This document shows, in pieces, positions 1 to 64,000 of a DNA stretch of 64,000 nt. The translations under genes were made by a program, and so were the position numbers. Numbering within the stretch: the stretch's first letter is position 1; each line of letters opens with the position of its first letter. The notes below the pieces were generated by a model. It made no database searches. It was not told where the DNA came from and saw only the letters and a list, made by a program, of their open reading frames with translations. Origin of the DNA: Paenibacillus terricola. Lineage in GTDB: Bacteria > Bacillota > Bacilli > Paenibacillales > Paenibacillaceae. The stretch is from NCBI RefSeq assembly GCF_014779765.1, contig NZ_JACXZA010000002.1, positions 62,001 to 126,000 of the forward strand, written 5' to 3'.

Positions 1-2
1 AC

Positions 3-1160
3 GTCGATGGGCGAAGCGTGCTCGGTCAGCAACTTACAGGAGAAGAAGCCATTTTGCAGGAAGGGGAAAGCAAGCTTGCGAAAGTTCGACAGACCAATCT
101 GGTGGGGAAGCAAAAGAGGGAGAGCGGCGTGTTTGCCATTCGAAATCAGGGCAAGCCTTACCTGGTCTTCTACCGGGAGCTGCCGGATCAGAACTGGACG
201 ATCATAGGCGTCGTGCCGGAACGGGAATTGTATGCGAAGCTGAACCGGATTAAGGAGACGATGCTGCTCGTTAGTGGAATTCTGCTGGTGATCGTGCTCG
301 TCGTGGCATTCAGTCTATCCAAAAGCATCACGACTCCCCTTACGCGAATGGCCCGATCCATGAAACTTGTGAAACGAGGCGAGTTCGACGAAGCGATTAA
401 GCAAATGCCGAACACCCAGCGAGGGCACAGTGAGATCGGTTATGTGACCAGCGCTTTCGGACAGATGACGCACCAGCTGAAGTACCTGATCGAAACAGAA
501 TACGAGACGAACCTGAGGCGTAAAAACGCTGAATACAAAGCGTTGCTGCTGCAGATCAACCCGCATTTCTACAACAATACACTCGAAATAATTAGCGGTC
601 TGGCCGCGATGAAGCGCAATGATCTTGTTATGGATGCAATTGAAGCACTGGGGCAGATGATGCGGTATTCGCTGGATTTGAGCTCCGATCAGGTGTGGGT
701 GCGGGAAGAACTTGCTTATATCCGGGATTATCTGTTCATCCTAAAGCTAAGGTACGACGATCGACTACAGGTCCGGATCGAAGAGGCACCCGGGGCCAGT
801 GAACTTAAGATGCCTAAGTTTATTCTGCAGCCTTTGGTTGAGAATGCAGTTAAATACAGCTTGGAAAACGGGGAAAAGGCGCTTGTTGAACTGGGGGCCG
901 AGGCTCGCGACGGTTGGCTGTACTTGACCATTGCCGACAACGGAATCGGCATGAATGGGGAACTGGCAGCCGAATTGCAGAGGGGGCTGTCTGGGGCGGA
1001 TACGACAGCGATCCTCTACACAGAGGGGAACAGCATCGGGCTGCGAAACGTCCTGGCGCGCTGCCGGGTGCAATACGGCGATGCCTTTGAAGTCCACATT
1101 GCTTCATCACCGGATTCCGGCACGACGATAACGATGCGGTTACCCGCAAACAGGAGTTGA
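3..1160 (+). CDS. Sensor histidine kinase, YesM/LytS type (5' truncated by window edge)
   Basis: This is the C-terminal 385 residues of a membrane sensor kinase. The frame is open to the left edge, so the true start lies outside the window. What remains is the end of an extracellular sensor domain, a transmembrane helix (about nt 258-317), a HAMP linker, a His_kinase domain with the phosphoacceptor box 'QINPHFYNNTLE' (about nt 553-588) and an HATPase_c domain with the N box 'PLVENAVKYS' and the G1 box 'DNGIGM'. The usual box reads 'NPHFLYNTL'; here two residues after the His-Phe differ, but the His is kept. It overlaps the region just upstream of the response regulator start and should act with it to sense an extracellular sugar, presumably a fructan product given the downstream genes. 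Confidence 0.93.
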   Translation, partial: VDGRSVLGQQLTGEEAILQEGESKLAKVRQTNLVGKQKRESGVFAIRNQGKPYLVFYRELPDQNWTIIGVVPERELYAKLNRIKETMLLVSGILLVIVLVVAFSLSKSITTPLTRMARSMKLVKRGEFDEAIKQMPNTQRGHSEIGYVTSAFGQMTHQLKYLIETEYETNLRRKNAEYKALLLQINPHFYNNTLEIISGLAAMKRNDLVMDAIEALGQMMRYSLDLSSDQVWVREELAYIRDYLFILKLRYDDRLQVRIEEAPGASELKMPKFILQPLVENAVKYSLENGEKALVELGAEARDGWLYLTIADNGIGMNGELAAELQRGLSGADTTAILYTEGNSIGLRNVLARCRVQYGDAFEVHIASSPDSGTTITMRLPANRS

Positions 1161-1165
1161 TCATC

Positions 1166-2797
1166 ATGTATCGTGTCATGCTCGTAGACGATGAAGCAGG
1201 TGTTCGCAACAGCATCAAGGCGAAGATCGATTGGGAGAGTGCCGGATTCGTCATCGCTTACGAAGCGTCCGGCGGAGAGGAAGCACTCACTATGCTTGCC
1301 GAGGCGGCGGTTCGTCCGGATATCGTCATCTCGGACATACGAATGCCGAAAATGGACGGGATCGCCTTCATTCGAGCTTGCAAGGAGGCGTATCCGGAAC
1401 TGCGCGTGATCGTGTTGTCCGGCTATTCGGACTTCGATTATATGAAGTCGGCAATTCAGCTCGGCGTCAAGGATTACCTGCTGAAGCCCGTCGTGCGGGC
1501 GGAGCTTTCATCGCTGCTCGTGAAGCTGGCGGGTGAGTTGAAGGAGGAACGACTGCTGGAAGGCGAGCGCCAGCGGGAGAAGGTTCAGCGTAACCAGCAG
1601 CTGCGGCAAATGCAGGAGCATTTCCTCCTTCAATTGGTGAAGGAGGAAGGCGTAAGCGAGTCTGCGGTGCGGGATCGGCTGCACCAATTGCAGCTCGACA
1701 AGCTGGACGGCGAAGCGCTAAGCCTGCGCTTCGCGACACTGGAGATGCGCTTGCCGCCGGGACGGCTGCGAAGCTGGGAGGGACGCCGCGATCTGTTGCA
1801 GTTGGCATTCCGCATGCTCTGCCGGGAGACGGCCGACAAGCGGGAGGATGTGTACCCGTTCTATGACGCGGGGCACCCGTGGATGATGTTTTTCCTGATG
1901 GTGGAGACGGGAAGTAAGGAGTCTGGGGACGCAGCCGTGGAGCAGTTCGTTCGCGAGCTGAGGCGCAATGCAGCGACATACCTGCATCTTGAGAGCGTCG
2001 GCGGCATAGGCGAGCCCGTTCGCGGGTGGCGTGAAGCGAAGAACGGCTATGCCAGCTGTATGCTGGCCTGGAGCCGCGGGACGCTCGATGGATTGGCCTC
2101 CGCTTCGACCCAGCGGGAAGCACTTGATATGGCGCAGTCATTCACGGCTGAGACGGAGCGAAGGCTGATTCAGGCGATCGAGACATTGGATCGGCAAGCT
2201 TTTTCCGCTCAACTGCTAGAGTTGTTCCCGCCGAATCGGGACATGCCGATGTTCGCCTTCACATTCCTGGCGCTGCGGGTCATTCTGACCTTCGGGTCGC
2301 TTGCGAAAAAGTTCCAACTGGGCGACACCTCGCTTCAACAGGTGCTATGGAATTGCCAAGCTTCGATAGCGACCTATCGGAGCCGGGAGGAGGTACTTGC
2401 TCAAATTGAACAGCTCGCCGAACTGGTCATGGAGGCGGTGCGAAGCAGCCGAACCTCCAGCGGCCAACTGCAGGCGGAGGCGGTCCGCAAGTATGTGGAC
2501 GAGAATTATCCTTACGAATTGACGCTGTCCCAACTGGCCGGAATGTTTCATATGAACGAGACTTACCTGTCAAGCCTATTCAAGCAGAACGCGGGCGTTA
2601 CGTTCAGCGATTATTTGACGAGGCTCCGGATGTCGCGTGCCGCCGACCTGCTGAACGGGACCGAACTGAAGCTGACGGATATCGCGATGCTCGTCGGCTA
2701 CTCCAGCTCCAGCTATTTCAGCACCTCCTTTAAAAAGTATTACGGCTGCAGCCCGAAAGAATACCGGGAGACGCAGCAGAGAACGAATGAGAACTAA
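1166..2797 (+). CDS. Response regulator, REC plus AraC-type HTH (YesN-like)
   Basis: Cytoplasmic transcription factor of 543 residues. Residues 1-120 form a receiver domain with the acidic pocket 'VDDE', the phosphoacceptor Asp57 in 'VISDIRMP' and Lys in 'LLKPV'. A long middle linker leads to two AraC-type helix-turn-helix motifs at the C-terminus ('LSQLAGMFHMNETYLSSLFK' and 'LTDIAMLVGYSSSSYFSTSF'). I chose ATG 1166 because AGGAG at 1152-1156 sits 9 bases upstream; a TTG at 1157 is too close to that site. It starts immediately after the kinase stop, so the two are coupled. By family logic it activates the adjacent GH32/ABC genes. Confidence 0.93.
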   Translation: MYRVMLVDDEAGVRNSIKAKIDWESAGFVIAYEASGGEEALTMLAEAAVRPDIVISDIRMPKMDGIAFIRACKEAYPELRVIVLSGYSDFDYMKSAIQLGVKDYLLKPVVRAELSSLLVKLAGELKEERLLEGERQREKVQRNQQLRQMQEHFLLQLVKEEGVSESAVRDRLHQLQLDKLDGEALSLRFATLEMRLPPGRLRSWEGRRDLLQLAFRMLCRETADKREDVYPFYDAGHPWMMFFLMVETGSKESGDAAVEQFVRELRRNAATYLHLESVGGIGEPVRGWREAKNGYASCMLAWSRGTLDGLASASTQREALDMAQSFTAETERRLIQAIETLDRQAFSAQLLELFPPNRDMPMFAFTFLALRVILTFGSLAKKFQLGDTSLQQVLWNCQASIATYRSREEVLAQIEQLAELVMEAVRSSRTSSGQLQAEAVRKYVDENYPYELTLSQLAGMFHMNETYLSSLFKQNAGVTFSDYLTRLRMSRAADLLNGTELKLTDIAMLVGYSSSSYFSTSFKKYYGCSPKEYRETQQRTNEN

Positions 2798-3012
2798 CGG
2801 CATTTTTACTTATCTGCGCGTTCAGCCCAAGCTGGCCCGAACGAGCCTAAATCGAACAAGCCTAAACGTAACGGGTAGACGAAGTTACCCCTCCCCAACC
2901 AGCATTTTAAAAGTTGCTCCCCAAGCATAGTGAAAGTCTTGGCCCTTCCCGCAGCTTTACAATGGAGTCAATCGAAACAACCATAGAAAGCCGCGGGAAG
3001 GAAGGATTCAAC

Positions 3013-4566
3013 ATGACAAGCACAAATACAGGGGAAAATAGCCGTCAATCCGAGCATGAAGAGGCACTTAAGCGTGCGGAGAAAGCGGTACAGGCCGGAG
3101 CCGGGCGGGCGGCGCAAGATCCGTTCCGCCTGCGCTATCACCTGATGGCACCGTCGGGCTGGATGAACGATCCGAACGGCCTTATTCATTTTAAAGGCGA
3201 ATACCATGCCTTCTACCAACATTTCCCGTTTGGTGATTACCAAGGCCCGATGTACTGGGGGCATGCAGTCAGCCGAGACTTGGTGCGATGGGAGCATCGC
3301 CCGGTTGCCCTTGCGCCTACGGAGCCCTACGAGTTCGGCTCCCCCGAAGGCGGCTGCGGCTGCTGGTCGGGCAGCGCAGTGGAGCATGAGGGTGAAATGG
3401 TGCTTTTCTATACCGCACACGTCGATGGGAGCACCCCAGAGGAGGTGCAGGCTATGGCGACGAGCAAGGATGGAATTCGCTTCATTAAGCATCCGGTACC
3501 GGTCATTCAAGGCAGTCCCGACGGTGAATGCTTCGGCTTCCGTGACCCGAAGGTGTGGGAGCATGAAGGGCGCTGGTATATGGTCATCGGCTCAGGTAAT
3601 AACGGCCGCGGCCGCGCCCTCCTCTATGAGTCGGCCAACCTTGTGGAGTGGTCGTATCAGGGGGTTGCAGCAGAGAGCGACGGAACGCAAGGCGATATGT
3701 GGGAATGCCCGGATTTGTTCCCACTTGGCGACAAGTACGTCCTGATCGTTTCCCCGATGAACATGGACGGCGTCAAAAATCTCTACATGATCGGAGAGAT
3801 GGATTTTGCGGAGGGTCGTTTCACCCCCGAGAGCAGCGGCATCATCGATGACGGACCGGACTTCTACGCCGCGCAGACGATGCGGGACAGCAACGGCCGC
3901 CGCATCCTGATCGCTTGGATGGACATGTGGGGATCGAAGCTCATCAACACGGGGCGCGCCTGGTATGGGGCTTTGACGCTCGCACGCGAACTGCAAATTG
4001 CAGAAGACGGCACACTTGCCTCAAGGCCAGTGAAGGAGCTGGACACCCTTCGTGGGGAGCAAGTCGCAAACTTTGAGAGCGGACTCCGTCTGCAGCCTGA
4101 TGAAGATAGGAGTTGGGAGCTGCCGACGGCTTTTGAATGGCAAGCCGATATCGAGTTGTCCGAAACAGAGGCGCAGGAGCTGCGGATCGTAATCAGCGGA
4201 GCGGGTGAGGATTTATCCGGCGCTGAATCCGCAGGGACTTCACGTTCCGTATCCGATCAACGTACCATTATCCGTTGGCTGGCGGCGCAGAGCAGCATCG
4301 AATTGAACCGGAATGAGGCGGGAATCGGCGATTCCGGCATATACACGACAGCGCTCCCTGCCACAGTGAATGCCCGACTGCAACTTCGACTGTTCGTTGA
4401 TAACTCGTCAGTGGAGCTGTTCATCAACGACGGTGACCGAGTATTGACCAGCCGCATCTATCCGCTCGCTTCAGGCCGCAGACTGCAGATTCAGGCTGTA
4501 GGAGGAACCCTTGTATTCAAAGGCATGCGGCTCTGGAAGGTGGATGGACTGGTGGTGGGGCAATGA
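3013..4566 (+). CDS. GH32 beta-fructosidase, cytoplasmic (sucrose/fructan hydrolase)
   Basis: A 517-residue GH32 enzyme that should hydrolyse beta-fructosides such as sucrose, sucrose-6-phosphate or short fructans. The three catalytic motifs are intact: nucleophile Asp53 in 'WMNDPNG', Asp178 in 'FRDP' and acid/base Glu231 in 'WECPDLF'. A C-terminal beta-sandwich follows ('LRLFVDNSSVELFIND'). There is no signal peptide, so it acts inside the cell, matching import by the two permeases downstream. ATG 3013 is chosen because AAGGAAGGA at 2998-3006 lies 6 bases upstream; an in-frame start at 2914 has no site. It overlaps the next GH32 gene by 4 bases (ATGA). The exact substrate cannot be read from the sequence. 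Confidence 0.92.
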   Translation: MTSTNTGENSRQSEHEEALKRAEKAVQAGAGRAAQDPFRLRYHLMAPSGWMNDPNGLIHFKGEYHAFYQHFPFGDYQGPMYWGHAVSRDLVRWEHRPVALAPTEPYEFGSPEGGCGCWSGSAVEHEGEMVLFYTAHVDGSTPEEVQAMATSKDGIRFIKHPVPVIQGSPDGECFGFRDPKVWEHEGRWYMVIGSGNNGRGRALLYESANLVEWSYQGVAAESDGTQGDMWECPDLFPLGDKYVLIVSPMNMDGVKNLYMIGEMDFAEGRFTPESSGIIDDGPDFYAAQTMRDSNGRRILIAWMDMWGSKLINTGRAWYGALTLARELQIAEDGTLASRPVKELDTLRGEQVANFESGLRLQPDEDRSWELPTAFEWQADIELSETEAQELRIVISGAGEDLSGAESAGTSRSVSDQRTIIRWLAAQSSIELNRNEAGIGDSGIYTTALPATVNARLQLRLFVDNSSVELFINDGDRVLTSRIYPLASGRRLQIQAVGGTLVFKGMRLWKVDGLVVGQ

Positions 4567-6470
4567 ACGGGGTTCAGCGCAAGTCCAAGTCGGCCCTGGC
4601 CGCGATCGTTATCGGCGCAGCGGCTGTGCTCGCGATAGGTGGAGCGATGTGGATGTCTTTCAACGCCGATTCATCTAAAGGATCCGCTGGAAAAACAAAC
4701 GAGGAGAAAGCTTACACGCCGCCCGCCCCTTTCCGATTCAACCCTATCGCGAATTACTACACGGAACGCTATCGCCCGCAGTATCACTTAAGTGTCGAGT
4801 CCGGCAATATGAGTGATCCGAACGGCATGGTGTACTACGAGGGCGAGTACCACCAATTTTATCAGAACAGCGGCCAGTGGGGTCATGCGGTAAGTCAGGA
4901 TCTCGTGCATTGGGAGCATCTTCCGGTCGCCTTGATGCGCGATGAGCTCGGCGAAATATGGTCGGGCAGCGCGGTTGTGGACTGGAACGATACGAGCAGT
5001 TTTTTCCAAGGGAAATCCGGGCTGGTTGCAATCTTTACGCATTTCCAGAGCGGCGTGCAGTCGCAGAGCATCGCGTACAGCAACGACCGTGGGCGCACTT
5101 GGACAAAGTATGAGGGTAATCCGGTCATTCCAAATTCTGGAATGAAGGATTTCCGCGATCCGAAGGTAATCTGGCACGAAGCGAGCAAGCGTTGGGTCAT
5201 GGTCGTATCAGTCGACAATCATGTGAAATTCTACTCATCGCCCAATCTCCGAAACTGGACCGAGACAGGCGAATTCGGCATCGATCAAGGTTCGCATGCT
5301 GCCGTATGGGAATGTCCGGATCTGTTCGAGCTTCCGGTAGATGGCACTGGTAATCGCAAGTGGGTGTTGACGCTAAGCGTCGGCAACAACGAGACGACCA
5401 AAGGCTCTACAGCGCAATATTTCATCGGAGAGTTCGACGGGAAAACCTTCCATAATGATAATCCAGCCGATACGGTGTTGTGGACGGATTACGGTAAGGA
5501 CTTCTATGCGGCGGTCTCGTATTCGGACATCCCGGAGAAGGACGGACGTCGCATCTGGCTCGGCTGGATGTCTAACTGGCGCTACCCGTTCACGATGCCG
5601 ACCGATCCTTGGAAAGGCAACATGTCCGTTCCGCGCGAGCTTATCCTTCGCGATATTCCAGGTGAAGGAATCCGTCTCATTCAACAACCTGTCAAGGAGC
5701 TCGATTCGCTGCGTGGCACCGCTCTTAAGCTCGAGGCGCAGCAGCTCGCGACTAACTCGAACGCGTTCGGGAAGTGGCGCGGAACCTCTTATGAGCTGGA
5801 TACGATCTTCACCGTTTCGGCTGATGCCGCGTTTGCGCTCAAGGTAAGGACAGATGGTACGGGGGCGGAGGAAACCAGCATCCGCTACAATGCCGCAGCA
5901 GGAACACTTACAGTCGACCGTTCGAAATCCGGCATTGTTTCGTTCGAGCCGGGCTTCGCGGAGAGCTTTGCGGCTCCGGTGAAGCCGTCTGCAGACGGAA
6001 GGTTGTCTCTTCGGATCTATGTAGACGAAGCCACGCTCGAAGTGTTTGCTGAAGACGGAGAGAAGGTGTTATCGACCATCGTATTCCCCGAGCCGACAAG
6101 CAATGGCTTGTCGCTAGAACTTGAGCAGGGCAGCGTCAAGCTGGATGGAGCCTCATTCTACCCGATGCGCTCGGTGTGGCGTGACGAGAATCCAGATTCC
6201 AGCGTACCAAGCCGCATTCTCATAGGCAAGGAATCCGTAGACGTGGCGGTTGGGGCGCATATAACCGTGAAGTCGTCCGTGCTGCCGCTGGCAGCCCCTC
6301 AACAGCTCGAATGGACGTCCAGCGATGTGTCTGTCGCTAAAGTGAAGCGTGCAGCGGACGGCAGCGGCGCTGACATCTCTGGTGTAGGCGCAGGACAAGC
6401 CGACTTGATCGCGAAGACGCCTGACGGCAAAATAACGGCGACGATGAGCGTGTTCGTCTACGAGCCGTAA
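4563..6470 (+). CDS. Membrane-anchored GH32 fructanase with Big_2 domain and variant active-site box
   Basis: A 635-residue extracytoplasmic GH32 protein. Residues about 10-32 form an uncleaved-looking signal anchor with no lipobox. The propeller (about 70-390) carries Asp85, Asp199 ('FRDP') and Glu250 ('WECPDLF'). The nucleophile box reads 'GNMSDPNG' rather than 'GWMNDPNG', so the Trp and the Asn that line the donor site are replaced by Asn and Ser. The C-terminal beta-sandwich is followed by an Ig-like Big_2 domain (about 555-635, 'WTSSDVSVAKV'), often used for wall or substrate attachment. It probably cuts long fructan (levan or inulin) outside the cell so that the products can be imported. 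Its start overlaps the upstream stop by 4 bases. Hydrolase versus fructosyltransferase activity is undecided. Confidence 0.88.
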   Translation: MNGVQRKSKSALAAIVIGAAAVLAIGGAMWMSFNADSSKGSAGKTNEEKAYTPPAPFRFNPIANYYTERYRPQYHLSVESGNMSDPNGMVYYEGEYHQFYQNSGQWGHAVSQDLVHWEHLPVALMRDELGEIWSGSAVVDWNDTSSFFQGKSGLVAIFTHFQSGVQSQSIAYSNDRGRTWTKYEGNPVIPNSGMKDFRDPKVIWHEASKRWVMVVSVDNHVKFYSSPNLRNWTETGEFGIDQGSHAAVWECPDLFELPVDGTGNRKWVLTLSVGNNETTKGSTAQYFIGEFDGKTFHNDNPADTVLWTDYGKDFYAAVSYSDIPEKDGRRIWLGWMSNWRYPFTMPTDPWKGNMSVPRELILRDIPGEGIRLIQQPVKELDSLRGTALKLEAQQLATNSNAFGKWRGTSYELDTIFTVSADAAFALKVRTDGTGAEETSIRYNAAAGTLTVDRSKSGIVSFEPGFAESFAAPVKPSADGRLSLRIYVDEATLEVFAEDGEKVLSTIVFPEPTSNGLSLELEQGSVKLDGASFYPMRSVWRDENPDSSVPSRILIGKESVDVAVGAHITVKSSVLPLAAPQQLEWTSSDVSVAKVKRAADGSGADISGVGAGQADLIAKTPDGKITATMSVFVYEP

Positions 6471-6535
6471 GGGGTGCTCGCACTCAGAATCAAGTTTATT
6501 CACTCAATCCACCAAACTGAAAGGAAGGGAAAACC

Positions 6536-7468
6536 ATGGCAAACACCGAGCTAGCTTCATCGATATCCAAGCGCCGCAATGAAAATCCCTTCGGCCATGC
6601 ACTGCGCCGGGAAGAGAGAACGGCCTGGCTGTTCATCTTGCCTGCGTTGGCAGCGCTTTTGCTCTTTGTCTTCTATCCGATGATCCAAGCGTTCATCATC
6701 AGCTTCCAGAACTACAACATGGTAGGCGGAACCCGGTCTTTTAATGGCATCGATAATTACCGGACGCTGATGAATGACTCTGAGTTTCTGGCAAGTCTTC
6801 GGCATTCACTGTTCTTCGCCGTCATTGTCATTCCGGTACAGACAGCGATTTCGCTGGGCCTCGCGATGCTGATTCAGCGAGTCGGTCGTTTTACAAGCTT
6901 GTTTCGAACGGCTTATTTTATCCCTGTCGTAATCTCGACATCGGTCGCAGCCACGGTGTTCAAGCTTATCTACAACAAGGACTTCGGCATCTTGAATCAA
7001 GTTCTCAAATCGATGGGACTGCCGACGACGAACTTTTTATCCAATCCGGATACCGCGATGTACGGCATCATCATTCTCGGCATTTGGAAAGCATCTGGGT
7101 TTTTCATGATTATTTTTCTCGCGGGACTGAACAACATCTCCCAAGACTTATATGAAGCGGCTCGAGTTGACGGAGCAAGCCGAGCGCAGCAGTTCTTCCG
7201 TATTACGCTGCCGATGCTGAACCGAACGATGGCTTTTGTTGTCATCATGACGACGATCGATGCAATCAAGCTGGGAGGTCTCGTCTTCGTCCTCACCAAT
7301 GGCGGACCGAACGGCTCCACCCAGACAGTCGTCTATTACATCTGGAAAGTGGCATTCCAGCAAATGCAAATGGGCTACGGCACCGCCGCCGCTTTTGTTC
7401 TATTCGCTATCGTGCTGATCATCTCGCTTGTGCAAATGACCTACTTCAATAAGAAAGCTGACTACTAG
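6536..7468 (+). CDS. Sugar ABC transporter permease, MalF/UgpA type
   Basis: A 310-residue inner membrane permease with six predicted hydrophobic segments, the first at 'AWLFILPALAALLLFVFYPM'. The cytoplasmic EAA loop that docks on the ATPase is clear ('EAARVDGASRAQQFFRITLP'). It starts with ATG 6536 after AAGGAAGGGA at 6520-6529. It is the first half of a CUT1-type importer pair with the next gene and should import oligofructosides released by the GH32 enzymes. No substrate-binding protein or ATPase is encoded nearby. In Firmicutes the ATPase is commonly shared (MsmX-like) and encoded elsewhere, and the binding protein may lie left of the window. Confidence 0.93.
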   Translation: MANTELASSISKRRNENPFGHALRREERTAWLFILPALAALLLFVFYPMIQAFIISFQNYNMVGGTRSFNGIDNYRTLMNDSEFLASLRHSLFFAVIVIPVQTAISLGLAMLIQRVGRFTSLFRTAYFIPVVISTSVAATVFKLIYNKDFGILNQVLKSMGLPTTNFLSNPDTAMYGIIILGIWKASGFFMIIFLAGLNNISQDLYEAARVDGASRAQQFFRITLPMLNRTMAFVVIMTTIDAIKLGGLVFVLTNGGPNGSTQTVVYYIWKVAFQQMQMGYGTAAAFVLFAIVLIISLVQMTYFNKKADY

Positions 7469-7479
7469 GGGGGATTATT

Positions 7480-8319
7480 ATGCGGCAAATGGCGCTTGCG
7501 CTTAAAAACATCATGATGACGCTAATCGCCATCGTCAGCATTATTCCGATCGTATGGATGGTCGCTGGATCTCTGCGACCTTATGAGGAACTGTTCCAAT
7601 ATTCATCGAGCTTGAATTGGCATTTGTTCGTGCCCGTGAAGTTCACCTGGGTGAACTTCAAAAACGTTATTTTCAACGATACGAATCCATTCCTACGCTA
7701 CATTTGGAACACAGTGATCGTCGCCGGATCCGTAACCGGCATCGTGCTCGTCGTAAGCGCCTTGGCCGCCTTCGCTTTCGCGAAGCTGCGATTCCGTGGC
7801 AAGTCGATCGTCTTCGCCTTGTTCATGTCGGCAATGGTTATTCCGGGCGAAGTAACGCTCGTGCCAAACTACTTGCTGATGAACAATTTCGGGTGGGTCA
7901 ACTCGTACGCAAGTCTCATCGTGCCATCCGCGCTGTCGGTATTCGGCATCTTCTTGCTGAGGCAGTTTTTCGCGGACATTCCGAATGAGATTATGGAGGC
8001 GGCGAAGATTGACGGTGCTTCGGTTATGCGCGTGTTCTTGCGCATCGTCGTTCCGGCGGCCGTTCCGGCGCTAATAACACTTGGCCTGATGACGTTTCTC
8101 GGCAACTGGGACTCGTATCTCTGGCCCCTTATCGTCATCAATGACGACAAGAAGCAGATGATCCAAGTCGCAATTGCGTCGTTCTCTTCGCTGGCGGGCA
8201 GCGATTGGTCCAAAATTCTGGCAGCTAGTACGATATCAACGGCTCCGATCCTGATTCTATTCCTGTTCCTGCAGCGCTACTACATTCAGGGCATCACGAT
8301 GTCGGGGGTCAAAGGATAA
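7480..8319 (+). CDS. Sugar ABC transporter permease, MalG/UgpE type
   Basis: A 279-residue membrane permease, partner of the preceding gene in a CUT1 sugar importer. It has an N-terminal helix ('IMMTLIAIVSIIPIVWMVAG'), several further membrane segments and the EAA loop 'EAAKIDGASVMRVFLRIVVP'. ATG 7480 follows GGGGG at 7469-7473, 11 bases after the upstream stop. Its stop overlaps the fructokinase ATG by one base (TAATG), so transport and phosphorylation are translationally coupled. Confidence 0.93.
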   Translation: MRQMALALKNIMMTLIAIVSIIPIVWMVAGSLRPYEELFQYSSSLNWHLFVPVKFTWVNFKNVIFNDTNPFLRYIWNTVIVAGSVTGIVLVVSALAAFAFAKLRFRGKSIVFALFMSAMVIPGEVTLVPNYLLMNNFGWVNSYASLIVPSALSVFGIFLLRQFFADIPNEIMEAAKIDGASVMRVFLRIVVPAAVPALITLGLMTFLGNWDSYLWPLIVINDDKKQMIQVAIASFSSLAGSDWSKILAASTISTAPILILFLFLQRYYIQGITMSGVKG

Positions 8320-9308
8320 TGGAGAACAAAATTTACGATGCGGTAGCACTCGGCGAGTATTTGATCGATTTCGTTCCGGACGGCGTTTCGGCATCCGGAG
8401 AGCCTTTGTTGGAACGCAACCCCGGCGGCGCTCCGGTCAATGTGCTGGCGGCGCTCGCGAAACTAGGCAACAAGACGGCCTTTATCGGCAAGGTCGGTCA
8501 GGATCCGTTCGGCGAGTATTTGCGGGATGTGCTAATACGGCAGGGAATCGCAGATAAGGGGCTTGTGTTAAGCAGGGACGCACATACGACGATGGCATTC
8601 GTACATTTGGACGAGCTGGGAGAGCGTTCGTTCCACTTCGCCCGTCAGCCTGGAGCGGACGCGCTGCTTACGGAGGCTGAAGTGCGACTGGATCTTACGA
8701 GCGGAACGCGCCTATTCCACTTCGGTTCCATTTCGCTAACTTCGGAGCCTTCGCGCCAAGCGACACTACATGCAGTTGAGGCGGCGCGGCAAGCAGGGGC
8801 GATCATCTCCTACGATCCGAACTGGCGTCCGTCTCTGTGGGATACCGAGGAACTGGGGCTTGTCTGGATGAAGAGTGGGCTTGAACAGGCTCACATCGTT
8901 AAGGTGTCGGAGGAGGAGCTGGCGCTGCTGACGGGCCAGTCTGACGTCGGCATGCCGGATCTCGTTGCCGGAGCCGAAGAGCTTGTTCTGTCCTACGGAT
9001 TGGATGTTCTGCTTGTGACGCGGGGAGCAGCAGGAACGTATTATCGGACGGCGCGCTACGCCGGCGAAGTGGCAGCCAGCCGCGTCGTTCCCGTCGATAC
9101 GACAGGGGCGGGCGATGCGTTCATGGGCGCTTTTCTCCACCGCGTGCTCGGCAGCCAGACGAAGCCGGCGGACTGGAGCGAAGAGGAGCTGCACAGAACA
9201 GTCGCCTTCGCCAACGCCGGCGGGGCGCTCGCTACCACTCGCAAAGGCGCTATTCATTCGCTCGGGACGCTGGAAGAAATCCAAGAGTTGCTTCGCGGGA
9301 CACGTTAA
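8319..9308 (+). CDS. PfkB-family fructokinase
   Basis: A 329-residue ribokinase-family sugar kinase. It shows the N-terminal PfkB signature region ('GGAPVNVLAALAKLG') and the C-terminal ATP/anion-hole signature 'DTTGAGDAFMGAF', where Asp266 is the catalytic base. Given two GH32 enzymes and the importer in the same operon, fructose is the likely substrate, giving fructose-6-phosphate for glycolysis. It is the last gene of the fructan operon. Its 3' side has been invaded by an insertion sequence that begins 12 bases after the stop. Confidence 0.92.
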   Translation: MENKIYDAVALGEYLIDFVPDGVSASGEPLLERNPGGAPVNVLAALAKLGNKTAFIGKVGQDPFGEYLRDVLIRQGIADKGLVLSRDAHTTMAFVHLDELGERSFHFARQPGADALLTEAEVRLDLTSGTRLFHFGSISLTSEPSRQATLHAVEAARQAGAIISYDPNWRPSLWDTEELGLVWMKSGLEQAHIVKVSEEELALLTGQSDVGMPDLVAGAEELVLSYGLDVLLVTRGAAGTYYRTARYAGEVAASRVVPVDTTGAGDAFMGAFLHRVLGSQTKPADWSEEELHRTVAFANAGGALATTRKGAIHSLGTLEEIQELLRGTR

Positions 9309-9319
9309 CCCCGAAAAGG

Positions 9320-10900
9320 GGCTGTCCCAAAAGATCATAAAATTTGACCTTGTGACAGCTCCTGTTTTTTTCTAATAGGAAACACAAAGAAACCGTTCCT
9401 TGGTAAAATGGAAGTGCGACCCACCATTTACGAAAGGAACGGTTTCTTTGTACATTCAATATACCTTGGATCAACTTTGCCTGCCAATGGACCTCAAGGA
9501 AGATATTCCTCAAACCCACCTCGTGCGCGTCGTGAATGCGGCGGTTAATCGTCTCGACGACAATATCTTTTCCACCGCTTATCCTGGTGGTGGCCGAGAC
9601 AGCTATCACCCGAAAATGCTAACCAAAGTGCTTATCTATGCCTACACCCAGCGGATCTACACCTCCCGCCAGATCGCAAAAGCCGTTCGTGAAAATATCA
9701 TGTTCATGTGGATCGCCGGCAGACAACGCCCAGATTTCCGTACCATCAACTTCTTTCATTCGGAGCGAATGAAAGATGTACTGGAGACAGTCTTCACCGG
9801 TGTACTTCAGTTTCTAATAGATGAAAAATATGTGAAGCTCGAACATTACTTTGTGGATAGTATGAAAATCGAGGCGAATGCAAATCGATACACATTCGTC
9901 TGGGGCAAAGCTGTTGTAAAGCAGAAAGCAAAACTGCAAGAGAAAGTGAAGACCTTGTTCGCAACCATTGAAGCATCAGAGCAGCAAGAAGAGCAAGATC
10001 AGTCCGGGCATGACCTCGCTGAGCTAGGCGAAGCATCTTCTCTTACGAGCGAAAAACTGGAGGTTGCTGTTCAGCAATTGGAGGCTCAACTACAATCCCG
10101 GCCGAAGGACAAACCTTTGAAGAAAGCGGTACGTATGCTTCGCAAAGACCTGCTCCCATGTCTGCATAAATATGAAATTCAGCAAGAAGTACTAGGTAAT
10201 CGGAATAGCTTTAGCAAGACCGATCACGATGCTACCTTTATGCGGATGAAAGAAGACCACATGCGCAATGGTACAATGTACAAATCGGAACAGAAAACCA
10301 ATCCATTATTAATTAATGCTTGCATCAGCGACCAACGGACACACGCTGCTTGAAACCGCATCTGGAGAAGGCTAAAGCAGCACTTGGCCAGTTACCGAAA
10401 ACCATTTTTGCCGACGCAGGATATGGCGGAGAAGAAAATTATGCATATCTGGAAAGTGAAGAACTGGAAGCTGTTGTCAAGTACAGCAACTATCACATGG
10501 AAAAATCAAAAAGCTGGCAGAATGACATAAGCAAGTTAGACAATTGGCAGTACGATGTAATTCAAGATACATGGACATGTGCGGCTGTGCGTCAATTGTT
10601 GTATCGCTACGAAAGCAAAGAAAAGACAGAAAGTGGATATGGAATCAGAAGGCGTCACTATCGAAGTGAAAGCTGTGAAGGATGTCCACTCAAGGCGAAT
10701 TGCACGAAAGCGCAAGGAAACCGAGAAATTAGCGTTAGCTTCCAATACCTGCGCTACAAAGAGCAGGTACGGGAAAAGCTTCGAAGCGAGGAAGGCTACG
10801 CGCTATCGGTCAGGCGTATGATCGAGAAGGAGAGTGTTTTCGGGCAAATTTCAATAAATTGGTCTGAATATCAGTAAGCTGACCTACTTTTGGGACAGCC
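9320..10900 (+). mobile_element. Defective IS1182-family insertion sequence
   Basis: A 1.58-kb element bounded by 14-base perfect inverted repeats GGCTGTCCCAAAAG (9320-9333) and its complement (10887-10900). It contains a broken IS1182-type transposase. The flanks read AAAAGG on the left and TCCTTTTT on the right, so it appears to sit in a palindromic, terminator-like target downstream of the fructokinase. I did not find an unambiguous direct target repeat. It is oriented with the operon and is inactive as it stands. Confidence 0.85.
9448..10877 (+). pseudogene. IS1182-family transposase, frameshifted and truncated
   Basis: The coding part starts at TTG 9448 ('MYIQYTLDQ', AGGAACGG upstream), with the family N-terminus ('LVRVVNAAVNRLDD') and DDE-domain segments ('VDSMKIEANANRYTFVW', 'SKTDHDATFMRMKEDHMRNG'). 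After 'MRNG' (about 10270) a deletion of about 16 bases, judged against the usual family sequence, shifts the frame. The expected 'YNVQIGTENQ' is found in another frame from 10272 and ends at an in-frame TAA at 10314. Reading resumes with 'HQRPTDTRC' (10323) through 'ADAGYGGEENY'. The C-terminus stops early after 'ESVFGQI', lacking roughly the last 60 residues typical of the family. At least three lesions make it a pseudogene. Confidence 0.88.
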
Positions 10901-11416
10901 TCCTTTTTGTACCGACAGGCTACAGCACACTTCGCTTTAACCAGTAGGAAGATGTTGTGAAAACATCTGAGGGGACGTTGCCCTGCGAATAGGCTGATGA
11001 CCAAGTCATGGGCCGCATCGTAATGTGTCATCTGCTTAAAGGCACTTTTTTTCGCTCTTACCACTCCAGACCTATAATATGTACGGGTTCTTTCTTTAAT
11101 CTGTGTAGTGTAAACTGTTTTCTTATACATTATCATCGAATTGATAATTCGGAAAAGGAGGAAAAGGAGGAATTTTGAACAAAATGTAAGCGCTTAACAA
11201 TGGGTTCTAAACTCGAACAGAGGGAATCCATGGAAAGAAGAAAATGTTTAGCGATCTTGCTCGCAGCAGTTTATTGATTCTAACAGATGGGATGGCTTGG
11301 TTGTTCTTGCGGATACGACTGTAGCTCATTGCAAAGCAAACCGCCACGACTAGAATGATACGAAATGTATCTATTACCGAGTGGCTGTATCATATTTTGG
11401 GAGGGGAAGTAACACA
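10901..11416. other. Intergenic region upstream of the xylanase gene
   Basis: About 515 bases without a convincing gene. It contains an inverted repeat (ATTATCA/TGATAAT, 11129-11148), a duplicated purine-rich AAAAGGAGG track at 11153-11171 that leads only to a five-codon reading frame, and a cre-like box at 11185-11199. A reading frame on the minus strand (10810-11136) partly covers the IS end and matches nothing I recognise. Confidence 0.5.
11185..11199 (+). promoter_or_regulatory. cre-like catabolite-repression box (imperfect)
   Basis: The sequence TGTAAGCGCTTAACA resembles the CcpA operator but carries one extra base in the right half compared with the 14-base consensus. It lies about 220 bases before the GH10 xylanase start. 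CcpA control of the xylanase is an inference. Confidence 0.35.
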
Positions 11417-14400
11417 ATGAACAAGCGAATTAAGCAGATTTTGGTGTTAGCGTTTGCGGTTGCATTGTGCTTGCAGCAGTATGGGATCGTACAAAAGGCA
11501 AGTGCGGCCGGCGCAAATGGTTATTTTCTTAAGGTTCAAACCACAGGTGGGAATCAGTGGGATGGTGCGCACATAGACACAGGGGCAAGCGGCTTAAACC
11601 TCGTCGCCGGCACAGCCTACACCTTCTCCTATGACTTATACACCCCTGACAAAGATGTTGCAGGCATCGTTCTACAAACTAGCGGAAACTACAACTGGAT
11701 TAAAAATACGGGAGCTTTAAGCGCGGCAAGTCCCGCTTGGACTTCATACACGGCGACATATACTTATGTAGCCGCAAGCGGCGGACAACTTCAATTTGTT
11801 AAAACCGGCGATAGCGGTGCTACGGATGCAAAGAATATAACTTACTACATCGACAACTTTGTTGTAAAAGACGCAACAACCGGCAATGTTGTTTACACTG
11901 CCAACTTTGATGACCAATCTACTGATGGTTTCGTTCCGAATGGGAGTGCTACGCTGTCTGCTGTTAATACCACTAGTGCTGGAACAACAACACCAACTCT
12001 TAACCCGGATGTACTCTCCTTGCCAAGCATTAAGAATACGTACCCGAATTATTTGATGGGCAGCATTATCGGCCCCTATTACATGCAAAACTCAATTATG
12101 CCCGTCATTAAAGCACAGTTTGGCGTTGTGACATCAGAAAACGCGATGAAGCCAGCTTCGCTGATCGGCACCAGCGCCTCTACGCATAACGTCGCGGATC
12201 TGAGCTTTAATGCAGCGGACACGGAAGTTCAGAGCGCTATCAACAATGGCCTAAAAGTACATGGGCATACGCTTGTCTGGGAAGGGCAGTCGATTCCGTG
12301 GCTAAACAACGCTAGGATCTCCGACTCAGACCCGACTCCATCCAACCCAGGTCTGACCGCGGCTGGGGCGTACGCGAACATGAACGACTATATTAATGCG
12401 GTGCTCAAGCATTTTGACGGCAAGTTTAACGCGAGCACGCAGAACATTATCTCGTGGGACGTTGTCAATGAAGCGTTCAGCGGTAACGTCCGTGACAGCT
12501 CTCTTAGTCGGACAGACTGGCATAGCTACTTGAAAGCCACCCCTTGGCTGAAGGCGACGGACGATAACTACGTCGAACAAGCGTTCAAGTATGCCCGTGC
12601 GGCGGAGCCTGATTACAACGTGCTGTTGTACTACAACGACTATAGCATGGACGACCAGAATAAGGCTGCGGCCGTTCGCGACATGGTGAAAGACATCAAT
12701 AGCCGTTGGGCTGTGGATCACCCTGGCAAGCAGCTCATTCAGGGCGTCGGCATGCAAGAGCATAACGGCCTCGGCACCAACCCTAACAATACGCGCAAGT
12801 CGATCCAGATGTTCAAGGATATTGGCGTCAAAGTGTCGATCAGCGAGCTGGACATCTCCGCTGGCACAGGCGGAACGCAGACTCCCGATCAGAAGACAGC
12901 TCAAGCCGCACAGTACGCGCGGTTGATGCAAGTTTATACCGATCCTGCCTTTAAGGACACGGTGCAGCGCATCACATTCTGGGGGCTGACAGACACTAAC
13001 AGCTGGTTGTCTTCCGGCAGTCCGTTGCTGTTCGACGGCAAACTGTACCCGAAAGACGCGTTTTACGCCGTGATTGACCCGGCCGGTTACCTTGCGAATT
13101 ACAAGGGACCAGCGAAGCCTGCAGGGAAAACTGCAACAGCCGCAAAAGGGACTCCGACCATCGATGGCAATAAAGACGACATTTGGAATACGGCATCGCC
13201 TATCGATATCAATGTAACGCAGACAGGCATTACGAAGGCGGATACGCACATGCCGGCCGCTACCGCTCGCATGTTGTGGGACAACGGTAACCTGTACGTA
13301 TTCGCGCAGGTGACCAAAGATCCGTCCGAACCGTTGGACAAGGGGAACGCAAACCCTTGGGAGCAGGATTCACTTGAAGTATATGTTGACCTGACGAACG
13401 GTTCTAGCGCCATGTACTCGAACGCTTCCGGGCATTATCGCGTTCGGTATGACGGCTTTGCGACGGTAGACGCAGGCATGACGGATAATCAGGGCGTTGC
13501 AACGAAGATGACCTCCGCGACGACGTACGACGAGACGACGAATTCCTACACCGTCGAGATGAAGATTCCGTTTATCCAGATTACGCCTGCGATTGGTACT
13601 CAGATCGGCTTTGACGCTCAGGTGAACGACGCGAAAGCCGGTGCACGCATTGGCGCGTTCGCTTGGAACGACGCTACAGGCACGGCTTATCAGGATCTAT
13701 TCAAGATTGGCACGTTGCAACTTGTTGCAGGCGACACGGTACCTCCTGTAACTACGGATAACGCCCCAACCGGGTGGCAAACCCATCCCGTGAACGTAAT
13801 CCTCCAAGCGACTGATGAAGGAAGCGGAGTTGCTTCAACGTCTTACAGCCTGGACGGAGGAGCCTATGTCACCGGCAATTCGGTGTCGATTACTTCGGAG
13901 GGGATTCACACTCTTGGTTACTACAGCGTGGACGGGGCAGGCAACAAGGAAGCGGACAAAGAGAAGATCATTCAGATCGATCTGACAGCCCCCGCGATCA
14001 CGGTGCCGGACATCACGAAGGTTCTGATTAGTGATGCCTTGAACTATCCGATTGCTGTATCCGATGCAACTAGCGGCGTGGATTCGACGTCCGTCACTTT
14101 AGACGGAATACCTGTATCCAACACGATTCAAACAGCACCATTGAGTCTATCGCTCGGCGTGCATTCCATTGTCGTGACAGCTAGCGATAAGGCAGGGAAT
14201 TCCGTTACGGTTACACGTCAAATTACCGTTTATATGGATATAGCGCATCTAGACTCACTGATTCAATCTGGCAGTGACAACGGCTTCATTACGAAACCAG
14301 GGCTGGTAAACAGCCTGTTAGCGAAGGTGAAGCAGGTGCAAGCGGCCGGCGCTGACGCCAAGCAGGTGGGCAATGCCTTGAACGCCCTCAGCAACGAAGT

Positions 14401-14482
14401 GAGCGCCCAGTCGGGGAAAGGACTGAACGCTGGTTACGCGGCTCTGGTGCAGAGTATCCTTAAGTCTCTAGGCAATAAGTAA
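11417..14482 (+). CDS. Secreted multidomain GH10 endo-1,4-beta-xylanase
   Basis: A 1021-residue extracellular xylanase. A signal peptide (residues 1-30, cleavage near 'ASA-AGA') precedes a CBM4/9/22-like carbohydrate-binding domain (about 35-185). The GH10 barrel (about 195-560) has acid/base Glu352 in 'WDVVNEAF' and nucleophile Glu477 in 'ISELDI'. A CBM9 domain follows (about 570-770), then two Ig-like modules ('DEGSGVASTSYSLDGG' and 'SDATSGVDSTSVTLDG') and a C-terminal FIMAH-like helical domain (about 944-1021) typical of Paenibacillus exoproteins. ATG 11417 follows GGAGGGGAAG at 11400-11409; an in-frame start at 11381 lacks a site. It is monocistronic with its own terminator. It should cleave xylan backbones outside the cell. 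Confidence 0.94.
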   Translation: MNKRIKQILVLAFAVALCLQQYGIVQKASAAGANGYFLKVQTTGGNQWDGAHIDTGASGLNLVAGTAYTFSYDLYTPDKDVAGIVLQTSGNYNWIKNTGALSAASPAWTSYTATYTYVAASGGQLQFVKTGDSGATDAKNITYYIDNFVVKDATTGNVVYTANFDDQSTDGFVPNGSATLSAVNTTSAGTTTPTLNPDVLSLPSIKNTYPNYLMGSIIGPYYMQNSIMPVIKAQFGVVTSENAMKPASLIGTSASTHNVADLSFNAADTEVQSAINNGLKVHGHTLVWEGQSIPWLNNARISDSDPTPSNPGLTAAGAYANMNDYINAVLKHFDGKFNASTQNIISWDVVNEAFSGNVRDSSLSRTDWHSYLKATPWLKATDDNYVEQAFKYARAAEPDYNVLLYYNDYSMDDQNKAAAVRDMVKDINSRWAVDHPGKQLIQGVGMQEHNGLGTNPNNTRKSIQMFKDIGVKVSISELDISAGTGGTQTPDQKTAQAAQYARLMQVYTDPAFKDTVQRITFWGLTDTNSWLSSGSPLLFDGKLYPKDAFYAVIDPAGYLANYKGPAKPAGKTATAAKGTPTIDGNKDDIWNTASPIDINVTQTGITKADTHMPAATARMLWDNGNLYVFAQVTKDPSEPLDKGNANPWEQDSLEVYVDLTNGSSAMYSNASGHYRVRYDGFATVDAGMTDNQGVATKMTSATTYDETTNSYTVEMKIPFIQITPAIGTQIGFDAQVNDAKAGARIGAFAWNDATGTAYQDLFKIGTLQLVAGDTVPPVTTDNAPTGWQTHPVNVILQATDEGSGVASTSYSLDGGAYVTGNSVSITSEGIHTLGYYSVDGAGNKEADKEKIIQIDLTAPAITVPDITKVLISDALNYPIAVSDATSGVDSTSVTLDGIPVSNTIQTAPLSLSLGVHSIVVTASDKAGNSVTVTRQITVYMDIAHLDSLIQSGSDNGFITKPGLVNSLLAKVKQVQAAGADAKQVGNALNALSNEVSAQSGKGLNAGYAALVQSILKSLGNK

Positions 14483-14533
14483 GCTGGAGCAGCAGTGCGC
14501 GTTGAAGCCCTAGTATACAACTGCAACGCAGAA

Positions 14534-14569
14534 CGGCCCGCATGCGATTATCGCGTGCGGGCCGTTTTT
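14534..14569 (+). terminator. Rho-independent terminator of the xylanase gene
   Basis: A 14-base-pair GC-rich stem (arms CGGCCCGCATGCGA and TCGCGTGCGGGCCG, with one G-T wobble) with a TTA loop followed by TTTTT, 52 bases after the xylanase stop. Confidence 0.9.
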
Positions 14570-14703
14570 ATGACATTACAACATGAGGGAATTGTCACCT
14601 TTGGCATTGAATTGTGCAGATCGACTTGTTGATTGAGACAAGAACTAGAAAGCAAAGTGTGTTGGTTCCCAATCCAGTTCGCAAGTACCGGGCCAGAATC
14701 CAA

Positions 14704-15144
14704 TCAATTGGTGGACTCCGCTAGTCGCTTAAGTACCAATAGCACTGATTGTTCGTCGTCTTCCGTCACGTTATTTTCCTCATCGTTGCTGTTGGAGCCC
14801 GGCCGATTGTCGATCTGTTGAATCTTCAACAAGGTGCCAACCCCTTCCGTACTCAAGTCGTAACTCATGGTGAAGTAATTTTCGGGTGTGTCCTCCAAGC
14901 CGGGACGTGGAGCGAAGAGGGAGTATCTGAGAGACTGATAAGGTGCAAACTCTAGCACCGTGCCCCACTGCTCGTAAATATTGCCTTCCCACTCCGTTCG
15001 AAACCGGATCTCGCTACCGATTTGCCAATCGGTTATAAGACGACTGCCGTACTGCCACTGTTTGACCCATTCAGGGTTTGTTATTGTATCCCACACTCGC
15101 TCGGCATGTGCGTTTATAATAATTCGGGATGTACTCGTGGACAT
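14704..15144 (-). CDS. SRPBCC (AHSA1/START-like) domain protein
   Basis: A 146-residue cytoplasmic protein of the SRPBCC superfamily, which folds into a hydrophobic ligand-binding cavity. The N-terminus 'IIINAHAERVWDTITNPEWV' and 'WGTVLEFAPYQSLRYS' match the AHSA1-like subgroup often annotated 'SRPBCC domain-containing protein'. ATG 15144 is chosen over an adjacent TTG because GGAGGT (complement at 15151-15156) lies 6 bases upstream. It converges on the xylanase gene. The ligand is unknown. Confidence 0.85.
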   Translation of the reverse strand: MSTSTSRIIINAHAERVWDTITNPEWVKQWQYGSRLITDWQIGSEIRFRTEWEGNIYEQWGTVLEFAPYQSLRYSLFAPRPGLEDTPENYFTMSYDLSTEGVGTLLKIQQIDNRPGSNSNDEENNVTEDDEQSVLLVLKRLAESTN

Positions 15145-15633
15145 CAATTTACCTCCTCATTCATTTTTCTGCCCTAACCATTCGACGATTGCATGTTAAT
15201 TCCTGCCAGAACGATCATATAAATTGCCGTTACAGACAATGCAGAAACCTTATCATATGCGATAGCGAAATAATTGCGGATGCAGGCCCACTTCAAAGAT
15301 CCCGAGTAGATGCGTCGTTACGAATAAATGGGAGACTTAAGCTTATAGATACTCGAGGGAAGCGTAAAGAATATTCGGGAATCGCTTGAACTGCGTTCCA
15401 GAATTGCAAGCATTTTTATTTTAATGATCGTTAAAATTAATTCTTGAACACTCAATAAAGAAAATGATATTCTCTTCGATGAAGGAGAGGATGCCATGAT
15501 CGAAACCTCTCAGCGTTGCCGAAATATCCATAGCTAGTTAAAACGATGACTTTTTTTTGAGTAAATAACCAAGTAGGCCCATAGGACTATTTGAAATACG
15601 CCTTCAATAAATCGATATTCAAGGAGGTCCACC
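15145..15633. other. Divergent intergenic region with a 13-codon reading frame
   Basis: About 490 bases between two divergent genes. The only translatable item is ATG 15496 to TAG 15537 (13 codons, AAGGAGAG 8 bases upstream). It may be a leader peptide or the remnant of a gene start. No clear promoter or hairpin could be assigned. Confidence 0.35.
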
Positions 15634-16458
15634 ATGAAGAATATCGTGATTACGGGAGGAACCGACGGCATCGGCAAGGCTCTGGCCATTACATATCTAC
15701 AGAGAGGAGATCGCGTCATCGTCGTCGGACGCAATGCCGAGAAAAGCATTGCGTTTCTCTCGGCCGCCCGTGACATTGACGCCGGCGAAAGAGCTTCCTT
15801 CATTCAGGCGGAACTGAGCCTGATTCATGAGAATAAGAGGGTCATCGAGGAGATCAAGAATCGGCTCCCCGCGATTGACGCTCTAGTATTATGCGCCCGG
15901 CATTATCGTTCGACACGATTCGTAACAGCGGAAGGCTTCGAGGACAATTTCGCATTGTTCTACTTGAGTCGGTTCGTGCTCAGTTACGGTTTGATCGAGT
16001 TACTGGATAAAGCCGACAACCCGATCATCGCCAACATAGCAGGACCGGGCTACAATCTGTCCGCAATCCAATGGGACAATCTCGGGCTCGAGAGAAATTA
16101 TCATGGTGGCGCGGCCTTGGGCCAAGGAGGCAAGCTGAACGACCTGCTTGGCGTTGCTTTTGCCGATAATGACAAGAGTAGCCGAATTAAGTATGCGTTA
16201 TTTCATCCGGGCGTTGTGTCTACCAGCTTCTCCGGCGAGTACGACGAGTCGACCGCGGATCATATCGTAGAGCTGAAGAAGCGCGGCAAATCGATTGCGG
16301 AAGCCGTCGCGCCGATTATCGCCCGCATTGACGCTCCGCCGCTCGAACCGCTGAGCGCTTTCGTGGAAGGCGAACGCATTAGCGTCGATCACAAGGCCTT
16401 CGGCAAGAGCGCCGCGAAACGACTTTACGACATAACCCTGAGCCTGCTGCCCCGTTGA
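15634..16458 (+). CDS. SDR-family oxidoreductase lacking the usual catalytic tyrosine
   Basis: A 274-residue Rossmann-fold protein. The NAD(P)-binding motif 'TGGTDGIG' is at residues 7-14, 'VVGRN' ends beta-strand 2, and 'NIAGPG' sits where the catalytic serine strand should be. In the region of the YxxxK motif the sequence is 'AALGQGGKLND': the Lys is present but the Tyr position is Gly. It may therefore be a poor dehydrogenase, or a related residue may substitute. The start has an excellent AAGGAGGT site at 15620-15627. It is followed by a TetR-type gene, a common pairing of regulator and target, but no substrate can be named. Confidence 0.85.
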   Translation: MKNIVITGGTDGIGKALAITYLQRGDRVIVVGRNAEKSIAFLSAARDIDAGERASFIQAELSLIHENKRVIEEIKNRLPAIDALVLCARHYRSTRFVTAEGFEDNFALFYLSRFVLSYGLIELLDKADNPIIANIAGPGYNLSAIQWDNLGLERNYHGGAALGQGGKLNDLLGVAFADNDKSSRIKYALFHPGVVSTSFSGEYDESTADHIVELKKRGKSIAEAVAPIIARIDAPPLEPLSAFVEGERISVDHKAFGKSAAKRLYDITLSLLPR

Positions 16459-16518
16459 CGGAGAACAAGTCATACAGATCCCGCAAGAGAGAAACTTTAT
16501 GAATCGGAGGGGGCGAAC

Positions 16519-17097
16519 GTAGCCAGACATAAAGAGTTCGATACAACCGAGGTCCTTTCCAAAGTCGTGGACGTTTTCTGGGTGCATGGTTATGAAGGCA
16601 CTTCTATACAGGACTTGGTCAATCATGTCGGAATCAATGCACAAAGTCTTTATAACGCTTTCGGGGGCAAACGCGAATTGTTCCTTGCATCGCTCCGTTT
16701 TTATGCCGATCAAAGCAACACGGTTCATATTCTGGACAGCACACCTTCAGGGAAAGAAGCGATTTCAAACGTGTTTCGCGAGGTAACCGCGATATTATCC
16801 CGCCCGGATGGATCGAGGGGATGCTTCCTTATCAATACGAATGTGGAGATGGCGCCGCATGATCTCGAAATCGCCGCTTTCCTGGAAAAGGAAAGGGCTC
16901 TTGTTATCGACGCTTATTATCGAGCATTAACCCGAGCGAAGGAACAGGGCGAGCTTCACGAACGCCATCAAGATCTTATGGCGCTTGCGCGATATCTGAG
17001 CAATGCGCATGGGGGATTGATCGTTACGGCCAAGACGATATCCGGCAAGAAGATTCTAGACGACATCGTCCGAGTCACTCTTTCGATTCTAGATTAA
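16519..17097 (+). CDS. TetR/AcrR-family regulator with a damaged start codon
   Basis: A DNA-binding repressor of about 192 residues. The helix-turn-helix region 'VFWVHGYEGTSIQDLVNHVG' and 'LYNAFGGKRELFLASL' are typical of the family. Similarity to family N-termini ('ARHKEFDTTEVLSKV') begins at 16522, preceded by GTA at 16519 with a CGGAGGGGG ribosome site 5 bases upstream. GTA is not a start codon; a GTG there would fit perfectly. The first standard start in frame is GTG 16567, which would delete most of helix 1. The gene is either expressed weakly from 16567 or silenced by a GTG-to-GTA change. It probably controlled the SDR gene 60 bases upstream. Confidence 0.75.
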   Translation, partial: VARHKEFDTTEVLSKVVDVFWVHGYEGTSIQDLVNHVGINAQSLYNAFGGKRELFLASLRFYADQSNTVHILDSTPSGKEAISNVFREVTAILSRPDGSRGCFLINTNVEMAPHDLEIAAFLEKERALVIDAYYRALTRAKEQGELHERHQDLMALARYLSNAHGGLIVTAKTISGKKILDDIVRVTLSILD

Positions 17098-17195
17098 AAG
17101 GACGATAATGTCTGTCAGGGGTTGCCACTCCCACTAACCAAGTCGTTACCGACTTTAGTATCCAATCCGATTCAAAGTAAGGGAGTGATTTATCC

Positions 17196-17528
17196 ATGAT
17201 TGATCAGCGAGAATATCCAATCGAGACTGTCATTCATGTATTAGGCGGCAAATGGAAGCCGATTATTTTATGGCATTTGATGGATTCAGACAAGCGCTTT
17301 AGCGATCTGGAAAAGCTCATCCCCGGCGTTTCCTCAAAAATGCTTGCGCAACATCTACGCAACTTGCAACAAGCAGGCATTATTGAAAGGACCGTATACC
17401 CCACAGTCCCTCCTAAAGTAGAATATTCACTAAGCGAATACGGTAAAACATTGATCCCTGTAGCGGAAGTCATGTGTGATTGGGGAGAAGGTCATAATGA
17501 GCGCAAACGTGATGAACCAGCGTCTTAA
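17196..17528 (+). CDS. HxlR-family winged-helix regulator
   Basis: A 110-residue transcription regulator. The family core is plain: 'VLGGKWKPIILWHL', 'FSDLEKLIPGVSSKMLAQHL' (recognition helix) and 'YSLSEYGKTLIPV' (wing). Most family members have Cys just before this core for thiol or aldehyde sensing ('CP.E..'); here the position is Tyr ('EYPIET'), leaving one Cys near the C-terminus ('VMCDWG'). AAGGGAGTGA lies 9-10 bases upstream of ATG 17196. No obvious target gene is adjacent. Confidence 0.9.
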   Translation: MIDQREYPIETVIHVLGGKWKPIILWHLMDSDKRFSDLEKLIPGVSSKMLAQHLRNLQQAGIIERTVYPTVPPKVEYSLSEYGKTLIPVAEVMCDWGEGHNERKRDEPAS

Positions 17529-17554
17529 ATATTGCATGAACACATGAATTGAAC

Positions 17555-17574
17555 CCGCCCTGAAGGCGGCTTTT
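17555..17574 (+). terminator. Short terminator after the HxlR gene
   Basis: A 5-base-pair stem CCGCC/GGCGG with a 5-base loop followed by TTTT, 27 bases after the stop. Confidence 0.55.
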
Positions 17575-17640
17575 ATCACTTTATTTGGCGCAAGCGGGGC
17601 AATTGGCAGACTCGTTCTGGAGAGAGAACGAGAGAGAAAT

Positions 17641-17672
17641 AAATGGAACAACTCTGTTGAGTTGTTCCATTT
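17641..17672. terminator. Long perfect hairpin, likely bidirectional terminator
   Basis: A 14-base perfect inverted repeat (AAATGGAACAACTC and GAGTTGTTCCATTT) around a TGTT loop, lying between the convergent HxlR and glucosaminidase genes. T-rich ends on both strands suit termination in both directions. Confidence 0.7.
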
Positions 17673-17728
17673 ATTTCGTCATACTGTTCCTATGGCTAAC
17701 GGTAGTTCTCCCAAATGTTGTCGTATGA

Positions 17729-18790
17729 TCACAGAAGGTCTCGATCTCGTTCCATAATATTTTTCACGTGGCTCGGCCATTTCGAATTTGCAGGGCAATA
17801 TTTTTTCGCCACTTTCTCGATGGTCGTATAGCCCTTATCTATGTATTTGCTCGCGATCAGTTGTCCGAATTTAAGCACGCAATCTGCTTTTGTCTTAAAG
17901 CTGAGTCCCTTGTTGTACCCGTTGCCGTCGATTGCGTTGAGACCGAACAAATTGTTCTTTCTCGTAGCCAGCTTACTGCTGCCGTTCCCGCTCTCGAGCT
18001 TCATGACCGCGATGGTGAAAAACGCGTTGATGCCATACTCGTCTTCGATACGTAAAATCGCTTTTTCCAAGCCTTGGTCTTCCAGATCTGTTCCTTTCAA
18101 AATCGTCGCGATATGCTCGGTGGTTAGTCCTGAATCCGATTCTACCTTGGACGTCGGTTCGTTTACCTTTGTCTCTGTCTCTGTCTCTATCTCTGTCTCC
18201 GTCTCGACCGCTAGTGTCTTAACTTCCTTCACGGCTTTCAGGAGCTGCTTGGCTATCTTCTCATCCTTATTGATTGGCTTGGCGTACCCGCCATGCACGT
18301 ACCCTCCGTCTTTTAAACGAAGCCAACCGTTCTCGGTTACAGAAGATACTTCCAGAACCGTCCCTTTTGTCACGGTGTTGATGATTTTGGATTCGCTATA
18401 CGCGTTTACTCTAACGTTAAGATAATCTGCCGTCGTTTCATATGTAGAAACAGTTGACGGAGATTTGTACTCTTGTTTCGCTGTGGCTGGAGGAGATTGC
18501 TCCGGCACTTTGATCTCGGGCTGATCTATTGGATTATTAGGGGTGGGGTCCGCCTGCTCTTGAAGGGGAGCCTTCAGGAGACTCAGCGGTAACTGAACGG
18601 CAGGAAGCAACGGTATTGAGAGCAACGGTGCGGGTTGTACCGATTGATTCGTTTCCATAACCCGGATTTCGTCATTCTGAGCGGCTACCGCAAAAGGATT
18701 CGAGAAGACTCCGAAATATAGGCCGACTGTAAAAGCAACGACAGCAGTTATAAAATACGGAATAAGTGTTTGACGGTTTTCTTTGTTCAC
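17729..18790 (-). CDS. Membrane-anchored SH3b and glucosaminidase-domain protein
   Basis: A 353-residue cell-envelope protein. An N-terminal signal or anchor helix ('LIPYFITAVVAFTVGLYFGV') leads to a Pro-rich linker, an SH3b wall-binding domain ('DYLNVRVNAYSESKIINTV', about 123-178), an acidic low-complexity stretch ('ETETEIETETETK') and a C-terminal glucosaminidase-type domain (about 225-353) with 'VMKLESGNGSSKLATRKNN' holding the probable catalytic Glu. It should cleave or remodel peptidoglycan. The start is GTG 18790 with TAGGAGTGG 8 bases upstream. It is alone and convergent with the HxlR gene. Confidence 0.88.
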   Translation of the reverse strand: MNKENRQTLIPYFITAVVAFTVGLYFGVFSNPFAVAAQNDEIRVMETNQSVQPAPLLSIPLLPAVQLPLSLLKAPLQEQADPTPNNPIDQPEIKVPEQSPPATAKQEYKSPSTVSTYETTADYLNVRVNAYSESKIINTVTKGTVLEVSSVTENGWLRLKDGGYVHGGYAKPINKDEKIAKQLLKAVKEVKTLAVETETEIETETETKVNEPTSKVESDSGLTTEHIATILKGTDLEDQGLEKAILRIEDEYGINAFFTIAVMKLESGNGSSKLATRKNNLFGLNAIDGNGYNKGLSFKTKADCVLKFGQLIASKYIDKGYTTIEKVAKKYCPANSKWPSHVKNIMERDRDLL

Positions 18791-19291
18791 GAATATCCAC
18801 TCCTAATCGTAATGGGGATAATGCGGATCGCAATAAATCGAATGATCCCAACGATCAATTGGACAGCGTAACACGTTGACATGCCCTCGACTGATTGGTG
18901 AATCTTAGGGCCGTACAAGTTAAACCGATTGTAACGAATGATTGGCGAAAACCTTGTCAAACGATCTGAATTCCAGGCTTGTAAATTTGTCGGATTCCAC
19001 ACAAATATCCGCGTTGGACGCGGATACGAGCGATTTTTATTGACTATGAGAAATTCTTAACTTACCCGAGCCAAGCTAAGTACGCTAAATAATTCGAATT
19101 CGAAGAAGAGGCCGTGGAAATTTCCATGGCCTCTTCGCAGTATTCAGATTCGTTGGTATCCTAGGATTTAGATATTCATACATAAATATGGAATCTTATA
19201 GTAAGATTATGTTATGACCAGGCAGACATAGTGAATTTGGATGAAGTCGGGAGTCGTTGAGAAGGAACATTATAATGAAGGAGGAATTAAT
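18791..19291. other. Intergenic region with a perfect long hairpin
   Basis: About 500 bases at the left border of the AT-rich gene array. At 19105-19136 a nearly loop-less inverted repeat (arms GAAGAGGCCGTGGAAA and TTTCCATGGCCTCTTC, one G-T wobble) lies far from either flanking coding region. No gene was seen. Confidence 0.5.
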
Positions 19292-19600
19292 TTGAAAACA
19301 TATGGATTAGTTTTTCTGATAACAGGGATTGTACTAATCGCCTTGAGTGGTTTAGAGAAAATCATAATTTACACATCTCTAAGCAATCGAGCAGGTGATT
19401 ATCAGGGCTTAAAATTTATAATGCCAAACGAAATTTGGAACATACCTACACTGACATTTATATTTGGAATAGTGCTCATCATTATTGGACTGATTATGCC
19501 ATTATGGAAAAAAGTCGTTAATCCTTTTGGAATGATTAGAGAAGCAAATAAAGAATTTGAAACGAAGTATGGGTTCAATAAGGATAATAAGGAGCAATGA
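19292..19600 (+). CDS. Small two-helix membrane protein, unknown function
   Basis: A 102-residue protein with two clear transmembrane helices ('YGLVFLITGIVLIALSGL' and 'LTFIFGIVLIIIGLIMPLW') and a charged C-terminal tail. TTG 19292 is chosen because GAAGGAGGA at 19277-19285 sits 6 bases upstream; the earlier in-frame ATG at 19241 lacks a site. I do not recognise the family. It is the first gene of the AT-rich array. Confidence 0.7.
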   Translation: MKTYGLVFLITGIVLIALSGLEKIIIYTSLSNRAGDYQGLKFIMPNEIWNIPTLTFIFGIVLIIIGLIMPLWKKVVNPFGMIREANKEFETKYGFNKDNKEQ

Positions 19601-19672
19601 GATTTTGAAGATTGTGAATACAATGACTTTCGGAATAATGCCGAAGATAAGACTTAAAGGAGTTATAAGGAA

Positions 19673-20059
19673 ATGAAAGGAACAGATCTAAAATACTTAT
19701 CTAAGATTATCTGGATAGAAGCAGAAGTATGGGCTGAGGGGCAATGGGATATTGAGGATGTAAATACGGATGTTATTGTGACCTTTTCAAATCGGATGAA
19801 ATGGATAGCGAGCTTCTTTACATACAAATATATTCAAACAAGGAGTAACGAAAATAAGAGTTCTGGAGAATGCATGAATGGAGCTTATTTTTGGTCAAGT
19901 GATATGGTTCTCATAGATATTGGAAGCAAGGAGAGAATTCTTGAAGTAATACATTATTTAATTGAAACAGACAAGTTTCAAGTTGTGTTTAAGAGATATT
20001 CCGACGTTGATCCAGAAGAGGGTGAGTTTTATCCAATCGGATTTTTTGATAACAAATGA
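19673..20059 (+). CDS. Hypothetical cytoplasmic protein
   Basis: A 128-residue acidic protein with no membrane segment or motif that I recognise. The start is ATG 19673 with AAAGGAG 10-16 bases upstream. Its size, acidity and isolation among unrelated small genes recall immunity-type proteins of polymorphic toxins, but that is only a guess from context. Confidence 0.65.
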   Translation: MKGTDLKYLSKIIWIEAEVWAEGQWDIEDVNTDVIVTFSNRMKWIASFFTYKYIQTRSNENKSSGECMNGAYFWSSDMVLIDIGSKERILEVIHYLIETDKFQVVFKRYSDVDPEEGEFYPIGFFDNK

Positions 20060-20078
20060 TATTAAATACGATATCACA

Positions 20079-20107
20079 CGCATCGGGCCACCCGGCCCTC
20101 GGTTCGG
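20079..20107 (+). repeat. Spacer hairpin repeat, copy 1 of 2
   Basis: The stretch starts CGCATCGGGC and contains GCCCTCGGT; GGGCC/GGCCC form a hairpin. A near-identical block recurs at 23372-23400. Both sit upstream of small genes in the AT-rich array and are far richer in GC than their surroundings. Confidence 0.6.
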
Positions 20108-20257
20108 AAAAGGCAATTGATGATACGGTGGAAAGCGAGTCGACTCCGAACTGGTTATGTTCATAGATCCCGTTTGTGCCCTTAAGTGTGAGTTCTAAGA
20201 TAATTGAGATCAGTGACGGAGAGGACATTACGGAAGAGTGGAGAGAATGGTAATAAG

Positions 20258-20755
20258 ATGCCCACGGTGAATTTGTTAAGGTTTACTCGAAATAAGCTAA
20301 TTATTTCATTTGTTTTGTTAATTGTAGTTGTCGGGATATACTTCATTCTGAATCGAACGATTGTAATTGATCGAACCGACCAAGTATTAGGAGATTATGA
20401 TTTCCCCACCGTAACAACACCCGATATTGAATTATTGGCAGAAGGCACAGGAAAACAGATTATTAATGCTGAAAAGGTTTCCACAAAAATAAGAATACTA
20501 AGTATCATGTATAATGACACTTCCGAAGATATCGTTGTAGGGAGTGAAATCGAGGCTCGTGAAAGTTTTGTAGCGTTCAAATATAGACAAGTGAGTAAAA
20601 GGCACAGCTGGCCTTTTATCCCGGGAAAAGCCTTGTACGGCACGGGTACGAGCTATAAACATATTAAAAAAGGTGAGCAACGGAAATTGTTTTTGAGATT
20701 CAATAAAGAAAGAAATGAATATTGGATAATGCCAGATGAGATGGTAAAGCAATGA
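20258..20755 (+). CDS. Membrane-anchored hypothetical protein
   Basis: A 165-residue protein with an N-terminal transmembrane helix ('LIISFVLLIVVVGIYFIL', about residues 12-29) and a soluble extracytoplasmic domain of mixed composition. I place the start at ATG 20258 (weak GGAGAG 12 bases upstream); an in-frame start at 20204 has no site. No family recognised. Confidence 0.62.
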   Translation: MPTVNLLRFTRNKLIISFVLLIVVVGIYFILNRTIVIDRTDQVLGDYDFPTVTTPDIELLAEGTGKQIINAEKVSTKIRILSIMYNDTSEDIVVGSEIEARESFVAFKYRQVSKRHSWPFIPGKALYGTGTSYKHIKKGEQRKLFLRFNKERNEYWIMPDEMVKQ

Positions 20756-20814
20756 GGATCTGACTGGTTTAATGGTTCGTAACGTTCAGTGAACGAAATC
20801 TAGAGGTGACACGA

Positions 20815-21234
20815 ATGAAAAACTCGATTCTTTCATTAGTATTCATTGCTATCTTAATAACCATGTTCGGATGTTCAGATAAGAGTCATGATAATAGTCC
20901 GGCTATAACGAAAGAATATCTAAAACAGAATGCAAAAAGCGGGTTGACTGAAACCGAAATAACGGATTTGTTTGGAGAACCTACGCTTAACGAATATGGC
21001 GATGGGAGCTTTGTCTGGATTTACGATGAGGCAATGAATAATTTCACGTATAAACCAGATATTCAAAAAGTTGAGTTTGATGAGATTAAGAAGGGGAATA
21101 TAAAATATCAATTATACATAAATGTTGTAGACAAAAAGGCGATCATGTTCTCATATTTCTATAGAGGCGACAATAATGAAGTGTGGAATTATGAGATTAC
21201 GGCTAATGGATCAAATGATAGACAAGCAAGTTAA
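20815..21234 (+). CDS. Small lipoprotein with a BamE/SmpA-like segment
   Basis: A 139-residue predicted lipoprotein. A signal peptide ends in the lipobox 'MFGC', so Cys20 or nearby would carry lipid. The segment 'KSGLTETEITDLFGEPTLNEYG' region (about 42-64) follows the pattern of SmpA/OmlA-type domains, in which a helix-turn leads to 'lfGeP'. AGAGGTG lies 6 bases upstream of ATG 20815. Function unknown; the similarity is a pattern only. Confidence 0.7.
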   Translation: MKNSILSLVFIAILITMFGCSDKSHDNSPAITKEYLKQNAKSGLTETEITDLFGEPTLNEYGDGSFVWIYDEAMNNFTYKPDIQKVEFDEIKKGNIKYQLYINVVDKKAIMFSYFYRGDNNEVWNYEITANGSNDRQAS

Positions 21235-21261
21235 TCGATTTTGATTATGGGGGGATTAGGT

Positions 21262-21822
21262 GTGGGAACTGTATACGATTCAATCCAGCCAGATCATGAA
21301 CAATTTATTAAAGAACAAAAAATGTTTTTTGTTGGTTCAGCTGCAGCTACGGGTCATGTTAATATCTCCCCTAAAGGACATGATGTCTTCCGCATCCTAT
21401 CGCCTAATAAAGTTGCCTATCTTGACTTGACTGGAAGCGGTAATGAAACAAGTGCTCATATTACGGAAAGTAATCGGCTAACCTTTATGTTTATGTCCTT
21501 TCAAGGAAAACCATTAATACTAAGGCTGTATGGAAACGGAAGAGTAGTATTGCCGAACACGGAAGAATGGAATAAACTTGTAACTCACTTCGAATTGATG
21601 CCTGGCTATAGGCAAATCATTGTCTCTGATATCGAAATCGTAAAAACATCATGTGGATTTAGTGTGCCTCTATACTCTTTCGAAGGTGAGAGAGATGTAT
21701 TGTTGAAGTGGGCAGTTAATAAAGGAGAAGAGAAATTAATTGAATATAGAAAGAACAAGAATTCATTAAGTATGGACGGAATCATGACACCTCTTGGAGT
21801 TTCTCTTGCTGAGGATGAATGA
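21262..21822 (+). CDS. Pyridoxamine 5'-phosphate oxidase-family protein
   Basis: A 186-residue flavin-binding split-barrel protein. Conserved blocks of the family annotated 'pyridoxamine 5-phosphate oxidase family protein' are clear: 'GHVNISPKGHDVFRIL', 'AYLDLTGSGNETSAHI' and 'LILRLYGNGRVV'. GTG 21262 is chosen because GGGGGG lies 7 bases upstream and the resulting N-terminus 'MGTVYDSIQPDHEQFI' matches that of homologues; an earlier TTG at 21241 does not. It probably binds FMN or F420-like cofactors; the substrate is unknown. Confidence 0.85.
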   Translation: MGTVYDSIQPDHEQFIKEQKMFFVGSAAATGHVNISPKGHDVFRILSPNKVAYLDLTGSGNETSAHITESNRLTFMFMSFQGKPLILRLYGNGRVVLPNTEEWNKLVTHFELMPGYRQIIVSDIEIVKTSCGFSVPLYSFEGERDVLLKWAVNKGEEKLIEYRKNKNSLSMDGIMTPLGVSLAEDE

Positions 21823-21885
21823 ATTAATATATTAATATTCAGGACGTGAATAATAGATTGTTTGTGTGATTTTTTGTGATCGGAG

Positions 21886-21920
21886 GAAGAGCAGCGAGAC
21901 TACATGGCTGCTCTTCTCTT
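21886..21920 (+). terminator. Probable terminator hairpin
   Basis: Ten-base perfect arms GAAGAGCAGC and GCTGCTCTTC with an 11-base loop and a moderate T-rich tail, 63 bases after the preceding stop. Confidence 0.65.
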
Positions 21921-21986
21921 TGTTTGATGAAGTCAGACCTGTAGAGGGCAGCTTATTATGCCATCTGATCGTGATGGAGAATCAAT

Positions 21987-22475
21987 TCACAATCTTGCAT
22001 GTCGCATCCTGCTTTTCCTGATGATTCGCTGCTTCGAACCGTTTACGCCTGTAGAGGTCTGATTAATCGTTGGAATCGTTCCGTCGGCATTATAGTTGAA
22101 CTTCTCGATGGCCACTGAACGTCGGTAATCTGCTCCTGTCGGCAGTGCGCCTGTGTGATAAATGAAGTAAGGTTGACCTTTGAATTCAATAATAGCTTGG
22201 TGATTCGTGCCACTTGTGCCTGTAGGCTGCATGATTACACCGCGATACGTCCAAGGACCCGTTGGACTTGAACTCGTAGCGTAAGAGATCGACTCTGGCC
22301 AACCGGACGCATAGGACAAATAATAGATGACATTGCGCTTATGCAGCCAAGGCGCTTCTGTAAATTTTCGTTTATGTTGTGAAGTCGGTGATCTTTCCTG
22401 AAAGCTTCTCCACTCTTCGTAGGACTCATAGGCAGCTAATAGATATGGGCAACGAATGCGGATAACAAATAACAT
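21987..22475 (-). pseudogene. GH43 glycosidase remnant
   Basis: A 162-codon fragment on the minus strand. The middle ('TEAPWLHKRNVIYYLSYASG', 'SISYATSSSPTGPWTYRG', 'GTNHQAIIEFKGQPYFIYH') is the second half of a GH43 beta-xylosidase/arabinofuranosidase propeller. The first half with the catalytic base Asp and the usual signal sequence is missing, and the C-terminus ends abruptly. It is the only minus-strand coding trace in this array and is richer in GC than its neighbours, so it is probably debris left by an insertion or replacement. Confidence 0.8.
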
Positions 22476-22863
22476 CCCCCTTACCCCAGAAAATGCTATT
22501 AGGTGTGATCTGTGTAATATGACACGCTAACGAATCGTTGATCCTATTGTCTGCAAAATACTCTGACGTGGTTAAAATGAGGACTAATAGAGTATCCTCC
22601 AATGTTCGTTAAGTGATGGCAGCTGCTTGAAATCGGAAATTAGAGCTCATTAGGTTCGTTAGGGTTCTAGGAACTAGAAAATAATATAAAATTATGGTTT
22701 GATATAGTAAAATATTGTTATGATTCTTATTTATGAGAAAGCTCATTTCTATAAGCTGTGAGGCGAATGAAGTTTCATTGGATGGTAGGTAGTTGTAGGA
22801 AATCAGAGAAATTCAATAAAACAGTATTTATAGAAATAAACAATGAAACCAGGAGGGAATAAT
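22476..22863. other. AT-rich intergenic spacer
   Basis: About 390 bases. It contains two GTTCGTTA motifs (near 22610 and 22653) but no gene or hairpin I could defend. Confidence 0.4.
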
Positions 22864-23253
22864 TTGTATAATAACTTCATTATTAATACTACTGTATCTG
22901 GAATTACCGTAGCCGATCTAGACATTGCTATTGAATGGTATAGTAAACACCTAGGTATGAAACTCTTAGCGAGAAACCCGTATTTTGCAACGATGCAGGT
23001 ATCCCCTGGTCAAATAGTCTTTTTAAGAAATAATCAAAATGAGAAAGATAGAAAAATACAAATCTTATGTACCGATTTATGTTTTGTAGTTACAGAGATT
23101 GAAGAATTATATAATCAACTAAAGAATAATTCTGTTCGTGTAACTGATTTAGAAGTGAATGATGAAGATATGAATTGGAAGTGGTTTTATTTCTATGATC
23201 CTGATGGTAACTGTATTAATGTTTGGACAGGGACATCGGGCTGGACTAGATAA
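22864..23253 (+). CDS. VOC/glyoxalase-fold protein
   Basis: A 129-residue vicinal-oxygen-chelate protein with the paired beta-alpha-beta-beta-beta units ('SGITVADLDIAIEWYSKHLG' and 'YFYDPDGNCINVW'). TTG 22864 is chosen because AGGAGGG lies 6 bases upstream; ATG 22843 precedes the ribosome site. Such proteins act as small enzymes, resistance determinants or binding proteins. The metal ligands cannot be assigned with confidence. It is unrelated at the sequence level to the VOC gene at 26130 beyond the fold signature. Confidence 0.85.
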   Translation: MYNNFIINTTVSGITVADLDIAIEWYSKHLGMKLLARNPYFATMQVSPGQIVFLRNNQNEKDRKIQILCTDLCFVVTEIEELYNQLKNNSVRVTDLEVNDEDMNWKWFYFYDPDGNCINVWTGTSGWTR

Positions 23254-23371
23254 GTGGCACTGGGTTTACGGACCTAATGATCAGTAACAATCTCATATTC
23301 GAAGTGAATAGTTGAGGATTAATGAGTACCAGTTGTTCTGGAGTTGCTGACATCCTATATCAACGTATTCG

Positions 23372-23400
23372 CGCATCGGGCTATACTGCCCTCGGTCGGG
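23372..23400 (+). repeat. Spacer hairpin repeat, copy 2 of 2
   Basis: Starts CGCATCGGGC and includes GCCCTCGGT like 20079-20107, with a variable loop (TATACT here, CACCCG there). It precedes the gene at 23469 by 69 bases. Confidence 0.6.
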
Positions 23401-23468
23401 CGGAGGTCTATAAATATAACAACTTAAGACAAATTATTTGCAATATACATAATTCAGGAGTTGGCCAT

Positions 23469-24053
23469 ATGCTTGTCGTTCACTGGTCTCCAGTTAATAA
23501 TTCAAAAAATATTTTAAAGAACGGTATAAATAAAGGCCGAAATGGAGTGTATTGCTTTCCCATTACAGGTCACGTCTCACTAGATAGATGGTGGATGAAA
23601 GCATTGAAGCGATTTAGAAAAGATGGCAAGCGATATAATGGTTTTATTTTCAGAGTAGGAGAACGGGATTTACCTGCCTACTTTGGACATTTTATGGGCG
23701 CTACCACAAATGATGAATTTGACAAGTCGATAAAAACACTAGAAGACCTTGGTAAAGAGATTCAAAATACGATAATATGGCGAATTGGTGAAAGTACTCT
23801 ACAGCATGCGGTTGAATGGCTAAGCAAAGATCATGATTTCATAAAACTAGGAAGAGAAGAACTCCAAAAAAGACCAACTCTATATAAGGATACACTAACC
23901 GATGCTGCGTTTATGGAATATATACTTGAGGATTACCAGATCGTATTAAACCAATCGATAGATTCAAACAGAATAATCCGTGTAATTCCACCAACAGAAG
24001 AGTTCGGTAGAGTATTATATAAGAACAAGAAACAGAGATATATTGAAGGATAG
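23469..24053 (+). CDS. Hypothetical protein, possible ADP-ribosyltransferase-like fold
   Basis: A 194-residue cytoplasmic protein. ATG 23469 follows AGGAG at 23456-23460; a longer frame from 23322 would run through the spacer repeat and is not used. The N-terminus 'HWSPVNNSKNILKNGI' followed by 'GVYCFP' has the layout 'H.S....ILk.Gi...GvY' seen at the start of DarT/KptA-like ADP-ribosyltransferase folds. The C-terminal end 'NRIIRVIPPTEEFGR' is also compatible. This is pattern-level evidence only; the family could be something else. Confidence 0.65.
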   Translation: MLVVHWSPVNNSKNILKNGINKGRNGVYCFPITGHVSLDRWWMKALKRFRKDGKRYNGFIFRVGERDLPAYFGHFMGATTNDEFDKSIKTLEDLGKEIQNTIIWRIGESTLQHAVEWLSKDHDFIKLGREELQKRPTLYKDTLTDAAFMEYILEDYQIVLNQSIDSNRIIRVIPPTEEFGRVLYKNKKQRYIEG

Positions 24054-24124
24054 TGTAAGGAAGGTAAGTGCTTCGGCTAAATTCGTCGAACCTGTGGCCG
24101 GCAGCCTGAAAAGAGGGAGTCAGT

Positions 24125-24736
24125 GTGGAATTATTAGAATATTGGAACCAATCGCATAGTCGACCGGAGAAAAAACCAAAATATGATGGTTGGCTAGATA
24201 AATACAAAGAGTATTTGATTGCTTGCAATGAACCAATCATTGATTTGGGCTGTGGACTGGGAAATAACACTTTGTATTTATTAGAACGAAATTATTGCGT
24301 AATTTCATGCGATTTATCCGAGGTTGCGCTAAGTAGATTACAATCTTTTATTCCTACGGCTGAAACTCGGCTATTTGATATGAGAGAAGGAATTCCATTT
24401 GATGATTCTAGTGTGAAGATAGTTATTGCAGATCTATCGTTACATTATTTCTCAGATGAAGACACCTTCAAAGTTCTTGAGGAACTCAACAGAGTGTTAG
24501 AAGTTGAAGGACTGTTAATCTGTAGAGTTAATTCAACTAAGAATTTGATAGACTCAGCCTGTTACTATCTGGATTCAGGTGGATTGCTACGAAGATACTT
24601 TGATGAAGTTCAAATAGATTATTTTTTTAATAATGAAAGATGGGAAAACATATATAAAGATGAATATATAATGACTAGATATTCAACCAATAAGGTTGTG
24701 TGGGAAATTTCGATGAAGAAGAAGTACTTCACTTAA
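24125..24736 (+). CDS. Class I SAM-dependent methyltransferase
   Basis: A 203-residue Rossmann-fold methyltransferase. Motif I 'IIDLGCGLGNNTLYLL' (about 38-53), motif II 'CDLSEVAL', the motif III region 'FDMREGIPFDDSS' and the post-I segment 'IVIADLSLHYFSDED' are typical of the Methyltransf_11/25 group. The start is GTG 24125 with AGAGGGAG upstream. The substrate is unknown; it stands alone among unrelated small genes. Confidence 0.87.
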   Translation: MELLEYWNQSHSRPEKKPKYDGWLDKYKEYLIACNEPIIDLGCGLGNNTLYLLERNYCVISCDLSEVALSRLQSFIPTAETRLFDMREGIPFDDSSVKIVIADLSLHYFSDEDTFKVLEELNRVLEVEGLLICRVNSTKNLIDSACYYLDSGGLLRRYFDEVQIDYFFNNERWENIYKDEYIMTRYSTNKVVWEISMKKKYFT

Positions 24737-24773
24737 CATGGCTTAACGTATAGGGACATCCTCCTCTTGTTCT

Positions 24774-24850
24774 GGTTATGTCCGTCGGCCCCGGTGCATT
24801 CTCCACTTAACCCAGTTAGGGTTCGTAAGTACAAAGACTTTATGTGAAAT
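24774..24850 (+). repeat. Homologous intergenic spacer, copy 1
   Basis: This spacer aligns with 25298-25377: shared blocks in order are GGTTAT, TCCGTCG, CTTAAYCCAGT, GTTCG, AAAGAC, TTAT and AAAT at nearly the same distances. It directly precedes the DUF4259 gene. Confidence 0.6.
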
Positions 24851-24903
24851 TCCCAAAGATCTAATAACAATGAACTCTAAAATGATATCGAGGATGTGCT
24901 TAT

Positions 24904-25296
24904 ATGGGAGCTTGGGGATATGGAAATCTTGAAAACGATACAGTTCTTGACTGGATTGCAGAACTCATTGAAACAGACGACATGAGCCTAATATCTGAGT
25001 CGATTGAATTTGTCGTTGAAGATGATGACATCGATGCAGATGTCGCATCAATAGCAATAGGTGCAATAGAAGTGTTGGCTGCTTTACAAGATAGGCGAGG
25101 AAATGAAGAATATGATGAGGAACTTAACGATTGGATCAATGAACATAAAGGTAAAGGAAAAAATCTATTACCTAGAGCTCAAAAAGCATTACAAAAAATA
25201 GTATTAGATTCAGAACTAAAGGATTTATGGGAAGAATCTGAAAGCTTTGAGGAATGGTTAAAGACAATTAAGGAGTTGGAAAGTAGATTAAACTAA
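24904..25296 (+). CDS. DUF4259 domain protein
   Basis: A 130-residue acidic protein whose N-terminus 'MGAWGYGNLENDTVLDWIAE' is the hallmark of DUF4259. The family is widespread as single genes in variable regions. Its biochemical role is unknown; it is often seen among immunity-like genes. The ribosome site is weak (GAGGATGTGC). Confidence 0.88.
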   Translation: MGAWGYGNLENDTVLDWIAELIETDDMSLISESIEFVVEDDDIDADVASIAIGAIEVLAALQDRRGNEEYDEELNDWINEHKGKGKNLLPRAQKALQKIVLDSELKDLWEESESFEEWLKTIKELESRLN

Positions 25297-25297
25297 A

Positions 25298-25377
25298 GGT
25301 TATAGCAGTCCGTCGAACTCGAGCTTCAAGCCCTTAATCCAGTGACAGTTCGAGAATAGAAAGACGTTATCAGAAAT
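25298..25377 (+). repeat. Homologous intergenic spacer, copy 2
   Basis: The partner of 24774-24850. It lies between the DUF4259 gene and the membrane protein gene at 25414. A weaker echo (TCGTCGAACCTGTGGC) is found upstream of the methyltransferase at about 24087. Confidence 0.6.
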
Positions 25378-25413
25378 GATTAAAACCTTAAAAACCAAAA
25401 GGAAAAATTACAA

Positions 25414-26004
25414 ATGAAATGTTACTATCATGATCAATATGATGGTGAGAGAATATGTGGTTTATGTAAAAAATCATTATGTGATCGTTGTATCAATCCT
25501 GAAGACGGCTATTGTTGGTCATGTTCTTATGATTTTCATGCAGGAATACATCAAGAAAAAAATGATGATAAGATTGCAATAAAACGAATTAATGAATATT
25601 TGTATTGTTTTCTGATTTATGAATTTAGTTATCTACTTTTATCTTCTATGGTTGGAAGGTTAAGTCCGATATTGTTTGTCTTTGAAGCTCCTTACATATT
25701 AATTGTTGGTATACCGATTTCAATATTAATAGAATGGGTTACTGAAACTAAAATGGGTAGAAACAAGTATTCAGTAAAGTGCATTTTTGGATTTGCATTA
25801 TATTTATTGTCGGCGCTTTTGTGTACAAGTGTTATTTTTGGATTGAATGATTTTAGAAATTATTTGATATTAACAATATCTGTTTCTTTATCTATATTTT
25901 TTATTTTAAGAATATTTAGAAGCAATGGTCAACGATCGATAATATTTGTTTCAATTTTTGGATACTTAACGCTAATACTTCTAAACCTTCTAACGATAAA
26001 TTAA
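25414..26004 (+). CDS. Membrane protein with N-terminal zinc-binding Cys cluster
   Basis: A 196-residue protein. The first 40 residues contain a B-box-like metal site ('CYYHDQ', 'CGLCKKSLCDRC', 'CWSC'). This is followed by four or five transmembrane helices in a very AT-rich coding sequence. Such B-box/membrane fusions are common in Firmicutes but of unknown function. The start ATG 25414 has only AAAGGAAAAA upstream. Confidence 0.72.
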   Translation: MKCYYHDQYDGERICGLCKKSLCDRCINPEDGYCWSCSYDFHAGIHQEKNDDKIAIKRINEYLYCFLIYEFSYLLLSSMVGRLSPILFVFEAPYILIVGIPISILIEWVTETKMGRNKYSVKCIFGFALYLLSALLCTSVIFGLNDFRNYLILTISVSLSIFFILRIFRSNGQRSIIFVSIFGYLTLILLNLLTIN

Positions 26005-26129
26005 ACCAACTGGATTAAACTTGATAAAGGATTTGTATTGTACTCAATTTAGACAATGACTTCGGATAAACCAGCTACTCAAGGCAAATCGATAGAGTTG
26101 ATTATTAAATAAAACGGAGGTAATTAAAA

Positions 26130-26504
26130 ATGACTGTGAATTTCATGGGAGCAGTATTTGTAAGGGTAACAGACCTTGAGCAATCTTTACGTTTCTATTC
26201 CGATGTCCTCGGTCTTCAATTACGCAACATTGAGGAATGCGGCAGGATTGCTAATTATATCATTGATGAGAAGTCACCGTTGCTTACATTAATAAAAACA
26301 GAGGGTTTTGAAGCTTCAGAATATCCGACTTTTAATTTAAACTGCAATAATGTCTTAGAGATACATGAGAAACTAGTAGCTCAAGGGGTAAAGGTTGGCC
26401 CTATAAAAAATTGGTCTTCAGATGTGAATATTCATATCGATTTTGATGTTTATGATCCTGATGGCAATGCGATTAACTTAATTGAATGGAGTAGAAAAGA
26501 TTAA
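26130..26504 (+). CDS. VOC/glyoxalase-family protein
   Basis: A 124-residue protein with the fold signatures 'VRVTDLEQSLRFYSDVLGL' and 'DVYDPDGNAINLIEW'. A strong GGAGGT site lies 9 bases before ATG 26130. The Glu in the last strand ('LIEW') is a usual metal ligand. It may be a small-molecule-modifying or resistance protein; the substrate is unknown. It is the last gene of the AT-rich array and ends in a terminator. Confidence 0.88.
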   Translation: MTVNFMGAVFVRVTDLEQSLRFYSDVLGLQLRNIEECGRIANYIIDEKSPLLTLIKTEGFEASEYPTFNLNCNNVLEIHEKLVAQGVKVGPIKNWSSDVNIHIDFDVYDPDGNAINLIEWSRKD

Positions 26505-26541
26505 CACCACCAATTTTTTCTTTTAATAGAAAGTCAGAAAG

Positions 26542-26571
26542 AACCGCTCCTTTCAAGGGATCGGTTTTTTT
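26542..26571 (+). terminator. Rho-independent terminator
   Basis: Stem AACCGcTCC / GGGAtCGGTT with a TTTCAA loop and a run of seven T, about 38 bases after the VOC stop. It closes the AT-rich array. Confidence 0.8.
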
Positions 26572-26812
26572 GTGCAGCTGGGGACAATTCTATAAATTGG
26601 TATGACTTTTGATTCTAGCGTGATGGAAAAGAAGCATCTTTTTGGCTAAAACAATTGAGTAAGTCCATGGAAAACAAGAGTCCTAATAACTATTTTTGTT
26701 TGTTTTTGGTTTAATTTTGTTTGCTACCGAATATGTCTGTTTTGTTAATAATAAATCTGTTTTTCTATTTGATTTTTTCTTTTTTTGTGATATTTTATTA
26801 GCGAAGTGATAA

Positions 26813-26827
26813 ATGGAAGCGTCGCCA
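26813..26827 (+). promoter_or_regulatory. cre-like box, one mismatch
   Basis: ATGGAAGCGTCGCCA differs from the Gram-positive cre consensus at one position. It lies 109 bases upstream of the perfect box. Confidence 0.4.
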
Positions 26828-26921
26828 CAATATGGACGAAGGTGAGAGGAGAGGTGCGAACACAATCTAGTTAGATAGGGGCGGATGTAGAATAGGATCA
26901 CCCCCTCATTGTTCGGAATTC

Positions 26922-26936
26922 TTGGAAGCGTTTGCA
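26922..26936 (+). promoter_or_regulatory. cre box (CcpA operator), consensus match
   Basis: TTGGAAGCGTTTGCA matches every defined position of WTGNAANCGNWNNCW. It is 72 bases upstream of the start of the rhamnogalacturonan lyase gene, so glucose repression is expected. Confidence 0.75.
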
Positions 26937-27007
26937 ATCTATAGCGGTTGACACGTACATCAGGATTCGACTACCAGACCAAACCAGAAAGCGGGGAAAG
27001 CGATTAT

Positions 27008-30000
27008 ATGCCAATAAAATATAATAGGACTGGGAATTCGGCGAGAGGCTCTTTTGTATCTTTTCGTAGACAGGGGTTCAAGTCATTTCTAGCTGCGGCG
27101 CTCGTATGCTCGACATTCGTATCGGGATTGCCAGCGGTCGGTGTGCAGGATGCTCATGCAGCAGCTGTGGATCCGATCGTGAAGAAATATGATTTCGGCA
27201 CGGCGACAAGCCCGGTCTTGAACGATTATACGAGAGTAAGCGAGTCGATGCTGTATACGCCAGAATTGGGCTATGGGTTCGATCAAGCGGTTGCCTCACG
27301 TCTTCGTTCTGGCGTTGCGGGCAGCGATGATATGACGAGCGATTTTGTGCTCGGCCTCTCTTATACCTTCAAAGTGGATCTGCCGAATGGGCAATACGAT
27401 GTTACGGCCTACTCTGGCGACCTGACTGGAAGCGGCACGACGAAGACGACCTTTACGCTTGAAGGTGTCACGGCAGGCAGTATTAGCGCCAAAGCAGCGG
27501 TTGCCTCGGCGACTTATCGGACAACGGTAAGCGACGGTCAATTAACAGTTGGGGTTACAGGCTCTGGCGCAGGTGGTTATCTGAACGGCCTCGTTATCCA
27601 GCAGGTTGTCGAGCAGCCTCCGGCAGCGCCGACAGGACTTACAGTCATTGGACTTACGTCCTCCAGCGTGTCGCTCGCATGGAGCAGTGTTGCGGAAGCG
27701 GCGAATTACTCGGTATACCGCAGCGACAGTGCAGGCAGCGAGCCTACATTGATCGGGCAAACGGCAAACACCTCCTATTCGGATAACACGGTTACGGTAG
27801 GCAACGGTTATTCCTATTATGTCTCGGCAATAAGCGCAAGCGGATTGGAATCGGAGCGCAGCGCACCTGCAAGCGTAAGCGAAATCCCTGCGCCGCAGCC
27901 TCCGTCAGTGCCATCGGGTGTTGTGGTCAGCGATGTTAGTGCAGGTTCAGTGCAATTGAATTGGAACGTAACGGATGGAGCATCGAGCTACCGCGTCCTC
28001 CGTTCGGATGCAGCAGACGGAACGTTCACCGATATCGGACAGACGACAACCCCTTCCTATACGGATACGAGCGCAGATACGAATAAACGCAATTATTATC
28101 AGATTATCGCTGTGAATGAAGTAGGCGAATCGGCTGCATCGGCAACCGTATCGAGCACGGTATACATACCGCCAGCAGAACTGCCGGAAGGCGGCGTACA
28201 GCGGTTCGACTTTGGTAATGGCGAGCTTGCAGACGGCTATATTCGTGTTACTTCGGTGAATAAGTATACGTCAGCACTGAAGTACGGCTTCGCCGATGCG
28301 TCGAAAGTAACGACGACAGATCGTGGAACATCCGATCCGATTCGCTCTGACTTTGCATTGGTGCAGGACACTTCGTTCAATGTAGATCTCCCGAATGGCG
28401 ACTACACGGTATCGATCGTTGCAGGTGATGCGTCAGATGCGACGGATGTAGGAATCAACGTGGAGAGCATTCAGAAGGTACAGCAGACCGCGAAGACGGC
28501 AGGACAATATCTAGAGATGGAATTTGCGATCGCACTTGTTGATGGTCAACTGAATTTCAACTTCATCGGTACAGCAGCAAAGATCAACTCGATCGTCATT
28601 ACGAGACTGCCAGACCGTCAGCCAGGCGAAATCCCTACCGTCTACATCGCTGGCGATTCTACGGTACAAACGTATGACCCTTATTGGGAACCGCAGGCGG
28701 GCTGGGGTCAAATGCTGCCAAGGTACTTCAACAACGATGTCTCGTTCAACAACCAAGCAATCGGAGGTCGCAGTACGAAAAACTTCATCACCGAAGGACG
28801 TCTCGATACTGTACTGCGTGCCCTGAAGCCAGGTGACTATTTCCTCGTTCAATTCGGTCATAACGATGCAACGATCAGCATTCCTGAGCGTTATGCTTCG
28901 CCGGCGGACTATAAGAACTATCTGGAGAATTACTATGTTGAAGGCGCGCTTCAGCGCGGAGCTATCCCGATTCTCGTTACGCCGATGGGCCGCCGCGACT
29001 ACAACGCCGATACGGGTAAATTCAACGTCAGTTTCCCTGAATACGTACAGGCCATGAAGGAAGCAGCCGCTGACAAAGGGGTGTCGCTGGTCGATCTGAG
29101 CGCGCTCAGTATCGATTACTACAACTCGATTGGCTTTGCAGCAACGGCATCTGTATTCCTGTATACCGATCCAGGTGTTTATCAGGCATTCCCTACTGGA
29201 TCTGCTGATAATACCCACTTCCAAGAATACGGAGCGATCCAGCTCGCTCGCTTGCTCGCAGGTGGTATAGAGCAGCTGAATCTGCCGCTTGCACAGTCAG
29301 TTAAGGAAGCCGAGCTGCCAGCCCATGCACCAGCACGGATTACAGGACTTATTGCAGGCAGCGTCAGCAACGCGGGTGCGGTACTGAAATGGAATGCCGA
29401 TGAAACGGCTGATATTTACAAAATCTATCGTAAGCTCGCATCCGACCCGGAATCGTCCTATCAAATGGTCGGCACAGCGACTGTCGCCGGCTTCACGATG
29501 GGCGGCATGGCTGAAGGCCAATCGTATACGGTTCGCGTAACGGGCGTGAACGGCGCCGGTGAATCGGTTCCTTCGGATGAGGTTGCGATTGATACGAAAT
29601 CTGCGAAGTACAAATATGATTTTGGCCCAGTCGGAGCTCCTGTTGCAGAAGGTTATACAGAAGTGACACGCAGCGTGTTGTATACGCCTGAACGGGGTTA
29701 TGGCCTTACAGACAGCACGGGCATGATCGATCGTGATCGCGGGTCTGCTACAGATGCTTTGCGCCGCGACTTCGTAGCTTATTTTGGTGCCTCGTATGAG
29801 TTCAAGGTCGATCTGCCTAATGGCTATTACTCTGTCAAATCGTATACTGGGGACTGGATTGGTTCCACGCGTACGAATGTCGTAATTGAAGGCAAAGATT
29901 ATGGAACGATTGCATCAGGCAAAGAGAATGTTGCGGAGAAGGTATACAACAATGTCGCCGTTCGTGACGGCCAGATGAACTTTATCATTAGCGGTCAGAC

Positions 30001-33000
30001 CGCGCATCTGAATGGCTTGGAGATTACGCCAATCCTTCTTGCGCCGACAGCTCTGAAGTTGGATGAGCTTCAAGTTGACCGCGACCCAGTAGAAACGCAG
30101 CTGTCATGGACAGGAATCGATGGCGCAGCAGCTTACCGGGTATACCGTAAGGCGTCAGATGCGTCAACCGCTGAACTGCTGGGTGAAGTATCGGGCACGA
30201 CGACTTTCCGTGATACAACAGGTGATGTTGGACAGCAGTACGTATACTCGGTAACTGCGGTCGATAACACGGGATTTGAGTCCGTAGCTTCGAACGAGCT
30301 CTCCATCTCCACGATCGACCCATCGGTGGCGCTTGCGCCAGTGCCAACCGATCTGAAGGTGCAGTCGATTGGCAAGAACAGCGTGACGATTCAATGGACA
30401 GGCTCGGATGAAGCTAGAGCGTACAGTGTTTACCGCGCATCGAAGGCTAATGGACCATTCCAGCTGATTGGCAAAACGAAAGAAACGAACTATACCGATA
30501 CGTCGGTACTGACCACTGTACCTTATTACTACAAAGCTGCTGCGATTAATGCAGGCGGCATCTCGGCACAATCGAGTGTGCTTGCAACCGAAGCGGTAAC
30601 AACGCTTTATCGCAATATGGAATATTTGGACCGCAGCCCGGTAGCAGTGAGGCAGCAGAATGGCGTATATATCGGCTGGCGTATGCTCGGTCTTGATCCA
30701 GACACCATTGCGTTCAACGTTTACCGTGACGGTGTGAAGCTTAATGCGACGCCAATTACGGGCAGCACGAACTATCTCGATGCAAGCGGTACGGATCAAT
30801 CGCAATACCGGATTACGCAGGTGCTGAACAACATCGAGAGCCCGGCAACGAAGGCATTCGGCGTATGGTCGAAACAATACTTGTCCATTCCGCTGCAGAA
30901 GCCAGCTGATGCTTACACGAAGGATGGGCAGCCGTATACGTACAGCGCTGGTGATGCGAGCGTAGGCGATCTGGATGGCGATGGCCAATATGAAATTGTG
31001 ATGTTGTGGTCGCCTTCCAACGCGAGAGATAACTCGCAAGCTGGCTATACGGGTATCGTCTATATGGATGCCTATCGGATGGATGGCACTCGTCTATGGC
31101 GGATCAATCTCGGCCCGAACATTCGTGCAGGCGCGCACTACTCGCCGTTTATGGTGTATGACTTAGATGGCGATGGCAAGGCAGAAGTTGTATTGAAAAC
31201 GGCTGACGGCACGATCGACGGCCTAGGCAAAGTAATAGGCGATGCTTCGAAGGACTATCGCAACAGCTCGGGTTATGTGCTGCTTGGCGATGAATTCTTG
31301 ACCGTATTCAATGGTTTGACGGGCGGCGCAGAGTCGACGGTCAATTATGACCCGCCACGTGGCGATGTGAGTGCATGGGGCGATGCTTATGGCAACCGCG
31401 TCGACCGTTTCCTCGCATCGGTGGCGTACTTAGACGGAGAGCATCCAAGCGTAATCTTCAGCCGCGGTTATTATACGCGAACGGTTATTGTTGCGTATGA
31501 TTTTAATAATGGCAAGCTGACGAAACGTTGGAAATTCGATACGAATGATATTGAGAACGGCAGCATCTACACCGCGCAAGGCAACCATAATATGTCGGTT
31601 GGAGACGTGGATCAGGATGGCAAAGATGAGATCATGTTCGGATCGCTTACGCTTGACGATAACGGTGAAGTGCTCTATTCAACAGGCTTAGGACATGGCG
31701 ATGCTATGCACTTCGGCGATCTCGATCCGACGCGTCCAGGCCTTGAAGTGTTCGACGTGCATGAGCATACCGACTCTCCTTATGGCTTGGAGATGCATGA
31801 TGCGGCTACAGGTGAAATTATTTGGGGCGTTCGTACAGGAATCGATACGGGCCGCGGTTTATCCGCTGATCTTGATCCGAATTATGCTGGTGAGGAAATG
31901 TGGGCAACAACTGTGACGGATGAGCAGCAGGTTCAGCTCACAGGCTTGTACAGCGCGCAAGGGCAGCTTATCAGCTCCAAAATTCCGTCATCGACGAACT
32001 TTGCGATCTGGTGGGATGGCGATCTGCTCCGAGAGCTGCTCGATCACAAGTGGGATACGACGCTGAAATCCGGTGTCGGCAAGATCGATAAGTGGAACTA
32101 TGAAACAAAGACAACAGATAACATCTTCACAGCAACGGGCACGTTGTCGAACAACTCGACAAAGGGCAATCCAATGCTGCAAGCCGATCTGTTCGGCGAT
32201 TGGCGAGAGGAGGTCATCTGGCGTTCGGCTGACAGCTCCGAGATGCGGATTTACACGACGACAGACATGACGGATTATCGGATTCGTACGCTGATGCATG
32301 ATCCGGTATATCGCCTCGGCGTAGCATGGCAGAACAGCGGCTATAACCAACCGCCGCATACGAGCTTCTACCTCGGAGCGGGTATGACGCTTCCATCTGC
32401 ACCACGCATTCAATATACGGCGGCGCAGTCGGAAGAGAAAGCAATGGGCGCTCCTGGCAAGCCGGTATTGTCGAGCGACAACGGCTATGATACAGGCCTC
32501 TTGGATGGCGGCTACAACATTACGATGAATATGTGGTACGGCTATAATGGCTCCACTTATAAGCTGTACGAGAATGGCGTACTCATTGATACGAAGAAAC
32601 TGACCGACAACTCGCCGACAGCTCAGACAGCAGTCACGTCTGTTAGCGGCAAAGCGAACGGCAAGTATACGTATACTTGTGAGCTTATTAACTCATGGGG
32701 GACGACGGCGTGCTCATCATTGACGGTTACGGTGAAGGATGCATCGCCAGGCAACCCAGTCCTATCCAACGATAACTGGGATAACAACGGCGATTATACG
32801 GTGACGATGAACATGTGGTGGGGAACGAATGCCACGAGTTATAAGCTGTACGAGAATGGCGTACTCATCGACACGCAATCGCTGACGGCGAAGACGCCCG
32901 CAGCACAAACAGCTGCGACCGTCATCTCAGGCCGAGCGAAGGGTAAATACGAATATCGCGTAGAGCTCATTAACGATGCAGGTGTGACGGAGAGTGCGGT

Positions 33001-33025
33001 TATGGTTGTGAATGTAACGAAGTAA
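27008..33025 (+). CDS. Secreted fusion of rhamnogalacturonan acetylesterase (CE12-like SGNH) and PL11 rhamnogalacturonan lyase
   Basis: A 2005-residue exoenzyme. It has a signal peptide (about 1-52, ending near 'AHAAA') and three copies of a beta-sandwich module starting 'YDFG/FDFG' (about 58-200, 397-535, 868-1010). Five Fn3 domains are interspersed. An SGNH esterase (about 545-770) has Ser551 in 'AGDST', 'FGHND' near 618 and the Asp734-His737 pair in 'DNTHF'. A PL11 lyase (about 1201-1810; 'YLDRSPVAV', '[13 protein letters not shown]', '[15 protein letters not shown]' calcium loops) and two C-terminal beta-sandwich repeats ('[12 protein letters not shown]' in both) complete it. It should deacetylate and cleave the pectin rhamnogalacturonan I backbone in one molecule. 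ATG 27008 (GGGGAAAG upstream) is preferred to TTG 26948. Confidence 0.92.
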
Positions 33026-33031
33026 AATCAC

Positions 33032-33067
33032 AAGGGTCGAACAGCGTGTTCCCGCTGTTCGACCCTT
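33032..33067. terminator. Strong hairpin between convergent genes
   Basis: Fifteen-base perfect arms (AAGGGTCGAACAGCG and its complement) with a 6-base loop directly after the lyase stop. It serves the lyase gene and the convergent oxidoreductase gene. Confidence 0.75.
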
Positions 33068-33098
33068 TGGTATGAATGGGAAGAGTATGAGTAACGAT

Positions 33099-34184
33099 CT
33101 AGCGATCGAAATACACCGTCTGGCCAGTGCGCGCAGATTGGTAGATCGCTTCGAGAATCTCGGTAACGACAAGTGCTTGTTCGGGTTTCACGACAAGCTC
33201 CGTATCATTACGCACCGCGTTGATCCATGCTGCACATTCGACGTCGATATCGCGTTCCGATGCTCCATCGTAGAATGCAACGCCACCTGCAGAGAGGTCA
33301 ACTTCCTTCACGAACAAGCGGCTGTTGGATTCGCCGTTAATTCGCAGGCCGTTCTTCATATCGGCGCCGCCTTCTGTACCGCAAAGCGTACATTTGGCTT
33401 CATCCACTTCAAGTGAATTAAGCGCCCAGCTTGCTTCAAGTGTAATCGTGGCGCCATTCGCCATCTTGATAAAGCCAACAGCCGAATCCTCTACCGTGAA
33501 TTTGGCAGGGTCCCAAGGTCCCCAGGCATTCGCCGAGTTAGCCTTCGAGCCGAGCTTATGGAATACGGAGCCCGTAACAGATACCGGCTTGTAGTTGTCC
33601 ATCATCCACAGTGTAAGGTCTAGTGCATGCGTACCGATATCGATGAGCGGTCCGCCGCCTTGTTTCTCTTCATCGAGGAATACGCCCCAAGTTGGAACGG
33701 CACGACGGCGGATAGCATGAGCCTTCGCATAGTAGATCTCGCCCAGCTCCCCTTGTTCGCACACTTGCTTGAGATATTGGCTGTCTGGACGGAAGCGGTT
33801 ATTGTAGCCGATCGACAGCTTTCTGCCCGTACGCTCTGCTGCTTCCAGCATAGCTCTGCCTTCAGCAGCGGTCTTCGCCATCGGCTTCTCGCACATGACA
33901 TGTTTGCCTGCTTCAAGCGAATCGATCGATATATAAGAGTGGGAATCGTTAGGCGTCAGCACATGTACGACATCAATCGAGGGATCCTTGATCAGCTCGC
34001 GATAATCGGTATAGACCTTAGCTTCCTCGGCGCCATACTTCTGTTTTGCTTCTACCGCGCGCTCTTCAACGATGTCGCAGAATGCGACTAGCTCCACATA
34101 TTTGTTCTTGCTTAAGGCTGGAAGATGCTTGCCATTCGCGATTCCGCCGCAGCCGATAATTCCAATTCGTAACGTTTCGGTCAT
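33099..34184 (-). CDS. Gfo/Idh/MocA-family oxidoreductase
   Basis: A 361-residue NAD(P)-dependent sugar dehydrogenase-type protein. It has the nucleotide-binding N-terminus 'IGIIGCGGIANGKHLPAL', the family motif 'HVMCEKPMAKTAAEG' (Lys of EKP in the active site) and a C-terminal beta-sheet substrate domain with 'GGGPLIDIGTHALDL', where His is the usual catalytic residue. AAAGGAGA lies upstream of ATG 34184. It is divergent from a second Gfo/Idh gene and probably handles a modified sugar or inositol-like product of plant polysaccharide breakdown. The substrate is not readable. Confidence 0.92.
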   Translation of the reverse strand: MTETLRIGIIGCGGIANGKHLPALSKNKYVELVAFCDIVEERAVEAKQKYGAEEAKVYTDYRELIKDPSIDVVHVLTPNDSHSYISIDSLEAGKHVMCEKPMAKTAAEGRAMLEAAERTGRKLSIGYNNRFRPDSQYLKQVCEQGELGEIYYAKAHAIRRRAVPTWGVFLDEEKQGGGPLIDIGTHALDLTLWMMDNYKPVSVTGSVFHKLGSKANSANAWGPWDPAKFTVEDSAVGFIKMANGATITLEASWALNSLEVDEAKCTLCGTEGGADMKNGLRINGESNSRLFVKEVDLSAGGVAFYDGASERDIDVECAAWINAVRNDTELVVKPEQALVVTEILEAIYQSARTGQTVYFDR

Positions 34185-34396
34185 GATTGATCTCCTTTAG
34201 GATTGAAGTTATCATTCTGTCCCTACTATAGGTTTGCCTGTAAGTGTGGGTCAATAAGATGTCCGAAATGTTATATGCAATGTCGTAATAGTGTAGTCTT
34301 CATGTCTTAAAGTTCTAGTTTTCGTCTTATTCCCGTTATGCTAAGTTAAAATAAAGTCTTAATTCTATAGTGAAACAAGAAGAGGAGTGCATGACG

Positions 34397-35395
34397 ATGA
34401 TCAGAATCGCGATGCTCAGCTATTGGCATGTTCATGCTTGGGATTATACGAAGGAAGTGCAGCAGCATCCGGACACTGAGGTTGTCGCTGTATGGGATGA
34501 GCAACCGGCGCGAGGAGAAGAAGCTGCAGCGAAGCTGGGCGTTCCTTTTATCGCGGATCTGGATGCATTGCTTGCACGTGCAGATATTGATGGCGTAGTG
34601 GTGGATACGCCAACGAACGTGCATCGAGATATTATGGTGCGGGCAGCAAAGGCTGGCAAGCATATATTCACAGAAAAAGTGTTAGCGCTTACGACGCAAG
34701 AAGCGGATGAGATCATCGCGGCTGTTGAGCAATCGGACGTGAGGCTGACTGTTTCGCTGCCAAGATTGAATCATGGTTATACGACCGCGATCGAGCGAAT
34801 TGTACGAGACGGTCTGCTGGGTCAGGTTACGCAGGTGCGTACCCGTTTATCGCATAATGGTGCCACGGCAGACTGGCTGCCGGCACATTTTTATAACAAG
34901 GAGCAATGCGGCGGAGGAGCGCTTGTCGATCTGGGCTGTCACCCGATGTACTTGGCAAGATTGTTCCTTGGTATGCCGGTGCAAGTACAGGCCTCATATG
35001 GATATGTAACCGGTAAAGAAGTGGAAGATAATGCAGTCTCGATATTGACGACAGCAGACGGCGGGATTGGGATCGTAGAAGCTGGTTTCGTTAATGCCCA
35101 TTCGCCTTTCACGATTGAAGTTCATGGAACGGAAGGATCGCTCCTATACGGGACGCCGGAAGATAAAGTGCTGTACCGGAGCAATAAGGTGAGTGATCAG
35201 CATTGGTTGGAAGTAGAGAAGGAAGCAGATCGTATCTCTGCGTTCCAGCAATGGGTTGAGCATATTCAGAATGATACGGTCGCTGCGGACAATATCCGAA
35301 TGGCAAGAGATCTTACGGTGCTGATGGAAGCCTCGAACCGCTCGGTCGCAAACGGCAGAACGGTTCGTATCGATGAACTCGATGAACTCAACTAA
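34397..35395 (+). CDS. Gfo/Idh/MocA-family oxidoreductase
   Basis: A 332-residue paralogue of the divergent gene. The N-terminus is atypical ('MIRIAMLSYWHVHAWDYTKE' instead of the GxGxxG fold start), while 'HIFTEKVLALTTQEAD' occupies the EKP motif with Val in place of Pro, and 'GGGALVDLGCHPMYLA' holds the conserved His. ATG 34397 is preferred over ATG 34391 because AGGAG at 34383-34387 is 9 bases away. It overlaps the AraC gene by 23 bases. The altered cofactor-binding start suggests a specialised subfamily. Confidence 0.88.
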   Translation: MIRIAMLSYWHVHAWDYTKEVQQHPDTEVVAVWDEQPARGEEAAAKLGVPFIADLDALLARADIDGVVVDTPTNVHRDIMVRAAKAGKHIFTEKVLALTTQEADEIIAAVEQSDVRLTVSLPRLNHGYTTAIERIVRDGLLGQVTQVRTRLSHNGATADWLPAHFYNKEQCGGGALVDLGCHPMYLARLFLGMPVQVQASYGYVTGKEVEDNAVSILTTADGGIGIVEAGFVNAHSPFTIEVHGTEGSLLYGTPEDKVLYRSNKVSDQHWLEVEKEADRISAFQQWVEHIQNDTVAADNIRMARDLTVLMEASNRSVANGRTVRIDELDELN

Positions 35396-36380
35396 CGCTA
35401 AACCGATATCACAGCCCTATCCGTATGCAATTATGGCGGAGAAGATGAACGCGCTTGAACTGCTGGACTTGCGGTTCCTATGGGGTGGTTATGAGATTCG
35501 CGTCTTGAACTGGCATTTGACGACGTTTAAGCCAGGTTTGTTCATCAAGTTCCATAAGCATGCGGAGTTCGAGTTTCATTTTGTCCCGCGGGGCAAGGGA
35601 ACGGTGACGATTGTCGATCAGACGTTTAAGTTAAACCCCGGTATGTTCTACCTGACCGGTCCTGGCGTTGTCCATCAGCAGTCAGCAGATGCGCGGCTTG
35701 GCATGGATGAGTTGAGCCTACGTGTGGAGATTACACGAGTTGCAGACGCGGATGCAGATATGGATTCTGCGAGCGTATCAGGCGGAAGCTCGGAGTGGGA
35801 GAGAAAAGAAGCGGAAGCATGCGTGCAGGCACTTATCGATTTTCCGCATCGTCCGCTGCTGGATCAGTATGAGGCGATGCCTTGTTTTCTTCAAGCGTAT
35901 CTCGCATGGCAGTCAGGGGAGCTTGGCGCCTATACAACGATACGTCAATGTTTGATCCAAATTCTAATTCGTGCCGCCAAGGCGACGGTGAACTCGAAGG
36001 GCCAGCAGCTTCAACCATCTCGTGAGATACAACAGCATCGGTACGAGATGGCGCTTCAATATATCCACGCCAATTACAGCAGCATGCTTACGCTGCAGGA
36101 GGTTGCCGATCGCATCCAGATTAGCAGCAGGCAGCTGCAGCGTATCCTTACCAAATACGGGATCGATTCGTTCAGCAGTTATCTAGAGCAATATCGCATG
36201 GAACGGATTTGCGAAGAGCTTACAGGATCGACGAATACGGTGGAGTCCATTGCCAAGCGGCATGGATTCACTAACACGAATTATCTCTATCAAGTGTTCA
36301 AACGCCGGTTCGGCTTGACGCCGCTTGAATATCGACAGCAGTACGTGGTTGTAGAACATGAATCGATCTTAGGGAGTTAG
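35373..36380 (+). CDS. AraC-family regulator with cupin sensor domain
   Basis: A 335-residue transcription factor. The N-terminal cupin domain ('KFHKHAEFEFHFVPRGKG', 'LNPGMFYLTGPGVVHQQ') binds a small ligand, probably a sugar. The C-terminal AraC module has two helix-turn-helix units ('LTLQEVADRIQISSRQLQRI' and 'SIAKRHGFTNTNYLYQVFKR'). The start inside the end of the oxidoreductase gene lacks a clear ribosome site, so ATG 35373 or 35382 is tentative and translation is likely coupled. It should regulate the surrounding oxidoreductase/PhyH/GH43 genes. Confidence 0.9.
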   Translation: MNSMNSTNAKPISQPYPYAIMAEKMNALELLDLRFLWGGYEIRVLNWHLTTFKPGLFIKFHKHAEFEFHFVPRGKGTVTIVDQTFKLNPGMFYLTGPGVVHQQSADARLGMDELSLRVEITRVADADADMDSASVSGGSSEWERKEAEACVQALIDFPHRPLLDQYEAMPCFLQAYLAWQSGELGAYTTIRQCLIQILIRAAKATVNSKGQQLQPSREIQQHRYEMALQYIHANYSSMLTLQEVADRIQISSRQLQRILTKYGIDSFSSYLEQYRMERICEELTGSTNTVESIAKRHGFTNTNYLYQVFKRRFGLTPLEYRQQYVVVEHESILGS

Positions 36381-36402
36381 AAGAAGGAAGCGGGGGAATG
36401 TG

Positions 36403-37149
36403 ATGAACCCTACAGAGCCAGCGCCTTTACTCAAGCCGTTGACCGAGGAACAAGTCGTTTTTTTCAGAGAGCAGGGTTATTTCTTGTTTAAGAAAGGCAT
36501 GTCTTCGGATCTAGTCGATGCATTTAATGGTCATATCTATGACATTCGGAATCAAGACCCGATGCCGGAGTGGGCTGCTGTCGATCCTGCTAAGAAATAT
36601 GCGCTGCGTCTGTTCAATCCGCACAAGCACGATAGCTTCTCCAGGCAACTGATGAAGCATGCCATTGTTCGGGGAGCGCTGGCTCAATTGATGGGGATGG
36701 AAGCGGTATGCGTACAGAGCATGTATTTCTATAAGGAACCGGGTTCCCCAGGTCAAGCTTCTCATCAAGACTACTATTATATTAAAAATGATCCGATGAC
36801 GATGATAGCGGCTTGGACGGCTATGGAAGATTTGATCGATGTAGAAACCGGATGTCTCTGGGTCATGCCGGGGACGCATAAGCTCGGATTGCTGCCGCAT
36901 GGCGCAGTGAAGGATATCGAGGAGAATGAAGCGTGGACCGATGAGACCGAAGGCGTGGACACGAGTCGTCAGATCCCTGTCATTATGGAAAAAGGGGATA
37001 TACTGTTCTTCAGCGAACTGCTTATCCACTCGTCCAAGAAAAACCGCAGCAAGGACCGCTGGCGTCGGTCGTATGTATGTCATTATATCCGCGAGGACTC
37101 CAACATCCTTCACCGTGAAGATCTGCGTCAGAAATATCCGCTATACTAG
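36403..37149 (+). CDS. Phytanoyl-CoA dioxygenase (PhyH)-family protein
   Basis: A 248-residue Fe(II)/2-oxoglutarate-dependent oxygenase. The metal triad can be seen as His and Asp in 'ASHQDYYYIKNDP' and the distal His in 'LLIHSSKKNRS'; the following Arg is the usual 2-oxoglutarate anchor. The start is ATG 36403 (GTG 36400 is adjacent) with GAAGGAAGCGGGG upstream. It lies in an apparent operon after the Gfo/Idh and AraC genes, so it may hydroxylate a sugar derivative or related small molecule rather than a fatty acyl-CoA. Confidence 0.87.
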   Translation: MNPTEPAPLLKPLTEEQVVFFREQGYFLFKKGMSSDLVDAFNGHIYDIRNQDPMPEWAAVDPAKKYALRLFNPHKHDSFSRQLMKHAIVRGALAQLMGMEAVCVQSMYFYKEPGSPGQASHQDYYYIKNDPMTMIAAWTAMEDLIDVETGCLWVMPGTHKLGLLPHGAVKDIEENEAWTDETEGVDTSRQIPVIMEKGDILFFSELLIHSSKKNRSKDRWRRSYVCHYIREDSNILHREDLRQKYPLY

Positions 37150-37174
37150 CCGTAGATTCGTATTGAGAGTGATG

Positions 37175-37204
37175 CCCACCCGGTAACGAGCCGGGTGGGT
37201 TTTC
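37175..37204 (+). terminator. Rho-independent terminator
   Basis: Nine-base arms CCCACCCGG/CCGGGTGGG with a 7-base loop followed by TTTT, 25 bases after the PhyH stop. Confidence 0.88.
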
Positions 37205-37372
37205 GTTTGTTCGATCGAAACCGTTTTATATGTATTTTTATTATATTGGGCGAACATAATGTTATATTTTGCAACGATGCTGGAAGTATATAATAGATTT
37301 GCTGATTATTTTTGCCGCATCTTAACTGTGGATTCTATGTTATACATTCAGCACTCTTGAGGAGGACTTCAC

Positions 37373-39187
37373 TTGACCATTCATGAAAGCGCATATACTG
37401 GGTATCTTTTGGTTCATTTTATCGGTGAACAGCCAGATGGGGAGCAGGTTTACTTCTCGTATTCCGAGGACGGACTGTTCTGGAAGGATTTGAATGCAGG
37501 TCTGCCTGTTCTTCGTTCGGAGTTGGGAGAGAAGGGTGTACGGGATCCATTCGTAGTGCGTTCGCCTAAGGATGGCAAGTTCTATCTTATTGCTACGGAT
37601 CTTCGTATTGCGAGTGGCAAAGGCTGGGGGAGCGCAGTAAACGAAGGAAGCCGCGACATGATCATCTGGGAATCGTCGGATCTTGTGAATTGGACTTCTC
37701 CTTGGTCGGTTACGCTTGCGATTCCAGGTGCTGGTTGTCTGTGGGCGCCTGAGACGGTATATGACGAAGCAGCAGACGAGTTTCTCGTGTTCTGGGCATC
37801 TGCTACGACGGATCTGGGCGAAGACGAACGGAAGCACAAAATCTATAGCTCGAGAACGAGGGATTTCCGCAACTTCACGCCGGCTGAGCGGTACATCGTG
37901 CGCGATAACCATATTATCGACACGACGATTATCGAGAGCAACGGCGCGTACTACCGTTATTCCAAAGACGAAACGACGAAGAACATTCGCGTAGAACGTG
38001 GTACTTCATTAGATAAAGATGCTTTCACGAACGTGAACGCACCTGTTCTGGAAGCGCTGCATGGCGTGGAAGGGCCGCAAATCTTCAAATTCAACGATCG
38101 TGAAGAATGGTGCCTCATCGTAGACCGTTTCGCAGAGGGCAAAGGTTATCTGCCTCTCGTTACAACTGACCTTGCAAGCGGTGAATTCCGTGTGCTAGAA
38201 GACGGACAGTTCGACTTGGGTAAAACAAAAAAACGTCACGGCGGCGTCATGCCGATTACAGCGGAGGAGTCTGCTCGACTTATTGCAGTATTCGGCGATG
38301 GACAACAAATTTTGCCTGGACAATTCGCTGATCCGGACATCGCGAAGTTCGGTGACAAATATTACATCTATCCGACCAAGGATGGCTTCGATGGCTGGTC
38401 GGGCACACAGTTCCACGTGTTCTCTTCCGATGACCGCCGCCTGTGGAAGGATGAAGGCCTCATTCTGGATCTCGCAACGGACGACGTTCCTTGGGCGATT
38501 GGCAGCGCATGGGCGCCAGCGATTGCGACGCGTAATGACCGCTATTACTATTACTTCTGCGGCAAGGAAAAAAGCGGCGTTAGCGCAATTGGTGTCGCTG
38601 TAGCAGATACTCCAATTGGTCCATTCCGTGCGCAGCCGGAGCCGCTTGTAACGATGGACATGATGAAGCGCCTCGGCATCAAGATGGGTCAAACGATTGA
38701 CCCGTCCATCTATATCGACGAAGATGGTACACCATACATGCTGTTCGGTAATAGCGATGGCGCAATTGTGCAGCTGGGCGATGACATGGTAAGCGTCATT
38801 GAAGATACGATGGCGAATATTGACGGTCTTCACGATTTCCGCGAAGCGGTTACGGTCCTGAGGCGTGGCGGACTCTATCACTTCACTTGGTCATGCGATG
38901 ACACGGGCAGCGAGAACTACCATGTAAACTATGGTACATCGGAGAACCTGTACGGGCCTGTTCAATATCGCTACACGGTTCTTGAGAAAAATAAAGACAA
39001 AGACATGCTCGGCACTGCGCACCATTCGATTATGCGCGAGCCAGGACGCGATCAGTATTGGATCGCGTACCACCGCTTCGTTACACCGCTCACGCGGTTT
39101 ACGGAAGGAAAAGGCTTCCACCGTGAGACTTGCCTGACGGAGCTGTTCTTCGGCGAAGACGGGTTGATGAAGAAGGTCGAGCTGTAG
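37373..39187 (+). CDS. Cytoplasmic enzyme with two tandem GH43-type propellers
   Basis: A 604-residue protein without a signal peptide, made of two five-bladed propellers of the GH43 arabinanase/xylosidase type. Domain 1 (about 1-300) has 'GVRDPFVV' (general base Asp), 'HIIDTTII' and 'GVEGPQIFKF' (acid Glu). Domain 2 (about 310-604) has 'QFADPDIAKF', 'TIDPSIYIDEDG' and 'DFREAVTV' (acid Glu). Both triads look intact, so both halves may be active. The start is TTG 37373 with GAGGAGGA 7 bases upstream. It probably trims arabinose or xylose from imported oligosaccharides. It follows the pectin genes but has its own promoter region. Confidence 0.88.
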   Translation: MTIHESAYTGYLLVHFIGEQPDGEQVYFSYSEDGLFWKDLNAGLPVLRSELGEKGVRDPFVVRSPKDGKFYLIATDLRIASGKGWGSAVNEGSRDMIIWESSDLVNWTSPWSVTLAIPGAGCLWAPETVYDEAADEFLVFWASATTDLGEDERKHKIYSSRTRDFRNFTPAERYIVRDNHIIDTTIIESNGAYYRYSKDETTKNIRVERGTSLDKDAFTNVNAPVLEALHGVEGPQIFKFNDREEWCLIVDRFAEGKGYLPLVTTDLASGEFRVLEDGQFDLGKTKKRHGGVMPITAEESARLIAVFGDGQQILPGQFADPDIAKFGDKYYIYPTKDGFDGWSGTQFHVFSSDDRRLWKDEGLILDLATDDVPWAIGSAWAPAIATRNDRYYYYFCGKEKSGVSAIGVAVADTPIGPFRAQPEPLVTMDMMKRLGIKMGQTIDPSIYIDEDGTPYMLFGNSDGAIVQLGDDMVSVIEDTMANIDGLHDFREAVTVLRRGGLYHFTWSCDDTGSENYHVNYGTSENLYGPVQYRYTVLEKNKDKDMLGTAHHSIMREPGRDQYWIAYHRFVTPLTRFTEGKGFHRETCLTELFFGEDGLMKKVEL

Positions 39188-39395
39188 GGTTTGATAGAAG
39201 TGTATGAAAGCCTCCGATTCGTCGGGGGCTTGTTTATATTCAAGATACTAAGCTTGGAGTGAGGAGAATCATTAAGCTGCTTGGTCTATGCCTTATTCTC
39301 ATTGGAAAACCTTTAATTCATGACCTGTTTACATGTACATAACTGTACTACAATGAAATAGATTAGACATCAAATCAAGCAAGGGAGTAATAATA

Positions 39396-40358
39396 ATGGG
39401 TTATATCGAAGAAGCGACATCAACATTCCGTTCCTATTATCCCGCGTTAACCCGGGCTCATGATTTCGACTCATTCTGGGACGAAACGATTCAGCAAGCC
39501 CAGAATGTGCCGCTGCAGCCTATTAGAACGAAACGAGATTATCCGATACCTAATGTCGATGTTTACGATGTTCAATTCTGCGGGATGGATGAAACGAGAA
39601 TCCATGGCTTATACATTGTTCCTGCTTTCTTGAACAAGGAGAAATATCCTTGCATCGTTCATTATCATGGGTTCTCGAATAACCGAGGAGAAGCTTCGGA
39701 TTTCATGCATTGGGTGATGATGGGATTTGCCGTCCTTTCCGTCGATTGCAGAGAGCAAGGCGGCAAAACAGGCAACAGCGCGCCAACGACGAGCGGATTC
39801 TCAGCGAATCTGGCAAGCAAAGGCGTTCATGATAAGTACGAGTATTATTATCGTTACGTCTACATGGATTGTATGAAGGCTATCGATTTCGCCTGTGCGC
39901 AAGAGGAAGTAGATAATTCGCGTATTGTGGTGGAGGGCGGAAGCCAGGGCGGCGCGCTTGCGATGGCAATGGCGGCCTTGGACAGCAGACCGGTATTGGC
40001 AATGGTTGATGTGCCTAGCAACAGCAATCTTGTTCGCCGCGTGGAAGGCATGCATGGTGCGTTTGCTAGTGTGGCGGAGTATGTGAAGAAGCATCCTGAA
40101 CGAGTGGATGTTGTCTTTGACACGTTAAGTTATTTTGACACGATGAATATGGCAGATCGAATCACATGTAGAGTCCTTGCGTCGGTCGCGTTAAAGGATG
40201 AAATTTGTCCGCCAGAAATGTATTACGCGACGTACAACCGTATTCAAAGCGAGAAGGAGATTGTGATCTATCCGTTCAATGGCCATGAAGGCGGCGGGTC
40301 GACGCAAACGGAGGTTAAACTTACTTATTTGAACAAATGGTTTAGGGATTGGTTTTAA
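39396..40358 (+). CDS. CE7-family acetyl xylan esterase / cephalosporin C deacetylase
   Basis: A 320-residue alpha/beta hydrolase. Family CE7 features are clear: 'DCREQGGKTGN' (the RGQ-type motif, Arg-Glu-Gln here), nucleophile Ser183 in 'GGSQGG', Asp268 in 'LKDEICPP' and His297 in 'GHEGGG'. These enzymes remove acetyl groups from xylo-oligosaccharides inside the cell; no signal peptide is present. GGGAGT lies 11 bases before ATG 39396. It fits beside the GH43 enzyme in debranching imported hemicellulose fragments. Confidence 0.92.
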   Translation: MGYIEEATSTFRSYYPALTRAHDFDSFWDETIQQAQNVPLQPIRTKRDYPIPNVDVYDVQFCGMDETRIHGLYIVPAFLNKEKYPCIVHYHGFSNNRGEASDFMHWVMMGFAVLSVDCREQGGKTGNSAPTTSGFSANLASKGVHDKYEYYYRYVYMDCMKAIDFACAQEEVDNSRIVVEGGSQGGALAMAMAALDSRPVLAMVDVPSNSNLVRRVEGMHGAFASVAEYVKKHPERVDVVFDTLSYFDTMNMADRITCRVLASVALKDEICPPEMYYATYNRIQSEKEIVIYPFNGHEGGGSTQTEVKLTYLNKWFRDWF

Positions 40359-40401
40359 AATAAGGCTCAGTTCATTCACACTATAAATTGTCTAACAAGA
40401 C

Positions 40402-40430
40402 ATAAGCCCACCTATTGAAGGTGGGTTTAT
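40402..40430. terminator. Hairpin terminator, usable in both directions
   Basis: Arms ATAAGCCCACCT and AGGTGGGTTTAT (one G-T wobble) between the convergent esterase and VOC genes. Confidence 0.75.
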
Positions 40431-40487
40431 GTTTGGTATTCATTCTGCTAGTTCGATTATTTGATCGTTTATATTGGAATCAGTTTT

Positions 40488-40910
40488 TCATTCTTCAATT
40501 TCCCATTGCGGATTCCAGACGACTTCCCATAGATGACCATCAGGGTCTTGAAAGTATCCTGAATAACCTCCCCAGAAAGTATCATGAGGCGGGACTGTAA
40601 TAACAGCCCCCGCTTTCTGTGCTTGTTCCATTAACTCGTTAACTTCTTGTTTGCTTCCTACATTATGTCCAATCGTAAATTCTGTTGGGCTTGCCGTTGT
40701 TTTAAGGAGTTTAGTATCATGGGCGATATCATTTCGATTCCAAATTGCAAGACGCAGACCTGCCTGTAAGTCGAAAAAAGCGACGGCTCCGTGCTCGAAC
40801 TCTTGGCCAACAATTCCATCTGTAGAAAACCCCAAGCCATCTCGATAGAAAGAGAGTGACTTCTCTAAATCATCTACTCCGAGTGTTAAAACCGTTATTC
40901 GTGGTTTCAT
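40488..40910 (-). CDS. VOC/glyoxalase-family protein
   Basis: A 140-residue glyoxalase-fold protein with 'VLTLGVDDLEKSLSFYRDGL' and 'GYFQDPDGHLWEVVWNP'. His and Glu at 'HLWEV' are plausible metal ligands. GGGAGGTTAAAGG lies directly upstream of ATG 40910. It stands alone. The role is unknown, possibly detoxification. Confidence 0.88.
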   Translation of the reverse strand: MKPRITVLTLGVDDLEKSLSFYRDGLGFSTDGIVGQEFEHGAVAFFDLQAGLRLAIWNRNDIAHDTKLLKTTASPTEFTIGHNVGSKQEVNELMEQAQKAGAVITVPPHDTFWGGYSGYFQDPDGHLWEVVWNPQWEIEE

Positions 40911-41061
40911 CCTTTAACCTCCCAATTCTAAAATGTGCCCTACATGTTTGCAGCTATCGTAAGTGTAATTTACAACGAATCTAGCGAAATTGCGATAGGC
41001 TTGTCCCTTCTACCCTTTTACAATGAGGAATAGAAGCTAAGCATCGAGGGGGCAGCACGTT

Positions 41062-41127
41062 ATGATAAATGCGATTTCACAAGTAATTACCTATCCTGCT
41101 CCAACTGCCATCCCTAGAAACCGATAG
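41062..41127 (+). CDS. Possible 21-residue peptide
   Basis: ATG 41062 has GAGGGGG 9 bases upstream and encodes 'MINAISQVITYPAPTAIPRN' plus one Arg before TAG. A TACAAT hexamer lies 38 bases upstream. It is short and unconfirmed. Confidence 0.35.
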   Translation: MINAISQVITYPAPTAIPRNR

Positions 41128-41178
41128 CCGATTTTGATTATATCCGTTACAGCAGATTGGAGAAGTAGACAAGAAAGA

Positions 41179-41205
41179 AGCCTGCTCTCTGATGAGAAGC
41201 AGGCT
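41179..41205 (-). terminator. Terminator hairpin of the minus-strand gene at 41224
   Basis: Arms AGCCTGCT and AGCAGGCT; on the minus strand the stem is followed by TTCTTTCTT. Confidence 0.6.
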
Positions 41206-41223
41206 CTTCTTGATAGATAGGTT

Positions 41224-41673
41224 CTAAATGGAGTTCAGACTGCCGACAAAGTCCTTCAGCTGTTTGGTCAATTGTTTGTCAGCGGGGTCCCTTGCTAATA
41301 GAAAGAACAGGCTGTTCAACTCACCTTGATGATCTATTATCGTCGTTTTATTTGCAGGGATATACATCTCATTGATAAATTGGTTCATGATGAAATCTAA
41401 TGTTTCGCCGTCTTGCGTTTGTGTGAAGGATGTCAGGTGTGAAATAGAAGCAGCGGCTGTAACGGCCGCGATACAACGGGTAAAGGCCGTCTCATCCATC
41501 TCTTGGCCAAAGCATTCGCCTACCTGCGCTAATTGCCTCTGAAATGTTTTGTCTGTTTGCTCTTGGAGGAGCTGATAGCGTTGATTACTATGAATGAGTG
41601 AATAGAAGTACCAGAATATTGCTAGGATTGTAATACCGATTAACAGCTTGTTGAGAAATGTGCTTGCACGCAT
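41224..41673 (-). CDS. Hypothetical membrane-anchored protein
   Basis: A 149-residue protein with one N-terminal transmembrane helix ('LLIGITILAIFWYFYSLI') and a helical outside domain containing two Cys ('GECFGQE', 'FTRCIA') that could form a disulfide. Its layout (short anchor, then a Gln-rich helical domain) resembles the gene at 48309, but I see no clear sequence identity. Function unknown. Confidence 0.7.
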   Translation of the reverse strand: MRASTFLNKLLIGITILAIFWYFYSLIHSNQRYQLLQEQTDKTFQRQLAQVGECFGQEMDETAFTRCIAAVTAAASISHLTSFTQTQDGETLDFIMNQFINEMYIPANKTTIIDHQGELNSLFFLLARDPADKQLTKQLKDFVGSLNSI

Positions 41674-41800
41674 GAAATATCCTCTTCCTATTGAAATTGA
41701 ATTCCAGTATATTACATGTAATGAATTCTATATCTACTAGACTACAGGGTCAACCCTTAAGAAAGGGAACCTAGTACTTTCACATTAAGGAGCCTCGCCA

Positions 41801-42475
41801 ATGCTCGAGCTTTTCACTGTTCGCATAGAGCCGTTGCCAGCTTATGTAATCCGACGGCTGCTAGAGCAAGTTTCGGCTGACCGACAGCGCCGATATGAAC
41901 GCTTCCGTATCGAAGCAGACGCCGTAAGGAGCTTATTCTCGGAGCTTGTTGTTCGTAGAATTGTAATGGAACGGAACGGCATACACAATGACGCGATCGT
42001 CTTTGGTGCGAATGCTCACGGAAAACCTAAGCTCGTGCATCCTGTTGGGATGCATTATAACGTCTCCCATTCAGGAGATTGGGTCGTGTGTGCGATCAGC
42101 GATGAGCCGGTAGGGATTGATATCGAACAAATCAAACCGATCGATATGGAAATCTCACGACGTTTCTTCTCTGCTATTGAGCATGAACAGTTGATGGAGC
42201 TGCCCGAGATGGAGCGTGTTAATCGGTTCTATGAGTTATGGGCGCTGAAGGAAAGCTTCGTGAAGGCAGTGGGGAAGGGGTTGTCGATGCCGCTTGATTC
42301 GTTCTCTTTTCGATTTGAATGCGATGGTGTAATCCAACTGCGAGCACCTGCTCCATATGAACGTTTCTCGGGATGTTTATTGGAGATTGATGAAGCTTAT
42401 AAACTTGCCGTTTGTTCGAGTAAGGAACAACAAATGTCGAAGATTAACACTTGGTCAACAATAGACTGGTTGTAA
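41801..42475 (+). CDS. Sfp-type 4'-phosphopantetheinyl transferase
   Basis: A 224-residue enzyme that transfers phosphopantetheine from CoA to carrier proteins of peptide or polyketide synthetases. Motifs are intact: 'NVSHSGDWVVCAI', 'VGIDIEQIKPID' (Mg-binding Asp and Glu) and 'FYELWALKESFVKAVGKGLS' (catalytic Glu and Lys). AAGGAG lies 8 bases before ATG 41801. No synthetase gene is present in the window, so it serves targets elsewhere. Confidence 0.93.
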   Translation: MLELFTVRIEPLPAYVIRRLLEQVSADRQRRYERFRIEADAVRSLFSELVVRRIVMERNGIHNDAIVFGANAHGKPKLVHPVGMHYNVSHSGDWVVCAISDEPVGIDIEQIKPIDMEISRRFFSAIEHEQLMELPEMERVNRFYELWALKESFVKAVGKGLSMPLDSFSFRFECDGVIQLRAPAPYERFSGCLLEIDEAYKLAVCSSKEQQMSKINTWSTIDWL

Positions 42476-42512
42476 GCAGCAAAGAGTGGCGTAGATAAAG
42501 GGGAGAGGAACT

Positions 42513-43094
42513 ATGTTAGACAGAAGTTTGAAGTGGTACAGGGTAATCCTTAAGCGAGCGGCGGGAACTGCAGTGCCGCAAGTTGAGTTGCCTTCAGGCT
42601 ATTCCTTCGTCCATTATCAGACAGGCGACGAAGAGGCTTGGGCTGACATTGAAGCTTCTGTGCTGGAGTTTGATAGTCAGGACGAGGCAATGGTTTATTT
42701 TACAACGAGATACTTGCCCTTTCAGGATGAGTTGATGCGAAGAACCTTGTTTATACAAGCAGCAAATGGAGAGAAAGTGGCTACCTTTACAGCCTGGTGG
42801 AACTATACGGATAAACGTCGTCATCCCTTTGTTCACGCAGTAGCCGTTAAGCCGCAGCATCAAGGAGTTGGGTTAGGGAAGGCGCTCATTGCGGCTGGCA
42901 TCAAACATATGATAGAGCTCGAAGGCGACTGTGTCATGTACATTCCTACCTCGACATGGGCTTATCGTGCAATTAAGCTTTATCGATCAGCAGGATTTGA
43001 GTTTGAATGGGAAGAACCTGTACCAGGGGGGTTCGTTAATCAGACAACACAAGCGATCGAAGTATTGAAGGGGCGCTTATCGTTCTGGGAATAA
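42513..43094 (+). CDS. GNAT-family N-acetyltransferase
   Basis: A 193-residue acetyltransferase. The acetyl-CoA-binding motif A is 'VHAVAVKPQHQGVGLGKALI' (about 109-128), followed by 'IPTSTWAYRAIKLYRSAGFE', the motif B region. AAAGGGGAGAGG lies just before ATG 42513. It is 38 bases downstream of the Sfp gene and may share its transcript. The substrate is unknown. Confidence 0.88.
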   Translation: MLDRSLKWYRVILKRAAGTAVPQVELPSGYSFVHYQTGDEEAWADIEASVLEFDSQDEAMVYFTTRYLPFQDELMRRTLFIQAANGEKVATFTAWWNYTDKRRHPFVHAVAVKPQHQGVGLGKALIAAGIKHMIELEGDCVMYIPTSTWAYRAIKLYRSAGFEFEWEEPVPGGFVNQTTQAIEVLKGRLSFWE

Positions 43095-43127
43095 ATTTCT
43101 GTTAGTCGTCGTTGGAGAGGTGAAGGC

Positions 43128-43721
43128 GTGGTCGATTATGATAAGGTAACGGATTCTATTTTAAGCCGCCATACGAACTCACGACTAATCATTGGGATTG
43201 ACGGGCTAAGTCGATCAGGGAAGACCACCTTTACAGTCGAATTGGGGGAGCGATTGCTTCGACACGGGAAAGCTGTTTGCATCTTCCACATCGACGACTA
43301 CATTGTGGAACGCAAGAAGAGATACGACACTGAATTCGATCAATGGTACGAGTATTACAACCTTCAATGGGATGTTGAACGATTACGTGAACAATTATTC
43401 TCAAAGTTAAGCCAAGCAGAAGAGATAAGCCTTCCCTTCTACGACTCTTGTTTGGATCAATTAGGCGATAAGACTGTTGCCTTATCCAGTGACTGCATTC
43501 TGATTGTTGAAGGTGTATTCCTTCAACGAGCAGAGTGGCGGGACTATTTTGACTTCGTCGTGTATTTGGATTGTCCAAGGGAGAAACGATTCGAACGTGA
43601 ATCTGCATCTGCCAAGGCTAACCTTGACAAATTCGGATTAAGGTATTGGAAAGCTGAAGACTTCTATATGAATGCAATAGCTCCATTAGCCAATGCCGAT
43701 ATGATTATTAGTTCGGAATGA
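43128..43721 (+). CDS. Uridine-kinase-like P-loop kinase
   Basis: A 197-residue P-loop protein with Walker A 'GIDGLSRSGKTTF' (residues 23-35), 'FHIDDYIVERKKRYDTEFDQ' (the uridine kinase/phosphoribulokinase-like base region) and 'CPREKRFERE'. The family phosphorylates uridine or related small molecules; many such Firmicute proteins are uncharacterised. The start is GTG 43128 with GGAGAGGTGAAGG upstream. It is the third gene of the sfp/acetyltransferase run. Confidence 0.85.
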   Translation: MVDYDKVTDSILSRHTNSRLIIGIDGLSRSGKTTFTVELGERLLRHGKAVCIFHIDDYIVERKKRYDTEFDQWYEYYNLQWDVERLREQLFSKLSQAEEISLPFYDSCLDQLGDKTVALSSDCILIVEGVFLQRAEWRDYFDFVVYLDCPREKRFERESASAKANLDKFGLRYWKAEDFYMNAIAPLANADMIISSE

Positions 43722-43730
43722 TCCAAATTA

Positions 43731-43769
43731 GAAGACCGCAGCAGTCCTGACAAGACCGCTGCGGTCTTC
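43731..43769. terminator. Bidirectional terminator
   Basis: Twelve-base perfect arms GAAGACCGCAGC/GCTGCGGTCTTC with a 15-base loop and T-rich ends on both strands. It lies between the convergent kinase and YkuD-like genes. Confidence 0.82.
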
Positions 43770-43771
43770 TT

Positions 43772-44953
43772 TCACTTGCCAGTCGTTACATCAGTAAGCT
43801 CCCATCTCGATTGTGAAGACTTGCGATTGAAATGGAACAGATACGATGACCGCTGCTCGGACTGCTTCATCAGGGTCACGTTGAGCCTTACTTGAGTCGT
43901 TAATGCGCCATTATCAATCGGTTGCCCATCCGATGCGTTTGACTTATGCGGCTTATCGATTCGAATCGTGCGAATATCCGGCATTTGTTTCGTCCATTCC
44001 GCCACTTTGTCAGACGGCATTCCGACTGCAATTTGCGTGAGCAGATAAGGCTCGTCATGATCCATCGCCTCGACAAAGCTTGCTGCAAGAAGAGCCGGGG
44101 AGGCGGTGTCCAAATATTCACGAACCTGGCCTGCAGCCTTGTAGATCATAAGATGATGGGCTACATCCGGTTCATCCGATTTGTGCGTCGTACTTCCGAG
44201 GAAGTGTACGCAGAAATGACCGGAGAAATCATTATCAGGAATCCCATCCCCGCCATGCGGCATACCATTCATGGACGCTGCGATCCAATGTCCATTCGTA
44301 TGAATGAGAACCGCTTTCCGATTCCAGCTCCATTCGCCGCCATAAATTTCTTTCATTATGCGGGAATCTTCTTTCGTTAACGGCTGTACATCCGCATGGT
44401 CGCTGCCTGCTCGCCTTTGCACTCGGAAGGATTTGCCGGAAGCGATGTCGGTAATCGAAAAAATGCCTTTACGCGGCGCCAACTCCCTTGCCTGCGACCA
44501 ATCGATCAGCTTGCCATAATACTGCTCACGAAGCAGTACAGCCAGCAGTCGCAGTTGTTGTGCCGCTTCTGTCGAAATGATGATGCGCTTATGGGCTGTT
44601 TCATCCCATAAGCTGCCTTGTTTCTCCAACCTATATGCTTTCTGCTGGCCTTGCTGCATAATTGTAAGCTCGATGTCGGGATATAAATTCACCTGATTAA
44701 CGGATTCCTGACTAACCTTCTGCAGTGCTTTGGTTATGATCGGACTGTTAATCGTTAGCTGGCTTTCGAGCTGTGCATCCGGATCAGCCCGTACCGTCAT
44801 GATGACCTTCGGGGGCTGAGCAACTGGACGGCGAGCAGCAGCTTCGGTGGAGGCATAGGAATCGTTAGGCAGCAAGATGCCAGCCAGCAGGAAGCTAATG
44901 ATAACAACAAATGCAGTATGACCATTCCGATAGCGATGATGATGCTGCTTCAC
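43772..44953 (-). CDS. Secreted YkuD-like (L,D-transpeptidase-type) protein
   Basis: A 393-residue exported protein. GTG 44953 with AAGGAGGA upstream gives a clean signal peptide ('AFVVIISFLLAGILLPNDSYAS'-type hydrophobic core, split here by position about 14-33). A longer frame from 45142 has no ribosome site and would overlap the divergent vanW gene. In the C-terminal half, 'HTNGHWIAASMNGMPHGG' followed by 'FSGHFCVHFLGSTTH' gives a His/Cys pair of the layout found in YkuD-type transpeptidases, though not the classical 'HGCIR' motif. It probably acts on peptidoglycan; the reaction is an inference. Confidence 0.75.
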   Translation of the reverse strand: MKQHHHRYRNGHTAFVVIISFLLAGILLPNDSYASTEAAARRPVAQPPKVIMTVRADPDAQLESQLTINSPIITKALQKVSQESVNQVNLYPDIELTIMQQGQQKAYRLEKQGSLWDETAHKRIIISTEAAQQLRLLAVLLREQYYGKLIDWSQARELAPRKGIFSITDIASGKSFRVQRRAGSDHADVQPLTKEDSRIMKEIYGGEWSWNRKAVLIHTNGHWIAASMNGMPHGGDGIPDNDFSGHFCVHFLGSTTHKSDEPDVAHHLMIYKAAGQVREYLDTASPALLAASFVEAMDHDEPYLLTQIAVGMPSDKVAEWTKQMPDIRTIRIDKPHKSNASDGQPIDNGALTTQVRLNVTLMKQSEQRSSYLFHFNRKSSQSRWELTDVTTGK

Positions 44954-45120
44954 CTTGTATTTCTCCTCCTTAACTATACTCCGACTTGTATTGTTATCTT
45001 GTATCGCCCTCACTATGTAGCTTTTCCGACATTGCGTAAGTTGGTTATTGCTGCATGCCAGCATAAGCGGAGCGAAAGTAAGGCACATTAGCAGAGGATA
45101 AATGCAGGGGGTATGCGACA

Positions 45121-46095
45121 ATGGTCTTTTCTTGGCTGGCATTAATGCTAATGCTCATGCAGCAACCGCAGCCGCAGCCGATTCCAGTCCCTTATAAACC
45201 TGAGCTTCCTAGAACATTAACGATCGTCCAGCAGGGACAGCCCGTTGCCAAGGTCGACCGCAAGCACTACACAATTGGGGCCATTGGCGAACCGTTCGTT
45301 TATGATGAACAGCTGGATAAGCTGGGAGACGATCTTGCTCGGCGTACGGATCGTCCGCCGGTGAATGCCAAGCTCGACAGTGCGGGCCGTATTGTGATGG
45401 AGAAATCGGGAGCAAGGCTGGATCGGGCCGTATTAGCCGAAAATATTTATCGTTTTCTTATCGAAGGCGGAAGCACACAGGTGGAAGTTCCTCAACAGCC
45501 CGTCTACCCGAAGGTGGACAGTGAGCTGCTTGCGCAAATAAAAGAGAAGGCGATCGGTCATTACGCGACCTATTACAACTCGAACAATAAGAACCGATCC
45601 CATAATATCTCGCTTGCGGCTAACGCAATTAACAACACGGTCGTTTTCCCTGGCGAGGTATTCTCTTTTAATGCAGTGGTAGGCCAGCGAACGGCTGATA
45701 AAGGCTACATGAGGGCACCTGTTATTGTACGGGGAGAAATGTCGGAAGATATTGGCGGCGGTATCTGTCAAATCTCATCTACATTGTTTAATGCGGCTGA
45801 TCGCGCTGGTCTTCATATCGTGCAGCGTTATTCGCACAGCCGCAATGTGCATTATGTGCCGCATGGGCGTGATGCGACAGTTAGTTGGAATGGTCCAGAT
45901 TTTGCATTCCAGAACAAATACAGCATGCCGATTCTAATTCGCGCATTCGCGCAGCATGGCCAAGTGTACATCGCGATCCATTCGAACGAGATGATTCACT
46001 ATAAACCACGCGAAGTGCCGCATGCATCCAAGCAACTGCCAGAGGAAGTGCGGGCAGAACGCGGCGTTCAGAGCACGCTCCCATCGCTTCCGTGA
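45121..46095 (+). CDS. VanW-family protein
   Basis: A 324-residue protein with an N-terminal export segment ('FSWLALMLMLMQQPQP'), a YoaR-like domain and a C-terminal VanW domain (about 150-300; 'VFPGEVFSFNAVVGQRTADK', 'DIGGGICQISSTLFNAA', 'SRNVHYVPHGRDATV'). VanW proteins are cell-wall associated in Gram-positives and sometimes linked to glycopeptide resistance, but their function is unproven. The start is ATG 45121 with AGGGGG upstream. It is divergent from the YkuD-like gene, which suggests a shared envelope role. Confidence 0.9.
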   Translation: MVFSWLALMLMLMQQPQPQPIPVPYKPELPRTLTIVQQGQPVAKVDRKHYTIGAIGEPFVYDEQLDKLGDDLARRTDRPPVNAKLDSAGRIVMEKSGARLDRAVLAENIYRFLIEGGSTQVEVPQQPVYPKVDSELLAQIKEKAIGHYATYYNSNNKNRSHNISLAANAINNTVVFPGEVFSFNAVVGQRTADKGYMRAPVIVRGEMSEDIGGGICQISSTLFNAADRAGLHIVQRYSHSRNVHYVPHGRDATVSWNGPDFAFQNKYSMPILIRAFAQHGQVYIAIHSNEMIHYKPREVPHASKQLPEEVRAERGVQSTLPSLP

Positions 46096-46215
46096 ATGGA
46101 TGAAGCAGTTATGTGTGTATGCTCCCAATGTCAGGTTGTTGATGGCACCGGGGGCATATACATTTGCTTGTTATGAGGCGAGTGGCAGCAAATCGAATTT
46201 TTTGTATAAGACCGA

Positions 46216-46249
46216 TTGACATTCTGTTAATGTAACTGATATAGTTACA
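46216..46249 (+). promoter_or_regulatory. Promoter with palindromic Rrf2 operator
   Basis: TTGACA (46216-46221), an 18-base spacer and TATAGT (46240-46245). The inverted repeat TGTAAC-N7-GTTACA (46231-46249) covers the -10 box, 36 bases before the Rrf2 gene. A near copy lies upstream of the next gene at 46745, so autoregulation is likely. Confidence 0.72.
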
Positions 46250-46285
46250 ACCAAGACGACAGCGTATTGGCAGGAGGGATCGATC

Positions 46286-46705
46286 ATGATAAGCAGCAGA
46301 TTTAGCGTAGCAGTTCATATTTTGTCATTGATTGATGTCCATGCTGGCAAAATAACGTCGGAGCGTATCGCAGGCAGCGTAAATACGAATGCGGTTGTGA
46401 TTCGGCGTATTATGAGCTTGCTAAGCAAATCGGGTCTTATCGAATCGCGCCCAGGCGTAACAGGCATTAAGCTTGTTCGTCCATTGACTGAAATCACGTT
46501 GTACGATGTTTATCGTGCAGTCGAACTGCCGGAGAACGACGTGTTGTTCACGGTCCATCAGAATACGAACATTAAGTGCATGGTTGGTCGCAATATTCAA
46601 AATGCACTGATGCCACCGCTTCTTGATGCGCAGCGTGAACTGGAGCAATCGCTAGCCAAGACGAGTGTCGCAGAGGTTACAAAGACGATTGTCTCGCAGG
46701 GTTAA
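46286..46705 (+). CDS. Rrf2-family regulator, YwnA-like
   Basis: A 139-residue winged-helix regulator. The HTH is 'ITSERIAGSVNTNAVVIRRI' and the wing follows at 'SGLIESRPGVTGIKLVRP'. Only one Cys is present ('NIKCMVG'), so it does not carry the three-Cys iron-sulfur site of IscR and is of the YwnA type. AGGAGGGA lies upstream of ATG 46286. It precedes an NAD(P)-binding protein gene as in the ywnA/ywnB neighbourhood of Bacillus, and both genes have the same operator motif. Confidence 0.9.
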   Translation: MISSRFSVAVHILSLIDVHAGKITSERIAGSVNTNAVVIRRIMSLLSKSGLIESRPGVTGIKLVRPLTEITLYDVYRAVELPENDVLFTVHQNTNIKCMVGRNIQNALMPPLLDAQRELEQSLAKTSVAEVTKTIVSQG

Positions 46706-46744
46706 CCGCTTAGATTGAAGCTGTATCATTTTTTTACCCTTAAT

Positions 46745-46763
46745 TGTAACTGTAACGGTTACT
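46745..46763 (+). promoter_or_regulatory. Second copy of the Rrf2 operator
   Basis: TGTAAC-N7-GTTACT matches the 46231-46249 palindrome in spacing with one mismatch and lies 101 bases upstream of the YwnB-like gene. Confidence 0.62.
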
Positions 46764-46864
46764 AATACCAAAAACAGCTGTTGCTTCCGAAGTAAGTTTT
46801 TTTTGCTTACAAGGAAGGATTGCAGTGAAGCAGCAGCAAAAAAACTTTTAGGAGGCGTTCAACA

Positions 46865-47506
46865 ATGAAAATCGCAGTTATTGGAGCAAGCGGCAAAGCA
46901 GGTCAGGAGATCGTGAAGGAAGCAGTGGCACGTGGTCATGAAGTAACGGCAATCGTCCGTGATGCATCGAAGGTTCAGGATTCTTCGATTCAAGTCATTC
47001 AGAAGGATGTGTTCCAGCTTCAAGCAGAAGACGTAAAGGGCTTCGATGCTGTAGTGAACGCTTTTGGCGCACCAGGTGGTCAAGAACATTTGCATATTGA
47101 GGCAGGGCAAGCGCTGATCAAAGCGCTCAAAGGAGCACCATCCACACGTCTGATTGTTGTCGGCGGGGCAGGCAGTCTGTTCGTCGATCCAGCTCTGACT
47201 ACACGTTTGTACGATACGCCTGAATTCCCGGCGATTTATCTGGCAACCGCGCGCAGCCAAGGTCAGAACCTTGCGGATTTGCAGCAGTCGGAAGGCGTAC
47301 AATGGACATTCGTCAGCCCATCGGCCTTCTTCGATCCAGCTGGTAACCGTACAGGTAAATACACGGCAGGCCAAGATCAATTGCTTGTCAACTCGGAAGG
47401 CAACAGCTATATTAGCTATGCGGACTATGCGATTGCGATCGTTGATGAATTGGAGCAGCCGAAACATCAGAACCGCCGCTTCACTGTCGTTGGCGAAGCG
47501 AAATAA
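46865..47506 (+). CDS. NAD(P)-binding oxidoreductase, YwnB-like atypical SDR
   Basis: A 213-residue atypical short-chain dehydrogenase of the NAD(P)H-binding group. It has the dinucleotide motif 'IGASGKAGQEIVKEA' (residues 6-20), 'AIVRDASKV' (NADP-type Arg) and 'FVSPSAFFDPAGNRTGKY'. TAGGAGG lies 8 bases before ATG 46865. Members with an Rrf2 partner are thought to respond to redox or electrophile stress. A direct repressor-target relation with the upstream gene is inferred from the shared operator. Confidence 0.9.
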   Translation: MKIAVIGASGKAGQEIVKEAVARGHEVTAIVRDASKVQDSSIQVIQKDVFQLQAEDVKGFDAVVNAFGAPGGQEHLHIEAGQALIKALKGAPSTRLIVVGGAGSLFVDPALTTRLYDTPEFPAIYLATARSQGQNLADLQQSEGVQWTFVSPSAFFDPAGNRTGKYTAGQDQLLVNSEGNSYISYADYAIAIVDELEQPKHQNRRFTVVGEAK

Positions 47507-47520
47507 CGATTGTTGGCGGG

Positions 47521-48186
47521 GTGACCCAGATCGGCTTGATCAAAGGCATTATTTTCGATATGGACAATACATTGCTGCAGTCACGCATTGACTTCGGTGC
47601 GATGAAGCGGGATGTATACAACTATTTGCAGGCTCAAGGGTTCTTAGAACAGGGCTTGCAATTGACGGAGTATACGACTTCCATGCTGATTGAGCAGGCT
47701 AAGCGTCAAGGGCTGGATGCTGGCCGTTATACAGAGACGATGCGCATCACTAGGCAGCATGAGATTGTTGGCATGAGCGATGCGACTCTTGAGCCCGAGG
47801 CGGAATCTTTGCTATCGGCGCTTGAAGAGGAATATGTACTCGTCGTCGTTACGAACAATGCAGAAGAAGCAGCGACGGAAGCACTAACTCGAACGGGTAT
47901 AGCTTCACGGTTTCAACTGATCGTCGGACGGGAAAGCATGACGGAGATGAAGCCTGGTCCTTCTGGCTACCAAGAGGTCGTTAAGCGAACCGGCATTCCG
48001 GCGGAGCATTGGCTGTCGATCGGCGACTCTTGGATCGATGGGAGAGGTTCCATTGATGCCGGCATCCGATTCGTTGGTTATCAGACGAAGGATGAGGAGC
48101 TTGCTTCACGAGGCGTAGAGCCAATTGCGAGACTGACGCGGTTGTCTCAGCTGCTCGATACGATTCAAATTGTGGAGCTGCAATAA
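47521..48186 (+). CDS. HAD-superfamily hydrolase
   Basis: A 221-residue phosphatase-type enzyme. Motif I 'IIFDMDNTLL' holds the nucleophile Asp, motif II is 'VVTNNAEEA', the motif III Lys is in 'MKPGPSGY', and motif IV is 'IGDSWIDGRG'. The start is uncertain: GTG 47521 has almost no spacer to GGCGGG, while TTG 47536 has GGGGTGA 12 bases upstream and gives the more family-like 'MIKGIIFDMD'. It is 14 bases after the YwnB-like gene and likely co-transcribed. Confidence 0.88.
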   Translation: MTQIGLIKGIIFDMDNTLLQSRIDFGAMKRDVYNYLQAQGFLEQGLQLTEYTTSMLIEQAKRQGLDAGRYTETMRITRQHEIVGMSDATLEPEAESLLSALEEEYVLVVVTNNAEEAATEALTRTGIASRFQLIVGRESMTEMKPGPSGYQEVVKRTGIPAEHWLSIGDSWIDGRGSIDAGIRFVGYQTKDEELASRGVEPIARLTRLSQLLDTIQIVELQ

Positions 48187-48308
48187 ATAATGGGAGAAAG
48201 TCGAGCTGGATTCTGGCGCAGATATGCGCTGGGATACGATGCTCGGCTTTCTTTATTTTGAACGAGCGATAAAGGGGGGGCGGCTGGACATACTTCGAGC
48301 AAGAGAAA

Positions 48309-49031
48309 TTGTCATCAGAAAGGGTGGATACAGCTATCCGAATACCGAAGCTGCTATCGATCAGCGTCGTTGTCATTGTTCTAATCGTGCTCTGGTGTCA
48401 GCATCGTCTGGAGGTTGAAGAGGCGAATCGAAATTCAATCAAACAGCTGTATCAGGCCAAGACCGACCTCGCCTTCCGTACGTTTATACAAGAAACACCA
48501 TCCTATAAGCCTCTGGCTGATGTGTTCGATGCGATTAGTAAGGTGAAGGATACGGACACTCCTGCACTTATACAGAAGCTGCTTGATGCTGCCAAAGAGC
48601 AGGGAGAGAGTATGAATGAGCGGTTGTTGCTATTAATTGAATTTTGTGATGACACTACCGACAATGCGGATCCTCAGTTGATGATTAATCGTTCTATTAT
48701 GACGTCTTCGAAGCAGCAGGAGTTGTTTATGCTAGCCTTCCGAGGGAACATCTGGAATGCGGCTTACAACGCGAGCTATCGTTATTGGAAGGCGAAGCCG
48801 AAGGTGCTTGATACGAGGACGAAACAAACGATGGCAGATGTTGCTGCAGAGCTGCATGAACTTGAAGCAACTATGACATTGTTGAAGAAATCAGCAGATT
48901 TTGCAGCAAGTCAGGACGACCCAGCTGCCGACATCGAGTTGAAGAGACGATTTGTGAAAGACATTGAGCCAACTCTCACGAAGCTTGCTGATATCCAAGA
49001 AGCCTACAACGCACAACCTCAGACGAAATAA
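48309..49031 (+). CDS. Hypothetical membrane-anchored helical protein
   Basis: A protein of about 240 residues with one N-terminal transmembrane helix ('LLSISVVVIVLIVLWCQH') and a long helical domain outside. TTG 48309 or GTG 48324 could start it; both have weak sites. I do not recognise the family. It ends next to a hairpin shared with the convergent kdu operon. Confidence 0.62.
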   Translation: MSSERVDTAIRIPKLLSISVVVIVLIVLWCQHRLEVEEANRNSIKQLYQAKTDLAFRTFIQETPSYKPLADVFDAISKVKDTDTPALIQKLLDAAKEQGESMNERLLLLIEFCDDTTDNADPQLMINRSIMTSSKQQELFMLAFRGNIWNAAYNASYRYWKAKPKVLDTRTKQTMADVAAELHELEATMTLLKKSADFAASQDDPAADIELKRRFVKDIEPTLTKLADIQEAYNAQPQTK

Positions 49032-49032
49032 A

Positions 49033-49061
49033 AAAAACGCTGCATAAGCAACGCGTTTTTT
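49033..49061. terminator. Terminator hairpin
   Basis: AAAAACGC paired with GCGTTTTT around an inner TGC/GCA pair, immediately after the stop, with T runs on both strands. Confidence 0.7.
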
Positions 49062-49147
49062 AAGTACGCTCGAACAAAAGTTGTATCCCAACGGGGCACG
49101 CGACTCCTAGCACTACGTAAATCATAGAGATCTTTGTCGCACTACCA

Positions 49148-49204
49148 ACCCCTTCCGGGGTCCCGGGGCTCTCCAACCCCGGGGGTCCTCCCTTGCAGGG
49201 AGGA
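49148..49204. repeat. Three consecutive GC-rich hairpins
   Basis: ACCCC-TTCC-GGGGT (49148-49161), CCCGGGG with an 8-base loop (49162-49183) and TCCTCCC-TTGCA-GGGAGGA (49186-49204) follow one another with almost no gap. They lie 22 bases beyond the kduD stop, between convergent genes. They may be a compound terminator or the end of a mobile or structured RNA element. Confidence 0.6.
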
Positions 49205-49225
49205 TTTAGGCGGGTAGAAAATTTA

Positions 49226-49975
49226 TTATCTCGCCAGCCAGCCGCCGTCTACATTAAGCACATGGCCGTTCATATAATCGGATGCTGCCGATGCGAGGAA
49301 GACAACGGGACCCTTTAGGTCGTCAGGTGTTCCCCAGCGTGCAGCTGGAATACGATCCGTAATCGATTTGAAGCGTGCTTCATCGGCTACGATTGGTGCA
49401 GTGTTATTCGTCGTCATGTAGCCTGGCGCTATCGCATTGATCTGGACACCGCGGCCAGCCCATTCGTTAGCAAGAGCCTTCGTCAATCCGGCAACAGCAT
49501 GCTTGCTCGCTGTATACCCAGGAACGTTGATGCCGCCTTGGTAGGAGAGCATGGAAGCGATGTTGATGATTTTGCCGCTGCCGCGTTCCAACATATGTCG
49601 GCCTGCCAGTTGAGACAGATAGAATACCGAGTTGAGGTTCAGGTCAATAACATCCTGCCAGTCCTTTGCCGAATGTTCAGCCGCAGGTGCGCGGCGGATA
49701 ATGCCAGCGTTGTTGACGAGAATATCAATCTTGCCGAAGCAGCTTACAGCGCGCTCGAATACCGATTCGAGCGTATCTGCTTGGGAGAGGTCGGCAGAGA
49801 TTTGTTCGATCTGTCCGCCGATTGCGCGTACTGCTTCAACCGTACTGTTGCTGTTCGAAGAAGAGATTGCAACGATAGAAGCGCCAGCCTCTGCGAGGCC
49901 GATTGCCATTGCTGCGCCAAGGCCGCCGGACGTGCCGGTGACGAGTGCGGTTTTGCCTGTGAGGTCGAATAGCAT
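49226..49975 (-). CDS. kduD: 2-dehydro-3-deoxy-D-gluconate 5-dehydrogenase (KduD)
   Basis: A 249-residue SDR enzyme. It has 'VTGTSGGLGAAMAIGLA' (cofactor), 'NNAGIIRR', catalytic Ser in 'IASMLSYQGG', 'YTASKH' (Tyr and Lys) and 'YMNGHVLNVDGG'. With KduI it converts unsaturated uronate products of pectin or rhamnogalacturonan cleavage to 2-keto-3-deoxygluconate. KduD assignment rests on its place in one transcript with kduI. Later KDG kinase/aldolase genes are not in the window. It follows the DeoR gene by 9 bases. Confidence 0.9.
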   Translation of the reverse strand: MLFDLTGKTALVTGTSGGLGAAMAIGLAEAGASIVAISSSNSNSTVEAVRAIGGQIEQISADLSQADTLESVFERAVSCFGKIDILVNNAGIIRRAPAAEHSAKDWQDVIDLNLNSVFYLSQLAGRHMLERGSGKIINIASMLSYQGGINVPGYTASKHAVAGLTKALANEWAGRGVQINAIAPGYMTTNNTAPIVADEARFKSITDRIPAARWGTPDDLKGPVVFLASAASDYMNGHVLNVDGGWLAR

Positions 49976-49984
49976 CGTAGGTTC

Positions 49985-50758
49985 CTACCTTTCCTGATCG
50001 GCGTACACTTGAAGTGAAGCGCCGGCTTGTCGATATTGATCAGCTGTTTCCTCCGTCATGCCAGCGTCCGTCAAGACAGCGGCAACCTCATGGAAACCAG
50101 CGAATGTGAACAGTGCGCCTTGGCCGAACTTATGATGATCGACCGCAGCATACACGGTTTTGGCCGTCTCAATTAATGCTCGTTTGAAGTCGACGAGGTC
50201 GCCCGTATAAATCGTAAAGCCGAACTCAGGATGTACGCCTGTCGCTGACAGGAACGCTTTGCTAATGTTCAGCTTGCGAATATACGCGGTTGCCTCGGCG
50301 CCTGCGAGCATATTGCGAACGCGGTAGCCGCCCGGGACGACGAGACGAATCTCATCCTTGCGGGCAAGCTCCGCGATAATGTGCACATCGTTCGTTACGA
50401 CCGTAAGCGGCTTGTTCGCAAGCCGTCTTGCGATTTCGAGCGTTGTGCTGCCGCCATCCAATGCAATGATATCACCGGGCTCGATCAACTTCAGCGCTAG
50501 CTCAGCAATCTCTGCTTTCTCGGAGGCATGACGATCGAGCGGCTCCTGCTGGGACAGGATGCCGAGCTGATCGTTATGCGCCAATACGGCGCCGCCATGA
50601 ATGCGCATGAGCAGCCCTTTCTCCTCCAGCTTGGCGAGATCCTCGCGAATCGTCTTGCCCGTAACGTTCAGCCGTTCGCTGAGTTCCGTTACGGTTACCT
50701 CTTGAGAAGCGAGCAGGGCTTCCATGATCAATTCATGGCGGCGGTGCGAATGCATCAT
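49985..50758 (-). CDS. DeoR-family regulator within the kdu operon
   Basis: A 257-residue sugar-phosphate-responsive repressor. The N-terminal DeoR helix-turn-helix is 'VTVTELSERLNVTGKTIRED', followed by the family signature 'RIHGGAVL' and a C-terminal ISOCOT-type sensor domain ('IALDGGSTTLEIARRLANKP', 'LFTFAGFHEVAAVLTD'). The start is one base after the kduI stop and lacks a good ribosome site, so it is translationally coupled. It likely represses its own operon. Confidence 0.92.
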   Translation of the reverse strand: MMHSHRRHELIMEALLASQEVTVTELSERLNVTGKTIREDLAKLEEKGLLMRIHGGAVLAHNDQLGILSQQEPLDRHASEKAEIAELALKLIEPGDIIALDGGSTTLEIARRLANKPLTVVTNDVHIIAELARKDEIRLVVPGGYRVRNMLAGAEATAYIRKLNISKAFLSATGVHPEFGFTIYTGDLVDFKRALIETAKTVYAAVDHHKFGQGALFTFAGFHEVAAVLTDAGMTEETADQYRQAGASLQVYADQER

Positions 50759-50759
50759 T

Positions 50760-51593
50760 TTATTTCAGATCCTGTGGAGCAACAGCGTCCATGTCTTCGA
50801 AGATTTGGTTCTCGCCGCCCATACCCCAGATGAACGTGTAGCTTGTTGTACCAACACCGCTGTGAATGGACCAGCTTGGCGAGAGGATCGCTTGCTCGTT
50901 GCGAACAACGAGGTGGCGCGTTTCTTGCGGTTCACCCATCAGGTGGAAGACGTTGCCGTCAGCTGCCATATCGAAGTACAGATAAACTTCGGAACGGCGG
51001 TTGTGCGTATGGCAAGGCATCGTATTCCAGTTGCTGCCTGGCTTCAGAAGCGTCATGCCCATTACGAGCTGGCAACTCTGAATGCCGTTCGTATGAATGT
51101 AGCGGTAGATCGTGCGCTCGTTGTTCGTCGTGAGAGCGCCTAGGTTGTTCGGGGAAGCTTCGCTGATTGCTGCTTTGACCGTTGGATACGTTTTGTGCGC
51201 CGGCGTGGAGTTCAAGTAGAACTTCGCTGATTGCGAAGCATCCGCGCTAGCAAATACAACGTCTTGTGCGCCAAGGCCAACATACAGGCAGTCCTTTGGT
51301 TCCATATCATAAGTCGTGCCGTCTACCGTAATGGTACCGCGGCCGCCGATGTTAATGATGCCGATCTCGCGGCGTTCAAGGAACGTTGCAGCACCAATCG
51401 TATGCGTATCTGCTTCGAGCTTCACTGGCTTGGACACGGGGAAAGCGCCGCCTACGATGAAGCGGTCAACGTGGGAGTAAGTAAGCGTCAGTTCGTCTTG
51501 CACGAACAGCTTCTCGATCAGAAATTCTTGACGCAGACGCGTCGTATCGTACGATTTAACATCAGTTGGGTGTGCAGCATAACGGATTTCCAT
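50760..51593 (-). CDS. kduI: 5-keto-4-deoxyuronate isomerase (KduI)
   Basis: A 277-residue cupin-fold isomerase that converts 4-deoxy-L-threo-5-hexosulose uronate to 3-deoxy-D-glycero-2,5-hexodiulosonate. The zinc site is visible in 'MPCHTHNRRSEVYLYFD' (His, His, Glu) and the later His in 'SWSIHSGVGT'. ATG 51593 is chosen since GGAGGCC lies 8 bases upstream and 'MEIRYAAHPTDVKSYDTTRL' is the family N-terminus; the earlier in-frame start adds seven spurious residues. It is the first gene of kduI-deoR-kduD. Confidence 0.94.
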   Translation of the reverse strand: MEIRYAAHPTDVKSYDTTRLRQEFLIEKLFVQDELTLTYSHVDRFIVGGAFPVSKPVKLEADTHTIGAATFLERREIGIINIGGRGTITVDGTTYDMEPKDCLYVGLGAQDVVFASADASQSAKFYLNSTPAHKTYPTVKAAISEASPNNLGALTTNNERTIYRYIHTNGIQSCQLVMGMTLLKPGSNWNTMPCHTHNRRSEVYLYFDMAADGNVFHLMGEPQETRHLVVRNEQAILSPSWSIHSGVGTTSYTFIWGMGGENQIFEDMDAVAPQDLK

Positions 51594-51637
51594 TAGAAGA
51601 GGCCTCCAGTTCAATTGGTTTAACTAAGTTTATTTTG

Positions 51638-51667
51638 GTTCATTTACGTTTACTTTAACGTTCATTT
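51638..51667 (-). promoter_or_regulatory. Direct repeats upstream of kduI, possible DeoR operator
   Basis: AAATGAAC (minus strand) occurs twice, 22 bases apart (51638-51645 and 51660-51667), with GTTTA words between. DeoR-family proteins often bind direct repeats near their promoters. This is tentative. Confidence 0.35.
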
Positions 51668-51702
51668 TGGAATAATGCAACCCTTTAATACGGAAATTAT
51701 AC

Positions 51703-51746
51703 GAAAAAAGCTCCTCAACATCGCAAAATCGCGATTGCTGAAGAGC
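51703..51746 (-). terminator. Terminator of the mannan operon
   Basis: On the minus strand GCTCTTCAGCAATCGC pairs imperfectly with GCGATGTTGAGGAGC across a short loop and is followed by TTTTTT, about 40 bases after the GH130 stop. Confidence 0.75.
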
Positions 51747-51786
51747 AGCAAATAGGAGAGACACAAGTAAGAGACGATCAGAACGG

Positions 51787-52983
51787 TTAGACTTGAGCCG
51801 TTTCCGACGACAGATAAGTACGATTGCGTTCGATCAGCGAGAGTCGCTGCTGCACGCAGGCATAAGAACGAAGCGGATCTTCGGGCGTATTCATAACATA
51901 GTCAAGCAGCCGATCGACAGTCGATACTGCCACATGGCAGCGTGTAGCCGAAGAAGCATAATAAATGTACACTGCGCCATTGTCGAGAGCAACGACGCCA
52001 TTACAGAAGGTAACGTTGGATACATCGCCAATACGTTCTTCGCCTATCGGTGCGATTAGATGGCCGCCAGGGCGGTGGGTGACGCGATGCGGCTCATCCA
52101 GATCGGACAGAAACGCGTAGAGCACATAACGGAGGCCTGCAGCCGTATTGCGGACGCCGTGGGCGATATGCAGCCAGCCGCGGTCGGTACGGATCGGTGC
52201 AGGTCCTTGGCCGTTCTTCACTTCTTTGATCGTATGATAATGACGTTCATCGATAATGATCTCTTGCTCGATAACAGCCTCTTCGATCGAATCAGCTAAG
52301 CCCCAGCCGATGCCGCCGCCTGAACCGGTGTCGATGAAACCATCTTGGGGGCGCGTGTAGAATGCATATCGGCCATCGATGAAGGTAGGGTGGAGCACGA
52401 CGTTACGCTGCTGATTCGAGGCTGTCTTCAGATCGGCAAGCCGTTCCCAACTCTTCAGGTCATGTGTACGTGCGATGCCGCATTGGGCAATTGCACTGGA
52501 CAGGTCGCCGCGCGGAGCGTCAGGATCTTTGCGTTCGGTGCAAAATAACCCGTAAATCCAGCCGTCCTCATGCTGCACGAGACGCATATCATAAACGTTA
52601 ATGTCTGGATCATCTGTTTCAGGCATTACAATAGGTTCATCCCAGAATCGGAAGCCCTCTACGCCGTTATCGCTTTCCGCTATGGCGAAGAATGATTTGC
52701 GATCATTGCCCTCTACACGTGCAACCAAATAAAATTTGCCGTTCAAATAGATCGCTCCGGGATTGAAGACGCAGTTGATGCCAAGCCTCTCCATAAAGTA
52801 TGGGTTCGTCTCTGGATTGAAGTCATACCGCCAAGTCAGAGGGGTATGATCGGCAGTCAGAACAGGATGCTCATAACGTTCATATATGCCGTTGCCAAGC
52901 GGTACAGGCCGATTCGTACGGCCGATAAGCTGTTCATACTGGTTCGTTAGCGCGTCGCGTCTTAATGTATAGGTCATGTTCAT
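51787..52983 (-). CDS. GH130 beta-mannoside phosphorylase (mannosylglucose phosphorylase type)
   Basis: A 398-residue cytoplasmic phosphorylase. GH130 features include '[20 protein letters not shown]' and '[20 protein letters not shown]' (the acid Asp region), '[15 protein letters not shown]' and '[19 protein letters not shown]'. In this family inorganic phosphate attacks a beta-mannoside to give mannose 1-phosphate. Next to the 2-epimerase, the expected substrate is 4-O-beta-mannosyl-glucose. ATG 52983 (AGGAGG 9 bases upstream) is preferred to a start 13 codons earlier. It is the third gene of the mannan operon, 13 bases after the epimerase. Confidence 0.92.
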
Positions 52984-52996
52984 CGGAATGAGCCTC

Positions 52997-54238
52997 CTAT
53001 TGGTTGCTTGCCGTATGGGCAAGCGTGCGTTCTAATCGTTCCAGCATTTCGAAGCATGCGCGACTGTTATGGTAAGGACATTTCCATGCATTCACTTTGC
53101 CTTTGCCCGTTGTCGGGATACCCTCTCTCGTTACGCTCCAGAACCATTCACCCTGCTGATGGTCGATGATATAACGGTCGGTGAACGCCCATGATGCTCG
53201 TGCTGCATCAAGATAACGAGAGTCGCCAGAGAGTTCATACGCATTGTAAAATCCGACGACCGCCTCTGCTTGCGGCCACCAGTCTTTATTACTGTCAATA
53301 ATGCCGGAGGCGTCTGCCTCGTTCAGAATGCCGCCATCGTTATCAATCCCTTCGAGCAGCACCGCTTCCGACATTCGTATAGCGGTTGCGTTCGCGCTTG
53401 CAATGAGCTCGGGATTTCCTAACACTTCTGCGGCTTCTGCGATGAGCCAGCTTCCTTCGATGTCGTGGCCGTAAGAGATATGACCGGACAAGCTGTTCCA
53501 CCGTTCATCGAAGAACAGCTTGAAATGGCTGGATTCGCGATCGACGATATGCTCCAATGTCATTGCGATCAATTCGCTCTGGGACTGCCTAAGCCTATCT
53601 GTAGGCCATACCCGGAATAGGTTAGTGTACGCTTCGAGCACATGCAGATGCGTGTTCATCGACTTTTTCTCATGGAGGGTGTTGCTGCTAAGCTCGGAGA
53701 TGTCATTCGGCTGCCAATCGCGCGTATGCGATTCGAAATAGCCGCCGTTTGCTTTGTCGCAGCTATGTGTTTCCAGCAAGTCATAAATCCCAATCGCCAG
53801 ATCTAGAGCATCTTGTTTGCCTGTCGCTCGATAATATTCGGTCATCGCATAGATCGAGAACGCCTGACCGTACACGATCTTCTGGGCTTGAGCTGGCGAG
53901 CCTTGCGCATCTACCATCCAATATAGACCGCCGTAATCCTGATCTACGAAGTGTTGAACGATATAATCATAAGCGCGATCCGCTATGCGTAGATGAGCTT
54001 CGTCCTTGATTAGCCGATAGGCTGCCGCGAACGTCCACAGGATGCGCGTGTTAAGCACGAGACTTTTGTCCGCATTAGGAACGATCTCGTTGTTATCATC
54101 AATTTCACCTACAAAGCCGCCGTGTGCGAGGTCGATCGTATGATTCATCCAATAGGCCAAAATATTGTTCGTCAGCTCGCTGTGAATATCGTGCCGCCAT
54201 GCCTCTGCCCAAACGTTTGAGTCCGTATTTGCCGTCAT
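52997..54238 (-). CDS. Cellobiose/mannobiose 2-epimerase (AGE family)
   Basis: A 413-residue (alpha/alpha)6-barrel enzyme that epimerises the reducing-end sugar of beta-1,4 disaccharides. It has '[20 protein letters not shown]', '[18 protein letters not shown]', '[16 protein letters not shown]', '[16 protein letters not shown]' (catalytic His) and '[14 protein letters not shown]' (second His). With a mannanase before it and a GH130 phosphorylase after it, the physiological step is probably mannobiose to mannosyl-glucose. GGAGGAATT lies upstream of ATG 54238. Confidence 0.93.
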
Positions 54239-54256
54239 CCTAATTCCTCCCCTCGA

Positions 54257-55228
54257 TTAGCTGTTGCTGTAATTCAGCTGCGCTAGCTCGCCTTCGTAGT
54301 AATTGCGTATGAATGATTCAGCAGGCTTGCCGAACATGCAGTAGTCGTTATTGCTTGCCGCCTGTTCCTCAGGGTACAGAATCGAAGGCCAATCCCACAG
54401 CATAAAGCCCTTCACCCAAGGCCGCCTGCTGCTGCTCCCGAACATCGCTTCATAGAATTCCAACTGTGCGGCACCATCTGTCTCGCCCTGCAAGCCCCAA
54501 TCGTTAGGCAAATGCTCGGATCCTCGGCGGCTAGGACAGCCTGCTTCCATGAAGAAGAACGGTTTGTTGAAGCGCTCCACAACTTTCTCGATACGGTCCA
54601 GCTGAGCTTGCCAATCGCCGACAGGGTAGTAGCCGCTCGATGAAATAACGTCGACTGCGTCCCACCACAGCACGCGGTCCTCTTGATATTTGTCACAGTT
54701 GTAAGTCACAATCCCGCTGTATATACTCCGTACTTCGCGAATAAGCTGGCGCCATTCAGTCTCGCGACGGTCGGTTTGTACCATCTCGCAGCCGATGCAC
54801 AGCATCTCACAGCCTGATTCCTCCGCTACTCGGGCGTAATGAAGGATGAATGCGGTGTAAGACGCGAACCAATCGGACCATTTGGGTTCACAAGGCACAT
54901 CGTAGTCGAAAAAATTAATATGAGCCCGCCATGTTCCATCTGCACAGTTGACGACAGGCTTTAAACAAACGTTCAAGCCATTGCGCTTCGCTTCAGCTAT
55001 CGCATGTCGAACTTCTTCATCCGTTACTGTAGGTGCTTCAGTGAAAGGAATGGTAGTCGATTGAGGCGTTGCTTGCAGCGCTGCGAATGTGATTGCTGTC
55101 CAGTTAATGCCGAGTCGTTCCTTCATTAATGCCATGGATTGATCGGCTTCCTTCGTCGACCAAGTGCCGCGGGTTCCCGTCCAACCCCATGTCATGCCTG
55201 CAATGTACGTTTGATCGTTCCAATTCAT
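54257..55228 (-). CDS. GH113 endo-beta-1,4-mannanase, intracellular
   Basis: A 323-residue TIM-barrel glycosidase. The N-terminus 'YIAGMTWGWTGTRGTW' and the acid/base Glu148 in 'CIGCEMVQ' plus nucleophile Glu228 in 'FFFMEAGCPSR' match the GH113 pattern of the Alicyclobacillus enzyme. No signal peptide is seen, so it trims imported manno-oligosaccharides to mannobiose. It is the first gene of the mannan operon, 18 bases before the epimerase. A cre-like box lies upstream. Confidence 0.9.
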   Translation of the reverse strand: MNWNDQTYIAGMTWGWTGTRGTWSTKEADQSMALMKERLGINWTAITFAALQATPQSTTIPFTEAPTVTDEEVRHAIAEAKRNGLNVCLKPVVNCADGTWRAHINFFDYDVPCEPKWSDWFASYTAFILHYARVAEESGCEMLCIGCEMVQTDRRETEWRQLIREVRSIYSGIVTYNCDKYQEDRVLWWDAVDVISSSGYYPVGDWQAQLDRIEKVVERFNKPFFFMEAGCPSRRGSEHLPNDWGLQGETDGAAQLEFYEAMFGSSSRRPWVKGFMLWDWPSILYPEEQAASNNDYCMFGKPAESFIRNYYEGELAQLNYSNS

Positions 55229-55720
55229 CCTGTCAGCGCTCCTCTATTCGAATAATGAAACCTGATCCGCACCAAGTTGACATTTGTTATTCTTAATAAT
55301 AACAACCACTAACGATAGGTTAATGGTTTGTTAGGTGTTTTGCAAGCGTTTTTAAAGGGTGAAAGTTGTGCGACTTTACCATATTGCACAACGTTTTTTT
55401 GCTGTTCGGAAGCGAAGCGGACAAATTTACAAGTTACTCGTTGTTTTGAAGAAAAATAAAGTTGGCGAGGGTGGGAGTAAGTGTTTCGTTATTATGAATT
55501 TGGTTCATTGAGAATAACGTTTGGATGGAGGGGGAGTAGTTAGTACGAAACATGGTATGTGAGATTGGTCAGCACTCCTTACTGTTAGGAACAATAGAGG
55601 ACGATGATTACATAAATAGTTGGAGGAGGCGTCATTCATTGTCGGCGCAACTTTTATTGTTAATGCCGCGTAATAGTTTTCATATGGAACGTTTGGAATT
55701 ATTTGCATGAGGACAAGGGG
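55229..55720. other. Divergent intergenic region with a cre-like box
   Basis: About 490 bases of AT-rich DNA ahead of the mannan operon. It includes a cre-like box at 55340-55354; no coding region could be supported. Confidence 0.45.
55340..55354 (-). promoter_or_regulatory. cre-like box upstream of the mannan operon
   Basis: TTGCAAGCGTTTTTA matches the cre consensus except at one C position. It is about 110 bases upstream of the GH113 start. Confidence 0.5.
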
Positions 55721-56023
55721 ATGATGATGATTTCGAAGATGTCTACGATGAAGCAGTTAAAGTATCTTATGTTCAATAGTTTGGGCATGCTGGCTATTTC
55801 AGTTTTTTGGCTGATAGCGAATCTTTCGGCTGATCGACCGATGTGGCTGATTGTCCCGTCATTTCTGACGACTCCAGCGTTTCTCGTCATTATTAGCGGA
55901 GATGGGCGATCCGATAGCCGTAACTTATTTTGGACTCACAAGAGGGGTCTTAGAACTTCGCAGGCTGGAATGCGCAGGGGAACAATCGATAACGCAGGAG
56001 TTGATTTGATATTTCAACCATAA
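55721..56023 (+). CDS. Small membrane protein, unknown
   Basis: About 100 residues with two hydrophobic helices ('NSLGMLAISVFWLIANLS' and 'WLIVPSFLTTPAFLVIIS') and a basic tail. Three adjacent ATG codons (55721-55729) follow GAGGACAAGGGG. It is followed closely by another small membrane protein gene. Family not recognised. Confidence 0.55.
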   Translation: MMMISKMSTMKQLKYLMFNSLGMLAISVFWLIANLSADRPMWLIVPSFLTTPAFLVIISGDGRSDSRNLFWTHKRGLRTSQAGMRRGTIDNAGVDLIFQP

Positions 56024-56040
56024 CGCATCTTTCCATACAA

Positions 56041-56430
56041 TTGGTTTCTAAGCTAATCATACTGGCTATGATAATTGCGTCAGTTTTAATCAGTCATTCA
56101 AGAGAGGCAGATGAATGGATTTATTTTCTGTATTTTGTCGTAGGTCTAATCCATTTTGTATCTGTAGTCTGCATTGTATCTGATCTGATTCGGAAGGATC
56201 ACATTAGCGTTGATGGAGAGTTAGTGGATAAGCAGAAGTTGTATAATGGATGGAAAATTCGTGTAAGGACAGATAGCGGAGAGAAGCTTCGCAAGTTTCG
56301 GACGAATAATCAGTTCGATGAGACGTTTCGTAAGTTCGAGATAGATGAACCGATCACCGTTACTTATTTCAGGCTGACAAGAGCGGTCTATGCGATTCAA
56401 CGTCCGGCAATTGATCTTGTTGGAGATTAA
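56041..56430 (+). CDS. Small membrane protein with soluble C-terminal domain
   Basis: A 129-residue protein: two transmembrane helices ('LIILAMIIASVLISH' and 'FLYFVVGLIHFVSVVCIV') followed by a beta-rich domain ('HISVDGELVDKQKLYNGWKI'). The start TTG 56041 has no good ribosome site. It is probably paired with the preceding gene. Function unknown. Confidence 0.55.
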   Translation: MVSKLIILAMIIASVLISHSREADEWIYFLYFVVGLIHFVSVVCIVSDLIRKDHISVDGELVDKQKLYNGWKIRVRTDSGEKLRKFRTNNQFDETFRKFEIDEPITVTYFRLTRAVYAIQRPAIDLVGD

Positions 56431-56446
56431 TTACATAAGGAGTGCG

Positions 56447-56524
56447 ATGGTGGCTGCATTGGATTCGGACTTGGAGCAGTACGGACAGCTGATGAGTGAT
56501 GCGATCGCTTCCCATCAACGCTGA
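56447..56524 (+). CDS. Possible 25-residue peptide or gene-start remnant
   Basis: AAGGAG at 56438-56443 precedes ATG 56447/GTG 56450. The frame encodes 'LDSDLEQYGQLMSDAIASHQ' and ends at TGA 56522. The composition is that of a real protein N-terminus, so it may be a truncated gene. Confidence 0.3.
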   Translation: MVAALDSDLEQYGQLMSDAIASHQR

Positions 56525-56798
56525 TTGCGTGAAGGCATGAATTTCGAGTGCGAGTGATAGCGAACATACAGTGATACGGCTGTCTTGCGAGTTAGGGAAC
56601 GTAACTTGTGGGGCAGCTTATTTGTTGCAATAAGATGTAGAGGATTCCGAAATGTTCAGGAGTGACTGAAATTCTTATGTAATCCTCACTTGGGATCTAG
56701 TTGTGTGACCCCGTTGATTATCGATAGTAGTGTTCTTGTTTTTGATTTTGTCCAGATATGGACTATTCAAATGCATGTAAATGCTTTAAAATACAGAC

Positions 56799-56826
56799 AA
56801 ACGGACTTAATCAAACATAAACGGAC
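56799..56826 (+). promoter_or_regulatory. Direct repeats AAACGGAC, possible DeoR operator
   Basis: AAACGGAC at 56799-56806 and again at 56819-56826 (20-base period, same face of the helix), 22 bases before the ASRT gene. The downstream DeoR regulator is the obvious candidate to bind them. Confidence 0.5.
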
Positions 56827-56848
56827 AAGTTGTTAAGGGGGAAACGCG

Positions 56849-57220
56849 ATGCCACAAGCAATCGGTGCAACACATTGGATTATTCCGGACGGTTATATTC
56901 CGCCAACAAGCTCTGGTGAGCTGGAAAGTCATGAATCGGTGTGCGTGCTCAACTGCGGAACTGAAGCGGCTAAGCTGGAATTTACGATTTATTTTGAAGA
57001 CCGCGATCCGATTGAACATATTGGGTACGTTGTACCTGGCAGAAGAACGAAGCATATTCGTACTGCATTGCTGTCCAATGGAAGTGAATCGATTCCGAAG
57101 GGTGTTCCTTACGCGATTGAAGTCTCGAGTGATATTCCGGTTATCGTGCAATACAGCCGTCTAGATTCAACGCAGGCGGAGAATGCACTAATGTCGACGC
57201 TTGGTTTTCCCATTCGTTAG
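56849..57220 (+). CDS. Anabaena sensory rhodopsin transducer (ASRT)-family protein
   Basis: A 123-residue beta-sandwich protein. The N-terminus 'IGATHWIIPDGYIPP', 'SHESVCVLNCGTEAAKLEF' and 'VPGRRTKHIRTALL' with 'IPVIVQYSRLDSTQAENALM' are the full ASRT signature. In Anabaena the homologue couples to a rhodopsin, but no rhodopsin is present here. In non-phototrophs the family is found with carbohydrate genes and is thought to be a ligand-binding module. TTAAGGGGG lies 9 bases before ATG 56849. It is followed by a DeoR regulator that probably shares its transcript. Confidence 0.9.
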   Translation: MPQAIGATHWIIPDGYIPPTSSGELESHESVCVLNCGTEAAKLEFTIYFEDRDPIEHIGYVVPGRRTKHIRTALLSNGSESIPKGVPYAIEVSSDIPVIVQYSRLDSTQAENALMSTLGFPIR

Positions 57221-57309
57221 ACGACTGGCGGGTTGACGCGGAAGAACGATTTCAGGCACAATGAAGTATTGGAACTAATGACCAAAGAGTAGGGAAGGAG
57301 ACGCGAGCA

Positions 57310-58077
57310 ATGCTGGCAGCCGAACGCTATGAGATGATAGTCCGACTGGTGCAAGAGAAGGGCAGTGTGCGAGTGACGGAGCTGAGCGTCCAATGCGGCG
57401 TTACAGAAGAGACGATTCGCAGGGATTTGGATCGTCTGGAATCAGAGGGACGTCTTCGCCGCTCCCATGGCGGCGCGGTAAGCGTGAAGCAGGAAGGGGC
57501 GTCTCAACCCGAAATACCATATACGCAGCGCGAGATTACGAATGCAGAAGAGAAGCGGCGGATAGCCGAAGAAGCGATTCGCTTCATCGAGCCGAAGGAT
57601 CGGATCCTGCTGGATGCGAGTACGACAGCTTGGTATATGGCGGCCCGACTGCCGGATATTCCGCTGACAGTCTTGACCAACTCGATTAAGGTAGCGACGG
57701 AACTTAGTCAGAAGGAGAAAATCGAGGTCATCGTGATCGGCGGCAAGTTGGCAAACAACTCGCTATCGTTTGTTGGGCCGCTTGCAGAGCGATCATTAGA
57801 AACCTACTATGTGGACAAGCTCTTCCTGTCCGGCAAAGGCGTTCACCTCGAGCGTGGCATTAGCGAATCGAATGAGCTGCAGGCACGTTTGAAGCAGCAG
57901 ATGATTGGCATAGCAGAACGCGTCTTCTTGCTAGCTGACTCGAGCAAGTTCGGCGTCACTTCGTTCACACATGTCGCGGATCTGTCAACAGTGGATACCT
58001 TAGTGACGGACCGCCGCATTTCCCGGGAAACGGCAGACAAGCTGGGCGAGCTTGGTATTAACGTACTGACGGTTTAG
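57310..58077 (+). CDS. DeoR/GlpR-family transcriptional regulator
   Basis: A 255-residue repressor with 'VRVTELSVQCGVTEETIRRD' (HTH), 'RRSHGGAV' (signature) and the sensor domain 'ILLDASTTAWYMAARLPDIP', 'KLFLSGKGVHLERGIS', 'DSSKFGVTSFTHVADLSTVD'. AAGGAG lies 12 bases before ATG 57310. It is a paralogue of the kdu operon DeoR but clearly different. Its effector is presumably a phosphorylated sugar. The palindrome array begins 42 bases after its stop. Confidence 0.92.
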   Translation: MLAAERYEMIVRLVQEKGSVRVTELSVQCGVTEETIRRDLDRLESEGRLRRSHGGAVSVKQEGASQPEIPYTQREITNAEEKRRIAEEAIRFIEPKDRILLDASTTAWYMAARLPDIPLTVLTNSIKVATELSQKEKIEVIVIGGKLANNSLSFVGPLAERSLETYYVDKLFLSGKGVHLERGISESNELQARLKQQMIGIAERVFLLADSSKFGVTSFTHVADLSTVDTLVTDRRISRETADKLGELGINVLTV

Positions 58078-58118
58078 ATGGTTGACGTTACGCGAGGTGA
58101 GGCGAGCTGCTTGGGCCT

Positions 58119-58577
58119 GTAGGTGCAGCAATGCACCTACAGAGTGCGAGAACAATACCGAGTGTGGAATTGTAGGTGCAGAACTGCACCTTCGTGTAGC
58201 TGGCGTATTGCAACGTGGACCTTTAGGTGCAGAAGTGCACCTAAAGGTGGCCGGCGTTCCGGCAAGTGGACTTATAGGTGCAGAATTGCACCTATGGGTG
58301 AGGAAACGGCCAATACCCAAGCTCATAGGTGCAGTTCTGCACCTATGATGGGAGAAATCGCAGCCAAGCAGTTATGTAGGTGCGGAAATGCATCATATGG
58401 AGCGTCATGCGTGCAACCATTCGAGATAAGATGGGGCATCAAGCGAGCAACCAGCGACAATAAGATGCAGAAGTGCAGCGCATGGACCATCAAGCGACTA
58501 TTAGATGTAGTAGTGCATCTAAAGTGCACAATGACATGGATCTCCACTCAAGCAGTATTAAGTTGCAGAAATGCGTC
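58119..58577. repeat. Array of about nine regularly spaced palindromes (TAGGTGCA-NNN-TGCACCTA type)
   Basis: Copies at 58119-58140, 58172-58193, 58221-58246, 58274-58295, 58324-58347, then degenerate ones at 58376-58396, 58463-58479, 58501-58522 and 58561-58577. Each is a near-perfect hairpin with core TAGGTGCAG / TGCACCTA, and the first five repeat about every 50 bases. Flanking pairs vary in a compensating way (G-C, CTT-AAG, A-T, CA-TG). The spacers resemble each other (GTGGAC before copies 3 and 4). There are no cas genes and no unique spacers, so this is not CRISPR. It fills most of the gap between a DeoR gene and lutA. Confidence 0.85.
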
Positions 58578-58685
58578 ATGTAGAGCCGCGCGGCACCTCT
58601 ATTCATTTAACCAGTTCTGTGAAACGTTGAAAACGCATACGTTCAACAGCCGTGCGGACAAGCGAGCTTCTTTTTTACTTTTAAC

Positions 58686-58696
58686 TTGTCTGACAA
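58686..58696 (+). promoter_or_regulatory. Probable LutR (GntR/FadR-type) operator
   Basis: TTGTCTGACAA is a perfect palindrome around a central base and matches the TNGTC-N-GACNA operator pattern of lactate-responsive FadR-subfamily regulators. It lies 87 bases before lutA. Confidence 0.62.
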
Positions 58697-58712
58697 CCTG
58701 ATATCATAAATG

Positions 58713-58741
58713 TTGACCATTACTTTATTTATTTTTGTAAT
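58713..58741 (+). promoter_or_regulatory. Candidate promoter of lutABC
   Basis: TTGACC, a 17-base spacer and TGTAAT, 42 bases before the lutA start and downstream of the putative LutR operator. Confidence 0.45.
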
Positions 58742-58782
58742 CAATCTGCCGCGATTAGCGGCAAAACGAGGTGTTTCTTCTC

Positions 58783-59505
58783 ATGAAAGTGTCCTTATTC
58801 ATCACTTGTCTTAGCGACGCCATCTATCCTCGGGTCGGAGAGGCGATGGTTCGTCTGCTAGCGCGGTATGGCGTACAGCTAGAGTTCCCAACTGTGCAAA
58901 CCTGCTGCGGGCAGCCGGCGTTCAACAGCGGTTATTGGGACGACGCGCGCAAAACAGCAACAACGTTGATCGAGGCATTCGAGGACAGCGACTTTGTCAT
59001 TGCACCATCGGGCTCCTGCATCGGAATGCTCCATCATTATCCAAAGCTATTCGAGAAGGATCCTGTAATGCTGGAGCGGGCTAACAAACTGCAGGCCAAA
59101 AGCTACGAGTTCACACAATTCCTCGTTAAAGTGCTTGGCGTTACCGACGTTGGCGCGACATTCCCTCATAAAGTAACGTATCACCCTTCATGCCATGGTA
59201 CGCGTTTGCTTGGCGTGAAGGAAGAACCGATTGCGCTAATGAATCAGGTCAAAGGGCTGGAGCTCGTTCCGCTTCCTTTTGCTGAAGATTGCTGTGGGTT
59301 TGGCGGTACATTCGCGGTGAAGATGGCTGATATTTCGGGTGCCATGGTTACGGAGAAGGTCGATCATGTGCTGGAGACGGAAGCTGAAGTGCTTGTTGGT
59401 CTGGACATGGCGTGCATGATGAACATTGCAGGCAATCTGCGTTACCGGGATAAACCCGTACGCGTGATGCACTTGGCCGAACTGCTTTATGAAGGGGTGA
59501 AGTAA
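58783..59505 (+). CDS. lutA: Lactate utilization protein LutA
   Basis: A 240-residue Cys-rich subunit of the LutABC L-lactate oxidation complex. It has two CCG-type domains for iron-sulfur binding: 'QTCCGQPAFNSGYWDDARK' and 'EDCCGFGGTFAVKMADIS', with further Cys in 'GSCIGMLHHYP' and 'HPSCHGTRLL'. ATG 58783 is chosen because GAGGTG lies 9 bases upstream and 'MKVSLFITCLSD' is the family N-terminus. It works with LutB and LutC to oxidise lactate to pyruvate. It heads an operon with lutB two bases downstream. Confidence 0.94.
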   Translation: MKVSLFITCLSDAIYPRVGEAMVRLLARYGVQLEFPTVQTCCGQPAFNSGYWDDARKTATTLIEAFEDSDFVIAPSGSCIGMLHHYPKLFEKDPVMLERANKLQAKSYEFTQFLVKVLGVTDVGATFPHKVTYHPSCHGTRLLGVKEEPIALMNQVKGLELVPLPFAEDCCGFGGTFAVKMADISGAMVTEKVDHVLETEAEVLVGLDMACMMNIAGNLRYRDKPVRVMHLAELLYEGVK

Positions 59506-59507
59506 CG

Positions 59508-61034
59508 ATGAGTACAGCAAGCACGAAGCCCGGAACCGTCAAAGAACGGGCAGGACTCGCACTGAATGATGAATTCCTGCGCAAAGCGGTCAAGTTCACA
59601 ACGGAGCGTCTGCGTTCCGGCAAGAAAGCAGCTTCGGAAGAGCATGGTAACTGGGACGACTGGCGCGAGCGCGGCAGACAAATCCGCCTGCATACCATTG
59701 CTCACCTGGACTATTATTTGAATCTGTTTGCAGACAATGCACGCGCTAACGGCGTCAATGTGCATTTTGCCGAGACTGATGTGGAAGCAGTTAAGATCGC
59801 ATTGGCCATTGCGGAGCGCAAGCAGGCCAAGTCAGTCGTTAAATCCAAGTCGATGGTGACCGAAGAGCTTCACTTGAATCATGCACTTGAGAAAATCGGC
59901 GTAGAAGCGATCGAGACCGACCTTGGCGAGTACATCATTCAACTTGCTGGCGAAACACCATCGCATATTATTATCCCGGCTATCCATAAGAACCGTTACC
60001 AGATTGCTGATCTGCTGTCAGCTGAAGCGGGCGAGACGTTGGCGCCGGATACGCAGATTCTAGCCGGTTTCGTTCGTAAGAAGCTGCGGGAGAAATTTCT
60101 TGAAGCAGATATCGGCATGACGGGCTGCAACTTCGCGATTGCTGAGACAGGCTCAATGGTTTTGTTCGAAAATGAGGGCAACGCGCGCATGGTATCTACC
60201 GTGCCCAAAACGCAAATTACTTTGATGGGGATGGAACGTATCATCCCATCTTTCGAAGACCTTGAAGTTATGGCTACGCTGCTGCCGCGCTCTGCGACAG
60301 GCCAGAAGCTGACGGTCTATATGTCTGGCATTACAGGCCCTCGCCGCACGGAGGATGCAGACGGTCCGGATGAAATGCATATCATCATCGTGGATAACGG
60401 GCGCTCCAATCAGCTTGGCGATCCCGAGTTCCAAGAGCTGCTCAATTGCATACGCTGCGGCGCATGTTTGAACGCATGTCCGGTGTACCGTCATATCGGC
60501 GGCCACGCATACGGCGGAACATATAGCGGTCCGATCGGTGCTGTTCTGACGCCTGCGTTGAAGAAGGACGAATCGCAGTGGGATGACATCGCCAATGCAT
60601 CGAGCTTGTGCGGTGCGTGTTATGAAGCTTGTCCGGTCAAAATCCCGCTGCACGACATGCTTGTCTACTTGCGGAGACGGAAAGTGGAGAGTGGCAATGG
60701 CAACCTGCTGGAGTCGGTCGGCATGAAGGGCTTCTCAACGCTCTTAGGCGGTTCGAAGCGGATGCGTGGCGTCATCCGACTCGGTCAGCTTGGCCAGAAG
60801 CTAGTTGAAAGAGATGGTGGCATTCGCATCAAGCTTGGTCCGCTGAAGGGCTGGAATACGTATCGCGTAACGCCAAGTTTGCCGAAGCAGTCATTCCGCG
60901 ACCGCTGGTCGACCATTCAGAAGGAAACGCAGGCAGAGGGAGCGACGCTTGATCCGGCATTAAAAGCTCGGATGGAGGCGGTCGTTGCAGAGCGTAAGCA
61001 AGGAGGAGGAAGCAGTCATGGCGGACACGCATAA
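59508..61034 (+). CDS. lutB: Lactate utilization iron-sulfur protein LutB
   Basis: A 508-residue subunit with an N-terminal LUD domain (about 60-300; 'AKSVVKSKSMVTEELHLNHA', 'TGCNFAIAETGSMVLFENEG') and two 4Fe-4S clusters ('CIRCGACLNACPVY' and 'CGACYEACPVKIP', about 311-375). The C-terminal extension holds the coding for the lutC ribosome site. It passes electrons from lactate oxidation to the respiratory chain. It overlaps lutC by 17 bases. Confidence 0.95.
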   Translation: MSTASTKPGTVKERAGLALNDEFLRKAVKFTTERLRSGKKAASEEHGNWDDWRERGRQIRLHTIAHLDYYLNLFADNARANGVNVHFAETDVEAVKIALAIAERKQAKSVVKSKSMVTEELHLNHALEKIGVEAIETDLGEYIIQLAGETPSHIIIPAIHKNRYQIADLLSAEAGETLAPDTQILAGFVRKKLREKFLEADIGMTGCNFAIAETGSMVLFENEGNARMVSTVPKTQITLMGMERIIPSFEDLEVMATLLPRSATGQKLTVYMSGITGPRRTEDADGPDEMHIIIVDNGRSNQLGDPEFQELLNCIRCGACLNACPVYRHIGGHAYGGTYSGPIGAVLTPALKKDESQWDDIANASSLCGACYEACPVKIPLHDMLVYLRRRKVESGNGNLLESVGMKGFSTLLGGSKRMRGVIRLGQLGQKLVERDGGIRIKLGPLKGWNTYRVTPSLPKQSFRDRWSTIQKETQAEGATLDPALKARMEAVVAERKQGGGSSHGGHA

Positions 61035-61743
61035 GGAATGGTTGAAGGAGTTGGAGACGGCCTCTAAGTCGAAGCAGAAGTCGTTTATCGATAGTATTTC
61101 ATCCAAGCTAGGTCGTCCTCGCCCAATGGAGAAGCCAGCTCATCCTTTCCGTGGTGCACCGGATTTCTGGCGGACGTTTGAATGGTCTGAGGAGGAACGG
61201 ATTGAGCGGTTCGGTGCGAACTTCAAGGCTGCAGGCGGCCATGTTGCCCGTCTTGCCAGCTTCGATGAAGCGAAGCAATTTATTGCAGACAAGGCTGCGG
61301 AGATGAGCGCGAAGTACATCATTCGTCAAGGACAGCCGGAGCTCGAAGCGATGAATCTTGAGGATGCGATGCCAGATGCCCGAATCACGGTCTGGAATAC
61401 GGATGAAGAAGAGAATTGGAGAGCTCGTGCAGCAGAGGCTGACTTCGGTGTTGTTGTGGCAGACTATGCGGTGGCTTATACAGGCTCGATCACCGTTGTG
61501 TCTGCTGCGAACAAAGGGCGTTCAGTTAGTTTGCTGCCGACCGTTCTATTCGCTATCATTCCCGTGGAACGGCTAAAGACACGTCTAGGTGAAGCGCTGA
61601 TCAACTTCGATCAAGCAGGCCGAGAGAACCTGCCAGCTGGTATTCACTTCATCTCAGGTCCAAGCCGTTCGGCTGATATCGAGAATGACCTGACGATTGG
61701 CGTTCATGGACCAGGCGTAGTGTACGCTTTGTTCGTTGGATAA
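61018..61743 (+). CDS. lutC: Lactate utilization protein LutC
   Basis: A 241-residue LUD-domain protein, third subunit of the complex. It has 'ARITVWNTDEEENWRARAAE', 'AVAYTGSITVVSAANKGRS' and 'GIHFISGPSRSADIENDLTI', the last being the family's conserved end. ATG 61018 is chosen since AAGGAGGAGG lies 7 bases upstream, inside the end of lutB. A frame extending to 60985 would be spurious. Confidence 0.94.
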   Translation: MADTHKEWLKELETASKSKQKSFIDSISSKLGRPRPMEKPAHPFRGAPDFWRTFEWSEEERIERFGANFKAAGGHVARLASFDEAKQFIADKAAEMSAKYIIRQGQPELEAMNLEDAMPDARITVWNTDEEENWRARAAEADFGVVVADYAVAYTGSITVVSAANKGRSVSLLPTVLFAIIPVERLKTRLGEALINFDQAGRENLPAGIHFISGPSRSADIENDLTIGVHGPGVVYALFVG

Positions 61744-61770
61744 GCTGACGTAGAAACGGAGGCTTGTCCG

Positions 61771-62481
61771 ATGGAGATCGAGAAGCTGGAGAAACGGAAC
61801 CATTACGAGGAAATTACTGAACAAATCCGTGGGATGATTACGAGCGGCAAGCTGAAAGTCGGCGACAAATTGCCCTCCACCAAAGAGATGGCAGAGCGAT
61901 TCGGAGTTGGACGGTCAACGATGCGGGAAGCGCTGAGCGCATTGAAAGCGGTTGGTTTGATCGAAATTCGGCAGGGCGGCGTATGCCGCGTTCTGCGGGA
62001 TCAACCCTTGAGTGAAGCTGCGGGAGCGCTTGACGCATTACAGCTTCAAGGCTCCACACTTCTTGAACTGCTCGAAGCGAGGCAGTCGCTGGAGAGTTCG
62101 AATGCAGCGATTGCTGCTCGCAAAAGGACGGAAGCGGACATTGAGCATTTGAGGTCGATCGTCGATCAGATGCAAGCTGCGGCAGGAGACGATGCGGAAG
62201 GCGAGAGACTTGACCTCGCTTTCCACCAAGGACTTGCATTAGCGACACATAATTCGATTATCGTGCAGCTGTTCGAGACGATCATGCTGCAGACGGCGAA
62301 TGCGATTCGTGATGTTCGCCGTGTTGAAATATATGCCAATCGGGACATTGCGGAGCAATTGTACCGAGAGCACTCTGAGATTCTCGATGCTGTTGTTCGG
62401 GGTAATCCGCAGCAAGCTTCAGATGCAATGCAGGTTCATCTGCAGCATGTTGAGAACATCGTTCATAAGCATGTCAGGTAA
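61771..62481 (+). CDS. lutR: GntR/FadR-subfamily regulator, LutR-like
   Basis: A 236-residue regulator. The winged helix is 'LPSTKEMAERFGVGRSTMRE' and 'GLIEIRQGGVCRV', followed by an FCD all-helical sensor domain ('FHQGLALATHNSIIVQLFET', 'EHSEILDAVVRGNPQQASDA') whose His residues usually bind a metal and an organic acid such as lactate. It lies 27 bases downstream of lutC, in the same orientation, and should repress the lut operon through the palindrome before lutA. In Bacillus subtilis lutR is encoded apart from lutABC, so this linkage supports the assignment. Confidence 0.88.
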   Translation: MEIEKLEKRNHYEEITEQIRGMITSGKLKVGDKLPSTKEMAERFGVGRSTMREALSALKAVGLIEIRQGGVCRVLRDQPLSEAAGALDALQLQGSTLLELLEARQSLESSNAAIAARKRTEADIEHLRSIVDQMQAAAGDDAEGERLDLAFHQGLALATHNSIIVQLFETIMLQTANAIRDVRRVEIYANRDIAEQLYREHSEILDAVVRGNPQQASDAMQVHLQHVENIVHKHVR

Positions 62482-62573
62482 TCGTCATATATATATTGTT
62501 GCAAACTGGTAGAACCTAACCTGCATGCATATCGCTTAAGCAGCGTATCCTAAGCGCTGTTGGAGGTGATGTC

Positions 62574-62708
62574 ATGTCAGGTCGCAACAGCAAGCCGAGA
62601 AATGACGGTCCAGCAGCTTCTCCATCCCGTGTCGAGCAATTTGGCGCAGGGTTGACCGGAGAAAGCGGCAATTTGCCTAAGAAGAAAAAGCCAGGCAGCT
62701 GCTCTTAA
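62574..62708 (+). CDS. Small basic 44-residue protein
   Basis: ATG 62574 follows an ideal TGGAGGTGAT site. The peptide starts 'MSGRNSKPRNDGPAASPSRV', contains 'FGAGLTGESGNLPKKKKPG' and ends in a Cys-Ser. It is hydrophilic, Gly/Ser/Lys-rich and probably unstructured, with the composition of small spore or nucleic-acid-associated proteins. It is followed by a terminator. No family recognised. Confidence 0.68.
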   Translation: MSGRNSKPRNDGPAASPSRVEQFGAGLTGESGNLPKKKKPGSCS

Positions 62709-62737
62709 TCATTCCGTTATGTTCAAACCGCAACACA

Positions 62738-62786
62738 AAAAGACCGTTTCCACATGCGCATGCAGTTGCGATTGGAACGGTCTTTT
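62738..62786. terminator. Bidirectional terminator
   Basis: AAAAGACCGTT-T-CCA pairs with TGGAACGGTCTTTT across a 20-base loop, between the small gene and the convergent methyltransferase gene. Confidence 0.75.
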
Positions 62787-62794
62787 CATTCGTA

Positions 62795-63460
62795 TTATTC
62801 GGATTGATTCTGCTCTTCTGCGCGAAAAGCGTACAACCTTCCTCGTGCTCCAGGGCTATGCGTTTCATCTGCTGGATACGAATCGAATTCGCCGGCGAAT
62901 GAGAAGCCGCATGCCCGCACCATCCGCGCGAAGGAAGGGAAATCTTTAAAGCTTTCATCGAATGTGAGGACAAGCAGTCCGTTCCTTTTCAACACACGAC
63001 GAAATTCATCCAATGCTTCCTGTGCATCTTCTCGCAGCAACCGATGCAGCACCGATAGCCCAAACACAATATCGTACTTGCCGTCTTCGTAAGGCAGCTT
63101 CGCAATATCGGCCTGCACGAAACGGAGACAATCTAGCTGTTCACGCTCTGCACTCGCTTCTGTATGCCCAGCTTCATCTAAGCATCGCACGATGGATTGG
63201 AGCGATACGATTCGCGGGCTTGAGTAGTCAATCTCATGGTCTGGCACAGCTTGCGTCATCACACGAAAAGTGTGAGATAGGCCTGGTGCTGCATCGAGCT
63301 TGATGCTGCCGGAATGCACGAATAATCCGGCCCATGCATTCGGTTCATGGCGCCCCCACCAAGCTGACGGTACTGTGAATTCGAAACGTTCGTCAGTCGG
63401 ATTCGAATGCTGCTGGCCATCAACATTGGACGACGACTTCCATGCGGGATCGGTATTCAT
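62795..63460 (-). CDS. Class I methyltransferase-like protein
   Basis: A 221-residue protein. The second half is a Methyltransf_11 core ('DIVFGLSVLHRLLREDAQEA', 'LDEFRRVLKRNGLLVLTFDE'), and 'FVQADIAKLPYEDGKYDIVF' is the acidic post-I region. The usual 'GxGxG' SAM loop is not obvious; 'PRIVSLQSIVRCLDEAG' occupies that place without glycines, so activity is uncertain. GGAGGA lies upstream of ATG 63460. It is divergent from the Rrf2 gene. Confidence 0.78.
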   Translation of the reverse strand: MNTDPAWKSSSNVDGQQHSNPTDERFEFTVPSAWWGRHEPNAWAGLFVHSGSIKLDAAPGLSHTFRVMTQAVPDHEIDYSSPRIVSLQSIVRCLDEAGHTEASAEREQLDCLRFVQADIAKLPYEDGKYDIVFGLSVLHRLLREDAQEALDEFRRVLKRNGLLVLTFDESFKDFPSFARMVRACGFSFAGEFDSYPADETHSPGARGRLYAFRAEEQNQSE

Positions 63461-63639
63461 GGTGATTCCTCCTTCTCACGCCGCCGATCGAGGGAATAGG
63501 TAGGCGTACTAACACTTTATGGCGGTTTGTTTAGGTTTTATGCTTGTACGATTCCATCTAGTCAAAACATTGCTGATACGCTATAGTAGGTGAATGATCG
63601 ACTTGCATGGAACTTAAGATGGGGGAGAGAGGACACCAC

Positions 63640-64000
63640 ATGACAGATATTCGTAAGAGCTGTCCGCCGAGCTTTCGTACCTTCGGATTAGCGGTGCAGG
63701 CTATGGTTGTTCTTGCGATAAATGGGCAGTCGTGCCCAAGTTGTGTGCTTGCTGAACGGCTGCACTCAGAGGCTACGCTGCTACGTCGAATTATGGGACA
63801 GCTCGCACGAGCCGGGCTCATTGAGACGAGAGAAGGCAGGGACGGCGGTTATCGGCTGCTTCGTCAGCCAGATACGATTACGCTCGCGGAGATTTATAAG
63901 GCGCTCCAGATTAATGGGGAGTTGTGCAGAACGATGGAGGAAGCAACAGGGCCGCATCCTTTTGGCATCCATATGAAGGAAGCGTTCACTGATTTGCTTG
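63640..64000 (+). CDS. Rrf2-family regulator (3' end cut by window)
   Basis: At least 120 residues of a winged-helix regulator running off the right edge. ATG 63640 has GAGAGAGGA 8 bases upstream. The HTH is around 'SCVLAERLHSEATLLRRIMG' and the wing at 'GLIETREGRDGGYRLLRQPD', the hallmark Rrf2 'GxxGGYxL' turn. It is Cys-rich at the N-terminus ('SCPPS', 'SCPSC') and has a further Cys at 'GELCRTM', so thiol or metal sensing is possible. Confidence 0.85.
   Translation, partial: MTDIRKSCPPSFRTFGLAVQAMVVLAINGQSCPSCVLAERLHSEATLLRRIMGQLARAGLIETREGRDGGYRLLRQPDTITLAEIYKALQINGELCRTMEEATGPHPFGIHMKEAFTDLL

Follow-up and report, generated by a model that had tools for sequence, protein, structure and literature searches.

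We find that the palindromes upstream of the lactate genes of Paenibacillus terricola are members of a dispersed family which recurs throughout the genome of this species and in its relatives. On the best reading the array arose locally, by tandem amplification of a palindromic element of the Paenibacillaceae, and the partner of this element is probably a dedicated nuclease, a DUF559-like protein with a winged helix. There is good support for the pairing of this protein family with phased palindromes that are private to it. The array was found in a stretch of 64,000 nucleotides, called the window in the following, and positions refer to the window unless a locus or contig is named.

Palindromes in the lut gap and in other genomes

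The first-pass annotation had described about nine evenly spaced palindromes at positions 58119-58577, and this array is real. With up to three mismatches allowed, the motif TAGGTGCANNNNTGCACCTA has six matches in the window, all between 58120 and 58521, where 0.15 are expected; six or more were reached in none of 100 shuffles of the 64-kb window. We count nine dyads. The first five start at 58120, 58173, 58224, 58275 and 58326, and the steps of 53, 51, 51 and 51 bp bear out the distance of 49-55 bases first described. The loop, which had been given as three nucleotides, has four. The dyads read TAGGTGCA-GCAA-TGCACCTA (dyad 1, 58120-58139), TAGGTGCA-GAAC-TGCACCTT (dyad 2, 58173-58192), TAGGTGCA-GAAG-TGCACCTA (dyad 3, 58224-58243, with the longest stem extension of the array), TAGGTGCA-GAAT-TGCACCTA (dyad 4, 58275-58294) and TAGGTGCA-GTTC-TGCACCTA (dyad 5, 58326-58345); dyads 1, 3, 4 and 5 are perfect. 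Together they form a core array on the plus strand (58118-58347) with mostly purine-rich loops (mean 0.70). The later copies decay, as had been noted. Dyad 6 (58377-58396) has three mismatches and keeps the step of 51 bp, and beyond it the spacing is irregular, with the decayed dyads 7 (58462-58481) and 8 (58502-58521; TAGATGTA-GTAG-TGCATCTA) and the strongly decayed dyad 9 (58559-58578). Judged by eye, dyad 7 with its flanks resembles the sole unit of the orthologous gap in P. cellulosilyticus (L154). The GTGGAC block reported ahead of copies 3 and 4 is present; the spacers of the array have a mean identity of 37% (three unit pairs) compared with 32% after shuffling and 36% between different loci.

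The array lies, as described, in a non-coding gap between a regulator and a lactate operon. On its 5′ side the gene of a DeoR-family regulator ends with a stop at 58077, and on its 3′ side follows the gene in the lutA position (58771/58783-59505). LutB of the window matches TIGR00273 above its cut-off. LutA and LutC are named from their gene position, and the LutC-position protein gave no NCBIfam match at E ≤ 1e-10. A GntR/FadR-type regulator is encoded at 61771-62481. Its operator is perhaps CTTGTCTGACAACCTGATA, which is located at 58685-58703 upstream of lutA and, judged by eye, is conserved in the five genomes of the same genus that have a lutA orthologue. The suggestion that the array is an attenuating leader is not supported: an Rfam search with seven sources gave no match, only one unit occupies the DeoR-lutA gap of P. 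cellulosilyticus, and the scan gave no comparable dyad ahead of lutA in G002, G003 and G005, three genomes of the same genus where the neighbouring gene is a different one. A fourth same-genus genome, G004, has no lutA orthologue beyond weak matches. The lut setting of the array looks incidental. Long spurious open frames persist in arrays (58000-58701 of the window and 602-1378 of L116) with peptides such as VGAFLHL and GAELHL, and they may be annotated as proteins in databases. A coding tandem repeat with a unit of 17 amino acids was rejected, since all six frames have stops in some arrays.

In the P. terricola genome 102 copies of the dyad are found with at most one mismatch, and a control motif gives a single one. 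Copies of the core are present both in this genome and in relatives, which contradicts a purely local duplication; the family is dispersed and REP/BIME-like in its behaviour. We read 13 P. terricola loci, the window and 12 others, which were picked by their core and not by spacing. Their period is 51 bp with rare values of 50, 52 and 53 and with irregular steps (46, 60, 66, 85 and 40) at the array edges; L017 and L023 contain just two sites each. A collection of contigs from many genomes was scanned for two phased dyads and 94 stretches were found, 93 of which are titled Paenibacillus, Cohnella or Paenibacillaceae. The remaining one belongs to an Eggerthellales MAG (L129) and is possibly mis-binned; a protein of this contig is 48% identical over 829 amino acids to a protein of a P. 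rubinfantis locus. The viral scan gave one contig (IMG/VR, L152), with two phased dyads near its end. The examined loci contain 666 dyad matches (599 distinct 72-mers) as against two for the control motif. Neighbouring dyads are 51 (306 cases), 50 (65), 61 (43), 52 (9) or 62 (5) bp apart, with few other distances; for most loci the scan pattern had fixed a spacing of 49-53, and a spacing independent of that choice is seen only in the 61/62 class and in the P. terricola arrays, which had been retrieved by their core.

The mean identity of the spacers is 0.80 within arrays (16 arrays), 0.55 between orthologous arrays of P. terricola and P. cellulosilyticus (4 pairs), and 0.36 between separate loci compared with 0.32 for shuffled sequence. 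As the spacers are lost while the dyads and their constant spacing are kept, we infer that the dyads and their distance are maintained or regenerated. The identical repeats and unique spacers of a CRISPR array are not seen: the loops and flanks of the repeats vary and the spacers are alike within most arrays. Units that are alike within arrays, and orthologous arrays that have been homogenised apart, would also fit a neutral process in which a chance palindrome was locally duplicated and is now decaying. We regard this as scarcely credible. The core and the period recur at unrelated loci and in other genera, and in the window the spacers are near random identity, yet four of the dyads are perfect. 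The copy number in the genome, the 94 stretches elsewhere and the 242 and 185 copies of a predicted core (see below) contradict such a process.

Relatives carry an element of about 190 bp which consists of four mirrored dyads at spacings of 50/51, 61/62 and 50/51 bp. Forty such elements are symmetric about their centre, with the consensus GAAATARKTGCA-AATA-TGCAMYTATTTC and with spacers without marked consensus; this four-dyad form has no net orientation. The difference between 61 and 51 is about one helical turn, which would fit a complex of DNA-bound dimers. Among the blastn pairs listed for P. sacheonensis, the matches are about 185-197 bp long and end at the outer dyads, and in these pairs terminal inverted repeats bound a short non-coding element as in a MITE. 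An empty-site search at one P. sacheonensis locus gave matches that covered single flanks only and no syntenic empty site. In P. rubinfantis the elements of L096 and L104 are 85% identical over 287 nt and the flanking sequence is also common to both, which suggests that some copies spread through larger duplications.

The partner gene and its palindromes

A comparison of the genes bordering the arrays revealed one recurring family, with 11 adjacency records (one locus is entered twice and two genes are counted from both sides) from eight genomes, namely P. sacheonensis, P. terrigena, a Paenibacillus MAG, Paenibacillus sp. FSL A5-0031, G370, G375, P. cellulosilyticus and P. terricola. In P. terricola an array stands on either side of the gene (G000:C14, about 43473-44144). 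The gene sits on a different contig from the window array, which counts against the nuclease explanation of the latter. The protein has about 223 amino acids. The DUF559 profile scores above its cut-off in two of six proteins and below it in one, and is absent from the listing in three; weak winged-helix matches cover the C-terminus. D69, E82 and K84 are invariant in six sequences, and this pattern, D-(x)12-E-x-K, agrees with that of PD-(D/E)XK enzymes. An AlphaFold2 model built from five sequences is of moderate confidence (mean pLDDT 76.6, pTM 0.55). Its residues 36-148 align to the catalytic domain of I-Bth0305I (Z 10.4, 97 of 97 residues, rmsd 3.0), residues 34-148 to NGO0050 (Z 9.5) and residues 154-229 to MarR-type and other winged helices (Z about 10); the stretch following E-x-K is poorly modelled. 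The best Foldseek rows are mostly MarR-type, with the nucleases Bax1 and TnsA at E about 1e-3, and PADLOC and PHROGs gave weak matches only. By its modelled fold and its acidic/lysine active-site pattern, which match DUF559 and PD-(D/E)XK proteins, the partner is predicted to be a nuclease.

The protein is present in 299 of 394 family genomes (E ≤ 1e-10), often in several copies. That element-rich genomes rank atop the homologue list is partly circular, as the alignment was built from their proteins. In a sample of the phylum 5 of 348 genomes have the protein (E ≤ 1e-8), four of them Paenibacillaceae.

Seventy gene loci were read, the 30 best and 40 chosen by hand from the listed matches. Seven of these (L179-L185) stem from the discovery genomes, and the fair count is that of the remaining 63. 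A stricter palindrome search gave phased pairs at nine of the first 30 loci; because the half-sites are degenerate, looser tests for phased dyads and for four sites were adopted. Phased similar dyads are found at 28 of the 70 loci (7/7 discovery loci and 21/63 others), at 0/70 in each of five shuffles, and at 0, 1, 0 and 1 loci when four other spacing sets are used. Two of 26 control loci also have them, the window array and the element-bearing L162. The four-site score exceeds the shuffle maximum of 17.3 (140 shuffles) at 47 of the 70 loci, that is 5/7 of the discovery loci and 42/63 of the others; the 23 loci at or below this maximum count against the pairing. Control loci without a known element (n = 23) score 11.0 at most, and control locus L169, which contains a known element, scores 28.7. 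When 11 further loci were scored, six of seven close homologues passed and one failed with 15.3. The other four of the five failing loci are those of a distant homologue, of a homologue from outside the Paenibacillaceae and of two P. terricola paralogues (11.3 and 11.7). L314 (G000:C11:264435-265055) is a distant P. terricola paralogue which is interrupted by a TGA; its four-dyad score is 11.3 and no element adjoins it.

The passing elements lie 3′ of the gene in 41 of 47 cases (38 of 42 outside the discovery loci) and 5′ of it in six, and 22 of the 41 elements on the 3′ side are within -9 to +61 nt of the stop. This position bears on the possibility that the dyads are operators by which the nuclease gene regulates itself, the dispersed copies being titration sites or a regulon. 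The winged-helix domain and the dyads adjoining the gene would suit such operators. The predominance of the 3′ side and the avoidance of divergent promoter gaps (see below) do not, and we consider autoregulation improbable.

The cores differ by nuclease clade or paralogue group. Protein distance and half-site distance correlate (Mantel r 0.486, p 0.0005, 38 loci), where shared ancestry is still included in the correlation; the set comprises 41 loci minus L180, L181 and L186, whose arrays are misregistered by the four-site score. Cores were also used for prediction, with genomes that in both cases were not chosen blind to kinship. The core AACGGCA-N4-TGCCGTT was taken from the sequence next to the gene in G240 and G235. 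It has 242 and 185 copies in these genomes (at most one mismatch), 28 in G354 and 3-9 in five other genomes; the control motif has 1-6. The core AAGCCTGCA-N4-TGCAGGCTT (at most two mismatches) has 20, 13, 16, 27 and 50 copies in five genomes that were picked for cores of this kind; six other genomes have 0-5 copies, and the control has none. G326, which has a related core, contains one copy like the controls, and this counts against the pairing. It seems that every family of repeats has a DNA-cutting protein of its own. Variants of the element are seen as well: one nuclease subclade (L239, L220, L233, L241 and L227) has a 3-nt loop, GGA or GTA cores and spacings of 50-52 and 62, and in three related genomes (L054, L055 and L056) the dyads beside the nuclease gene stand at composite distances with steps of about 243-316 bp.

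Stem pairing, gene context and replication direction

It had been noted that the outer stem bases of the palindromes differ between copies and still pair. Locally this holds. In the window the base just outside the TA pairs in six of six contexts (shuffle 2.0, P 0.013) and the mean stem extension is 2.33 vs 0.67 in shuffles. For the conclusion that a hairpin is maintained, the support is mixed. The base outside the TA is paired in 43 of 56 cases in P. terricola (33.7 in shuffles), in 62 of 81 in P. cellulosilyticus (48.0) and in 59 of 77 in the Cohnella group (48.4); a Cohnella set of 24 sites likewise has 28 pairings vs 21.3 (P 0.016). Against it stand P. sacheonensis, where two variable stem pairs at 80 sites are Watson-Crick in 76 cases vs 82.4 in shuffles (P 0.86), and the G-U cells, which in 54 arrays or elements with tandem gene context are as frequent on the sense strand (50) as on the antisense strand (48). 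Pairing of the base outside the TA does not exceed the shuffles in P. terrigena and P. sacheonensis; in the latter species the next base further out pairs above shuffle (P 0.003). Variable half-site positions of a mixed P. rubinfantis group pair in 17 cases vs 16.7. In a pooled four-dyad set half-site identity is 29 vs 17.1 and 20 vs 12.4 of 80, an excess that may be due to the mixture of species. Judged from these sequence patterns, RNA hairpins are not favoured, and a symmetry-restoring or single-strand DNA hairpin process is possible behind the paired outer stems.

Placement relative to genes was scored with home-made codon-scored gene calls in which errors are likely. The 118 placements of arrays and elements, where a few edge rows repeat a locus, comprise 35 convergent, 55 tandem and 6 divergent ones and 22 at contig or locus edges; a called gene is overlapped in two of the 118, genes mostly inside an array having been set aside. 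With 6 of the 96 scorable placements divergent, the units are nearly always found at the 3′ end of a gene. Among gaps of at least 200 nt, divergent ones make up 5 of 97 with dyads vs 45 of 148 without (p 6e-7), and convergent ones 33 of 97 vs 18 of 148 (p 5e-5).

The location at gene 3′ ends, the stem pairing above shuffle in some genomes and the loops of the 54 tandem-context cases (on the sense strand 31 are purine-rich and 16 pyrimidine-rich) could be taken to mean that the unit acts as a 3′ UTR hairpin of the upstream gene, a terminator or mRNA stabiliser, and that arrays are multi-hairpin RNAs. Such a function is quite improbable in our view. The variable stem positions of P. sacheonensis and the G-U cells speak against it, as do the mirror symmetry of the four-dyad form, the negative Rfam search and the loops of the only two tandem-context arrays where gene and GC skew conflict, which follow the skew.

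As the dyads are palindromic, the loop alone shows a direction. In G235 the plus-strand loops are purine-rich up to 4.1 Mb, where the skew of the sampled sequence is positive, and pyrimidine-rich from 4.5 Mb onwards, where the GC skew is negative. The fit is complete for 68 of 68 informative sites in 37 of 37 clusters; 69 exact sites were listed out of the 185 counted at one mismatch, and sites within an array are not independent. In G240, where twenty 20-kb windows were examined, 57 of 58 sites have loops that follow the replichore. In P. terricola 11 of 12 informative 20-kb windows agree and one, with a single site, is against, besides one tie; at the core array of the window the plus strand has a positive local skew (+0.066 over 20 kb). 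Other species contribute 25 of 29 distinct arrays that agree, three against and one tie, with the skew taken from short loci. Loop direction agrees with the genes in 16 of 20 cases and with the skew in 18 of 20; where gene and skew conflict the loop follows the skew, in two of two cases, and transcription is thus still possible. The 20-kb skews of about 0.02-0.13 seem too small to produce such one-sided loops neutrally. In Firmicutes the G-rich strand is usually in the sense of the leading strand. If this is taken to apply here, the purine loops lie on the lagging-strand template.

An orientation that follows the replichore would also be expected if the dyads serve the host as polar sites for chromosome organisation or fork-associated processes, with the winged-helix protein as a domesticated binder and not a mobiliser. 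Dyads and spacing that are conserved between unrelated spacers point in the same direction, and so do arrays at orthologous places in P. terricola and P. cellulosilyticus (seven locus pairs). Copy number at such places varies widely, however, with 2 vs 18 sites at L023/L135. The distribution is patchy: the window-type core is matched in 20 of 394 family genomes and in none of the same-genus genomes G002-G005. Further, paralogues carry different cores and the four-dyad form lacks net orientation. We consider a host-serving architecture rather unlikely.

Known systems and a possible mechanism

The REP/REPIN sequences are short high-copy extragenic palindromes, arranged as inverted doublets, and each palindrome family is paired with a nuclease-type gene (PMC3116915). 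The present system shares these features. In contrast, the partner described here is a DUF559-like protein and not a Y1 transposase, the unit has four dyads at fixed spacings and the arrays are oriented with replication. A REP-associated transposase had been proposed as a sign of REP membership. No Y1/RAYT gene (PF01797) was found in the P. terricola genome, nor in six of ten other element-bearing genomes. The Y1 genes of the remaining four are by inspection of the ordinary IS200 type, with dyads nearby in one of eight loci read. The Y1 gene near the element of L162 is apparently an IS200 copy and is taken as a coincidence, and a Y1/RAYT mobiliser was rejected. The conserved tag GTAG or CGTC of REP sequences is not kept at the hairpin foot: the four-dyad consensus is GAAATAAGTGCA; GTAG occurs in many P. 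terricola copies, and dyads 3-5 of the window have TTAG or ATAG. On the best reading the system works like REPIN-RAYT, falls outside the RAYT group and is built on an unrelated nuclease.

BIME-2 and other enterobacterial tandem palindromes form arrays at gene 3′ ends, and in this the present arrays resemble them. They differ by the fixed period of 51 bp and by the partner gene, and we know of no sequence in common with BIME-2. In sopC, the centromere of the F plasmid, repeats of comparable length follow one another in tandem, and every repeat includes a palindromic site for a protein; unlike sopC, the dyads are chromosomal, are dispersed over many loci and have another partner protein. With I-Bth0305I, an EDxHD/Vsr-like homing endonuclease, and with DUF559 proteins the partner has in common the predicted fold of the nuclease domain and, in two of six proteins, a DUF559 score above the cut-off. 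It differs from them by the C-terminal winged helix and the adjoining four-dyad element, and the invariant D-(x)12-E-x-K stands where those endonucleases have EDxHD. IS200/IS605 elements use the lagging-strand template (PMC6006769). Hairpin-type recognition sites and the tie to replication direction are the points of likeness; their transposase family is absent from P. terricola, and the Y1 genes of four other genomes are separate genes, with dyads near one of the eight loci read. The open-licence literature gave no matching system, a weak absence as most subscription papers are outside that scope.

We suggest that the element spreads in the following steps. Dimers of the protein would bind the dyads via the winged helix, and evenly spaced dyads would assemble one complex. 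A protein-binding platform, one of the possibilities raised by the first-pass annotation, is likely. The nuclease would then nick or cut the element, perhaps while the lagging-strand template is single-stranded. Repair or slippage could then copy the element to new places and multiply the unit of 51 bp. Copies that stand alone would be non-autonomous parasites, which are tolerated at the 3′ ends of genes. The lut array would have expanded locally next to an older unit and need not play any part in lactate use. Adjacency, copy-number variation, the fork-coupled orientation and analogy suggest that the dyads are moved or amplified by the nuclease. The near-random spacers between separate copies are unlike young transposons and count against mobilisation, and the figure of 20 among 394 family genomes with a match to the window-type core also weighs against this reading.

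More tentatively, there may be a lineage-wide selfish class in which a DUF559-like nuclease with a winged helix and its own four-dyad element spread together. The element would be amplified at replication forks from the lagging-strand template, its 51-bp arrays would record fork direction and many genomes would hold several pairs of private sequence.

If this is true, populations of REPIN-like palindromes would have originated a second time and independently, on a nuclease fold unrelated to RAYT. Paralogues with different cores would be natural pairs of protein and recognition sequence from which winged-helix specificity could be learned. Finally, arrays that report the direction of replication would offer a direct route to test the origin of repeats at replication forks.
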